From Spiroplasma attinicola (lineage in GTDB: Bacteria > Bacillota_I > Bacilli_A > Mycoplasmatales > VBWQ01), in NCBI RefSeq assembly GCF_023509825.1, contig NZ_JAKQXY010000001.1, forward strand, positions 372,001 through 436,000: a stretch of 64,000 bases of DNA, written 5' to 3'. The notes below the pieces were generated by a model, which did not search any database, was not told where the DNA came from, and worked only from the letters and a program-made list of their open reading frames with translations. The position numbers were made by a program, and so were the translations under genes. Position 1 is the stretch's first letter. Every line of letters starts with the position of its first letter. This document shows, one piece after another, positions 1 through 64,000 of the stretch.

Positions 1-778
1 TTTTGCGAACAGTTTGTTCAGGTATTTTTTTCAACTCAGCAATCTTTCTCACAGTAAAAACAATATTAACCGGAAAATTAACTGTCAAGCCAGATTTATT
101 TGGTTTTTTACCTCGTAATGGTTCTGGTGTTAAATATGGTGCATCAGTTTCAACTAAAATACGATTATTAGGAATTTCTTTAATAACTGCTTGTAATTCT
201 TTAGCATTTTTATAAGTTAGATTACCAGCAAAAGAAATGTAAAAACCTAATTTTAAGAATTTTTCAGCAATTTCTTTAGTACCTGTAAAGCAATGTAAAA
301 TTCCTTTAGTAATACCTTGTTCTTTAACAATTTCATAAGCATCATTAAAAGCATTTCTAATATGTAATAAAACTGGCAAATCATATTTTTTAGCAATTTT
401 TAATTGTTCAGTAAATCATTTCTTTTGTAATTCAACCGGAGTATCTTGATGAAAATAATCTAAACCAATTTCACCAATGGCAATAACTTTACCAGTTTGA
501 ATAAATTTTACTAACTCTGCCATCGCTTTTGAATTAGCTTTACCTACTTCTGTTGGGTGAATACCAACTGCAGCAAAAATTTTTGGAACATTGTTATTGC
601 TAGCATATTGATAAGCTTGTGAAACTGCTTGATTACTAGTTGCTAAATTAAAACCAACATTTAAAATGTTTCCAACACCAGCAACAAAAGCATTATTTAA
701 TAAGTTATCTAACTCTTCATTTTGATAATGTCTTGACATTAAATGACAATGACTATCAAAGATTCCATTATTTACCAT
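1..778 (-). CDS. tatD: TatD family metal-dependent DNase, 3' end cut by window edge
   Basis: Cytoplasmic TatD-type hydrolase (TIM-barrel, two-metal phosphodiesterase; 3'-5' DNase activity is known for the family). The N-terminus FDSHCHL gives the first metal-binding histidines (H10, H12), and IGEIGLDYF near residue 102 carries the family glutamate. Further on, LLHIRNA, GILHCFTG and LVETDAPYLTP match the conserved blocks in order. 259 codons are visible, about a full family length, so only the last few residues should be missing. One internal TGA reads as Trp. It starts 35 bp after mnmE ends, on the same strand, so the two are probably co-transcribed. Confidence 0.9.
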
Positions 779-813
779 GGTTCCCCCTTATAATATTAGT
801 TTTTTTGTTTTCG

Positions 814-2160
814 TTATTTTCCTAAACAAAATCTTTTAAAGATTTCATCAACTAAATCAATTTGATAATCTTTACCTTGAATTGATAATAATAAATTTCA
901 AGCATTTTGTAAATAGATTACCACTAAATCAACTGGAACACCTTGTTTTAATTCTGTAACAGCTTTACTAATATTAGTTTCAATTTGCTCAAAATATTCT
1001 AATTGTCTAGTATTAGTTAAAAGTAATTCATTATTAAAGTCAATTTTAGTTGTTAAAGTTTTTTGTTTAATTGCTTCAATTAAAGAACTAATATCTTGAT
1101 TTAAAGCACTAATTTTAATTGTATCAGTTATTTGTAATTTTGACGTTAAATCATTTTTATTAGCAACAATAATATAGTTTTTATCTTTAATTAAATTTAT
1201 TAATTGATAATCTTCTTTTGTTAACGGCTTAGAACCATCTAAAACTAAAATTACTAATTGTGCTTTTTCAAGCATTGCTTTACTTTTAGCAATGCCAATC
1301 TTTTCAATTTCATTTTTTGTTGTTCTAATACCAGCAGTATCAACTAAATTTAAACTAATATCTCCTAAATTAATTTTTCCTTCAACTAAATCTCTTGTTG
1401 TTCCTTGGATTTCTGAAACAATTGCTTTATCTTCTTTTAACAAAGCATTTAACAATGAAGATTTACCAACATTAGGTTTACCAATAATTACCGTATTAAT
1501 TCCATTTTTAATAATCTGAGTAATTTGACTATGTTCTTTAATTTTTTTAATTTCATGTAAAAAATTAGCGACTTCATTAATCATTATTTGATTAGTAATT
1601 TGCTCAACACCATCATATTCTGGATAATCAATATTAACATTAACATTAGCAATTAAAGTTAATAATTGTTCAGACAATTGATTAATTAAATTAGTTGTAT
1701 GTGTTCCTAAATTATTAATAGCTGTCTTTAAGGTTGCATCATTTTCAGCAAAAATTAAATCATTAATAGCTTCTGCTTGGACTAAATTAACTTTATTATT
1801 TAAAAATGCTCGACGAGTAAATTCACCTGGCAAAGCCATTCTCATTCCAAGACTAAGTAATAATTTAATAATTTTTTGAGTAACTAAAACACCACCATGA
1901 CAATTAATTTCAATGATATCTTCACCTGTAAATGATTTTGGATTACGATAGCATGCTAAAATTACTTCATCAATTTTATTACCGTCTAAATCATGAAGAT
2001 AGCCTTTAACTAGAGTATATCCTTTTTGTTGCAAAATATCTTTGCTAAAAACTTGATTAACTGATTGATAAGTTGCATCACCAGAAACTCTAATAATGCT
2101 AATTGCTTGAGTAGTTAAAGCTGAAGCATTAGCAACAATTGTATCATTAATATATTTCAT
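814..2160 (-). CDS. mnmE: tRNA modification GTPase MnmE
   Basis: GTPase that, with MnmG, builds the cmnm5 group on wobble U34 of certain tRNAs. The 448-aa product has the expected layout: an N-terminal folate-binding-like domain (MALPGEFTRRAFLNNK near residue 110), a Ras-like G domain inserted in a helical domain (P-loop GKPNVGKSS near residue 225, DTAG switch II, NKND guanine motif), and the diagnostic C-terminal FCLGK containing the catalytic cysteine. The reading frame passes one TGA (Trp) shortly before the C-terminus. The start ATG has GGTG upstream. Confidence 0.96.
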
Positions 2161-2180
2161 AAATATTTCACCAAATTAAA

Positions 2181-2200
2181 GCCTAAGGAAATCCTTAGGC
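2181..2200 (-). terminator. Hairpin between jag and mnmE
   Basis: A perfect 8-bp stem (GCCTAAGG/CCTTAGGC) with a 4-nt loop lies in the 44-bp gap between jag and mnmE. Ts follow it on either strand (ATTTTT on plus, TTTAATTT on minus). It probably reduces transcription from jag into mnmE. The minus-strand U-tract is interrupted, so termination may be partial. Confidence 0.55.
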
Positions 2201-2204
2201 ATTT

Positions 2205-2804
2205 TTAATTATTTTCTTCTGCTTTAATAACAATATGACGCAGAAACCCTTTTCCTTCTGAAAAACTTGTAAAACCATCAATTTCTTGAACCAAATTATG
2301 AACTAATTTTCTTTGATCATTAGGCATTGGTTTAAAATGAAATGGCTTATTTTTTTCTTTAATATTTTTAATTGCAAAGTAAATTTGTTTTTTTAAAAAA
2401 TACTTTTGATTATGTAAATGATTATTAATATTAATGCTAATTTGATATCATTTACCAAATTTACTAAATAGATAACTAACTAATAAATTTTGAATTGCAC
2501 TAACAATAAAACCATATTTCTGTAATAAAAGTGAATTTTGATTTTCACATGTAATTTTTATATAAATTCTTTTATCATTGAGATAAATTTTTTCTTGAAA
2601 ATCTTTAACAGCAAACATTTCTAAAATTAAATTTAGATGTGTTGTTAAATATTGAATAACATCTTCAGAACTGAAAAATAAAACTTTAGTTATAGTTCTA
2701 ACTAATTTTTTTTCAGTCTCTAAAATTCGATAAAATTGATCAGATTTTAAATTATTAATAAAATTATCTAGTTCTTGTTGTTTTTTAAAAATTTCGATTG
2801 TCAT
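2205..2804 (-). CDS. jag: Jag/KhpB-like R3H-domain RNA-binding protein
   Basis: 199-aa protein of the SpoIIIJ-associated Jag/KhpB group, known to bind RNA together with KhpA. The middle is KH-like, and the C-terminus has the R3H motif (MPNDQRKLVHNLV) followed by EIDGFTSFSEGKGFLRHIVI, typical of the family. It lies directly downstream of yidC on the same strand, the conserved rpmH-rnpA-yidC-jag-mnmE order. One TGA is read as Trp. The usual Jag_N domain is weak or divergent. Identification rests on the R3H motif plus gene order. Confidence 0.85.
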
Positions 2805-2853
2805 AACTTACACACCCGTCATTTAAAATATTAATAGATATTAATTTTTAATA

Positions 2854-4026
2854 TTAATATTTTAAACTAATTTTAGCTTTTTTAGGTTTGTATTCTTGAT
2901 TTCTTTTAGGAAATTTATTTTTAATTTTAGCAACAAATGAAGTTTTAATTGTTCCTTTTCTTTTACTATTATATCGTTGATGCTTATTATAATAATGAAA
3001 GGCAACAGTTTGAAGAATTTGCAATCCTCCAGAAATAATTCAGTAAATTCCTACTCCAGCAGGAGTTCCAAAAACAAAGAAAGTAAATACAACAATAAAT
3101 ATTGTTTGCATAATAAATTGTTTTTTTAACGCTTTTTTTGATTCCTTTGTTTTTACTTTTTGTCGTGATCGATTTAAAAACATTGGTAATAACATTGAAG
3201 TTAATTGAATTGGTAAATAAACAATAACAATTACTAAATAAATTCAATGTCCTTGATTAATCATTGATCAAGGAGTTTCAATTAATTTAATTAGTCCAAT
3301 TTGAGCAGTTTTTAATAAATTAGTTGATCTCATTACCGTAAACATCGCTGTCAAAAATGGAATTGAAAGAAACATTGGAATAAAAGATGAAATTGGGTTA
3401 ATTCCTTCTTTTTTATATATTGCCATTAATTCCATTTGCATTTTTTGCTTTGCATATGGATCACGAGATTGCTTATATTTTGCTTGAACTTCTGCTGTTT
3501 TTAGTTGTACAGCTTGCATCCGCTCTTGATTTCGTTGTGCTTTAAAAGTAAATACCAAAGTAATTAATTTAATAAATAAAGTTGTAAAGAAAATTGCAAA
3601 AATAATGCCGACGCCACCACCACCAAAACCTTTAGCTAAACTAACTAAAATTCAGGCAATTGGATAAACAAATAAACCATAAAATGGTGATTTAGTTACT
3701 GATCAGGCTTGTCCTCAACTATTAATACCATTAAAAGAATATTCATAAATAGTATTACCATTCAAATGAAAAATATGGTGTTTAGAAACATTATTATTTC
3801 CAATTAACAATTCAAAAAATACTGCAGCAATATTATGATTTTTAAAATCATAAAGTGAACTAATTTTACCTGATGCAACATTAGCATCACCCATCATTTG
3901 TCCACAACCTCAAATTGTTGAAACTATCAAAAATGTTCCCAAAATAATTTTTGTTCATTTTCAAGTTAGTTTCAACCACTGTTTATTTTTCGTTTCTTCA
4001 GGAAATAAAAATTGTTTATATCTCAT
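2854..4026 (-). CDS. yidC: Membrane protein insertase YidC/SpoIIIJ
   Basis: 390-aa polytopic membrane insertase acting with or beside SecYEG. The N-terminus is basic then hydrophobic and ends in WGC, a possible lipobox (cysteine near residue 37). A 90-residue outside segment follows, then the insertase core: the first core helix (GVGIIFAIFFTTLFIKLITL), the charged cytoplasmic hairpin (KAQRNQERMQAVQLK), SFIPMFLSIPFLTAMF, and a last helix GIYWIISGGLQILQTV. The C-terminal tail is lysine-rich, as expected for ribosome contact. Several TGA codons are read as Trp. It follows rnpA by 16 bp; yidD is not in between. Confidence 0.95.
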
Positions 4027-4042
4027 TTGCTTTATTTTCCTT

Positions 4043-4381
4043 TTACATCTTTTTAGTTGATATCTTATTTAAAAGATTATCTAAAGAAGTTTTATTAGTA
4101 TTATAATCATTATTTAAATAATTTTTTTTAACAATAAGCACAATATCAATTGATCAATCTTTTTTAACATCAACTAACATATTTTTAATTTGCCGTTTAA
4201 TCTTGTTGCGAATAAAGGCTTTATTAACAAGTCTTTTAGGTACTGATATTCCAATTCGGATTGTACCTGAATCATTACGATAAGAATAATAAAGAAAAAA
4301 TTCACGGTTATTAACATGTTTACCATTAACAATTAATTTTTCAAATTGATAATTTTTTAATAAGCGATATTTTCTTTTCAT
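4043..4381 (-). CDS. rnpA: Ribonuclease P protein component
   Basis: 112-aa basic protein that binds RNase P RNA for tRNA 5' maturation. Conserved features are the N-terminal MKRKYRLLKNYQFEKL, FFLYYSYR, and the RNR-type motif GISVPKRLVNKAFIRNKIKRQIK. One TGA is read as Trp near residue 76. It lies 17 bp after rpmH, the standard arrangement. Confidence 0.95.
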
Positions 4382-4398
4382 TACTTCACCTAATTTTA

Positions 4399-4533
4399 TT
4401 AAGCTGTTAGTCTTTTTCTACCTTTTCTTCTTCTGCGACTAATTAAATTTTGTCCAGTTGTAGATTTCATACGAGCAAAAAAACCGTGCGTTCTTTTGTG
4501 TTTAATTTTACTCGGATTATATGTTGGTTTCAT
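4399..4533 (-). CDS. rpmH: 50S ribosomal protein L34
   Basis: 44-aa very basic protein with the L34 hallmarks [26 protein letters not shown], and [12 protein letters not shown] at the C-terminus. The start ATG is preceded by GAGGTG. It is the first gene of the minus-strand rpmH-rnpA-yidC-jag-mnmE-tatD series that diverges from dnaA. Confidence 0.96.
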
Positions 4534-5221
4534 TTTTTCACCTCATTTTTAATCTTAATTAATTTTCAAAACTTTTTTAAAATTCTAGATAATTAAATTT
4601 ATTGTAATAATTTAAAACAACAACTAATAAAAGTTATTTTAAATAATAATAAGTTTAACAAAAAAAATCCTCTTTAAAAAGATTTTACAATTAATTTTAT
4701 AAAGTTAATTGCAATAATTCAATACTTTTTTAGTATTTTATATTTTAAATTACCTAATAAGGTAATAAAATATCTATAAGAGTAAAAAAGAGATTTAAAA
4801 ACAATCTTTGGCTAAACTAAAAATAAACAATCTCAAAATGATTTTTAATAAAAACAATAAAAAAATCATTCATTGATATTTTCATAATTTTCTAATTTTA
4901 AATTCAGCTATTATAACATTAAAATTTATTTTTAAAAATAAATAATTCTGACAAATATTTGCCAAAAAACCTTAACTAAATTCATATACTAATAATTTAT
5001 TATTTTCTTATAACGAATTAGATTTAAGGACAAATAACATTTTAATATTTATTATTACCTACTATAAATAAGTTATTCGTATAAATATGAGCAATTAACT
5101 TTTTAGTAGATTCATATGTTTTAATATTTCATCAAAATCAGTCATAGCAATAATTGTTAATATTTTGTCAAAAATTTAATTATGAAAATAAACCTTAAAA
5201 AGTCTAGATAGGAGGTTTTGA
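4534..5221. other. Intergenic AT-rich half of the origin region
   Basis: About 690 bp between divergent rpmH and the small gene at 5222. It is almost pure A/T with many short repeats. One imperfect inverted repeat is visible near 4836-4870 (AATGATTTTT and AAAAAATCATT). I find no good TTATNCACA DnaA box here and no convincing ORF. It must hold the promoter of rpmH, but I cannot place it with confidence. Confidence 0.6.
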
Positions 5222-5404
5222 ATGGAAGAAAACACCCTTTATCGGACAAATAGTAATAATTTTGACACTTTTGTTAAAAAAAATATTAATAATAATCAAT
5301 GAAAGCTTGTAAACAAAAATACTTTTTTTAACGAAAAACAAAATATTATTGTTAAAAAAGATAATAGAGTAAAAGGAACTGCTTTTTTACAATCTAAAAA
5401 ATAA
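5222..5404 (+). CDS. Small hypothetical protein next to dnaA
   Basis: 60-aa ORF with a near-perfect ribosome binding site (AGGAGG 8 nt before ATG) and one internal TGA (Trp). The product is polar and Asn/Lys-rich (MEENTLYRTNSNNFDTFVK at the start, FLQSKK at the end), with no signal peptide or membrane segment. I recognise no family. It lies between rpmH and dnaA, about 150 bp upstream of dnaA and on the same strand. The strong RBS is the main reason to call it real. Confidence 0.6.
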
Positions 5405-5508
5405 TATTTATGATAAATTAATTAGAATAATTAATTTATTTATAACAAAAGTTTATTTAACTTTTGTAAAATAATTTAGATATAATATTTTTAAAAAGTT
5501 ATTAACAT

Positions 5509-5528
5509 TTATCCACATTTTATTCACA
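5509..5528 (+). promoter_or_regulatory. Two DnaA boxes upstream of dnaA (oriC)
   Basis: TTATCCACA (5509-5517) is a perfect consensus DnaA box, and TTATTCACA (5520-5528) is a one-mismatch box in the same orientation, one helical turn apart. They lie just before the dnaA start and are expected both to take part in origin firing and to autoregulate dnaA. Confidence 0.85.
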
Positions 5529-5554
5529 TATAAATTAGGTAGGTAATATATATT

Positions 5555-6916
5555 ATGTTTGAAAGTAATTATCAAGAAATTTGAAATAAAGTAAAACAAT
5601 TTTTACAATATGACGAAACAATCGATCCTGTTATTTTCAACAATTATGTTAAAAATGCTTATATTTCAAATATTAGTAAAAATCAATGTCAAATTATTGT
5701 TAATTCAATTTTTGCAAAAGAAATTTTAACTAAAAATCTAACTAATAAAATTGAAAACATTTTAGAAAAAATTAATAAAAATCAAATTAAAGTTACTTTT
5801 CTTGAATTAAGCGACATTGAAAAAGAAAAAATTGAAGCAAGCAAAAATGATAAACCAATTTCACAAAATAAAAATAATTTCTTATTTGAAAATTTCATTA
5901 AAGGTGAATCTAATAATGAAGCTTATCAAGCAGCTTTAGCAATTACGATTGAATTAGGAAAATATTGAAATCCTTTATTTATTTATGGTAATTCTGGATT
6001 AGGAAAAACTCATTTATTACATGCAATTGAAAATCAAATTATTAGAAAATATAAAAACAAGAAAAAAATTCTTTGTTTATCATCAGAAGAATTTGGTCGC
6101 ATGATCCCAGAAATTTTACAACAAAATAATACTAATGATATTGAGAAATTTAAAAATTCTTTCAATGATTATGATGTTCTTTTAGTTGATGACATTCAAT
6201 TTTTAGCTAATCGTAACAAAACTAATGAAATATTTTTTCATATTTTTAATGCTTTTGTTAATAAACAAAAACAAATTGTTATTACCTCTGATAAAAGTCC
6301 TAATGATTTATATGGTTTTGAAGAGCGAAATATTTCTCGTTTTCAAAGTGGTTTAAGTGTTGGTATCGTTTCACCTGATTTTGAAACAGCATTAATAATC
6401 TTAAAAACTAAAATTAAATGATTAAATTATGATCCAAGTATTTTTACTGAAGAAACTTTAAATTTCATTGCTCAAAATTTTAATAATGATGTTAGACAAT
6501 TAGAAGGTGCGTTAAATCGTTTAATTTTTTATAGTATTTTATATATAAAACCAAATCAAATGATTACAATTGAAGATGTCATGAAAGCATTTAAAAATAA
6601 TATTAATTTATCAAAAGATAAACTAACAGCTAGAAAAATTAAAAAAGTTGTCTCTGAGTATTATAATATTCCAATAAAAATCTTAGTTAGCAATACTAGA
6701 GTAAAATCAATTACCACTGCTAGGCATGTTGCTATGTATTTAATTAAAGAATTACTTAGTGAATCTTTTGTTAATATTGGCAACGAATTTGGTGGTAAAG
6801 ATCATACAACAGTAATTAGTGCTTATAATAAAATCAAGAAAAACATTGAAAAAAATTATGAATTTAAAAAAACAATTGAAGGATTAAAAAAAGAATGTAC
6901 TAAAAATAGTAATTAA
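5555..6916 (+). CDS. dnaA: Chromosomal replication initiator DnaA
   Basis: 453-aa AAA+ initiator that binds DnaA boxes and melts oriC. Domain I covers roughly residues 1-85, then a short linker, then the AAA+ domain with Walker A GNSGLGKTH and Walker B LLVDDIQFL. The C-terminal helix-turn-helix has the box-recognition signature GGKDHTTVISAYNKI. Internal TGA codons (for example in GKYWNPLFIYG) encode Trp. The RBS is weak (AGGTAGG). It is flanked by DnaA boxes on both sides and followed by dnaN. Confidence 0.98.
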
Positions 6917-6942
6917 AGTTACTATTTTTTTTATTCCCTTTT

Positions 6943-7014
6943 TTATCCACAAGTTTTCCACATTATAAAAAGTAATATTTATTAATAAAAATCAAAGAAA
7001 ATAACTTATTCACA
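6943..7014 (+). promoter_or_regulatory. DnaA box cluster between dnaA and dnaN (oriC)
   Basis: Three boxes in direct orientation: TTATCCACA at 6943-6951, TTTTCCACA at 6954-6962, and TTATTCACA at 7006-7014. They are followed (7020-7092) by a stretch made almost only of A and T with repeated TAATAATTAATA units, a plausible unwinding element. This side has the larger cluster and is the best candidate for the functional origin. Confidence 0.8.
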
Positions 7015-7111
7015 TCTATTAAGGTCTTAATATTAATAATAATTAATAATATAATTAATAATAATCTAATATAATATTAATTAATTAAGAAAAACTAAAG
7101 GGAAAAAAGCC

Positions 7112-8386
7112 ATGAAGTTTAAAATTAAAAGTCAACTATTATTAACAAACATTAAAAGAATTATTAAAATATCACCATCTAATCCAATTAATGAAATTCA
7201 TAAAAATTTAAAAGTTGAAGTTGAAACGAACAAAATTACTTTTTCCAGCTTAAATGAAAAAGGATTTTTAAATTTTTTCATTTTAACTGAAGAAGAAAAA
7301 TTAGAAGTTTATGAAACAGGAAAATTTTTAATTAATCTTAAAATCCTTTATGAAATTATTAACAAATTAAAAGATGAATGAATTCTTTTTGAAATAAAAA
7401 TTAATTCATTAGTTATTAATAATTTTGATAAAGATAATAATTTCACTTTTAAATTAAATACATTAGACATTAATAATTTTCCAAATTTGGATTTTAATAA
7501 AAGTAACAATCCAATCAGTATTACAAAGAAAATTATTGAAGAAATTAATAATCAAATTAATTTTGTTATTAACACTAATAATTCAAATAATATTTTACGA
7601 GGAATTAACTTTAGTTTTAGTAAAGATAGTTTATTAATTACTGGTACTGATCGTGTCTCAATGGCACAGAAAAAATTTCAAATTAAAAATGAAACTTTTA
7701 ATCAAGATATAACAATTCCAATTTTCTTATTAAATGATATTGAAAAGATTGCTAATGATATTGATAGTAATTATTATTTTTACTTAAATGATGATCAAAC
7801 TTTAATTATTGAAATTGATAATTTTTTATTTAAAGGTCGGTTAATTGAAGGACAATATCCAAAAATTCAAAATGTTATTCAACAGTATTTAAATTCAAAT
7901 AATAAGGAAATTATTGTTATTAATGATTTAAAAACTTTTTTGAATACAATTGAATTAGCAGTAGTTTTAGCAAAAAAAGAAATAATTCCTTTAATACAAT
8001 TACTTTTTGATAAAACAAATAAAAAAATTGAAATTATTTGTATTTCTAATAATAATAGTTTTGGTGAAGTACATGAACAATTTAATAATGTAACTTTCTT
8101 AACAAAAGCAGCAAAACAAGAAGAATTTATAACTGTTAATGCTAGAAATAATAATATTGATGGATTGCAAGAACAATCTAGTAGTCTAACGATTTTAAAA
8201 CAAGAACAAGAAGATAAATTTAAAATTGTTTTTAATTATTATTTATTAACTTATGCTTTAAAAACTTTCATCAAATGTAAACAAGTTACTTTAAATATTA
8301 TTAGTAATTATAATTGTCATACAATAATTACTAGCGAAGAAGAACCAACTTTAACTCAATTAGTATTACCTATTATTAAAAATTAA
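7112..8386 (+). CDS. dnaN: DNA polymerase III sliding clamp (beta subunit)
   Basis: Ring-shaped processivity clamp tethering PolC/DnaE to DNA. 424 aa, longer than the usual 365-380. The family pattern is visible in LRGINFSFSKDSLLITGTDRVSMA, FKGRLIEGQYPKI and the C-terminal TQLVLPIIKN. The extra length lies mainly in domain III, where about 40 Gln/Glu/Asn-rich residues (around NARNNNIDGLQEQSSS) separate NSFGEVHE from FNYYLLTYALK. One TGA (Trp) at codon 90. A good AAAGGGAAAAAAG precedes the ATG. Confidence 0.93.
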
Positions 8387-8387
8387 A

Positions 8388-8413
8388 AAAGCTATTTAAA
8401 ATAGCTTTTATTT
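8388..8413. terminator. Bidirectional terminator between dnaN and azoR
   Basis: An 11-bp inverted repeat (AAAAGCTATTT and AAATAGCTTTT) with a 1-nt centre, with T-rich sequence following on both strands. It sits between the convergent dnaN and azoR genes and can serve both. Confidence 0.75.
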
Positions 8414-8477
8414 ACTATTATTGTTAGGATTTTTTTCCATTTAATACAATTAATAGTTAAGAATATTAAGTTAAATT

Positions 8478-9140
8478 TTAAAACTTTTTTGCTGCTTCTT
8501 TAATATATTTTTCAAATTTTTTCATTGTTTTTTCAGGTCCTAAATCAACTAAACTATCACCTTTTTCTAGTGATTGAGTACCAATAACTAATTTAACATC
8601 ATTGTCGTGCGGTTCTTTAACTTTTGTACCACAAACAAGAATTGATGGTGCTACAGTAGCACCAGTAAATTTTCAAGTTTCTTCTAAATATTTAGCATGA
8701 TTTCCTCATAAGTATCAACCGTATGGTGCACCTTGTGTTGCTAAAATTTGAACTTTTAGTTTTGTTAATAATCCAACTGCATCACCTTGTTTACTATATT
8801 TGTAAGAAAAAGTTTTATTTGCAACTAAAACATGATCTAAATAATTTTTTGTCATACTTGTAACATTAAAATTAGTCATAGGTGTTACAAAAATTAATTT
8901 ATTAACTGATTTTAGTTGATCAATATATTTATCACTATCTTCTTGATTGAAAAAGTTATTAAAATTACGAGTTGTTAATGTTATTGAAGCCATTGGTAAA
9001 TCATTAAGATTTAAATGAATAATTTCATCTTTAGGATTAGCTTCTTGATAAAATTTAACAAAAGTTTTTGTTAAAGCGACTGAAAAAGATGCTTTTTCAT
9101 CAATCATTGAAGAATTTATTACTAAAACTTTATTTGCCAT
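8478..9140 (-). CDS. azoR: FMN-dependent NADH-azoreductase family protein
   Basis: 220-aa flavodoxin-fold NAD(P)H oxidoreductase of the AzoR/AcpD family (FMN-dependent two-electron reduction of quinones and azo compounds). The N-terminal strand-loop KVLVINSSMIDEKASFS is the FMN phosphate-binding turn. PMTNFNVTSMTKNYLDHVLVANKTFSYK and ILATQGAPYGWYLWGNHAKYLEE correspond to the conserved flavin-proximal blocks. Two TGA codons in the latter are Trp. GGAG lies ahead of the start ATG. It is a stand-alone gene convergent with dnaN. Confidence 0.85.
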
Positions 9141-9381
9141 TTTTTTCTCCTTAAACTTTAATGTTTAATATTAATTTGATTTTAACATAATTAATAACAT
9201 TAAAAAAATCAAAAAAATTTTAAATATTTATTTAAAATAATACATGTTAAAATATTTTTGAATTAAGTATTAAAAAAATTATAAAAATAAAATTATTGTA
9301 TTTTAACATTATAATTATTGAATTTTTAGTAATTCAAATTTTTCTTTTGTTACGGCAACAATAATTTTGGAGCGATCTTGA

Positions 9382-10926
9382 ATGAGTTTAGTAACAATTG
9401 AAAATTTATCATATGAAACAAGTACTAAAAAGTTATATCAAAATGCTAGTTTTAAAATAAATAAAGGTGAACATATTGCTTTAATTGGTGCTAATGGCAC
9501 TGGAAAAACTACTTTATTAAATATTATTAATCAAAATATTAAATCAGACCAAGGAATAATTAATTTTTCTGTTAATGTCAAAATTGGTTATTTAGATCAA
9601 CATTTAATAGTTGACAATAATTTAACTGTTGATCAATATTTAAAAACTAATTATCAAAGTCTATTTGATAAAGAAACAAAAATGAATGATTTATATCAAA
9701 AAATGGCAGAAGATTATCAAGAATCAATGTTAGAACAAGCTTTAAAAATTCAACATGAATTAGATATTAGTAATTTTAATACCATTAATAAAACAATTAA
9801 TAGTTTAATTACTGGTTTAAGCATTAATAAAATGTTATTAAATCAAAAATTAGTTACTATTAGTGGTGGTCAAAAAAATAAAATTTTATTGGCGAAACTT
9901 TTATTATCAAATTACGATTTATTATTGTTAGATGAACCAACTAATTTTTTAGATATTAAACAAATTAATTGATTAGCTAATTTTTTACAAAATTATCAAA
10001 AAGCCTTTATTGTTGTTTCTCATGATCAAAAGTTTGTTAATCAAGTTGCTAATATTATTTATGAAATTGATAATTTAACTTTTAATCGTTATGTTGGTAA
10101 TTATGATAATTATTTAACTTTAAAGGATACAAATCAAAAGCAATATACAAAAAAATATAAAGTTCAACAAGGACATATTAAGAAAATGGAAGAATTTATT
10201 GCTAAAAATAAAGCTAAAGCTAGCAAGGCCAAAAGTGCTCAATCACGAGTAAAACAATTAGCAAAAATGGAAATTTTAACTAAACCTCAGACGATACAAT
10301 TACCACCTAATTTTCACTTTCAAACAAAGAAAACTACTAGTAATGTTATTCTTAATAGTAATAATTTAATAATTGGTTATCAAAAACCATTAATTAATCC
10401 ACTTAATTTTACAATTAAAGCTAACGAAAAATGATTAATTAAAGGTGATAATGGTGTTGGAAAAACTACATTATTACAAACAATTACTAGTTATCTTAAA
10501 CCTCTTAGTGGCAAGGTTATTCTTGCTGATAATCTTTTAATTGGATATTTTCAACAAATTATTAATTTACAAGATTTAACACCAATTCAATATTTGCAAG
10601 AATTAAATCAGCAATTAGCTGATAATCAAATCAAAACTTTATTAGCAAGTTTTGGTCTTAAAGGTGGGTTAATGTTTCAATCAATTAAAACTTTATCAGG
10701 CGGTGAACAAACAAAAGTTCAGTTAGCTGCTTTATCGACAAAACAATATCATTTATTAATTATGGATGAGCCAACTAATCACTTAGATAGTAGTGCGAAA
10801 ATCGCTTTACTTAATGCGATTAATAAATTTTCTGGAGCAATAATTTTAACGACTCATGATCTTAATTTTGATCAAACATGAGCTAATCATACTTTAAATT
10901 TTTCTGATTGAATAATTACAAAATAA
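9382..10926 (+). CDS. ABC-F family ATPase (translation factor type)
   Basis: 514-aa soluble protein with two ABC domains and no membrane segments, typical of ABC-F proteins that act on ribosomes. Domain 1: Walker A GANGTGKTT, signature ISGGQKN, Walker B LLLLDEPTNFLD, switch His VVSHD. A charged linker follows (KNKAKASKAKSAQSRVKQLAK). Domain 2: Walker A GDNGVGKTT, signature LSGGEQTK, Walker B LLIMDEPTNHLD, and TTHD. GGAG lies 9 nt before the ATG. Which ABC-F class it belongs to (EttA, Uup or other) cannot be told by eye. A near copy of positions 10609-10690 occurs inverted at 29649-29729. Confidence 0.9.
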
Positions 10927-11018
10927 TAGGAGTTTTTCCTGTTTTTTATTAGTTAAATATCCTTGGTAATGACTTTAAGTTTCTATTGTTTGTTGTGGAA
11001 ATTAACCGCTAATCTTCC

Positions 11019-11047
11019 TTGTTTTTATTAGTAAAAAAAGGTATAAT
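11019..11047 (+). promoter_or_regulatory. Predicted promoter of gyrB-gyrA
   Basis: TTGTTT (11019-11024), 17 nt, then TATAAT (11042-11047) ahead of gyrB. A leader of about 75 nt follows, containing ACTAGAAAATTATTAGT and a run of eight Ts (about 11084-11100), which may be a weak attenuator. Confidence 0.5.
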
Positions 11048-11116
11048 TTATATAGAAAAAAATTAATTAAAACTAGAAAATTATTAGTCTTTTTTTTATT
11101 TTTGATTAGTTTTTAG

Positions 11117-13057
<1,941 letters not shown>

Positions 13058-13074
13058 AAAGGAATTAAGTAATT

Positions 13075-15579
13075 ATGGAAGATAATTTAAAAAAAACTGA
13101 ACAAGAAGCATTAGTTAATGAAGCAGCTAATATTTCTGAACAAGTAAGAAAAGACTATTTATGATACGCTGTTTCAGTTATTACTGCTCGTGCACTACCT
13201 GATGCAAGAGATGGTTTAAAGCCAGTTCATCGTCGTATTTTATATAGTATGTTTAATTTAGGAATAACTCATGATAAACCCTATAAAAAATCGGCAAGAA
13301 TTGTTGGTGAAGTAATTGGTAAATATCACCCTCATGGTGATACAGCAGTTTATGAATCAATGGTTAGAATGGCACAAAATTTCTCTTATCGTTATCCGTT
13401 AATTGATGGTCATGGTAACTTTGGTTCAATTGATGGTGATGGTCCCGCTGCGATGCGTTATACTGAATCACGAGTTAGTAAAATTGCTAGTGAATTAGTT
13501 AAAGATTTAGATAAGGAAACTGTTAACTTTATTCCTAATTTTGATGCTACCGAAAAAGAACCTGTTGTTTTACCTGCATATTTTCCTAATTTATTAGCAA
13601 ATGGAACAATGGGAATTGCTGTTGCTATGGCGACAAGTATTCCACCTCATAATTTAAATGAAGTAATTGATGCGATTACTTATGTTTCTCGTAACCGTGA
13701 TTGTGATGTTTTAGAACTATTAGATATTATTAAAGGACCAGATTTTCCAACCGGAGCAATTATTTTAGGAACAAGTAACTTAAGAAAAGGTTATGCTACT
13801 GGTCGAGCAGTTATTAAAGTTAGAAGCAAAACTTCATTTGAAAAATTGAACAATAAGAAACATGCAATTATTATTGAAGAGATACCTTATCAAGTAAATA
13901 AAACTAATTTAATTAATTCAATTGTTGATGCAGTTAAAGAAAAAAAGATTGAATATGTGACTGATTTAAGAGATGAATCTGATTATCAAGGAATTAGAAT
14001 TGTTTTAGAATTGAAAGATGAAAGTTATCGTGAAGTTGTTTTAAATCAACTTTATAAATTCACTTCAGTTCAAACTTCTTTTATTATTAATTTAACAGCA
14101 TTAGATCAATCAGTTCCAAAAACAATGAATTTAAAAGAATTAATTATTGCTTATCTTGATCATCAGATTGTTATGATTACTAATAAAGCAATTTTTGAAT
14201 TAAAGAAAGCTGAAAGACAATATCATATTATTAGTGGTTTAGTTAAAGCATTAGAAAATATTGATGCTGTAATTGCTTTAATTAAAAAAGCACAAAGTAC
14301 AAATGAAGCGATTAGTGGTTTACAAGAAAAATATGAGTTAAGTTTAGAACAAGCTAAAGCCATTTTAGAAATGAAGCTACAACGCTTGACAGGTTTAGAA
14401 AAAGTTAAATTAACTCAAGAGTTAGTTGCGCTTGAATTGCAAATTAAAAATCTAAAGTTTTTATTAGATAATGAAGAAGAAAAAGTTAAGTTATTAATTG
14501 ATCGTTTAAATCAAATTAAGAAAAATTATGGTGATGAAAGAAGAACTGAAATCATTACTGATTTTGATGAAACAGATATTGATGATGAATCATGAATTAA
14601 AGAAGAACCAATTGCAATTATGTTATCAAAAAATAACTATATTAAAAGTCTACCTTTAGAAGTTTATCGTACTCAAAATCGTGGTGGTGTTGGTGTTAAA
14701 GCTTCAAATTCAATTAATGAAGAAGATGATATTGATAAACTTTTAGTTGCTTCAAACCATAGTGATATTTTATTTTTCACTTCAAAAGGTAAAGTTTATC
14801 GTCTTCGTGCTCATAAAATTCCAATGTTTAAATCAAAAACTGTTAAAGGAATGCCAATTATCAATTTAATTGGTATTGAAAAAGATGAAAAGATTAAGAC
14901 TGTTATTAATATTTCCGAATATAGTGATAAAGAAAATTTAGTATTTATTACCAAAAAAGGAATTATTAAGCGTTCTAGTTTAACACACTTTAATTCAATT
15001 AGAAGTAATGGTAAAAAAGCGATTAATATTAAACCAGAAGATGAGTTAGTAGAAGTAATTAAAACTGATGGTAATAATCAATTAATTATTGCTGCTGCTA
15101 ATGGTCGTGCAGTTAGAATTAATGAAACTCAAATTCGTTTAATGTCTCGTGAAGCAACGGGAATTAAGGGAATGAATGTTTCAGGAAGTTATGTAATTGG
15201 GATTTGTTCTAATGAAAATGCTAATTTGGTGCTTTCAATTAGTGAAAAAGGCTTTGGAAAAATTAGTGCTTTTGAAGATTATCGTTTATTAAATCGTGGA
15301 TCTAAAGGAGTGCTTACTATGAAAACCAATGAAAAAACTGGAAAATTAATTACAATAAAAACATTAAATAACTCTTATAGTAGTACAGAATTATTAATGG
15401 TTACTTTAAAAGGTTTAACAATTCGTTTTTCTTTAGGTGATATTAGAATTACAGGTAGAAATACTAGAGGAGTTAAATTAATTAAATTAAAAAATCAAGA
15501 AGATAGTATTGGTGCAGTTGAAATTATTACTCCGATAGCTGATAGTAATATTAATAATTTAGACCAATCTAGAATTTAG
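13075..15579 (+). CDS. gyrA: DNA gyrase subunit A
   Basis: 834-aa cleavage-religation subunit. The catalytic tyrosine is in [11 protein letters not shown] (near residue 125). The QRDR-equivalent region [22 protein letters not shown] is intact. A coiled coil follows, and a C-terminal beta-pinwheel with repeated blade motifs ([15 protein letters not shown]-like repeats, [19 protein letters not shown]). Several Trp are TGA-coded. AAGGAATTAAG lies ahead of the ATG. Gyrase pairs with gyrB upstream. Confidence 0.97.
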
Positions 15580-15599
15580 TTTAATAATGGGGTGTGATA

Positions 15600-16889
<1,290 letters not shown>

Positions 16890-16925
16890 TAATTTCAGAT
16901 AAGATAACTATTATCGCAATATCTC

Positions 16926-16955
16926 CTATTAATGTTTCACGTGAAACATTAATAG
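16926..16955. promoter_or_regulatory. parS-type palindrome 1
   Basis: The core TGTTTCACGTGAAACA (16933-16948) is identical to the 16-bp bacterial parS consensus bound by ParB/Spo0J. Here it is embedded in a 30-nt perfect palindrome. It lies between serS and the SRP RNA, about 11 kb from dnaA, a typical origin-proximal position. Confidence 0.85.
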
Positions 16956-17013
16956 AATTGTTGAAAATATTTATAAAAAAGTAATTGTTTATAACTTTTT
17001 TATAAAAAATTGT

Positions 17014-17019
17014 TATAAT
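17014..17019 (+). promoter_or_regulatory. Extended -10 promoter of the SRP RNA
   Basis: TGTTATAAT gives a TGN-extended -10 (TATAAT at 17014-17019) seven bases before the G that begins the SRP RNA helix. The -35 region is poor, consistent with an extended -10 promoter. Confidence 0.7.
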
Positions 17020-17025
17020 ATATAT

Positions 17026-17105
17026 GCCATTACAACAATTACATTCGAACCTGGTCAGGACTGAAAAGTAGCAGCCATAAGACTAAGAATTGTGTGTAGT
17101 GGTTT
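17026..17105 (+). ncRNA. ffs: Signal recognition particle RNA, small bacterial type
   Basis: The RNA carries the near-universal SRP apical loop: CCTGGTCAGGACTGAAAAG followed by TAGCAGCCATAAG (Ffh-binding region). The ends pair: GCCATTAC with GTAGTGGT, and ACAATT with AATTGT. A T-rich stretch (GTTTTTATATA) closes it. At about 80 nt it is the short form used by mollicutes. It guides Ffh to nascent membrane and secreted proteins. Confidence 0.92.
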
Positions 17106-17138
17106 TTATATATTGAAATTTTAAAATAAATATGAAAA

Positions 17139-17154
17139 TGTTTCACGTGAAACA
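17139..17154. promoter_or_regulatory. parS-type palindrome 2
   Basis: A second exact copy of TGTTTCACGTGAAACA, extended to 20 bp by flanking AA/TT. It lies just after the SRP RNA and before tadA. Together with the copy 206 bp upstream it forms a pair around ffs. Confidence 0.85.
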
Positions 17155-17178
17155 TTGTAAAATACTATTTGAAAGAAT

Positions 17179-17670
17179 ATGAAAGACAAGGTAATAAAAT
17201 ATCTAATGAATAATCAAAAATATATGAAAATAGCTCTAGATTTAGCAAAAAAAGCTGAAACTAATCGTGATATTCCTGTTGGTGCGATTGTTGTTGATAA
17301 AAATGGTAACATTTTAGGTAAAGGTTATAACAAAAAGGAAAAAGACCAAGATTCAATTAAACATGCCGAAATTATTGCTATTAGCAATGCCTGTAAAAAG
17401 AATGGCAGTTGAAGGTTAGAAGATTGTACTATTTATTCAACTTTAGAACCTTGTTTGATGTGTTTAGGTGCAATTTTAGAATCACGAATTAGTTTAATTG
17501 TTTTTGGTTTAGTTTCAGAAAAATTTGGATGTATTAATCTTTTAGATAAATTGAAAAATAATAAAGATTTTAATCATTCAATTAATTATAGTTATGATTT
17601 AACATTATTCAGTAGAGAAATGTTACAATCTTTTTTTAATAAATTACGTAATCAAAATGATATTATATAA
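17179..17670 (+). CDS. tadA: tRNA-specific adenosine deaminase
   Basis: 163-aa zinc deaminase converting A34 to inosine in tRNA-Arg(ACG). The zinc ligands and proton shuttle are visible in KHAEIIAI (HAE) and EPCLMCLGAI (PCxxC). PVGAIVVDKNG is the substrate-pocket strand. One TGA codes Trp before the second motif. The first ATG (17179) follows GAAAG; an alternative in-frame ATG at 17209 would fit the family N-terminus equally well. Confidence 0.93.
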
Positions 17671-17688
17671 TTAAATTGGAGGTTAACT

Positions 17689-19404
17689 ATGGATTATAAA
17701 GCTTTATATCGTAAATATCGGCCAAGTAAGTTTAATGAAGTAATTGGTCAAACTGATATTGTAACAATCTTAAAAAATTCTATTATTAATAAATCTTTTG
17801 CTCATGCTTATTTATTTTCTGGTCCAAAAGGAGTTGGAAAGACATCAGTTGCTAAAATTTTAGCAAAAACAATTAATTGTCAAAATAATGTTGCTGGTGA
17901 AGCATGCGATCAATGTGATAATTGTAAATTTATTAATAATAATGGTGATGAAATTGATATTTTAGAAATTGATGGTGCTTCTAATAATGGTGTTGAAGAA
18001 GTAAGAAGAATCCGTAATAATATCAATTTGCTACCAATGAATTTAAAATATAAAGTTTATATTATTGATGAAGTTCATATGTTAACTACTTCTGCTTTTA
18101 ATGCATTATTAAAAACTTTAGAAGAACCGCCAACTCATATTATTTTTATTCTTGCAACAACTGAACCATATAAGATTCCTGATACAATTATTTCTCGTTG
18201 CCAATGATTTCAGTTTGAAAAAATTAATAATTCTGATTTGGTTAAAATTTTTCAAGATATTTTAACTAAAGAAAAAATTGTTTTTGAAATACCAGCTTTA
18301 AATCAATTAGCATTGTTTAGTCAAGGATCATTACGAGATGGAATTAATAGTTTAGAAAAAGTTTTTAACTTTTCTAATAATATTACACTTTTAAGTGTTA
18401 ATAAACTTTACAATGTTCTGTCATTAGAACAAAAGATTAATTTTTTGATAGATATTTTAAATCAAGATATTAATAAAATAGTTTTAAGTCTTGAGAATAT
18501 TAATAATTATTTAACTAATTTTAAAAAGTTTTTAATTGAAATGACTTATATTGTTCAAGATTTATTAATTTATCGCTTAACTAATAATATTAAAATTAGT
18601 AAATATTTAACTTTAGAAATAATAAATGTCTTTAATAATGTTACTGAGCAAGATTTAAAGCAAATTTTAAATCTTTTTGAAACAATTATGATGTTAAATT
18701 TTGATGATGAAAGTTTAAAAGTTTTATTAGTGACAAAAATTTTAACATTATTTGATCAAGTAGCTAAATATGATTTATCTTATCAACAAGACGATACTTT
18801 AAAAGTAGTAGTAAAGTCTGAATCTGAAGAGCAGGAAATAAGAGAAAAAATAGTAAGTAATGAATTAGAATCATTGCCAATAAAGGAAAAACCACAAATT
18901 AGTAATAGTTCTATTAATAATGATGTTAAAATTGATCGAGAATTATTTAATAATGTTCTTAATGTTATTATTCAAGCTAATAAAGAAATTAGAAAAGAAT
19001 TAAAAAATTATTGAATAAAAATTGACCAATTAACTGAAAACCATAAGTTTCATGATTTTAGTAAAACTTATTTAAATACTCTTATTAGTGCTGCCAGTGC
19101 TAACGCGGTTGTTATTATTTGTGATAATATTATTCAAGCAGATTTGATTAATAAGAATTTTTCTGATCAAGAACATCGAAATTTTTTAAATTTTGTTTTG
19201 CAAAAAGAGTATATGATTTATGCTCTTGATCGTAAACAATGAAAAGTTGTTGGAGAAAAATATCAAACTTTATTAAAAGATAATAAATTACCTGCAGCAA
19301 AACCAATTATCCTTCCTGAAGTGATAATAAAAGAAAAGATAGTACCTAAAAATGAAACATTAGTTTTTTTACAAAATATTTTTGGCGAAATTGAAGAAAT
19401 ATAA
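17689..19404 (+). CDS. dnaX: DNA polymerase III subunit tau/gamma (clamp loader)
   Basis: 571-aa AAA+ clamp-loader subunit. It opens with LYRKYRPSKFNEVIGQ, then Walker A GPKGVGKTS, a four-cysteine zinc module (CQNNVAGEACDQCDNC), Walker B VYIIDEVHML, and sensor 1 LATTEPYKIPDTIISRCQ. The long C-terminal part (after about residue 360) is poorly conserved, as for tau. TGA codons are Trp. It has a good RBS (TTGGAGGTTAACT). It heads the dnaX-ybaB-tmk-holB block. Confidence 0.95.
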
Positions 19405-19454
19405 ATTTTTAAAATTTTAGGGAAATTAGTTAAAATTAAAAATGAGGTGAAAAA

Positions 19455-19730
19455 ATGAATAATTTTCAACAAATGTTAAATCAAGCAAAAATGGCACAAA
19501 AAAAACATGAACAATTTAAAAAAGAGGAATTTAAATTCTCAAAACAAGGAGATTTAATTAAGATTATTGTTTCTGGTTCTTATAAAGTTGATTTAAAAAT
19601 TAATTTTCAAGAACTTTTAATAATGGTAGAAAATGATTATGAAATGTTAAATGATATGATTCAAGTAGCAGTTAACGAAGCAATTTCTGAAGTTAAAAAG
19701 ATGGAAAGCAAAATTATTAATGTTATGTAG
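19455..19730 (+). CDS. YbaB/EbfC family nucleoid-associated protein
   Basis: 91-aa protein of the YbaB/EbfC family (small dimeric DNA-binding, nucleoid-associated). It begins MNNFQQMLNQAKMAQKK, a typical start for the family, with a beta-sheet core (DLIKIIVSGSYKVDLKINF) and a C-terminal helix. GAGGTG precedes the ATG. In most Firmicutes it is followed by recR; here tmk follows after only 15 bp. Confidence 0.88.
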   Translation: MNNFQQMLNQAKMAQKKHEQFKKEEFKFSKQGDLIKIIVSGSYKVDLKINFQELLIMVENDYEMLNDMIQVAVNEAISEVKKMESKIINVM

Positions 19731-19745
19731 CATTAATAAATTTTA

Positions 19746-20375
19746 ATGACGATGATATTTATTAGTTTTGAAGGTCCAGAAGGTTCTGGAAAGAGCAGTG
19801 TTCTTGCTAAATTAAAAGAACGATTTTCAAATGAAGGAATTGAAATAACTACCACAAGAGAACCAGGTGGCAGTATTATTTCCGAGCAAATTAGAAAAAT
19901 AATTTTAAATGAAACAAACACTTTAATGGATGCTTGAACTGAGGTTTTATTATACATTGCAGCAAGAAGACAGCATCTGGTTGAAAAAATTTTTCCAGAA
20001 AAAAATAGCAAGAAAATTATTATCTGTGATCGGTTTTCTGATTCAACATTAGCGTATCAAGGTTATGGTCGGAAATTAGATATTAAAAAAATTAATACAA
20101 TTCAAGATATTGCGTTTGATAATTTTAAACCAAATTTAACAATTTTATTTAATGTTAAACCAGAAATTGGATTGCAACGAATTAAAGAACGCAGTAAAAG
20201 TGAACAAAATCGTTTGGATAATGAAGATTTATCATTTCATCAATTAGTTTATCAAGGGTATCAAGAAATCGCAAAAAATAATCAAGATCGAATTAAGGTA
20301 ATTGATGCCAGTAAAAGTTTTGAACAAGTATTAACAGAAACTTATCAAATTATTAAGCAATTTATTACTAAATAA
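19746..20375 (+). CDS. tmk: Thymidylate kinase
   Basis: 209-aa kinase phosphorylating dTMP to dTDP. P-loop GPEGSGKSS, TREPGG (DRX-like substrate motif), CDRFSDSTLAYQGYGR, and LID region RIKERSKSEQNRLDNE. One TGA is Trp (MDAWTEVLLY). A second methionine at codon 3 is a possible alternative start. It works with thymidine kinase (48732) in the salvage route to dTTP. Confidence 0.95.
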
Positions 20376-20396
20376 TATAATTAATTGAGGTTAATT

Positions 20397-21305
20397 ATGA
20401 ACGAAAGTAATCAAGAAAATCAAAATTTTAATTTTTTTTTAGATTTAAAATTTATTCCACAAGTTATCCTTTTATCGTCAAAAGATAATTCTTTTCAATT
20501 TGCAATTAATAGTTTATTGAAAAAAATTGTTTGTCAGAAAGAAATTTGTTCTGATAAACAACTTTGTAATAATTGTCAAAAAATAATTAATAATTCTTAT
20601 TTGGATTTAACTAAATATCAATTTAATAAAACAAATTCAATGAAAAAACAAGATGTTATTAGTATTATTAATAAATTATCCTTACAAAGTTTAGAAACAG
20701 GTAATCCGAAAATTTGTTTACTTGAAGGAATTGAATATAATTCTTTAGAAGCAAGTAATAGTTTTTTGAAATTTTTAGAAACTGTTCCTAATAATACATT
20801 TTTAATTTTAACAACAACTAAAATTGAGAAAATATTACCAACAATTATTTCTCGCTGTCAGATTTTTAATATACCTAAAATAAAAAATAATAAATCTAAT
20901 TTTTTAAATTGAGAAAAAATTGAAAAAGAACAACAAGAATTAATATTAAACTTGGTAACAAGCTTTATTAATTATGATAATGAAGGTAATTTTACTGAAA
21001 ATTTTTTTTTAATTAAAAAAATCCTTAGTTTAAAAGAAAACTTGATTTTATTTTTTCAATTATTATTAACAATAACAGAAGATAAAATTATGAAATTAAA
21101 TAATATAACATCATTAAACAATCAGTTAATTAATGATTTTACTAGTAGTTGAAATAATCAAGATCAATTATTTTTGAAAAATTTAATTAAAGTCTTAATT
21201 GAAACTATTAATAAAATTAATAATGTTAATAATCTTAATTGAAACTTATTATTAAATGCTTTTTTTATTAATATTTACCAAGGATTAGAAAATGACAAAT
21301 TATAA
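20397..21305 (+). CDS. holB: DNA polymerase III delta' subunit
   Basis: 302-aa clamp-loader subunit related to DnaX but without a functional Walker A. A cysteine cluster (CQKEICSDKQLCNNCQ) is followed by PKICLLEGIEYNSLEASNSFLKFLETVP and the arginine-finger region TIISRCQIF. The start was chosen at the ATG after TTGAGG. The gene ends inside the next one: its stop overlaps the following ATG by 14 bp. Confidence 0.88.
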
Positions 21306-22035
21306 AACTTTAAAATTAAAAATAGCAAATGAAAATATCACAATTTTACAAAGAAAAGATATGTTTTGTATATCTTTAGATACAGTTTTGTTAATTAATT
21401 TTATTAAAATTAAAAATCAAACTAAAACTTTAATTGATTTTGGAACTAACAATGGTGCCATTGCAATTTTATTAGCTAAGAAATATCCAATTAAGATTAT
21501 CGGCATTGAAATCCAAAAAGAGGCGGTTACTTTAGCACTGGAAAATGTTGTTAAAAATGATTTAACAAAACAAGTAACAATTATTCAGCAAGATATTAAA
21601 GTTTATGCTGATGAAAATTTTAATCAGAAAGTTGATATTATTGTTTGCAATCCACCATTTTTTCCTTTATTAGAAAAAACTAATCTTAAGTTTGAACCAT
21701 TGAAAGCAGCAGCAAGACATGAATTATATATTGACTTAGCAACAATTGTTGCAAGTGCAGCAAAATTATTAAAAGTTAAAGGTAAATTTTTTATAATTTA
21801 TCCTGCTTTTAGACTTGATCAATTATTAATTACTTTAAAACAAAATAATTTTTCAATTAAAAGAATGCAAATGGTTTATCCAAAAATTAATAAAAATGCT
21901 AGTAGTGTATTAATTGAAGCGGTTTTTAATACTAATGATGGTTTGATTATTGAACCGCCATTAATTTGCCATAATGATAATAATAGTTACGTTAGTGAAA
22001 TAGCAAAATGATATAATAAAAACAATAATGAATAA
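21292..22035 (+). CDS. tRNA1(Val) (adenine37-N6)-methyltransferase-like protein
   Basis: 247-aa Rossmann-fold SAM-dependent methyltransferase of the YabB/TrmN6 type. LIDFGTNNGAIAILLA is the SAM-binding motif I, and IIVCNPPFFP is the NPPF/Y catalytic motif of N6-adenine methyltransferases. Its start overlaps the end of holB by 14 bp, suggesting translational coupling. The tRNA target is inferred from family position next to holB, as in Firmicutes. Confidence 0.85.
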
Positions 22036-22046
22036 GGAATATTTTC

Positions 22047-23330
22047 ATGGTTTATCTTACTTGATTAGGAAAATTAAATAAAAATTTAAATTATCTTGTT
22101 GCCGTATCTGGTGGACCTGATAGTATGTTTTTACTAGATAATTTAGTAAAGAATAATTTTGATATTGTTGTTTGTCATGTAAATTATCATAAAAGATGAA
22201 GTAGTAATGTTGATCAAAAAATTATTGAAGATTATTGTAAAGAACATAATATCAGATTAGAAATTAAAAATGTTAAAGCTTCTGAGTATACTAAGGGAAA
22301 TTTCCAAGATCAAGCACGAGTAATTCGTTATGATTTTTTTAATGAGATTGCTCAAAAATATCAAATTTACAATTTGGTTGTGGCTCATCATGTTTATGAT
22401 TTGCTGGAAACTTATTTAATTCAAAAACAAAGAAAAGCGATTGTTTCTTATTATGGATTAAAATTTAAAAGTACTTATAAAAGTTTGTCAATTTATCGTC
22501 CAATGCTAGAATTAAAAAAAGAAGACATAATTGATTATTTAACATTGTATCGAGTTAAATATGGTTTTGATGAAACAAATGAATTAGAAATTTATGAAAG
22601 AAATAAAATTCGTCAACAAACAATTAATAAGTTAACAGATCTTGACATTAATTTAATGTTAAGTGAAATTAAAGAATTAAATAGCGAACAAGAGTTATTA
22701 AAAGATCAATTAGAAGTAATTTATAACTCAGTTATTGTTGCTGATGATACTTTGTCAGTTAATGAATTTCATAAATATAATGATAATTTTCGTTTACAAC
22801 AAATGATTGTTTATGAATTTTTATTTAATTATAGTGAAGATTTAGTTTTAAGATTAAAGAAGGCTAAAATTAAAGAAATTGTTAGAGTTTTAACAAAATC
22901 AAAACGACCAAATATTACTATTAGTTTAACTCACAATATTAGTTTAATTAAAGAATATAATTATGTTTATATTAATGAAAAAACTTCAGTTAAAGATTAT
23001 CAATACACTATTAAAAAAATTGCTGATTATGATTTTAATGAGATTAAAATTTTTAAAAATGTACCAACTTCAGGTAAATTTCAAGCATTACATGTTAATA
23101 AAGAAGAGTTTCCTTTAACGATTAAAAATAATAGTGGTAAAGAACAAATTATTGTTAGTTTTGGAACAAAAAAGATTAATCGTTTATTCATTGATAATAA
23201 AATTCCTTATCGTCAAAGACAAACTTGGCCAGTAATTGTTAATGCTCAAAATCAAATTATTTCGGTTCCTGGTTTGGCGATTAGTAAAGATCATCTTGAT
23301 TCAGAACCAAATATTTTTATTATTAAATAA
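22047..23330 (+). CDS. tilS: tRNA(Ile)-lysidine synthetase
   Basis: 427-aa PP-loop ATPase that converts C34 of tRNA-Ile(CAU) to lysidine, essential for AUA decoding. The PP-loop is VAVSGGPDSM near residue 20. VVCHVNYHKRWSS, YNLVVAHHVYDLLETYL and the N-terminal domain end RNKIRQQTI are typical. The C-terminal part (PTSGKFQALHVNKEEFP, IPYRQRQTWPVIVN) matches the TilS C-terminal substrate-binding domain. GGAAT precedes ATG. It lies just upstream of ftsH, a common Firmicute order. Confidence 0.94.
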
Positions 23331-23504
23331 TTTTTTAATTTGTTTGTTATTTGTTTATTTTATTAAGTTTACTAATAATTAGTTTATAATCATTATAGTT
23401 AATGAAATTAAATAATAAAAGAGTGACATTTTTATTATTTTAAGTTATATTATTATACATAGTTAAAAAATATGGAAAGAAATTAAAATAGGTGAAATTT
23501 TATA

Positions 23505-25508
23505 ATGCAACCAAAAATGAAAATTAATTGAATGGTCATTCTTGTATTTATTTTATTTTTGGCCTTTGTTGGTTTTTTAATTTGATATTTTCTTAAAGGT
23601 AATGTTGTTAAATTAACAGAAAATCAATTACTTACTTTATTTCAAGCTGGTGAATTAAATAGTTTAAAGGGTATTATAATTAGTAATGGTTTTTCTGTTG
23701 CTTTTGATCCAAGTACCGTTCATTTAGATGGTTATTTAAAAACGGATGATGGTAAGATTATTCATTATGCTGCAACATTATATACAGGATTTTGAGAAAG
23801 TAAAATTATGCCATTATTTGAGAGTGGCTCAGGTTCAAAAGTTATCGGTATAAATTATTGAGTCTCTGATAATCAAGCTGTTTCAATTTGAAAAAATCTC
23901 TTAGTTAATTTATTACCAGTATTAATTTTAATTTTTGGTTCATTCTGATTACTATCAAGATTAAGTAAATCTAGTGCTGGTGGTATGAATCCTTTTTCAA
24001 TGGGGAAAAATCGTGCCAGAACTCAAAAATCAGAAACAAAATTTAGTGATGTTGCTGGAATTAAAGAAGAAAAATTAGAATTAGAAGAAATTGTTGATTA
24101 TTTAAAGTTTCCACAGCGTTATTCTCAAATGGGTGCAAGAACCCCTAAAGGAGTTCTTTTAGTTGGACCTCCTGGAACAGGTAAAACATTACTTGCGAAA
24201 GCAGTAGCTGGTGAAGCTGGAGTACCATTCTTTTCAATCTCAGGTGCTGAATTTGAAGAAGTTTTTGTTGGAGTTGGTGCTTCAAGAGTAAGAGAAATGT
24301 TTACTGCTGCAAAAAAATCTGCTCCTTGTATTATTTTTATTGATGAAATTGATGCTGTAGGAAGAAAACGAGCTTCAGCAGCAACAACAGCAAATGAACA
24401 AACTTTAAATCAATTGTTAGTTGAAATGGATGGTTTTGAAACAAATGTTGGAATTATCATTATGGCAGCAACTAACAGACGTGATGTGCTTGATGAAGCT
24501 TTATTAAGACCGGGAAGATTTGACCGTGAAATTAGTTTAAGTTTACCTGATATTAAAGAACGAGAAGCAATTTTAAGATTACATGCGCGAAACAAAAATA
24601 TTTCACCTAAAGTTAATTTTGAAAGAATTGCTGAAAGAACACCAGGATTTAGTGGTGCTCAATTAGAAAATGTTTTAAATGAAGCAACTTTGCTTGCTGT
24701 AAGACACCATAAGAATGTTATTGGTTTAGTAGAAATTGATGAAGCGATTGATCGTGTTGTTGGTGGGCCTGCTAAAACTTCAAGAGTTATTACAAAAAAT
24801 GATAAGAAAATTGTTTCTTACCATGAAGCTGGACATGCTTTAATTGGATTAAGATTAGAATATGCTTCAAAGGTTCAAAAAGTAACAATTATTCCACGAG
24901 GTCAAGCTGGTGGATATACAATTATGACGCCAAAAGAAGAAACAATGTTTTATTCTAAGACACATTTAATTGCCACAGTTACTGGTTACTTAGGCGGTAG
25001 AGCCTCAGAAGAAATAATTTTTGGTAAACCTAATGTAACTACTGGTGCTCATGATGACTTGCAAAAAGCAACAACAATTGCAAGAAGAATGATTACTGAG
25101 TATGGAATGTCGGATAATTTAGGATTGGCACAATTTGAAAATCCAGCTGAATCTGGAAATCCATTTGCTCAAAGTACAATTTCTAATAATATTGCTAATA
25201 AAATTGATGATGAAGTAAAACAAATGTTAGATCAATGTTATCAAGAAGCAATTAAGTTAATTAAAGCAAATCGTAAAACTTTAGATTTAATTGCTACTTC
25301 TTTAATGACATTAGAAACAATTACTGCAGAACAAATTGAATATATTAATGAACATGATAAGTTACCGCAAGAAGTATTAGAAAGACAAAAAGACTTTAAA
25401 AAAGGTGAAAGTAAAAAAAATTCATCAGATGATACAGATGAAAGTGCTCATGATGGTAGTGAACACGAATCTGATGAAACAATTTCAGTAACTCCAAAGA
25501 AAAAGTAA
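23505..25508 (+). CDS. ftsH: ATP-dependent zinc metalloprotease FtsH
   Basis: 667-aa membrane-anchored AAA+ protease. Two N-terminal transmembrane segments (around residues 9-27 and 130-146) flank an outside domain of about 100 residues. Then Walker A GPPGTGKT, Walker [12 protein letters not shown], second region of homology [17 protein letters not shown], and zinc site HEAGH. The tail after the protease domain is rich in Asp/Glu/Ser/Lys and probably disordered. Many Trp codons in the N-terminal part are TGA. AGGTGAAA lies upstream. Confidence 0.96.
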
Positions 25509-25522
25509 TTTTCAAAATAAGT

Positions 25523-25569
25523 AAATTTAACAATTCTTGCTTTTGTAGGTTTTGTTAAATTTTATTTAA
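25523..25569 (+). terminator. Terminator after ftsH
   Basis: An 11-bp stem (AAATTTAACAA and TTGTTAAATTT) with a loop of about 18 nt, followed by TATTTAAT. It is in the 82-bp gap before hpt. Confidence 0.6.
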
Positions 25570-25590
25570 TAGTAATTTTAGGAGATAATA

Positions 25591-26163
25591 ATGATTAAAC
25601 ATGATTTAGTAAAAGAAATTTTAATTTCTGAAACTGAAATTAAAAAACGAATTAGTGAATTGGCAGTAGAAATTAAAAACCATTATTCAAATCTTAAAAA
25701 ACCTTTAGTATTAATTGGGATTTTAAGAGGTTGCTTGTTCTTTTTATCAGATTTTATGATGGAATTAGATTTAGCTTGTGCTGTTGATTTTATGTATGTT
25801 GAATCTTATGCTGGTCAAAAGACTAGAACTTTTGAACCAAAGATTAAGTTAGATATCTTTACTAATATTAAAGATCATGATGTTTTAATTGTTGAAGATA
25901 TTATTGATTCAGGAAAAACTTTAGTTAAATTAGTTGAACATTTAAAATTAAAAGCACCAAAATCAGTTAAAATTTTAACGCTTTTAGATAAAAAAATTAA
26001 AAGAGAAGTTAAAATTGAAGCTGATTGGTTTGGTTTTGAGGTTCCAGATAATTTCTTAATTGGTTATGGTTTAGATTATCAAGAGCAATTACGAAACTTA
26101 CCTTATATTGCAATTGCAAATTTAGAAAAAATTAAAGCATTAGAATCAAAAAAAATGAGTTAA
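25591..26163 (+). CDS. hpt: Hypoxanthine(-guanine) phosphoribosyltransferase
   Basis: 190-aa purine salvage enzyme joining hypoxanthine/guanine to PRPP. The PRPP-binding motif VLIVEDIIDSGKT and ILRGCLFFLSD are clear; the C-terminal VPDNFLIGYGLDYQEQLRNLPYI is the type I PRTase hood seen in HPRT. The RBS AGGAGA precedes ATG. The tilS-hpt-ftsH grouping of Firmicutes is kept in altered order. Confidence 0.95.
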   Translation: MIKHDLVKEILISETEIKKRISELAVEIKNHYSNLKKPLVLIGILRGCLFFLSDFMMELDLACAVDFMYVESYAGQKTRTFEPKIKLDIFTNIKDHDVLIVEDIIDSGKTLVKLVEHLKLKAPKSVKILTLLDKKIKREVKIEADWFGFEVPDNFLIGYGLDYQEQLRNLPYIAIANLEKIKALESKKMS

Positions 26164-26178
26164 GATTAACTCATTTTT
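26152..26178 (+). terminator. Terminator overlapping the hpt stop codon
   Basis: AAAAATGAGTTAA and TTAACTCATTTTT form a stem of about 12 bp around the hpt stop, followed by TAATTTT. A classic intrinsic terminator overlapping the end of the gene. Confidence 0.75.
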
Positions 26179-26250
26179 AATTTTGCTTAAAATTGAATGT
26201 GTTAAAATAATATTTATTAATAAATATTATTTTTTAGTTTAAGGTGAATA

Positions 26251-29200
26251 ATGTTTAGTTTAGTAAAAAATGTTTTGCGCGGAGTAAAACGAAGAATATT
26301 TCAATATTTTTCAATTATTATTTTATTAATTCTTATTGTTGCAGCGATGTCAGCTTTATACAGTAATTCTGAACGACTTAGTTTTGGTTTTTCTGCTGTT
26401 GCACAAAACAGTGGAACTTATGATTATCGAATTCAAATTGAAAAATTAAATAGTTATAAAGAAATTGATAATGTTTTAAATCGAACTAAAACAATTTTAA
26501 AAAACAATTTCGAAAAAGATTTAGTTAATTATAATACTATTATTAATCAAATTGATAAGATAACAAATAATGATATTGAAAATAATTTATTACCTAGTAT
26601 TGATAATCTTGATGATAATTTAAGAGATTTTTTATTAAATTGAGGAATTAATTATCAATCATTATTAATTAATGATATTTTAAATAATGAAATTAAAAAT
26701 AATCCCGAAACTAGTAATTATCAAATTAAAAAATCATTTTTAAAATCATTTGATAGTAATCAAGCAAAAAAAATCTTTTTTTCGTTTGAAGATGCTTTTT
26801 ATCTTCAAGAAACACCACCATGATTGTTAGATAAAAATCTTAGATTTGATTTTTCACCTTATCGTAATAGTTTTAATCAAGTATATATTAGTGAAGGCAA
26901 AAAACCTCAAAATGAAAATGAAGTAGTCGTTAATCCAATTTTTGCTAAAAAACACAAAATTGCATTAAATGATCAATTTACATTTTTATCTAATGAAAAA
27001 TTAAAGGTAGTTGGCTTTGGTTATAGTTATTGAGGAATTCTTAACGAACCTTCGATTGATAATATTTCACCTTTACCTGAAAATACAACGCAAGTTTTTA
27101 CAACAAGAGAATGGCTTAATCATTATTTAATTAATAATAGTAATGAACAAGCAAAAATAACAACTAATTTTTTCTTAAAAGTAAATAATAAAGATAATTC
27201 TTTTTCAAGTAAAATTGAAAATATTTTTAATCAAACATTTAATTTTAATTATGGTAGCTTAATTATTAATGATAAGAGTGATTATCGTAGTGGTTTTTTA
27301 AAACAAACATTTGAATTGGGGAAAATAGTTTATTCAGCAATTAGTTTTATTGTTATGTTAGCAGCAATTTTTATTGTTTTATCATATGTTAAAAAAGAAG
27401 TTAATTTACAAAAAAAACAATTGGGTTTAATTAAGGGTTTAGGCTATAACAATTATGAAATTGTTTTTGGTTTTACTTTTTTAATCTTTTTAATTTCCAT
27501 CTTTTCAACGATTATTGGCTTTGCCTTAAGTTTGCCTTTACAAGAATATTTTAATAATTTAAGTACTGTTAATTATGTTTTACCTTTACCAACCATTCAC
27601 TTTAGTTTTCTTGCTTTTCTTGTTGCAGTCGTACTATCAACGATTATTTTTACTTTTGCTAGCTATTTACAATCTTGAAGTATTTTAACTAAAAATCCAT
27701 TAGTTTTAATTTATAATCGCCCTTCTAATGTTAGTACAAAATGATTAACATTATTTAAAAAACCTTTTAATCATTGAAATTTTAAACCACGCTTAGCAGT
27801 TTCTTTTGCTTTAAAATCAGGCGGAAAATTAATTTTGATTTTTTTACTTTTTATTTTTGTTAGTTTTCTTTTACTCTTTCAAACGATTATTGATGATATT
27901 TTTACTAGTAAAATTAATAATTTACAAAGTTATGTTAATTCTGAAGTCTATTTATCTGCAAATACTTTTAATATGTATAAATTTGATAATCAAAACAAAA
28001 TTACAACGCAAGTTTATGATTGAGTTTTTGAAAAAAATTTAGACTTAGAAAAAGAAATAAAAGCAAATAAATTTCAAATTGATAGTGAAAAGAAATTTTC
28101 TGATTTAACAAAAATAATCCTTGCTGATGATTTTCGCGATTTCTATATTAAAAGCGAAGAAATGAATTTATTATACAACAAGATTAACAATCAAGGTGTT
28201 GCATATATTAGACCACTAGGAACTAATTTCATTTCAGCAACAATGGCAGAAACATTATATGAAAATCTAACAAATTTTTTTGATTTATTAATTGCTTCTA
28301 GTGGCATTGATTTTGAATTTCAATCTTTACCAGGGATTTCAATTGGCCAAGTTATTATTAATAGTAACTACTATCCAAATTTAGAATTTGTAGTTAATAG
28401 TCCAACAAAATGAATTGATCATAATCAAGGATCATTATTGTCAAAATCAAATCAAGTTGTTACTTTATATAATAATGAAGATAATTTATTAGCATGAAAA
28501 AATTGATTTAATTTGAAAGCAGAACAAAAATTAAATATTGATGAAGTTTTTAATAGTTCCCATAATTTAAAAACCGAACAAGTTAGCTATATTGATAGTT
28601 TTGGTCAAGAGAAAAATCAAAATGCTTATGTTATTCCAGCAGTTATTTCTAAGTCACTTGCAGTTTTAAATAAGTATAAAGTTAATGATCAAGTTTTAAT
28701 GATTCTTAATGCTAATGCTAATTTTCTGCCAATAGTTTTTGATATTAAAGGAATTATTACAACAAATTTAGATAGTTCACAGTTTTATACACAAATTGAT
28801 GACTTAAGGAGAGTAATTGGTTATACATCTAACGGTGAATTTACTGGTATACCAATTAAAGATTCATTTAATAACTATTATTCAAAAAATAAAACATTCT
28901 TACCATTAAATAATATTAATATTGTTCAATCAGATAATAATTATTCGTTTGCTAGTTTACAAAATAATTGAAAATTAATTGATCGTGATAGAATTGTTTT
29001 TCCATTAATGAAAGATCAATTAATAGACATGTTTCATTCAGTGCAAGATATTGTTAGTATTACTAAATGAATAACAATTGTTGCTTTAGGCTTTGTTTTA
29101 TTTATTATTGTTAGTATGATTTTAGATAATAACCTGATTATTATTGCAATGATGAAAGCATCGGGTTATCGTATTAGTGAAATTAATAGTTTAATTATTG

Positions 29201-29442
29201 GCGCTTATATTTTGACTTTAGTTTTAGCTTTTGTTGTTGGTACTGTTTTGGGTTACCTTACTTGGTGAATTATTTTAATTTTTGTTGCTAAAATAGTTAA
29301 TATGACTTTTCTTTTGCCAATTAGTTTTGTTACGATTTTATTAACTTTTGCTTTAATTTTTCTTATCATTGCGATTGGTTATATGATTGGTTTATATTTT
29401 ATTAAATTTAAACCAATAACTAATTTATTACAGTCAGATTAA
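26251..29442 (+). CDS. Large FtsX-like ABC transporter permease
   Basis: 1063-aa membrane protein. One N-terminal helix (residues about 17-36) is followed by a large outside region, then a three-helix FtsX-type block (SFIVMLAAIFIVLSYVKKE ... GLGYNNYEIVFGFTFLIFL). A second half repeats this: a helix near LIFLLFIFVSFLLLF, a second outside domain, and a last three-helix block (WITIVALGFVLFIIVSMI to the C-terminus). This is the MacB/FtsX permease layout duplicated in one chain. About a dozen TGA codons are Trp. No ABC ATPase partner is adjacent, so the substrate is unknown. Such proteins are common in mollicutes. Confidence 0.82.
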
Positions 29443-29666
29443 ATTAAAAGAACCAAAAGTCTAAATTATAATATTTTGTTTCTTTGAAAAATATTAAGAA
29501 AGCCTACTGAGTTCCGTACTTAAAATATACGGTTAGATTTCATTATGTCATAAGTTTACAGATAGGGTTTAGAATTAAATGATACTATATTTATATAATT
29601 TAATTTTCTAGTTGTTTTAGTTCCAAGATTTTTTTAAATATTATTTCTTTTTAATTGATTGAAACA
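29443..29666. other. Intergenic stretch of unknown content
   Basis: Between the permease and the convergent small gene. It is less AT-extreme than usual around 29500-29580 (for example GCCTACTGAGTTCCG and ATACGGTTAG). I see no ORF, hairpin terminator or RNA that I recognise. Its right end (from 29649) belongs to an inverted copy of ABC-F gene sequence. Confidence 0.4.
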
Positions 29667-29729
29667 TTAACCACTTTTAAGACCAAAACTTGCTAATAAA
29701 GTTTTGATTTGATTATCAGTTAATTGTTG
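29649..29729 (-). repeat. Inverted 81-bp copy of part of the ABC-F gene
   Basis: Read on the minus strand this segment matches plus-strand 10609-10690 within the second ABC domain, with about five substitutions and a one-base deletion. The shared core GATAATCAAATCAAAACTTT and the following 30 bases are identical. It forms the 3' end of the small gene at 29667-30065, in the same reading frame, so that gene ends NQIKTLLASFGLKSG like the ABC-F segment NQIKTLLASFGLKGG. The missing base creates the stop codon. Confidence 0.88.
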
Positions 29730-30065
29730 AATTTTATTTTCAGTAATTTTTAAAAATAGAGGATTATTTTTACTTAAATATACTATTTTTTTATTAATAA
29801 TTCACTTATTTACTACTTGATCTCAAGAGATGGTTCTATAATAAATTGGTCTAATATATTGTTTTTGATTATTAATTATTAATGAGTGATATGTATGTTT
29901 ATTATTTTTTGTAGTTGATAATAATTGTAATTCTAAATGACTAGGAAATGATTTTATTATAATTCCTGGTCTATATTTTTGATTTCCGTTTATATCTTTA
30001 TCATCAGGATTTTTTATGTAAACTCCCATTCCTTTTTTAAATTCTTTATAATTAATATTTGTCAT
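29667..30065 (-). CDS. Small MazF/PemK-like protein with a borrowed C-terminus
   Basis: 132 aa. The first 90 residues (KKGMGVYIKNPDD, YRPGIIIKS, LELQLLSTT, YIRPIYYRTISWDQV) resemble the beta-strand order of MazF/PemK-fold endoribonucleases (a G-V start, then RPGI/V, then a strand with Thr/Ser). The resemblance is weak, and I see no certain catalytic residue. The last 20 residues come from an inverted fragment of the ABC-F gene. AGGAG lies 8 nt before ATG. No antitoxin gene is adjacent. Two TGA codons are Trp. It may be a truncated or pseudogenised gene. Confidence 0.5.
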
Positions 30066-30094
30066 TACAAAAATCTCCTTTATTTTTTATTTTA

Positions 30095-30122
30095 TTGACA
30101 AATTTTATAATTTTAATATAAT
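30095..30122 (+). promoter_or_regulatory. Strong sigma-70-type promoter of the predicted small RNA
   Basis: Perfect TTGACA (30095-30100), 16 nt, perfect TATAAT (30117-30122). It is one of the best promoter matches in the window and fires away from the MazF-like gene, toward csn2. No ORF follows. Confidence 0.75.
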
Positions 30123-30128
30123 TTATAT

Positions 30129-30208
30129 GTGAGTGCAATTTAAAATTGTGCAAGGTTCTTTAGGAATCGTCTTCTCCTAGTCTCTTATGAGATTAGGTGT
30201 TTTTTTTA
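30129..30208 (+). ncRNA. Predicted small structured RNA, unknown class
   Basis: About 80 nt from the promoter above to a T8 run. Three stems can be drawn: GTGCAATT with AATTGTGC (with G-U pairs), GGTTC with GAATC, and a terminator stem CCTAGTCTC with GAGATTAGG followed by TTTTTTTT. It has no start codon with a reading frame of note. It is not complementary to the CRISPR repeat. It is convergent with csn2 and divergent from the MazF-like gene. I do not recognise the family. Confidence 0.6.
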
Positions 30209-30301
30209 TTTTTTAATTTTTTTTACCCCCTCCTAATTAAAAAAATATTTTATATAATAATGATAGCATGAACAAGAATATTTCCATATCTTTTTTAAAT
30301 A

Positions 30302-31483
30302 TTAATTATTTAAATATGGAGTTAATTTAATAAAATTTGCAATTTGGTTACTATTTTTTCATTGGCAAAGTAGATTAAAACCAGTAAAAAGAAGATTATA
30401 AATAAAGACTAAATCTTTAAAAATTCCTTCGCATTGAACAATATATTGTTCACTACTAGTTTTTACTGCTTCTTTAAACCATAATTCAATTTCATCAGCA
30501 AATAAACTATTAATAATTTTTTCATAAAGATAATTTTCAATATAATTTATTTCTTTTGTAATATCTTCTTGATCAATTAAATGATTTAAATCACTTTTAT
30601 AAATAGATAAATCTTTAATGTCACTATCGCAAAAAGAAAAGCTAATGATTGATTCGCGAATAATTTTTTCAAGATTTCTAATAAAAAAGATTTCTTTTTC
30701 TGTTACTAAATTTATAGCTAATAAACTTGGTTTCAATAATTTTAAATATTCGGGACTGTTAGAAACAATAATAATGATTGTATTGCTTTCTTGATTGATT
30801 TTTTTTAAATAATTATTAATTTGATTAAGTAATTTTGGTGTGCCATATAATTCTGGTAAATCAAATAAAATTACTGTTGGTCTTAACTTATCTTTTTGTC
30901 GTGAAACATTATTTAAAATATTAAATAATAGAATTCTTAAAAATAAATGACTATAATTTTCTTCATCAATAATGTTTTCAATATTTTTATCATAAATTTC
31001 AATTTTTAACATTTTATCAACTAAATTACTAATTGAAAAAGATTCTATTTTTGGTTTTAAAATTAAATGATTTTTAATATTATTATCAGCATTTCAAAAA
31101 TATAATTTATTTAATAATCCTAAAAAGTCATTTTCAATTTTTTCCAAGTTTTTTGATAAATCTTTATATTGATCATCTTTTGTTGTGATTAATGCTTGAT
31201 TGAGATTCTGAATTAAATCATTACGAAATGATGAAGTTTTAGTTAATTTTAAATGTTCTTTTAAATTAAAATATTCTTTTAAATAAATAACTTGATAATT
31301 GTCAGTTGCTACTGGTTCATTATCAATGGTAAATTTATTATTTTTTCCCTTAAAACCTTTTTCTAAGGTATTTAATAAAGATGTTTTTCCAACACCATTA
31401 TCACCAATAATTATTGCCATATTATTATGAAGTTGAATAGTTTGTTCAGTAAAAAAACTATTAGAAAATTGTATTTGTTTCAT
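30302..31483 (-). CDS. csn2: Csn2-like CRISPR adaptation protein with intact P-loop
   Basis: 393 aa from the ATG at 31483; a TTG at 31498 is an alternative start. It is the fourth cas gene of the operon, 18 bp after cas2, where type II-A systems carry csn2. Csn2 forms a DNA-end-binding tetramer needed for spacer uptake. Unlike the roughly 220-aa classical Csn2, it has a complete Walker A (GDNGVGKT, residues 27-34) and a Walker B-like strand TVILFDLPE (near residue 208), joined by a helical, charged middle part. It resembles the longer Csn2 variants. Assignment rests on position and the ATPase-like fold, not on direct similarity. Confidence 0.72.
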
Positions 31484-31501
31484 TTTACTTTTTTCCAATC
31501 T

Positions 31502-31825
31502 TTAAAGTTCAATTAGATATTTATTCGTTGTAATTTCTTCTTGATATGATTTTGTACCAATAAGTACTTTCATCATTTCATATTGTTTTTCAGTAACAGT
31601 TAAGCAACGAATATTTCCTTTTGGTGGTAAATTTTTATTAATTATTTCATTATTTTTTGCTACTTCATCATGGTTAATACATAATTTTGCATAAATTGAA
31701 AGTTGTACCATATAAAATCCTAGATTTAATAGTTTTCTTCGAAATTTATTGTAATTTTGAACATCTTTTTTTGTCTTAACTGGTAAGTCAAACATAATAA
31801 ATAGTCGCATGTGTCTAAATCTCAT
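31502..31825 (-). CDS. cas2: CRISPR-associated endoribonuclease-fold protein Cas2
   Basis: 107 aa, ferredoxin-like fold, structural core of the Cas1-Cas2 integrase. The start MRFRHMRLFIMFDLPVKT aligns with the type II Cas2 beginning (Y/F-R-x-M-R-M/L...MFD-P), and NIRCLTVTEKQYEMM is the conserved last core segment. I chose the ATG at 31825 on that basis; in-frame ATGs at 31834 and 31852 also exist. The start overlaps the end of cas1 by 11 bp, so translation is likely coupled. Confidence 0.93.
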   Translation of the reverse strand: MRFRHMRLFIMFDLPVKTKKDVQNYNKFRRKLLNLGFYMVQLSIYAKLCINHDEVAKNNEIINKNLPPKGNIRCLTVTEKQYEMMKVLIGTKSYQEEITTNKYLIEL

Positions 31826-32753
31826 CTTGTTCATCAGAATTTTCTTCTTCAATTGGATTAAAATCTAGTACTGGTAGCTCTAATTTATTAGTATTATTCT
31901 CATTTAAAACTGTTATATAAGAACGAATCATATAATCAATCGCTTTAGTTATTGTGACATATTTCTTATTAATAATGACTTTGGAATTTAATAAATAATC
32001 AATTAGTTTTAAACGATGATCATAAGAAACATGTTCTGTTATTGTTTCAATATTTTTAGTTACTCAATAATCTACTAAAGGTCGTAAAGGTTCGATAAAA
32101 TCACATGCTAAATTATAAGGATTAGTTTTACCAATATGAAAAAGTCCTAAATAGTTGTTAAGACCATATTTGCTTATTGTTCTAGAAATTGCACCTGTTA
32201 ATATTTTATAACCATAATTTAAAGCATTATTAATTCCATCATCACTAAATCTAATAAAATTAGATCCATATAATTCACGAAAAAATACTTTAGCAACTAA
32301 TCCTTCACGATTTGTTTCATCACCAAAAGCTAAAGTTTTAATAAATCTCTCAATTGTTTCAATACTTTTTTCACGACATTTTAAAGTTTGCATAACTAGC
32401 AGGGTATTTTTTAGTTTATATTTAATAATTTCAGTTTTTAAAATTAATTTTTCATTTTCTGTGAAATTGAATTGTTTTTCAAAAACTAATAGCGGTTGTC
32501 AGTGTTGGTTTAATGATAAAGTTATACCAACTGGGTCATATTTATCATCACAAATAATGATAAATACATCATTAGTAACTAATTTAGCTAAGATTTGTGT
32601 TGTGATAAAGGTATAGTTGTTTTCTAAAATTATGCAATTAAGATCATTTAAACTAAATAATGCTTCTTTCTCTAGTGTTGTTACACATAGTTGATTTTGT
32701 TTTAATGATATTTTATCTGATTTTTTAATAATTATTGATTTTCATGAAATGAT
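31815..32753 (-). CDS. cas1: CRISPR integrase Cas1 (type II), probable non-AUG start
   Basis: 312-aa metal-dependent integrase that inserts new spacers at the leader end. The N-terminal beta domain has LCVTTLEKEALFSLNDL and IIICDDKYDPVGITLSLNQH. The helical catalytic domain has FRELYGSNFIRFSDDGINNALNYGYKIL (metal-binding Glu in REL/EL region), LGLFHIGKTNPYNLACDFIEPLRPLVD (H and D/E ligands) as in type II Cas1. No ATG opens the frame. AGGAGG (32759-32764) is followed by ATC at 32753 and ATT at 32750, both allowed starts in code 4. A GTG at 32759 overlaps the Shine-Dalgarno itself. Two TGA codons are Trp. Confidence 0.94.
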
Positions 32754-32772
32754 TTTCACCTCCTATTTTTAA

Positions 32773-32805
32773 ATAAAAAAAATGAAAGATTTAACTCTTT
32801 CATTT
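32773..32805 (-). terminator. Terminator-like hairpin between array trailer and cas1
   Basis: On the minus strand, ATGAAAGA and TCTTTCAT form an 8-10-bp stem with a 6-nt loop, followed by TTTTTTTATTT. It lies between the end of the CRISPR array and the cas1 ribosome binding site. It can end pre-crRNA transcription. It also sits within the first 40 nt of any transcript from the promoter at 32816-32844. Confidence 0.75.
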
Positions 32806-32815
32806 ACTCACAAAT

Positions 32816-32844
32816 ATTTTATTAAATATTTAGTGTTATATCAA
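32816..32844 (-). promoter_or_regulatory. Predicted promoter of cas1-cas2-csn2 in the array trailer
   Basis: On the minus strand: TTGATA (32839-32844), 17 nt, TAAAAT (32816-32821). Transcription would begin near 32809, directly before the terminator-like hairpin and about 55 nt before cas1. Confidence 0.5.
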
Positions 32845-32851
32845 GTTGTAG

Positions 32852-33027
32852 AATAATAATTACACAAAAATGTCGGTGGACTAAAATCCCCTCCTTGACT
32901 TTTATTACTAATTAATTTTAATTTTACACAAAGATATTAACGGATTATTAATTTTATATAAATAATATTAACATAAAAATATTTTTATTTTATATAAATT
33001 TCCATAAAAATGTCAGCGGACTAAAAC
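32852..33027 (-). repeat. Decayed CRISPR repeats at the trailer end
   Basis: At least three degenerate repeats precede the first intact one. 32992-33027 keeps the half AAAAATGTCAGCGGACTAAA perfectly but has lost the other half. 32915-32950 keeps only the TTAATTTTACACAAA half. 32852-32887 has GTCGGTGG in place of GTCAGCGG. The distance from 33027 to the first intact repeat is a normal 30-nt spacer. Decay at this end marks it as the old, leader-distal end. Confidence 0.82.
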
Positions 33028-33057
33028 TCATATTTTGTTTTAATACTTTAACCAAAC

Positions 33058-36000
33058 GTTTAATTTTACACAAAAATGTCAGCGGACTAAAACTAGCGCG
33101 TATATATTACTGCGCCTTTTTCGGTTTAATTTTACACAAAAATGTCAGCGGACTAAAACTAAATTTATGATTATAAGAAACTGATGCTTGTTTAATTTTA
33201 CACAAAAATGTCAGCGGACTAAAACTGTTTCTACAGAAAAAGAAACATTATTATCGTTTAATTTTACACAAAAATGTCAGCGGACTAAAACCGAAGGTTT
33301 AACTTCAATATTCTTTTTGTAGTTTAATTTTACACAAAAATGTCAGCGGACTAAAACAAAAGAACCTTACCCTTCGGCCGATTGTGAGTTTAATTTTACA
33401 CAAAAATGTCAGCGGACTAAAACATGTTCTGTATGTCGAAAAATAAACACGCGGTTTAATTTTACACAAAAATGTCAGCGGACTAAAACGCTGGGGGTCG
33501 ATTTTTGCGTCGTCTGGCGGTTTAATTTTACACAAAAATGTCAGCGGACTAAAACGATGTTCGCAGATGCTTCTTTGCGTGCTTGGTTTAATTTTACACA
33601 AAAATGTCAGCGGACTAAAACGCGATTTCTCACATCCTTTCTTGTTTGTTGGTTTAATTTTACACAAAAATGTCAGCGGACTAAAACAGAAGCAATTATG
33701 GAGTGAGAAAATGAAAAGTTTAATTTTACACAAAAATGTCAGCGGACTAAAACTGGCTGGTTTTCTGGGCGATAATGGCTGAAGTTTAATTTTACACAAA
33801 AATGTCAGCGGACTAAAACTGAATTCCCATATGAATTATTATTAACAAGGTTTAATTTTACACAAAAATGTCAGCGGACTAAAACGATTACCTAATAGTT
33901 CTGCTTCTGGAGATAGTTTAATTTTACACAAAAATGTCAGCGGACTAAAACTTTAAGCAGTGTCCAAGTATTATTACCTGCGTTTAATTTTACACAAAAA
34001 TGTCAGCGGACTAAAACTTTAGACAAGCGATTATGGAGTGAGAAAATGTTTAATTTTACACAAAAATGTCAGCGGACTAAAACTTTCATTCAATATATTT
34101 ATACAATTAATTTGTTTAATTTTACACAAAAATGTCAGCGGACTAAAACCGATTGGGGGGGGGGGGGTAGTAAAAGGTCCCTTAGTTTAATTTTACACAA
34201 AAATGTCAGCGGACTAAAACAAACGGAACAGCTTATATAAAAAAAAAGGGTTTAATTTTACACAAAAATGTCAGCGGACTAAAACTAGGCGGGTTCCGGT
34301 TCCCTGTGAGGACCTGTTTAATTTTACACAAAAATGTCAGCGGACTAAAACTTGTCGGCAACCAATAAGACCGATAATCAGGTTTAATTTTACACAAAAA
34401 TGTCAGCGGACTAAAACAAATATATTGAGAAAGAAAAAAAATTATGAGTTTAATTTTACACAAAAATGTCAGCGGACTAAAACACTTCAATTAATGTATC
34501 TTGATGTCTAATAGTTTAATTTTACACAAAAATGTCAGCGGACTAAAACGTATTCCAAGTTCTATTACAATTATGAACCGTTTAATTTTACACAAAAATG
34601 TCAGCGGACTAAAACCCTGCCTAAAAAGATATTACGATCTTTTTTGTTTAATTTTACACAAAAATGTCAGCGGACTAAAACTTATAAACCACATTTTAAC
34701 TGACTTCCACAGTTTAATTTTACACAAAAATGTCAGCGGACTAAAACTTTCATCAAAATCTAATATTTTATCTTTTTGTTTAATTTTACACAAAAATGTC
34801 AGCGGACTAAAACTGCAAAAAATAACATATGATCGTGATTGTCGTTTAATTTTACACAAAAATGTCAGCGGACTAAAACAAAATCAAAGTTTTTATTTTT
34901 TAAAAAATTGTTTAATTTTACACAAAAATGTCAGCGGACTAAAACTATATAAAAATGATTCTTTAGAATCTGAAAGTTTAATTTTACACAAAAATGTCAG
35001 CGGACTAAAACAATGTGAAAATTTGAAATTAGCTGCAATTAGTTTAATTTTACACAAAAATGTCAGCGGACTAAAACAATAATTATTTTCTTTTTTCTTT
35101 GGTTTATGTTTAATTTTACACAAAAATGTCAGCGGACTAAAACTTTCATTATTAATTATTTCTAAAGGTTTAAGTTTAATTTTACACAAAAATGTCAGCG
35201 GACTAAAACAACTCCGCTAAATACTTCCAAAACAATCAAGTTTAATTTTACACAAAAATGTCAGCGGACTAAAACCTTTGTCGGCCGCCGGCCGCCTTTC
35301 TTTTTGTTTAATTTTACACAAAAATGTCAGCGGACTAAAACTTATAACGAATATAGATTCTCTGAAATAGAGTTTAATTTTACACAAAAATGTCAGCGGA
35401 CTAAAACATATACGACTATTGGAATAACGATGCCGGTGTTTAATTTTACACAAAAATGTCAGCGGACTAAAACTAAAAAGTTAAAATTCTGAATAAAAAA
35501 CGGGTTTAATTTTACACAAAAATGTCAGCGGACTAAAACGGTTACCCTCCAGATATTTATGCGATCAATGTTTAATTTTACACAAAAATGTCAGCGGACT
35601 AAAACGGTTACCCTCCAGATATTTATGCGATCAATGTTTAATTTTACACAAAAATGTCAGCGGACTAAAACTTTTATTAAGTCCCGGTAGTTGTTAAATA
35701 AGTTTAATTTTACACAAAAATGTCAGCGGACTAAAACGGGGGGTGGTTTGTAAAAGGTCCCTTAATTGTTTAATTTTACACAAAAATGTCAGCGGACTAA
35801 AACTCGTTGATTTCCCGTATTGGTGATTTCGTTGTTTAATTTTACACAAAAATGTCAGCGGACTAAAACTTTCTTCCGCTGTTGGTTTGTCTGCTGGGTG
35901 TTTAATTTTACACAAAAATGTCAGCGGACTAAAACTATGTTCTCGCTCACTTGCTAACTCTTAATGTTTAATTTTACACAAAAATGTCAGCGGACTAAAA

Positions 36001-38316
36001 CCAAAGTTCATTTTAAAATACCTCTTTTTTTGTTTAATTTTACACAAAAATGTCAGCGGACTAAAACTTTCGCCACTTTTAGAAAGTTTAATTTTTCGTT
36101 TAATTTTACACAAAAATGTCAGCGGACTAAAACTGTCGTTGCTTACATTTCCCGCTTCAAACTGTTTAATTTTACACAAAAATGTCAGCGGACTAAAACC
36201 CCGCTCGGTTCCGTTGTCATAAAACGGGAGTTTAATTTTACACAAAAATGTCAGCGGACTAAAACTGACATATGTAATTATAGACATAAATGTCTGTTTA
36301 ATTTTACACAAAAATGTCAGCGGACTAAAACTTTATTTTTTCGTCAAAGTTCATTTTTTTTGTTTAATTTTACACAAAAATGTCAGCGGACTAAAACGAA
36401 GTCCAGTTTTTCTTTTCGCTTGATGTCGTTTAATTTTACACAAAAATGTCAGCGGACTAAAACCCAAGTGAGTCAATACCGACCCTGTTTGTTGTTTAAT
36501 TTTACACAAAAATGTCAGCGGACTAAAACTATTGATTTAAAAGTTGTATCATTAAATACGTTTAATTTTACACAAAAATGTCAGCGGACTAAAACCTTGA
36601 TATCGTTACTTACATTTCCCGCTTCGTTTAATTTTACACAAAAATGTCAGCGGACTAAAACTTTTAGTTGGTTGGTCTTTTCAATCAATTGGTTTAATTT
36701 TACACAAAAATGTCAGCGGACTAAAACTTGTCTTTTGTAGTCATTGCTTCCCGTTCCGTTTAATTTTACACAAAAATGTCAGCGGACTAAAACTTAATTT
36801 TTACTGGAATTAATTCAATTCCAGTTTAATTTTACACAAAAATGTCAGCGGACTAAAACAAGCACAAATCGACAGACTTTCATTTCATCGTTTAATTTTA
36901 CACAAAAATGTCAGCGGACTAAAACGGGAGCATTTACGGTTACCCACCAAGCATTGTTTAATTTTACACAAAAATGTCAGCGGACTAAAACGATTTTCGG
37001 AGGGGGGGTGGTTAGTAAAAGTTTAATTTTACACAAAAATGTCAGCGGACTAAAACTAAAAACTCAAGCGGTCAATTTGTGCTTGTAGTTTAATTTTACA
37101 CAAAAATGTCAGCGGACTAAAACCGGAAATGCAAAGTTTACTTTTAAAACAGGGTTTAATTTTACACAAAAATGTCAGCGGACTAAAACAAAGGGGGGGG
37201 GTGGTTAGTAAAAGGTCCCGTTTAATTTTACACAAAAATGTCAGCGGACTAAAACGCTGGGGGTCGATTTTTGCGTCGTCTGGCGGTTTAATTTTACACA
37301 AAAATGTCAGCGGACTAAAACGTATTTGTTATTTCATTCTGATAAAAACTTGTTTAATTTTACACAAAAATGTCAGCGGACTAAAACCAGTTCTTCCTGC
37401 TGATAGGTAAATATTACGTTTAATTTTACACAAAAATGTCAGCGGACTAAAACAAGTCAGTCATTGCTCCAGTAAGTATATTTGTTTAATTTTACACAAA
37501 AATGTCAGCGGACTAAAACCCGATTTTCGGGGGGGGGGGGTTGGTAAAGGGTCCGTTTAATTTTACACAAAAATGTCAGCGGACTAAAACAGGCATAAAA
37601 AAAGAAGAAAAAAAATAAAGGTTTAATTTTACACAAAAATGTCAGCGGACTAAAACGCCTTTAAAAAATGCTGACATATGTAATTAGTTTAATTTTACAC
37701 AAAAATGTCAGCGGACTAAAACAAAATGCGAAAAGCAAGCGAAATTACATTAGTTTAATTTTACACAAAAATGTCAGCGGACTAAAACCAAAATTCATTT
37801 TTTAAAGTCTCCGTTTTCGTTTAATTTTACACAAAAATGTCAGCGGACTAAAACAAATCGCTTTAAATCTTTGTAAAAATAAATGTTTAATTTTACACAA
37901 AAATGTCAGCGGACTAAAACTGATAATTATTTTGGTATAAATAAAAAAGCGTTTAATTTTACACAAAAATGTCAGCGGACTAAAACGCTACTAATAGCAA
38001 TGCTACTTACCTTGCCGTTTAATTTTACACAAAAATGTCAGCGGACTAAAACTGAAAGCTTAAGCTTTAAGCCTGAAACTAAGTTTAATTTTACACAAAA
38101 ATGTCAGCGGACTAAAACATACCGTATGAAAATATGCTCTTTTTATTTGTTTAATTTTACACAAAAATGTCAGCGGACTAAAACTTCTCTGCGCGTTGTT
38201 AAGTTGTTTTTTTCGTTTAATTTTACACAAAAATGTCAGCGGACTAAAACAAAAATGACTTTTGAAGCGAATTTAAATTTGTTTAATTTTACACAAAAAT
38301 GTCAGCGGACTAAAAC
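33058..38316 (-). CRISPR. Type II CRISPR array, 80 intact repeats and 79 spacers
   Basis: Eighty 36-nt repeats, identical as far as I could check. On the transcribed (minus) strand they begin GTTTTAGTCCGCTGACATTT and end GTAAAATTAAAC, the usual GTTTTAG...AAAC form of type II repeats. The unit is 66 bp with 30-nt spacers. Exceptions are 34150-34184 and 37520-37554 (35 nt), 34221-34249 and 36992-37020 (29 nt) and 37057-37087 (31 nt). Two spacer pairs are identical: 33490 with 37256, and 35540 with 35606. Many spacers are clearly more GC-rich than the host. Decayed repeats at the low-coordinate end and a leader at 38317-38380 fix the polarity: newest spacers are near 38250. The many apparent ORFs in this region are repeat artefacts. 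Confidence 0.98.
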
Positions 38317-38380
38317 CTCAAAATAATTTTATCAAAAAATAAAGTAGTTTATAAATTAATTTTATTTTTTATTTCAAATG
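38317..38380 (-). promoter_or_regulatory. CRISPR leader with array promoter
   Basis: A 64-bp AT-rich stretch between the cas9 terminator and the first (leader-proximal) repeat. On the minus strand TTGAAA (38372-38377), 18 nt, TATAAA (38348-38353) form a plausible promoter, with transcription starting about 25 nt before the first repeat. The few bases next to the repeat (ATTTTGAG) would be the site read by Cas9/Cas1 during integration in type II-A systems. Confidence 0.65.
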
Positions 38381-38416
38381 AAAAGTAGATATATTTAATT
38401 TCTTAAATATATCTAC
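38381..38416 (-). terminator. Terminator after cas9
   Basis: A perfect 14-bp stem (GTAGATATATTTAA and TTAAATATATCTAC) with a 4-nt loop, then CTTTT on the minus strand, 9 bp after the cas9 stop. It separates the cas9 transcript from the array. Confidence 0.85.
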
Positions 38417-38424
38417 CTTTATAA

Positions 38425-41400
38425 CTAATTTGTAACTAATTTTCCTAAAATATTAGGTTTTACTATTTTAAATTCTTGTTGTCAGTTATTTATACTATCA
38501 TAATAATTAGGATTACCAAATATTTCTTTATTTTTATTTAAGTTTTGAATATTAGTTGTACCTAATAAATTTGCATAAACAGACGCACCCATTCTACCAT
38601 TAAATAATTTAATAACTTTTCTATTAGTTTTCTTATCATAATATTCAACTAAAGTTCTAAGTACTAAAATATTTTGTTTTTTATATTTATTTAATTCTTC
38701 TTTTGTAGCGTTAATTCTTCTAATTCAAATTGGTTTGAAGTTATGTTGTTGATCAAATATAACACCATAATAGCTATTAATTTCTCATAGTGTATTATTT
38801 TTATCTTTAAAATAAGATTCACTATTAATGTCTTTTTTAATTTTATCATGTGATACAGGTAATTGACTTGAAGTAAAACCACCTGAAAGTTTATAGTCAA
38901 TTTTATAAGAAATGAAAGGATAATGAATATTACCTTTTAAGTTTAGTTCTTTAAGTTTGTCATAATAACTTTCTTGATTTAAAACTTCAACAAATTTTGG
39001 AGTTTTAATTGGTTTAAAAACTGTATCTTGAGAGTTTTTTAGTTTAAATTCTTTGTTTTCTTTTTTAATTTTTAAACTCACAGGAATTCTAGTTTCAATA
39101 ATTTCTTGCAAGTTTTTTACTAGAGGTGCCATTACTTTAAAGTTACTAATTTCTTTGTTAATTAACTTTTCTAAGCGTCTACCTAAATCATCTCGTAATT
39201 TTCCAATTGTTCATTTTTTTAAAATTTCGTCACAATGATTTTTGTATTGTGATTGATTTATGAAACCTTTAGATAAACTTCTTTTTAAATTAATAATATT
39301 AGCACTATCAGTAGCAAAGTTTACATAAGTTACAGAAATAAATTGGGTTAAAATCATTGCATCAACGGCATGATGGAATGGAGTTATTTCTCTTACTTTT
39401 TCATCTAAGCCTCAAGGACTATTATTAAGTCAAGTGCGGCGAAATCTTGAAGTAACACCACCGTTAATTGTTTGTACTTTTGTTGGAATTACTTCACCAG
39501 TGATTTCTGTTCAATTTTTAAATTGTGAATTTAATCAATTGGCAACATAACGAGTAATGTATCTAGTATCATTTAAGTTTCTTGAAGCAAATTCATCAAT
39601 CATTTCAGAATCTAAATCTTTAGTTATTAGATATTGGTATTTTTTATCAGAAAGATTTTTTCTAATAACTTTATTAATAAAGTTTAAGTATGAAGTTTTA
39701 TGCTCTTTATTAGTTGCTAATCATTGCAATGGTGTTTGATTTGTTTTTTCTTGATTAGCTTTACTACAAACTAAAACTAAATTGTTAAATGAATCATCGG
39801 CTATTTTTGATTGTGGAATAATATGATCAATCTGTAAGGCATTGCTATTTTTAAAGTCATCTAAAGTAATTTCATGATGATTTTGACAATAAATACATTT
39901 TTGTTCTTGTTGTTTTCATAACCGATATTTTTTAATATTAATTTCTTTTGGGTCAATATTATTATTATCTAATTCATGTTGAATTTTTAATTTTTCGTCA
40001 AAACGAAGGTCATTAGATTTTTTGATTTCTTTTCTTTGTTCAAAAGATTTCATTAATTCTCTTGCTACTTCAACATTAATTATTTCAAATCAACCATATT
40101 CTTGATGTAGAGCATTAATAATTTTTCTTGTTTGATTAATTGCTCTAAATACGACAGCATTCTTTTGTAAGTCTGGATCATTAATTGGTTGAAATAACTT
40201 ATTACTAATTTTAAAATTAAACATTTTTTCTTCATTCTTTTCAACAAAATCAGCTTGAAAATTACCATATGAAATCCCTTTAGCAAAAGCATTAATTGCT
40301 TCTTCCATGTATTTAAAAGAAGTGTTTCCTGTACTTGTACTAATAGAAGAAGGTAAGCCTAAAAATTTTTCTTCAATTTGTTTTTCAGTTAAATCAATTT
40401 TATTTTCCTTGAAAAATAAGATTAAGTTATCTTTTCTTCTTTGCGGAGTGATATTTTCATGAAGAATTTTACCTAGTTTGTTAAATAAATGATTATTTAA
40501 ACTACTAATATCTATTGTTTTAAATTCATTTGGAATTAGTTCTTTTAATAATTTTAAATAATTAAAATTAACAGATTTAATATTTTTTCATGCTGGATTA
40601 TTAGTAAAGTCAGTTTCACTAAGTTCAGTGTTTTCTTTAATAATTTTTTTTAAATCATTTTTACTGGGAATTATTCCTTGTTTAAGATTATCAAAGAATA
40701 TTTTGGCAATGTTACTAGTTGTTCCTTCATCAAGGCTTTTAACAGTAAAAGTTGATAAATCAGAAATAAAACGGAATAGTTCAAATGTTAAAGAACAACG
40801 ATAAGCTCTTGGTTCGTTAGGATAAAATGAACATTTACCTTCGGTTTCTAAAAATGGTTGAAAAAGACGATGACTTGGCATATTTTTTGCTCATAAGTCA
40901 TATTTTTCCTTATTTTTCGGTCCTGGTCCTTCTTCAAAATCTCGTTGTCGTAAAATAATATCATTAATAATTTTATTACGATTACTTTCATTTGCTAGTT
41001 GCGGATAAAATTTGCCTTGAGTTGTTAAAATTAATTCTAATTCTTTTTTGTAATCTTCACGAGCAAATAAATAACGATAGTTAGAAACCGGAGTTTTTGT
41101 TTGTTCTTGATTGTTTTCATTAGTAATTTGTTTATCATTAGATTTTTTAATTTTATTATGAATTAAACCCAAAGTTCCTTGATTTTTTGAGTTTTTAAAA
41201 TCTTGTTCATTTAAAATAGCTTGAGCGATTGTTTGATAATTTTTAACAATCTTTTCACCTTTACTAATTGATTCACTTAATTTACTTTTTTTATTTTCTT
41301 TTTCTTCACCAAAAGAAAATTTATCATTATAACCACGATGATTAGCAATATTAATTAATGCTACTGCTAGTTCTTGTGGTGTTAACTTTTCGGTTAAAGC

Positions 41401-41757
41401 TTTTACTCTAATTGTATAGGGATTAAAATATTTTGTATCATCATATTGAATATTGTTAGTAATTTTAAAATTACTAAAAAAATCAGCAATTTCAGATTTT
41501 GAGATAATTTGATTTTTTTCTAAGAAATTTTTTAATTCATTGATTCTTTGTTTTCTACGACGGTTTAGTCTTCTAGCACTACGAAATTTTCTTCTTTCTT
41601 CAGCATTAGTTGTTCCATCTTTTGGACTTTCAGCACAATCAAAGAGTCTGACACCAAAATCATCAATATAATAGTCATCTTCATCTTTAGTCATAACTGC
41701 TCACCCGACAGAAGAGATACCAAGATCAAGACCAAGATAATATTTTTTATTATTCAT
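38425..41757 (-). CDS. cas9: CRISPR effector nuclease Cas9
   Basis: 1110-aa RNA-guided DNA endonuclease, uninterrupted when TGA is Trp. RuvC-I is YYLGLDLGISSVGWAV with D11. An Arg-rich bridge helix follows (about residues 52-72, RRLNRRRKQRI), then a compact recognition lobe. RuvC-II is NVEVAREL with E563. HNH is ALQIDHIIPQS with H645, preceded by the pair CIYC. RuvC-III is FHHAVDAMIL with H796 and D799. The PAM-interacting domain is the last 200 or so residues. All catalytic residues are present, so it should cut. At 1110 aa it is shorter than S. pyogenes Cas9. AGGAGG lies 5 nt before the ATG; a TATAAT at 41803-41808 is a likely -10. Confidence 0.97.
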
Positions 41758-41825
41758 ACATTTTTCCTCCTAATTTTAATTTCATTTCAAATGATTGTCA
41801 TCATTATATTAATTTTTCAAGAAAT

Positions 41826-41952
41826 ATAAAAGAGGTAATCCTTAAAAAGAATTACCTCGCTTAGGCTTTACGGATACCTTACCGCTCAGGGACTAAGACC
41901 TTTATCTTACTCCGCTAACATTTTTGTGTAAAAGCCTTTGGCAACCAAAGAC
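41826..41952 (-). ncRNA. tracrRNA
   Basis: About 127 nt upstream of cas9 on the same strand. The anti-repeat TTTTACACAAAAATGTTAGC plus GGA (23 nt) pairs with the crRNA repeat with one G-U pair. After a small bulge, TAAGAT pairs with the GTTTTA that begins each repeat, giving the standard lower stem, bulge and upper stem. Next come AAGGTCTTAGTCC, resembling the nexus of other type II-A tracrRNAs, and a 12-bp terminator hairpin GAGGTAATTCTT/AAGGATTACCTC (41832-41858) with TTTT. A short hairpin CTTTGG/CCAAAG sits at the 5' end before the anti-repeat. Confidence 0.93.
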
Positions 41953-41958
41953 ATTTAC

Positions 41959-41987
41959 ATAATAACAAATAAAAAATTGATTGTAAA
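41959..41987 (-). promoter_or_regulatory. Promoter of tracrRNA
   Basis: On the minus strand: TTTACA (41982-41987), 17 nt, TATTAT (41959-41964), with TGT before the -10 as an extended element. The start would be near 41952, matching the 5' hairpin of the tracrRNA. Confidence 0.75.
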
Positions 41988-42102
41988 TAATTTTTTAGTT
42001 TTTTTCGGGAAAGAATTAGAAATTTTAATTATTTATATTTATTTGTTAATAATAATTAGATAAAATAATATCAATAATATTTAGTACAAAGGATTGAAAT
42101 TA

Positions 42103-43743
<1,641 letters not shown>

Positions 43744-43770
43744 TCATTGTTTTAAGCAATGATTTTTTTA
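43744..43770 (+). terminator. Terminator after lysS
   Basis: TCATTG and CAATGA form a stem (with A/T extension) and TTTTTTT follows, immediately after the lysS stop. Confidence 0.8.
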
Positions 43771-43841
43771 TTTATTCTATGTATAAAAAGTGCTTTTTTT
43801 TGTATAATAAAAACATAAGGGTTATTGATAGGGAGTATAAA

Positions 43842-45047
43842 ATGTCAAAGAAATTGCATGTTTCAATTTATACAATAATTGATTTGATTTTAATGTCTTT
43901 ATTTTTTATTTTGATTTTACCATTTTTGGTTGATGTATCTAGTGTTTTATTTGTTAATAAATCATTAAACTTATTTGCTTTTGCAAAAATTTTTCCGGTT
44001 TTATTTAATTATCTTAATTCTGATATTAATTTATGAATTATAGGAACATTTTGAATTATTTGTAGTTTTTATTTAATTTTTTGATTTTATTTTAATATTC
44101 ATTTTATTAAAGTAATTTTTAATCATGATAAATGAATAACTAAATATACTTATTATTTAATTATTGAAACTTTAATGTTAGCAGGATTGTTATTAATGAT
44201 GTTAGGTTCAAGTTTAAAAATGTTGGATAATTTCAAAAGTCTTGAAACACCGGGATATTTAATTATTATGACTTTGGTTCCCATCTTTGACTTTGTTACT
44301 AGCCCTTATTGATTAGCAATGCTTTTTATTAAAATGGGTACTTTTATTGCAATAGCGCTTTATTTAATTTGATTTATTGTCGCAACGATTCTAGTAATAA
44401 TTTTATTAAAACGAGGTATTGCTCGTTTATTGAGAAATGAAAATCGCTGAGGTTATCAAGAAATAAATGAAATAGTACCATTAGTTAAATGTCACTTATG
44501 TCAAAATGGGTTCTTAGAAATTAAGCATGACGCAGATATGATGGTAGTAAAATGTAGTAATTATTCAGAATGTCAATATTTTATGCCGTTAACAAATTTT
44601 ATTTTTAATTTTTTTCAAGAAAATGGTATTAAAATTTATCAATGAACACAATTATGTTGAAAATGTGAAAAACCAATTAATGTTTATGGTTATTTTCCTA
44701 GTTATCAATTAAGACAAGTTTTAAAAGACTTCAATTTTCATTTTGGTGGACCAGGATTATTTCCAACCCTTGATCAGTATTTAAAGCATAATTATCAAAC
44801 AGTTGTTGATCGTTACAGTGAAAATCTTAATCAAACTTTTGTTGTTAATATTTGTACTTATTGTAATATTTCACAAGGTAAATATTTAACAATTGAAAAT
44901 CCTAATGAAATATGGGCAGATATTAAAGATAATAAATTAGATGAAAAATATTTAGATAAGGTTGTTGATTTTAGTACTTGCCCTTTGAGTGAAAATGAAG
45001 TTGCAAATTGTCTTACTTTTTTAAAAGAAAATCCTTTAGTATCTTAA
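43842..45047 (+). CDS. Membrane protein with C-terminal cysteine pairs, unknown function
   Basis: 401 aa. Four or five transmembrane segments cover about residues 10-195 (for example LILMSLFFILILPFLVDVSS and FIAIALYLIWFIVATILVII). The cytoplasmic C-terminal half has CxxC pairs CHLC, CWKC and CTYC plus further single cysteines (CSNYSEC), suggesting one or two zinc ribbons. I do not recognise the family. GGGAG precedes the ATG. It is a single gene between terminators. Many TGA codons are Trp. Confidence 0.75.
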
Positions 45048-45186
45048 TTTTACTCAATCTTTTATTCAGAAAAATTTGCTTTTTTACTTTGATAATGGTA
45101 ATATTTATAAGTGATTTTTATTTTTGAAAATATAAAAAAATAAGATTAATAAATAAATTTAGTAAATTTAAAGTGAGGTGCCTATT

Positions 45187-45525
45187 ATGGCTCAAGCTAA
45201 CATTCATCCTAAATATTTTGTGACTGAAATTACTTGCATAACATGTAATAATCACTTTAAAAGTGGTTCAACAAAAGGTCCAGAGATTCGTGTTGATAGT
45301 TGTTATAAATGTCATCCTTTTTATACTGGAAAGCAAACATTTGTTGCAGCTAAGGGAAGAGTTGAACGCTTCTTAAATAAAGCAAGTAAGAAAACTGAAA
45401 CTAAAATTGAAAAGAAAACTAAACCAAAAGTAGAACATCAAAGTTCTAAAGTAATTAGTTTAGATAATTTTAGAGTAGAAAAAAAATCAGAAAAAACTAA
45501 TAATTCTGATAAGAAAGCAAAATAA
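45187..45525 (+). CDS. rpmE: 50S ribosomal protein L31 with long basic tail
   Basis: 112 aa. The first 65 residues are L31 of the zinc-binding type: MAQANIHPKYF, CITC and CYKCHPFYTGKQTFVAAKGRVERF. The remaining 45 residues are a Lys/Glu/Ser-rich extension absent from most L31 proteins. I chose the ATG at 45187 because GTGAGGTG lies 8 nt before it. Confidence 0.94.
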   Translation: MAQANIHPKYFVTEITCITCNNHFKSGSTKGPEIRVDSCYKCHPFYTGKQTFVAAKGRVERFLNKASKKTETKIEKKTKPKVEHQSSKVISLDNFRVEKKSEKTNNSDKKAK

Positions 45526-45547
45526 TTAAAAAGAAGTTAATTTAAAG

Positions 45548-45587
45548 TGGAAAATCGCTTCATAAAAAGTGTATTTTCCATTTTTTT
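45548..45587 (+). terminator. Terminator after rpmE
   Basis: TGGAAAAT and ATTTTCCA (8 bp) enclose a 17-nt loop, with TTTTTTT following, 23 bp after the rpmE stop. Confidence 0.75.
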
Positions 45588-45693
45588 AATAAATTATTTT
45601 TTATTTTATCAAAGGTATTTTTTTAAAAATTTCAGTTAAAATTACTTATATAAAAAACACTTTATTTTGACAATTGGAAAGTTAGGTGAATAT

Positions 45694-47658
45694 ATGAAAG
45701 AACAATTACTTGATTGAAATCTTAATCAAAATCTTAAATATAATGATTCTAATGATTATCAGTTAAAGTTAGAAATTAAAGGATTAACGATTAAAAATGG
45801 TGTTAAAAATTGGAATTTTGCCTGTACTTCTCCCGAAATTTTGGCATTATTTAGTAATGAAGAAGATAATTTAAATAATATTTTAAAAGCTATTGCTGGA
45901 ATTGATAATATTTTTTCAGGAAATATTATTTTAAATAATCAAGATGCTACTTATAATATTTTGGGCTGAGAAAGACAAATTTCATATTTGCCTAATCAAC
46001 AACAAAATTGGAATAAACTTTTTTCTTTAAAATATAATTTATTTAAAATTGCTAAGAAAAATAAATCTTATTTACAAGCAATTAGTAATCATAATATTAA
46101 AATTAAAACAACAATTGCTAATTTAAAAAATACTGGTTTAAATTTAAATACTGAAGAATTTAAAAATAAGATAATTACATTAATTAAAGAATTTATTAAT
46201 GAAACACAAAAATCAAGAAATTCATTAATTAAAGAATATGAAACAACGACTAATCATTTTCATCAAGAATATGCAAAAGAAAATTTTAATTTTCCTGGTT
46301 CTAGTGAACTAGCAGCCATTTTAGTTAGAAAGTTTAATGCTGAAGAAGAAAATATTATTGTTAATAATGATTTAATATTTTATCAGTCTTTACAAGATCG
46401 AATTTCTAGTTTAGAAAGTTTAACTGGTGAATGTTTTTGTGGGTGCAAACCTCCCAAAATGCGAAAAAAAGAATTTCGATTAAAAGAAATTCCTTATATT
46501 ATTGCTGAAATTAATAATTATTTAGACGAAAAGATTTTTGAAACAAGAAAAGCAATTCGGACAACATTAAAAAGTTGTAATAATCATAATCAAATTTTTA
46601 GTAATGAATTAAATCAAGCATTACTCTTTAAAACAATTAAAATTTCACGAGCAGAAATTGATCAAATTATTGATGCATGAGTTGATTTAGCAGAAACGCA
46701 ACGAGTTCAATTTAATATGAAGCAAGATTTTATTGCAATGCAATTATTACCTGATGAAATGCAATTATTATTACAACGAATTCAAGAACAAATTAAAATT
46801 TATCATAATAAACTTTTAACAGATCAGAAATTTTCAAGTCAAGAAGTTTATGATCAAAAATTAAAAACATTAGAAGATAGTTTAATTGATGCTAACGATT
46901 TAATTAATGATAATATTTTAAAAATTTTTCAAACAATAAATGAAACAGAAGTTTTAACAAGAGGATTTACACAACTTTCTTTTTTAGAACGAAGATTTGC
47001 TAATATTGCTCAAAAACTAGTTGTTCCTACTAAAATTTTACTTTTAGAAAATCCTTTTCAATTGTTAGAGCAAGAAGATAAAAAGAAATTAGCAATGTGA
47101 TTAAAAGTATTATCTTTAAAGTTAAGAATTGTTATTATTTTTTCATCAAAAGAAAATCAAGATATTAATTTATTAGCTTCTAAGATTTGTGTTATTGAAA
47201 ATCAAGTTGTTATTCAGCAAGGTAAAACTAAAGAAATGGCATCGAAACCACTATCTTTAAACTTATTAAAAGAAATGAATAAACAACAAGTAAATGTTTT
47301 TAAAGGTCATTGAGAAAAACCAGAGTTATTTTTTTATGATCGAAAAATTGGTTCTTTTCCTAACTTGCTTGAAACTCCAATTGTTGCTTTAAAATTTAAT
47401 GATGTAGCTTTTAGTTATAAAAAACCATTTTTTACTGCATTTCGTAAATTAATTACTATTAATGGTGAAGTTAAAAATATTACAAAGTTTAATGATAAGT
47501 ATTCAATTTTAAGTTTTCAAGCTTTTGATAATACTTTATTTCAAGTTTTTGTTGATAATAATGCTTTTAAAATTGGAACAAAAGGTTGATTATCAATTGT
47601 TAAAAATACAATTTATATTTTTGATCCTAAAACAAACCATTTAATTGGTACTTGATAG
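45694..47658 (+). CDS. Degenerate ABC transporter ATP-binding protein with large insertion
   Basis: 654 aa laid out like a MalK/UgpC-type ATPase but strongly altered. The Walker A position reads FACTSPEILALFSNEED instead of GxSGxGKS. The Q-loop region is ISYLPNQQQNWNKLFS, the signature region FTQLSFLERRFANIAQKLV, and Walker B KILLLENPFQLL. Between Q-loop and signature is an insertion of about 300 residues, helical and containing CFCGCKPP. The C-terminus (after about residue 560) looks like a TOBE/OB domain (LITINGEVKNITKF ... IGTKGWLSIV). It is unlikely to hydrolyse ATP by the usual mechanism. No permease gene is adjacent. Start after GTTAGGTGAATAT. Confidence 0.7.
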
Positions 47659-47674
47659 AAAGAGTTAAATTTTA

Positions 47675-48703
47675 ATGAAAGAAATGAAACAAGAAAAAAT
47701 TTTTTTAAAAAATGCAAAAGAAATTTTTAATTTAATTAAAAAAAGCAATCCAATCATTATTCATCGTCATATTAATCCTGATGGTGATGCATTAGGTTCA
47801 CAATGAGGGTTAAAAACAATTATTGAAGAAAATTTTCCTAATAAAAAGGTTTTAGTACCTGGTGATATGACTGAATATATGATTAAATTTTTTCCACCAG
47901 CAATGATAGTTAATAGTAAAGATTATCAAAATGCTTTAGTTATTATTACTGATACAGCAAATCGTGAAAGAATTAGTGGTCAATTTTGGCAAGAAGCAAA
48001 AAATATTATTAAAATTGATCATCATCCTGAAGTTGATAATTATGGTACGGTTAGTTTAGTTAATAGTTCTGCTTCTGCTGCTTGTCAAGTAGTTGCTAAA
48101 TGAGCAAAAACTATGAAATTAAGATTATCAAAAGCTGCAGCGCAATATTTATTTTTTGGCTTAGTTACTGATTCAGGACGATTTTTATATCGTTCAGTTA
48201 ATAATGAAACATTTGATGTTGCTAGTTATTTAAGTGCAACTAACTTTAGTCTTTTAGATTTATATGAAAAATTATATTTACAAGATGTAAAAACAGCACG
48301 AATTAAAGGTTATATTTTAAATAATTTTCAGATTAGTAAAAATGGTGTTGGTTATATTATTCTTACTAAAGAAGATGTTACAAAGTTAGAAACACAAATT
48401 AGTCAACAATTAAATCAAAAAACAAAAATAACAATTGATCGTGAAGATATTACTAGTCAAGTTAATTTAATGTCTAATTTGGCAACAATTAAAATTTGAT
48501 TCATTGCCTGTCAAAATGATTCTGATGATGAATTCAAAATTAGTGTTCGTAGTTCACGCTGAGTAATTAATGAATTAGTTGCAAAATTTGGCGGTGGTGG
48601 TCATAAAAATGCCGCTGGAGCAAAAGTTAAAAGTTTAAAAATTGTTGAAAATTTATTACATGATTTAGATAATTTAGCAAGTTTAGCACCAAATATTAAA
48701 TAA
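47675..48703 (+). CDS. DHH-DHHA1 phosphoesterase (NrnA/PAP phosphatase type)
   Basis: 342 aa. The DHH domain has IIIHRHINPDGDALGS, ITDTANRERI and the namesake KIDHHPE. The DHHA1 domain ends with FGGGGHKNAAGA. Proteins of this shape degrade short oligoribonucleotides and dephosphorylate pAp; some cleave cyclic dinucleotides. Which activity applies here cannot be told. It starts 16 bp after the preceding gene. Confidence 0.9.
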
Positions 48704-48731
48704 TAAATAAAAAGAAAAGAGGATAATAATA

Positions 48732-49325
48732 ATGTATAACCGCTATAATGATGGTTGAATTGAAGTAATAACAGGATGTATGTTTGCCGGGAAGACTGAA
48801 GAATTTATTCGCAGAATCATTCGTCTGCAATATGCTAAACGGAAAGTTTTAGTTTTTAAACCAAGTATTGATGTTCGTTATAGTGCTACTAAAGTTGTGA
48901 CACATAAAGGAATATCAATTCAGGCAATTTTGATTGATGTTAATAAACCAGAAGAAATTTTGAAAATTTTGAAAGCAAAAGAAAATCAAGATGTTGTTGC
49001 TGTCGCAGTTGATGAAGTGCAATTTTTTAATAAAAAAATTGTTGAAATTTTAACAGAATTAGCGAATAATAATAAGCAAGTAATTGTTGCTGGCTTAGAT
49101 CAAGACTTTCGTGCTGAACCTTTTCCGATTATGTCAGAAATTTTACCAAGAGCAGAGTTTGTAACAAAATTAGATGCAATTTGTGTGATATGCGGTGCTG
49201 CTGCAACAAGAACACAAAGAATTATTAATGGTAAAGAAGCGCGATATAATGATCCAATTATTGAAATTGGTGCACAAGAAAAATATGAAGCAAGATGTCG
49301 TAAACATCATAAAGTTTTAAAATAA
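48732..49325 (+). CDS. tdk: Thymidine kinase
   Basis: 197-aa type II thymidine kinase. P-loop GCMFAGKTEEF, VAVDEVQFF Walker B, GLDQDFRAEPF, and zinc cysteines in CVICGAAATRTQR and the tail (ARCRKHH). It feeds thymidylate kinase (19746). AGAGGATAATAATA precedes ATG. Confidence 0.96.
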
Positions 49326-49344
49326 AAGTTAGGTCCTTATTTAA

Positions 49345-50448
49345 ATGGTTAATGAAAAAATATTACAACAATTAACATTACTTTATCAAAAATATCAAAA
49401 GATTGAAGAGCAATTGTTAGCTTTAGATGTTAAAAAACAACGAGAAAAATATACTGAATTAACTAAAGAGCAAAAAAGATTAGAACCAATTATTAATCAA
49501 TTTTTAGTTTATCAAAAATTAATTAAAACAATTAATGAAGCAAAACATTATTTAGAAACTGAAAAAGATTCAGAAATGATTGAAATGTTAAAATCTGAAA
49601 TTAAAAGTGATGAACAAAAGTTAGTTGATGTTGAAGAAAAATTAAAATTAATTTTAATTCCTAAAGATGTTAATGATAGTAAAAATGTTATTTTTGAAAT
49701 TCGCGGAGCAGTTGGTGGTGAAGAAGCCAATATTTTTGCTGGTGATTTATACCGAATGTATTTAAAGTATTGTGAAAATCAAAATTGAAAAGTAGAAATG
49801 ATTGAAGCTAAAGAGTCAACAAGTGGTGGTTTTACTTATATTAGTTTTATTATTAAAGGTAAACAAGTTTTTGCTAAATTAAAATTTGAAGCTGGTGCTC
49901 ATCGTGTTCAAAGAGTACCAAAAACTGAATCACAAGGTCGCGTTCATACTTCAATTGCTACAGTTGCTGTTTTACCAGAAGTTAATGATATTGAAGTTAA
50001 TATTAATCCAACTGATTTAAAAATTGATACTTATCGTTCTAGTGGTGCTGGTGGACAGCATGTTAATACAACTGATTCAGCTGTAAGAATTACTCATTTA
50101 CCATCAGGAATTGTTGTTACTTCACAAGATGGTCGTAGTCAGCATGATAATAAAGATAAGGCAATGCAAGTATTGCGAGCAAAAATATATGAATTTCAAT
50201 TGTCACAACAACAAGGTGAAATTGGTAGTTTAAGAAAAAGTGCTGTTGGTTCAGGAGAAAGATCTGAAAAAATTCGCACTTACAATTATCCACAAAATCG
50301 AGTTACTGATCATCGAATTGGTTTATCTTTAAATAAATTAGACCAAATTATGGAAGGTAATTTAGATGAAATTATTCTAGCATTAATAAGTGATGAACAA
50401 AGAAAGAAATTGGAAACCCTTGAAAATGATATTTCCAGTTTAATTTAA
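49345..50448 (+). CDS. prfA: Peptide chain release factor 1
   Basis: 367-aa factor reading UAA and UAG. It has the GGQ catalytic motif in [18 protein letters not shown], and [12 protein letters not shown]. The anticodon-like tripeptide region lies in [18 protein letters not shown]. With UGA used for Trp, RF1 should be the only class I release factor. The gene pairs with prmC downstream, separated by a small ORF. Confidence 0.96.
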
Positions 50449-50492
50449 AAATTTCTTTATAATTTAAAGTAAGGAAATAGAGGAGGTGTTTT

Positions 50493-50708
50493 ATGAATTT
50501 TATTTCTTTAAATCAACGTATTAATATGTTATTTTTCCTAACAGATGGTCTTATGTCTTCAAAACTAGCTGATGCATTATCTAATGTATTTTTTGCTGCT
50601 AAGAAAAAAAGTAAAAAGCCGGCTAAGAAAAAAGATGATGATTCTAACGGATCTTCTGATGACAACATGGGAAATGACGACGGTTCATTTAATAGCGGTC
50701 AATTTTAA
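50493..50708 (+). CDS. Small hypothetical protein between prfA and prmC
   Basis: 71 aa with a strong RBS (GGAGGTG 7 nt before ATG). The first 35 residues are mixed hydrophobic (LFFLTDGLMSSKLADALSNV). Next is a basic patch KKKSKKPAKKK, then an acidic Asp/Asn/Gly/Ser tail (DDDSNGSSDDNMGNDDG). No family recognised. It has no TGA codon. Spacing (11 bp to prmC) suggests it belongs to the same transcript. Confidence 0.7.
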   Translation: MNFISLNQRINMLFFLTDGLMSSKLADALSNVFFAAKKKSKKPAKKKDDDSNGSSDDNMGNDDGSFNSGQF

Positions 50709-50719
50709 AGTTATTAAAT

Positions 50720-51562
50720 ATGAAATATTATCAATTTTTAAGCCTTGCTAGAAAAATTAATCAAAACGATAACATTAATAAATTAATTTTAGCTAATTTA
50801 TTAAAAAAGGATTTAACTTGAATTTATGCTAATTTAAATATGGTTAATACTGACAAAAATTTTTTACGAAAGTATTTATCTTTAGTAAAAAAATATGCTA
50901 GTGGTTTTCCTTTTGCTTATCTTTCAGGTCATGTTTTTTTCTATAATTACAAAATTTTTATTAATAAAAATGTCTTAATTCCGCGAAATGAAACAGAACT
51001 TTTGGTTTCTCGTACTTTATATTGAAGCCAAAAACTATTTAATCTTGTACCATTAAAAGTATTAGATTTAGGAACAGGCAGTGGATGTATTGCTATTAGT
51101 TTAGCCTTAAAAAATCCAGAATGAGAAGTTTTTGCTAGTGATATTAGTGATAAAGCGTTAAAAATTGCAAAATTAAATAAAGAGTTTTATCACTTAGATC
51201 GGCTTAATTTAGTAAAAAGCGATTTATTTAGTAATTTGGTGGACGAAAAATTTGATATTGTTATTAGTAATCCGCCTTATATTGATAAAAGTAAAAAAAA
51301 TTATCAAGTTAATAATTTAAAATATGAACCAGAATTAGCTTTATTTGCCGATAATTTCGGCTTAGGATATTATCAAAGAATTCTAAAGTCAATTTTAAAT
51401 TTTACGAATAAAGATTTTTTAATTTCTTTCGAAATTGGTTTTGATCAAAAGTCAGAATTAGAATCAATCTTAACTGAGAATTTTCAAAATTATTTTTATT
51501 GATTTGAAAAAGATTATAGTAATCATTGAAGATTTTTATTTATTAGTAGTCGCCAATTATAA
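50720..51562 (+). CDS. prmC: Release factor glutamine methyltransferase
   Basis: 280-aa SAM-dependent enzyme that methylates the glutamine of the GGQ motif of release factors. Motif I VLDLGTGSGCIAISLA, catalytic NPPY in IVISNPPYIDKS, and the N-terminal helical domain end PFAYLSGHVFFYNYKIFINKNVLIPRNETE. Several TGA codons are Trp. Its presumed target, PrfA, is encoded just upstream. Confidence 0.95.
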
Positions 51563-51579
51563 CATAAATTTGAATTTAA

Positions 51580-51620
51580 ATATCATTATTTTTTTCATTA
51601 AAGTAATGATATTTTTTATT
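51580..51620 (+). terminator. Terminator after prmC
   Basis: ATATCATTA and TAATGATAT form a 9-bp stem with a 15-nt loop, followed by TTTTTATTTTT. Confidence 0.75.
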
Positions 51621-51678
51621 TTTAAAAAGGAAATTGCCCCATATTCTCTAAATTAGGATAATGGAGGGCAATACTTTA

Positions 51679-53586
51679 ATGAGGCGAATTATTGAAATAT
51701 TAAAAATGTTTCAAAATAATCCAAAATTTGTTTCACTAACTTATTTAGTAAAGAAGTTTTCTCTAACTATTAGAACTTTACAAAGGGACATTGCAAGAAT
51801 TAATCGCTTATTAGCATCAGTTAGTAATTGTAAGATTATTAAAAGTAAAGATAAGCTAGTAATTGTTGGAAGTGAACCAAAAATTGCAATTGATAAATTG
51901 TTAAGAAAGATATTAAAAGTATCTGATTACAATCCTAGTGTAAAATGATATCAATTAATCTTCTATCAAATTTGAGAAGACCAACCTTTAACGAACAATA
52001 AATTATTTAATTTCACTAACGGTGTATTTTATGATTTAAAACAAGAAGTAAATTCAATTAATAATTGCCTTAATTATTATGATTTAAATCTTAAGTTAAA
52101 ATTTAAAACAAAACAAGGTTGGGTTTTAGAAGGTTCAGAATCAGATTTAAGGTTACTTGCGACAAAAGTCTTAATTAGTGAAGTGAGCAGCCCATTACAT
52201 CCTAACAATTATTTAGATACTAGTTTAGTACATCTACAAAATCAAGTAGCAACAATTTTACTTAATAATCAGTTTTACAATTCTTTCACAAAAGAAATAC
52301 TATGATTTTTAGTTATTATAATTAAAAGAATAAAACTTAATCGATTATTAAATAGTTCATTACAACCTTTGCTTTTAGAAATGTTACTTAATGATCGTGT
52401 TATTACAAATAACTTTATTAAGTTATCTAGTATTTTGGAAGCACAATTTAGTTTGAAATTTGATTATTATGAAACAGTTTATTTAAAATCTGTAATGTTG
52501 CTCAATCAAAAAAACTTTAGTAATGATTTTTTAGCAAATTTAATTTTATCAATTAATAATTTTGTTAGTCGTTTATTAATTAAAGAATATCAGCTTTTAT
52601 TAACTATTAAAGAATTCAAAATGACCCTTAGTGAATTTTTAAAAGAAAATCTTTTAAAGTTATTATTCAACTTCTATCAAGATTTCAAATTAGAAAATGT
52701 TAATAATCATTACTATCTATTAAATGCTTCTTATTGATATGGTTGAGAAATCCTTAATATAATTGTTTTTGTTTTAAAAAAATTTGATATTAATGTTAAA
52801 TTTCGTTTCTTAGTTGATGACTACTTTTTAATGATCTTTAATAATTTTTACTTGGAAAGTAATAATAAAAACTGAGTAGTTTCTCTTTATTATCAATTTG
52901 ATAATAAGTTTTCTCAGCAAAATAAAAAAGTAATTTTGTTTATTGAAAATAATTATAAGAATATTATTTCAAAATCCATAAATATAGATAATATTTATTA
53001 TAAAAAGAATTTTTTAAATAAAAATTATGCAATTTTAGTTGATCATCAGTTTGATAATATTTTATTGCCAAGTCGAAAATTAGTTCTTATTAATAATAGT
53101 CAATCAAATCAGCAATTAAGACAAAATCTTGATTTTGTTTTAAAAAATATGTTGATTGATAAGATTCGTAGTTCGATTTTAGTTTTTCAATTCTTTTTTA
53201 GACAAAGATTTTCGGGCATAAAAAATTGTTTAGCCTATTTACAAGAAGCGTTAATTAGAAAATTTAAATTAAACTCAATTAATTTACAATTAAAAGATGG
53301 TTTTATTAATAGCAATTATTTGTTAAATAAAATTTTAATTATTCATAAACTAGTAACAAAAACTAATGTTGTCTTACCTATTATCTTAATTTATTTAAAA
53401 CATCCATTAACATTTCATAAAAAGTTCCCAATTAATTTTATCTTCATTTCAATCAATAGCTCTGATACTTTATATAAATATCAAGGACTAGTTTCTTATA
53501 TTGATATTGCAAAAACGAACTTTACTCCCCCAGTTCATAGTATTAAGAGCTTATATCAAATAATAAATAATAATATAAAAACCTAA
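51679..53586 (+). CDS. BglG/MtlR-like transcriptional regulator or antiterminator
   Basis: 635 aa. The N-terminus is a DeoR/HTH_11-type helix-turn-helix (IIEILKMFQNNPKFVSLTYLVKKFSLTIRTLQRDIARIN), followed by a second winged-helix-like part and a long helical middle like PRD modules. The last 250 residues could match EIIB/EIIA-type domains, without clear phosphorylation sites. I chose ATG 51679 because GGAGGG lies 10 nt upstream; ATG 51661 overlaps that RBS. No sugar transport genes are adjacent, so the target is unknown. Confidence 0.65.
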
Positions 53587-53613
53587 AGTAAGCCTTGACT
53601 TTAGGTTTTTACT
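53578..53613 (+). terminator. Terminator overlapping the end of the regulator gene
   Basis: AAAACCTAAAGT and ACTTTAGGTTTT form a 12-bp stem with an 8-nt loop, then TACTTTT. Confidence 0.75.
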
Positions 53614-53712
53614 TTTAATTGATTACAGTCTGAAAAACCTATAAGAGTTTAATTTTTTTATTACAAATGATATAATTTTTTTCAGATTTTACTGTAATTA
53701 TAGGAGTTTAAA

Positions 53713-54264
53713 ATGGTTATGTTTGAACCAACACAATTAACAGAAATTATTAAAATCATTGAAAATGGTAATGTTATTGCTTTGCCAACTGATACTGTTT
53801 ATGGTCTTGTTTGTAAATTTGATCAAATAACGGCAGTTAAAAAAATTTATCAAATTAAACAACGACCTGAAGCAAAACCATTACAAATTTTAGTAGCAGA
53901 TTGAAAACAAGCTAAAAAATTGGCAGTAATTGATAATCAATTAATTAATGATTTAGAAAAAAAATTTGCTCCAGGGAAAGTTACAGTAATTGTTAAACCA
54001 ATGGCAATAATAAGTCAAAATGAATATTGAAAACAATGAGATAATATTGCAATTAGAGTTAGCGCTTCGCCATTTATTCAAAAAATTATTAATATTGTTG
54101 GTCCATTAGCTGCAAGTAGTTGTAATCTTGCTGAAAAAGCACCAATTAATGAAGCAAGTAAAATTAATTTAGCAAATTTAGATTATATTGTTAATGGCAA
54201 AATAATTAATGGTAAAGCGTCTGCAGTTTATAACAGTTTGACAAAAGAGATTATTCGTAAATAA
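53713..54264 (+). CDS. tsaC: Threonylcarbamoyl-AMP synthase (Sua5/YrdC/YciO family)
   Basis: 183 aa. It makes threonylcarbamoyl-AMP from Thr, CO2 and ATP for the t6A37 modification of ANN-decoding tRNAs. IALPTDTVYGLVCKFD and KIYQIKQRPEAKPLQILVAD are the family fingerprint. GPLAASSCNLAEKAP is the second conserved site. It is the short YrdC form with no Sua5 domain. AGGAG lies 8 nt before ATG. Confidence 0.94.
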
Positions 54265-54397
54265 GGTTATGATTTTTAATTTTTTAATCTTTTGATTTTA
54301 TAGTTGAATTATCTAAATAAAGGGCGTAAAATTTTTTATTAGTATAATTATAAAAACTTAATAAAAAGTCAAATAATTTAAAGGAGTAGTTTTATTA

Positions 54398-55060
54398 ATG
54401 ACAGATATCATAGATAAAAAGATGGCTAAAGAAAATGTTTTTATTATTAATCATCCGTTGATTTTAGATAAGTTAACAAGAATTAGAAATAAAAAAACAG
54501 AAAAAAAAGACTTTCAAGAAAATTTAACAGAAATTGTTAGTTTAATGGCTTATGAAGTTTTTAAAGATATTCCTTTAGATGATATTACAATTGAAACACC
54601 AATTGGAAAAACCAAAGGGAAAAATTTAACAAAAACAATTATTATTTGTCCGATTTTAAGAGCAGGGTTGGGTATGGTTAGTGGTCTTGAACATTTATTA
54701 CCTAATGCAATTGTTAGTCATATTGGTTTATATCGTGATGAATCAACATTACAACCACAAGAATATTTTTTCAAATATCCTAATGTTGAAAATCATGAAG
54801 AAAATTTAGTTTATATTTTAGATCCAATGTTAGCTACTGGTGGTAGTACTTTAGCGGCAATTAATAAATTAAAAGCAGTTGGTGTTAAAAATATTACTTT
54901 TATTGGCATTGTTGGTGTTCAAGCAGCAATTAATAAAATTCATAAAGAACATAAAGATGTTAAAATTTATTTAGCTGCTTTAGATGAAAAGTTAAATGAA
55001 AATGGTTTTATTATTCCTGGATTAGGAGATGCTGGTGATCGAATTTTCGGCACAAAATAA
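54398..55060 (+). CDS. upp: Uracil phosphoribosyltransferase
   Basis: 220-aa pyrimidine salvage enzyme making UMP. The PRPP loop is YILDPMLATGGS, and the C-terminal uracil-binding segment FIIPGLGDAGDRIFGTK is diagnostic. The N-terminus is about ten residues longer than usual; ATG 54422 is an alternative start. AGGAG lies 11 nt upstream of the chosen ATG. It is the first gene of a transcript that continues into the ATP synthase genes; in Firmicutes upp is also just upstream of atpI. Confidence 0.95.
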   Translation: MTDIIDKKMAKENVFIINHPLILDKLTRIRNKKTEKKDFQENLTEIVSLMAYEVFKDIPLDDITIETPIGKTKGKNLTKTIIICPILRAGLGMVSGLEHLLPNAIVSHIGLYRDESTLQPQEYFFKYPNVENHEENLVYILDPMLATGGSTLAAINKLKAVGVKNITFIGIVGVQAAINKIHKEHKDVKIYLAALDEKLNENGFIIPGLGDAGDRIFGTK

Positions 55061-55484
55061 AGCTTCTTGGTTGATTAAAGTTAAGAATAATAATAATTTA
55101 CGAATTATTATTGTTATGATTGGTTATTGATTACTAATTAATCCAATTTTATTAAGTTTAATTAATTTATTTAATTATGATTGGAAAATTATTATTGGTT
55201 TTAATTTAGGTTTTTTTAGTAGTTTATTAGGTTTTTTTATTTTAGCAAAAACAAGTGATTGGTTTTTTAGTAAAGTCGCTTATAAACAAGCTTTAGCGTT
55301 TTTAATTTTTTTATTTCGTGTTTTATTATATGGTACGGTTATTGGCTTAGTAATTTACTTTAAATTTTCAAATTTATTTAGTTTAATTGCTGGCTTCTCA
55401 TTATTATTAATTGCAGTTTTCACTAATGAATTTTTAGGATTAAAGAAAAGAAAAAATAATATGAAGGATACAGAACAATGTTAA
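55035..55484 (+). CDS. atpI: ATP synthase subunit I-like membrane protein
   Basis: 149-aa hydrophobic protein with about four transmembrane segments (IIIVMIGYWLLINPILLSL, IGFNLGFFSSLLGFFILA, FLIFLFRVLLYGTVIGLVIY, LIAGFSLLLIAVFTNEF). The position between upp and atpB fits AtpI, which helps c-ring assembly or Mg2+ supply. The start GTG has AGGAG 6 nt upstream and lies within upp (26-bp overlap); ATG 55029 is in frame but touches that RBS. The stop overlaps the atpB start. Confidence 0.8.
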
Positions 55485-56296
55485 TTTCAGCAAGTTTAAA
55501 AAATTGAAATTATTGAGCGATTATGCCGCAATTAATAACAATTGCAATTACGACAATTATTATTGTTAGTATTAGTTTCATTTATCAAAGAAAAGTTAAA
55601 AAAATGGCGGCTGATGATGATCCTCGTGGTATCGTTCTTGCTGTTGAATTAGTTATAACATATGTTGAAGGGATTGTTGTTGATGTTTTAGGAGCAAAAT
55701 ATAAAAATGTTACAGTTTATTTATTATATTTAATGCTTTATATTTTAATTGGTAACTGATTATCAATCATTGGAATTGATTCTCAAGCATCAGTTTATAC
55801 AGTAACCTTATCATTATCTTTAGTAACTTTTATTGGAATTTATTATCTTGGAATTAAATTTCAAAAATTATTATTCTTTAAAAAGTTTCTTACTAATCCT
55901 TTGGAATTAATTACACAATTTGCACCATTGATTTCTTTATCTTTCCGTCTATTTGGTAATATTATTGGTGGTTCAATTATTATGTCGTTACTTTATTTGC
56001 TTACTGGAAATATTTGAGGAAAAATTCCTGTAGTTGGTCAAGTTAACTTTTTAATCGGTACTGTTGCACCGTTCTTGCATATGTATTTTGATTTATTTGC
56101 TGGCTCGATTCAAGCATTAATTTTCGGTATGTTAACTATGGTATACTGAAAATTACAAATGGAAGGAGATTCTAAACCAGAAAAAGAACTTAAAATACCG
56201 AAGAAGATTAAAAAAAGACAAGAACAAGAACAAAATATTGATGATATTACTCATCAAGAACGATTATTATTAGATCGTCTTTTAAAAAGAAAATAA
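55478..56296 (+). CDS. atpB: ATP synthase Fo subunit a
   Basis: 272-aa proton-channel subunit. The essential arginine is in SLSFRLFGNIIGGS. The last helices FLHMYFDLFAGSIQALIFGML complete the half-channels. The C-terminus has a hydrophilic tail (KIKKRQEQEQNIDD) longer than in most bacteria. Several Trp are TGA. It overlaps the end of atpI by 7 bp. Confidence 0.95.
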
Positions 56297-56389
56297 GATA
56301 AAATAAATTAAATATCTTTTGCTATTTTAAATTTTTTAATAAAATGATATTAATAAAAAAATAAAGCAATCAAAAGGAGAATATAAATT

Positions 56390-56701
56390 ATGAGCATTTT
56401 TGCTGATACTACTCATCTAAATGTTATGACAACATTTTTCAGTCACATTTGAAATCTTTTAGCAATGACTGGTAGCATTTCTGATGGATTAAAATTTTTA
56501 GGAGCCGGTGTTGCCACAATTACTTGTTTTGGAGCCGGAATTGGTCAAGGTTACGCTGCTGGAAAAGCCGTTGAAGCCATTGCTAGAAATCCAGAAGTTG
56601 AATCTAAGGTTCGAACAATGTTTATTATTGGTGCTGCCATCTCTGAATCTGGTGCGATTTATGGTTTGGTTATTTCTTTAATTTTAATTTTTGTTGCTTA
56701 G
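56390..56701 (+). CDS. atpE: ATP synthase Fo subunit c
   Basis: 103 aa. Two helices form the hairpin (GLKFLGAGVATITCFGAGIGQGYAAGKAVEAIARNPE and MFIIGAAISESGAIYGLVISLILIF). The ion-binding Glu is in ISESGAIYG. About 30 extra N-terminal residues precede the first helix, as often in mollicutes. AAAAGGAGAATATAAATT precedes ATG. Confidence 0.95.
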
Positions 56702-56741
56702 GTAAACAAAAATAAAAGAAATATTAAAGGTTGTGAAATTT

Positions 56742-57272
56742 ATGAATTGAAATATATTAGCAGGCAAAGCAATTAATGGTGATGATATTATTAACCAATT
56801 ATTTCCAAATATTCCAATGTTAATTGCCCATGTATTTGCAACACTAATTTTGTTGCTGGTACTTTGACGATGAGTTTATAAGCCATTTCGAACATTATTG
56901 CATAATCGTCATTTAAATATTAAAGGTAAGTTAGATGATGCAGCAGTTAAACAAGCACTAGCAAATCAAGATCGTAGTCACGCTTTAGAAATGCTAAATA
57001 GTGCTAAAGTTGAAGCTGATGTTATCGTTAATGATGCTAAAACTAAAGCTTATGATGAAAGAAAAGAAATTCTTGATCAAGCTCATGTTGAAGCAATGCG
57101 AATTACTAACCAATCAAAACATGATATTGCTAAGCAAAAAAAAGCAGCTGAAAAGGAAATTAAAGCTGAAATTGAGGCAGTTTCTTTGGAATTGGCAAAA
57201 GTAATTTTGAATTCTGAAATTGATGCAAAAAAACATCAAAAATTTATTGACGATTTTATTGATAAAATTTAA
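56742..57272 (+). CDS. atpF: ATP synthase Fo subunit b
   Basis: 176 aa. One N-terminal membrane helix (MLIAHVFATLILLLVLWRWVYKPFR) is followed by a long charged coiled coil forming the peripheral stalk. The start follows AAAGGTTGTGAAATTT, a leader almost repeated before atpH. Confidence 0.94.
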
Positions 57273-57298
57273 GTTAAAAGTTAAAGGTTGTGGAAATT

Positions 57299-57844
57299 AT
57301 GATTGATGATACAATAGTTAGCCACTGAAGTAATGCTTTTTTTCAGTTAGCAGTTGAAGATAAAGAAGTTAAGCAATATCGTAGTGAAGCAGGAATTTTA
57401 ATTGATTTATTCACTAAATATCCTGAATTCCTCGATGTTGTTAGTAGTTCTGTTTTACCATTTACGGAAAAGAGTACAATTATTAAAACAACATTTAGTA
57501 AGTTTTCTCGTTATATGGTTAATTTCTTTTTATTACTAGCACAAGAAGGTTATTTTCGTTATTCATTATTAATCTTAAAAGAATTTCGTAAACTATGTAA
57601 TACTTATGAAGGTATTGAATATGGTGTTGCTTACTCAGTTGTTGAGTTATCACCAAAACAACTTAAAAAATTAGAACATAAAATTAGTGATATTGTTAAT
57701 AACAATGTTGAACTAGTAAATAAAATTGATAAAAGTTTAATAGCTGGTGTTAGAGTCAAAGTTAAAAATCAAGTCTTTGATGGCTCAGTTAAAGGACAAA
57801 TGGATCAATTTAAATCTAAATTATTAAAAAATAATCAAGAATAG
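57299..57844 (+). CDS. atpH: ATP synthase F1 subunit delta
   Basis: 181 aa. Helical N-terminal domain ([19 protein letters not shown]) and the conserved C-terminal core [24 protein letters not shown] ... [26 protein letters not shown]. It links the peripheral stalk to the alpha/beta ring. One TGA is Trp. Confidence 0.93.
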
Positions 57845-57854
57845 AGGTAATAAG

Positions 57855-59441
57855 GTGCCCTTAAATATTGACGAAATTGCAAAAATTATTAAAGCCCAAA
57901 TTAAAAATTATGGCGAAAAAATTGTTTCTAATGAAGAAGGAACTGTTCTGACAGTTGGAGATGGAATTGCTTTAATTAATGGTTTAGATAAAGCAATGAA
58001 TGGTGAATTAGTTTTTTTTCCTAAATCTAATACTTACGGTATGGTACTAAATTTAGAAGAAAATGCTGTTGGTGTTGTTTTAATGGGCAGTGATGCTTCA
58101 GTAAAAGAAAATGATATTGTTGAAAGAACAGGTAATGTTGTTGAAACTGTTGTTGGTAATCCACTTTTGGGAAGAGTTGTTAATGCTCTAGGGCAACCGA
58201 TTGATGGTAAGGGACCAATTAAAAGTAATAAAACTCGACCAGTTGAAAGAATTGCTTTAGGAGTTATGACAAGAAAGTCAGTTTCTGAGCCATTAAGTAC
58301 TGGTTTATTAGCAATTGATGCGATGATTCCAATTGGTAAAGGTCAAAGAGAGTTAATTATTGGTGACCGTCAAACTGGAAAAACAACGATTGCGATTGAT
58401 ACAATTATTAATCAAAAGAATAAAAATGTTTATTGTGTTTATGTTGCTATTGGTCAAAAGACTTCAACAGTTGCTCAAATTGTTGAAAAATTAACGCAAT
58501 TAGGGGCAATTCAATACACAACAATTGTTAGTGCAACAGCAAGTGAATTAGCACCATTACAGTACTTAGCACCATATACAGGTGTAACAATTGCTGAAGA
58601 ATGAATGGAACAAGGCAAAGATGTTTTAATTATTTACGATGATTTAAGTAAACATGCTGTTGCCTATCGTTCAATTTCTTTACTTTTAAGAAGACCTCCG
58701 GGAAGAGAAGCTTATCCAGGTGATGTTTTTTATTTACATTCTCGTTTATTAGAACGAGCTGCTAAATTAAATGAAAAATATCATGGCGGAAGCATTACTG
58801 CTTTACCAATTGTTGAAACACAAGCGGGTGATATTTCAGCTTATATTCCAACAAATGTTATTTCAATTACTGATGGACAAATTTTCTTAATGAGTGAATT
58901 ATTTAATTCAGGAGTAAGACCAGCTGTTGATGTTGGGTTGTCAGTTTCTCGAGTTGGTTCAGCCGCTCAAATTAAAGCAATTAAACAAGTATCAGGTAGT
59001 TTGAAATTAGAATTAGCACAGTTTCGTGAATTACAATCTTTTGCTCAATTTGGTTCAGACTTAGATGATGCTACTAAAACCGTAATTGAACATGGGAAAC
59101 GAGTAATTGAATTATTAAAGCAAAAACAAAATAATCCTTTAAATCAAATTGATCAAGCAATTATTTTATTAGCAATTAAAAATAAAACTATTAAATGATT
59201 ACCTGTGGAAATGATGGAAGAATTGAAAAAAGAATTAATTGCTTATTTTCCTAAAAATCAAAGAAAAGATTATCAAAAATTAGAAACTAATTTAGCTTTT
59301 GATGATGAACTAATGAAACACATTAGTCATGGTATTGATAAAGTTGTTATTAATTTAACTAAGAAAATTTCTAGTTATGATGCTAAAAGATATGGTAATT
59401 TAGAAGATTGAAAAGCACTAACTAGTTCTGTTAGAGACTAG
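57855..59441 (+). CDS. atpA: ATP synthase F1 subunit alpha
   Basis: 528 aa. P-loop GDRQTGKT, the Arg finger region [36 protein letters not shown]. The start is GTG after AGAGGTAATAAG; an in-frame ATG is not close. Three late TGA codons are Trp. All F1 and Fo genes are in the standard order. Confidence 0.97.
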
Positions 59442-59500
59442 AATCTTTTAGTTTACTAGTATTATTTATCTAAAAAATTAAGTTTAAGGAGGTAAAATTG

Positions 59501-61862
<2,362 letters not shown>

Positions 61863-61890
61863 ATTATTAAAATTATAAGTTGGTGATTAT

Positions 61891-62208
61891 ATGGCTTTAA
61901 ATTTAAAAATTATTACACCAGATGGAATATTTTTTAATGGTCCTGTTGATAGTGTTAATATTAAAACAACTGAAGGTTATATTACGCTTTTAGAATGACG
62001 AACACCATTGATTGCTAATATTGCCATTGCACCAATGATGTATCGTATTAATGGACACCCTCATTATTTAAGTATTGCTGGAGGGATTTTAATTAGTACC
62101 CTTCATGAAGTAAGAGTTATTAGTGATACAATTCAAAATCGGCCAGGTACTAAAGAACTTGAAAGAAATGATCCTGAAATCAAGAAACGATTAGGAACTG
62201 AAGATTAG
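61891..62208 (+). CDS. atpC: ATP synthase F1 subunit epsilon
   Basis: 105 aa, consisting mainly of the N-terminal beta-sandwich (LKIITPDGIFFNGPVDSVNIKTTEGYITLLEWRTPLI). The C-terminal helical hairpin is cut short (a single charged stretch KELERNDPEIKKRLGTED), so it is probably not strongly inhibitory. One TGA is Trp. Confidence 0.92.
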
Positions 62209-62219
62209 TCGAGGTAATT

Positions 62220-62447
62220 ATGGATAATAGTATTTTAAAATATATAATTGAAATTAGCGTTTATATATTTAGTTTTATTATTAGTGCAGTTGCAATTAAA
62301 GCAATTCCGTTTCATAAATTTTTAGATCATAGTAAAGTTAAAGAAGCTTGAATTTTGTATATTTTAACAGTATTAGTGTTTACTTTTTGTATTGGTGGTT
62401 TAATTACTAATTTTATTGGTTTAGATATTTGATTTCCTAGTAAATAG
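62220..62447 (+). CDS. DUF1146-like small membrane protein
   Basis: 75 aa with two transmembrane helices (VYIFSFIISAVAIKAI and WILYILTVLVFTFCIGGLI). A small two-helix DUF1146 protein (YwzB type) follows atpC in many Firmicutes, and the shape and position fit. GAGGTAATT precedes the ATG, 11 bp after atpC. Its role is unknown. Confidence 0.75.
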
Positions 62448-62817
62448 TTGAATATTTTTTAAAATTTATTCTTAATAAATATAATCTTTGATTTTTATTG
62501 ATGTATAATAAAAATGGTATAGATTTATTAAAATTATTAAATTTTATTAATTTAATTATTTTTGTTTATGAGTTTAATTAATATAAATTATTCATACTAT
62601 TGTGATACAAGAGTACAGAGCAAAAAGGGTTTATTATATTTATTTATGTATAAAATTTGGTCGTTAAACTTTAAATGAAAATAAAATATAAATGATAGTA
62701 GTTATAGCAATATGACTACTATTTTCATTTTTTGATAAAAAGTAATTAAAAGTAAAGTGAATTGTAATAATTTTAAAAAAAGAATTATAATAAATGAGAA
62801 AAGAGAGGTGTAGAAGA
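62448..62817 (+). other. Intergenic region after the ATP synthase operon
   Basis: About 370 bp, very AT-rich. It holds a likely terminator at 62693-62740 (TAGTAGT and ACTACTA stem, then TTTTCATTTTTT). An ATTTATT/AATAAAT hairpin near 62464-62481 lacks a T run. No ORF recognised. The promoter of the last gene must be in the right part but I cannot place it. Confidence 0.5.
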
Positions 62818-63999
62818 GTGAAGAAATTTTTACTTGCTTTATTAACAATAATTCCAATTTCTAGTGGTGTAATATCAATAGTAGTAGGTTCACAAGTAGT
62901 AAGAAATAATATTACTTATGTTAATAAAACTATTTATTTAGATAATAAGAAACAAAAATTAGTTGAAAACCAAGATTCTTTTGTAGTTAATGGTAATTAT
63001 TATGATACAACTCATCGAATTTATATGAGTTCTAATAAAGATAAAACTCTGCCAGAACAAGATAACAGAGATGATTATATTATTGGAAAAGGTAAAAAAG
63101 ATAAGTGATATAATAAATTATTTTCTGCTTTATCATTAGATATTACAAAATATGCTGCTAATAAAACTGAGTTTTTAAATAGATATAACTCAGTTAATAT
63201 TAATTATTCATATATGGATAATTTTTGAAATGGTTTACAAGGTTGAACTAATTTATATCAAAAAAAACCATCAATTTTACCAGGAATTTATATTTTGAAT
63301 TTAAAAGCAAATGACGAAAAAAATGAAGTATTTCAAGATACAGATAAAAAACATAAGGGTAATGAAAAGGTAAGATTCATTTTAAATAGTTCTTGAAATG
63401 GTAATATTTTAAATCTTAATTGAGAATTAGGTGTTTGATATCATTGAGCTCTAGGAAGTATTTTTAATCATGCTGCTTTAGCAAGCTTTACAAATGATCA
63501 ATATACTTTTTTGAAAATGCCAAGAGATAATAATAAACTTAGTGCTGAAATCAAGAATAGTACAATTGTTAAATCTTCTAGTTTTACTTTAGCAAATGAG
63601 TCTAAAGTATCGGGTTTAAGCAGTGTAGATAGTGAGTTAAAAAATAAGTCAAAACAAAAAGATATAAATAATTCACTTTTTAAATTTATTCCAATGATTG
63701 TTCAAACTTATGTTGGTGGAAAAATTGTTCATGTCTCAAATGGAACTTGATTTTTTACTTTAGCAGTAGTTATGACATGATATTCAGATTCATGAGTTGC
63801 TTTGGATTCTAATTTAATATTAAGTTCAGGGCTTGATATTAATCGATCACTTAGTATAAATACTCTAGGTTCAATTTATAGTATGACTTATAAATCGATT
63901 TCTGGTGTTGATTATGGTAATTATGAACCACTTGATCCAAGATTTATTGGAATGAAATTATTTGGAACGATTATTGTTCCTTATATTTATCTTGCTTAA
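62818..63999 (+). CDS. Secreted or membrane-anchored protein of unknown function
   Basis: 393 aa. The N-terminus is a signal peptide or anchor (KKFLLALLTIIPISSGVISIVVGS), with no lipobox cysteine. The body is polar, rich in Asn, Ser, Lys and aromatic residues (YNSVNINYSYMDNFWNGLQGW), with many Trp coded by TGA. Hydrophobic segments near the C-terminus (FIPMIVQTYVGGKIVHV, GTWFFTLAVVMTWY) may be membrane helices. GTG 62818 was chosen because GAGAGGTG precedes it; ATG 62794 is an upstream alternative. I recognise no family. Confidence 0.7.
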
Positions 64000-64000
64000 A

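Follow-up and report, generated by a model that had tools for sequence, protein, structure and literature searches.

The sequence analysed here (the window) is a 64,000-nt stretch of Spiroplasma attinicola (GCF_023509825.1, NZ_JAKQXY010000001.1, positions 372,001–436,000 of the forward strand). Its genes read TGA as Trp, which fits a Spiroplasma-like Mollicute, and its minus strand carries a type II CRISPR-Cas locus, apparently of subtype II-A, that seems complete and intact (Table 1). Profile matches identify a Cas9 with RuvC and HNH domains together with Cas1 and Cas2, the gene set of a type II system, and the tracrRNA of such a system would be provided by a predicted RNA whose anti-repeat matches the repeat complement at 22 of 24 positions and whose fold is stable (MFE z −3.08). 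A repeat-like copy at 32852 had also been considered as the anti-repeat and was dropped in favour of this one. The arrangement cas9–array–cas1–cas2–csn2-position gene recurs at L154 and L155, two further loci from the same order. The csn2-position protein matched none of the Csn2 family models, giving only weak ABC/AAA similarity; its homologues adjoin or follow cas2 in loci L152–L156. Next to this gene lies a 132-aa ORF (29667–30065) with no family match that looks slightly MazF/PemK-like by eye. No Cas9 was detected in the family's eight remaining genomes, and the nearest relatives of the S. attinicola Cas9 are about 40% identical (40–41%) and come from another family of the order, a distribution that suggests horizontal gain or repeated loss.

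Table 1. Features of the CRISPR-Cas locus in the window, and off-length spacers found in other Mollicutes arrays
Feature	Position	Strand	Details
csn2-position protein	30302-31498	-	398 aa; ATPase (ABC-like) similarity; weak ABC_tran
cas2	31502-31852	-	TIGR01573, E 6.4e-20
cas1	31815-32759	-	TIGR03639 type II Cas1, E 5.7e-74
CRISPR array	32992-38316	-	80 perfect 36-bp repeats, one degenerate repeat, 80 spacers
Spacer s18	34150-34184	+	35 nt; G13 at 34155-34167; CGATT-G13-TAGTAAAAGGTCCCTTA; crRNA = minus strand
Spacer s42	35738-35767	+	30 nt; G6 at 35738-35743; begins within tract
Spacer s61	36992-37020	+	29 nt; G7 at 37002-37008; GATTTTC through GTAAAA
Spacer s64	37190-37219	+	30 nt; G9 at 37193-37201; left side AAA, not GATTTTC
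Spacer s69	37520-37554	+	35 nt; G12 at 37529-37540; CCGATTTTC-G12-TTGGTAAAGGGTCC
cas9	38425-41757	-	1110 aa, TGA as Trp; TIGR01865, E 9.4e-172; HNH_4 and RuvC_III matched
Predicted tracrRNA	41835-41945	-	upstream of cas9; anti-repeat and hairpins
Off-length spacer, L158 spacer 10			27 nt (-3); C7 run
Off-length spacer, L168 spacer 24			27 nt (-3); one ATT unit lost
Off-length spacer, L176 spacer 1			42 nt (+12); one 12-bp unit gained

The perfect repeats span 33058–38316, preceded by the degenerate repeat at 32992–33027, and all 80 are identical to each other; 75 of the 80 spacers measure exactly 30 nt. We infer that the crRNA sense is the minus strand, because of the GTTTTAG with which the repeat starts and because of the tracrRNA anti-repeat, and the leader end is therefore placed at 38316. 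Past the degenerate terminal repeat, decaying repeat-like copies occur at 32852–32990 (27/36 at 32852, weaker near 32916) and are probably remnants of an older array at the trailer end. Two pairs of spacers are identical: the adjacent s39 (35540–35569) and s40 (35606–35635), attributable to tandem duplication, and s08 (33490–33519) and s65 (37256–37285), which lie 57 units apart and may stem from re-acquisition or recombination. Mean G+C is 33.6% in the spacers and 25.2% in the window. Individual spacers (33028–38280) range from 7% (s29) to 66% (s69), and several that lack a G run reach 50–63%; in a window of 25% G+C, this spread suggests that the targets differ among themselves in base composition.

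The CRISPR-Cas system itself is of a known kind. Systems described in 2019 (PMC6882279) resemble that of S. attinicola in having 36-bp repeats, Cas9 with Cas1 and Cas2, a gene at the csn2 position, a tracrRNA and large arrays. They also share identical spacers that recur, there in several species, and a lack of database matches for most spacers; as far as it was searched, the paper does not discuss spacer length or slippage. Relative to those systems, the S. attinicola array differs in holding five non-identical spacers on one site, two of them 35 nt long.

Extraction of the array confirmed the five spacers, with runs of 6 to 13 Gs, that the initial annotation had listed. Each of the five (s18, s42, s61, s64 and s69, of 80) has a G run followed by DGTAAARGGTCC, and runs of six or more Gs or Cs occur nowhere else in the 64-kb window. 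Four of them continue into the right flank DGTAAA(A/G)GGTCC, while s61 ends at GTAAAA. On the opposite side, where the initial annotation had seen a flank common to two spacers, GATTTTCGG is indeed shared by s61 and s69, and s18 has the shorter CGATT. With up to three mismatches, GGTTAGTAAAAGGTCC occurs five times against 0.33 expected, and none of 100 shuffles reached five occurrences. When anchored on the right at GTAAA, the five spacers align without gaps over the part they share, with substitutions at four columns; taking s64 as reference, and within the shared part only, these are T>G (−6), T>G (−3), A>T or A>G (−1) and A>G (+5). All five have the same orientation (chance 1 in 16). Their ends are staggered, the several offsets and small variations noted initially are borne out, and each spacer contains target sequence private to it, such as ATT in s42 and CCGATTTTC in s69. 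Overlapping spacers with staggered ends that resemble one another beyond chance are what several spacers drawn from one site look like.

We infer from the array that the five spacers had a common target. Staggered ends and spacer-private target sequence point to separate captures and not to copies made in the array, and it is well supported that the five spacers were taken independently from a single homologous segment shared by related invaders. The earlier proposal of one protospacer region in one invader or its variants thus agrees with the array, through the common strand, the staggered ends and the few substitutions. Exact duplicates do exist in this array, both adjacent and 57 units apart, but duplication of one spacer followed by divergence is extremely unlikely to have produced all five, since it is contradicted by the staggered ends and the private sequences, and the identity of all 80 repeats leaves little room for mutation within the array.

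In type II-A systems, Cas1–Cas2 acts with Csn2 and Cas9 to capture 30-bp pieces adjoining a PAM. Under separate capture, the S. attinicola system would have taken at least five spacers, at different times, from one G-run segment of about 40 bp, sampled at several offsets by Cas1–Cas2 with Csn2 and Cas9. Array position suggests that capture started with s18 and ended with s69. The source would be a family of related, unsequenced invaders that returned often.

Other spacers overlap as well (s11/s16, s48/s55, s50/s71 and, less clearly, s59/s62, which lie on opposite strands). Because overlapping pairs number 0–8 in other Mollicutes arrays, as against 8 in the S. attinicola array, recapture as such is ordinary; its concentration on one site is unusual. 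Counting five pairs of this kind, the identical s08/s65 included, as recaptures, a uniform sampling model fits a target pool of about 15–30 kb, in which a five-member cluster has a P of 0.0005–0.0025 (about 0.001–0.0025 at 15–20 kb). These values are indicative, since pairs and cluster alike were picked once the array had been inspected. This moderately supports denser sampling of the G-run segment than of the array's remaining targets. The initial annotation had proposed a sampling hotspot or primed acquisition, and it is the hotspot part that gains this moderate support. Classical primed acquisition is a type I phenomenon. In type II-A systems, acquisition hotspots are associated with free DNA ends and cleavage-driven acquisition, and like the S. 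attinicola array they yield several spacers from one short region.

The segment itself was sought in several collections. It had no match in the host genome (the array itself aside), nor within the family or among 317–320 genomes of the order when mismatches were allowed. INPHARED phages gave no match with DNA or peptide queries, and two array-half searches were only marginal (E 0.08 or worse); the PLSDB plasmids gave none with 25 complex spacers as queries. Nor did IMG/VR or GTDB contigs yield a target when scanned for exact patterns: seven IMG/VR matches had a 16-mer alone in common with the target and were rejected, and none of the loci from two further IMG/VR scans contains a spacer match exceeding chance. 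Partial matches of s23, s66 and s72 in other Mollicutes (24–25 of 30 positions, AT-rich) were likewise taken as chance. A Spiroplasma plectrovirus, which the initial annotation had suggested as the invader, is unsupported: neither SpV1-R8A2B, SpV1-C74, SVTS2 and SkV1 nor five IMG/VR plectrovirus contigs and SpV4 gave a match above shuffled controls in DNA or peptide. The five spacers carry G6–G13, whereas the four plectrovirus genomes and five contigs contain no run of six or more Gs or Cs, and the microvirus SpV4 none of five or more. The predicted hits in phages, plasmids or spiroplasma genomes, with varying G-tract length and a shared PAM, were thus absent from the collections searched, and protospacers with a shared PAM were found in no known element there. 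Matches confined to this array had been named as grounds for rejecting a common target; that is indeed the outcome, yet it weighs little when the phage may be unsampled. Flanks reconstructed from overlapping spacers (s50, s48, s11 and s59) hint at an A as the third base of the 3′ flank in crRNA sense; the hint comes from by-eye reading of four cases, s42 does not fit it, and no PAM was derived.

The segment is plausibly coding. On the plus strand, four of the five spacers share one open frame, giving (P)IFGGGG(W)LVKGPLI-like peptides, in which the TTA>TTG and AAA>AAG substitutions are silent; s61 is out of this frame by one position, and the minus strand, too, has an open frame. This bears on an alternative in which a single invader carried the segment in several diverged copies, which would make both a hotspot and a series of variants unnecessary. 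The left flanks do differ (GATTTTC, CGATT, AAA) while the right flanks agree, as copies of a dispersed repeat might; however, a frame that stays open in four of the five suits a gene better, and we regard such a repeat family as unlikely.

Long G runs of this sort are present in the host genome too. A G13 run, encoding Gly4 at the tract, lies in a DPPY-type N6/N4 DNA methylase ORF (G000:C1:617600; L204:1097-2767) of 556 aa that is followed by a helicase-like ORF, and which looks like a phase-variable restriction-modification gene. A C11 run (G000:C2:175334; L208:1501-1511) stands about 60 bp upstream of the gene for a repeat-rich, probably secreted protein and resembles a promoter contingency tract. 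A congener (G001) has two similarly placed G12–13 runs (L191 and L197). Given contingency-like G runs of 11–13 within the genus, a phase-variable coding tract in an invader gene is a fair guess for the captured G run, if a speculative one; unlike the tracts of poly-G contingency loci, that of the target may be interrupted (GGGTGG, GGAGGG).

The lengths of the spacers add a point that was absent from the initial annotation: the two longest runs, G13 in s18 and G12 in s69, lie in the 35-nt spacers, each 5 nt over the usual length. We surveyed this array with 27 other Mollicutes type II arrays (28 arrays, 1207 unique spacers). Exactly 30 nt was the length of 1151 spacers (95%), and only five deviated by at least 3 nt. 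All five contain a G/C run or tandem repeat, compared with 22 of the remaining 1202 (Fisher P 3.8e-9, or 5.6e-6 leaving out the S. attinicola array, under a repeat definition fixed after the data had been seen). None of the 1180 non-repeat spacers was off by 3 nt or more, and with homopolymers of at least 9 the length was aberrant in 5 of 9. Aberrant spacer length is therefore linked to homopolymers and tandem repeats across the 28 Mollicutes arrays. No MutS was found in the S. attinicola genome, in a search whose control was positive in 11 of 14 genomes.

With off-lengths tied to repeats and no MutS match, slippage inside the array would be the simplest cause, and we consider it probable that the G runs of s18 and s69 slipped after capture, in a host without detected MutS. 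The slipped memories would then no longer be exact copies of their target. Counting against this, the distance between GATT and GTAAA is almost equal in s69 (22, in a 35-nt spacer) and s61 (23, in a 29-nt spacer), and if the native tract was that long s69 did not expand; a gain of 5 in both long spacers would also be a coincidence. The same observations favour capture of both spacers at 35 nt, the Cas1–Cas2 ruler or end-trimming having misread a G12–13 protospacer, perhaps through conformationally unusual G-run DNA, with a faithful array copy thereafter; with s18 and s64, the span in s69 yields a 12-nt tract common to all three and in a single reading frame. But the ruler is otherwise strict, as the non-repeat spacers attest, and the other off-length repeat spacers shrink as well as grow, in repeat units, which makes over-long capture the main alternative, though a doubtful one. 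Errors of sequencing or assembly are very unlikely to account for the odd lengths: long G runs are error-prone, but the genomic G13 keeps its methylase ORF open, a gain of 5 occurring twice is large, and homopolymer error does not explain the 12-bp unit gained in another genome.

Slippage of stored spacers and of an invader contingency tract could also act together, a combination we hold to be quite unlikely. The G tract would lie within the PAM-proximal seed or close to it. Slippage in the invader would then break matching and allow escape, forcing the same site to be recaptured again and again, while the stored spacers would slip as well in a host without MutS. If true, a microsatellite clock would drive CRISPR memory and target alike.

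The novelty of the array is modest and lies in simple-repeat spacers whose length breaks with the 30-nt ruler, in some cases by whole units; a narrow literature search found no earlier report of repeat-linked spacer decay. These results suggest that, where the host has no mismatch repair, slippage erodes those CRISPR memories that contain simple repeats. The repeated sampling of one site would, for its part, document an invader, unseen and diversifying, of a bacterium with a reduced genome.
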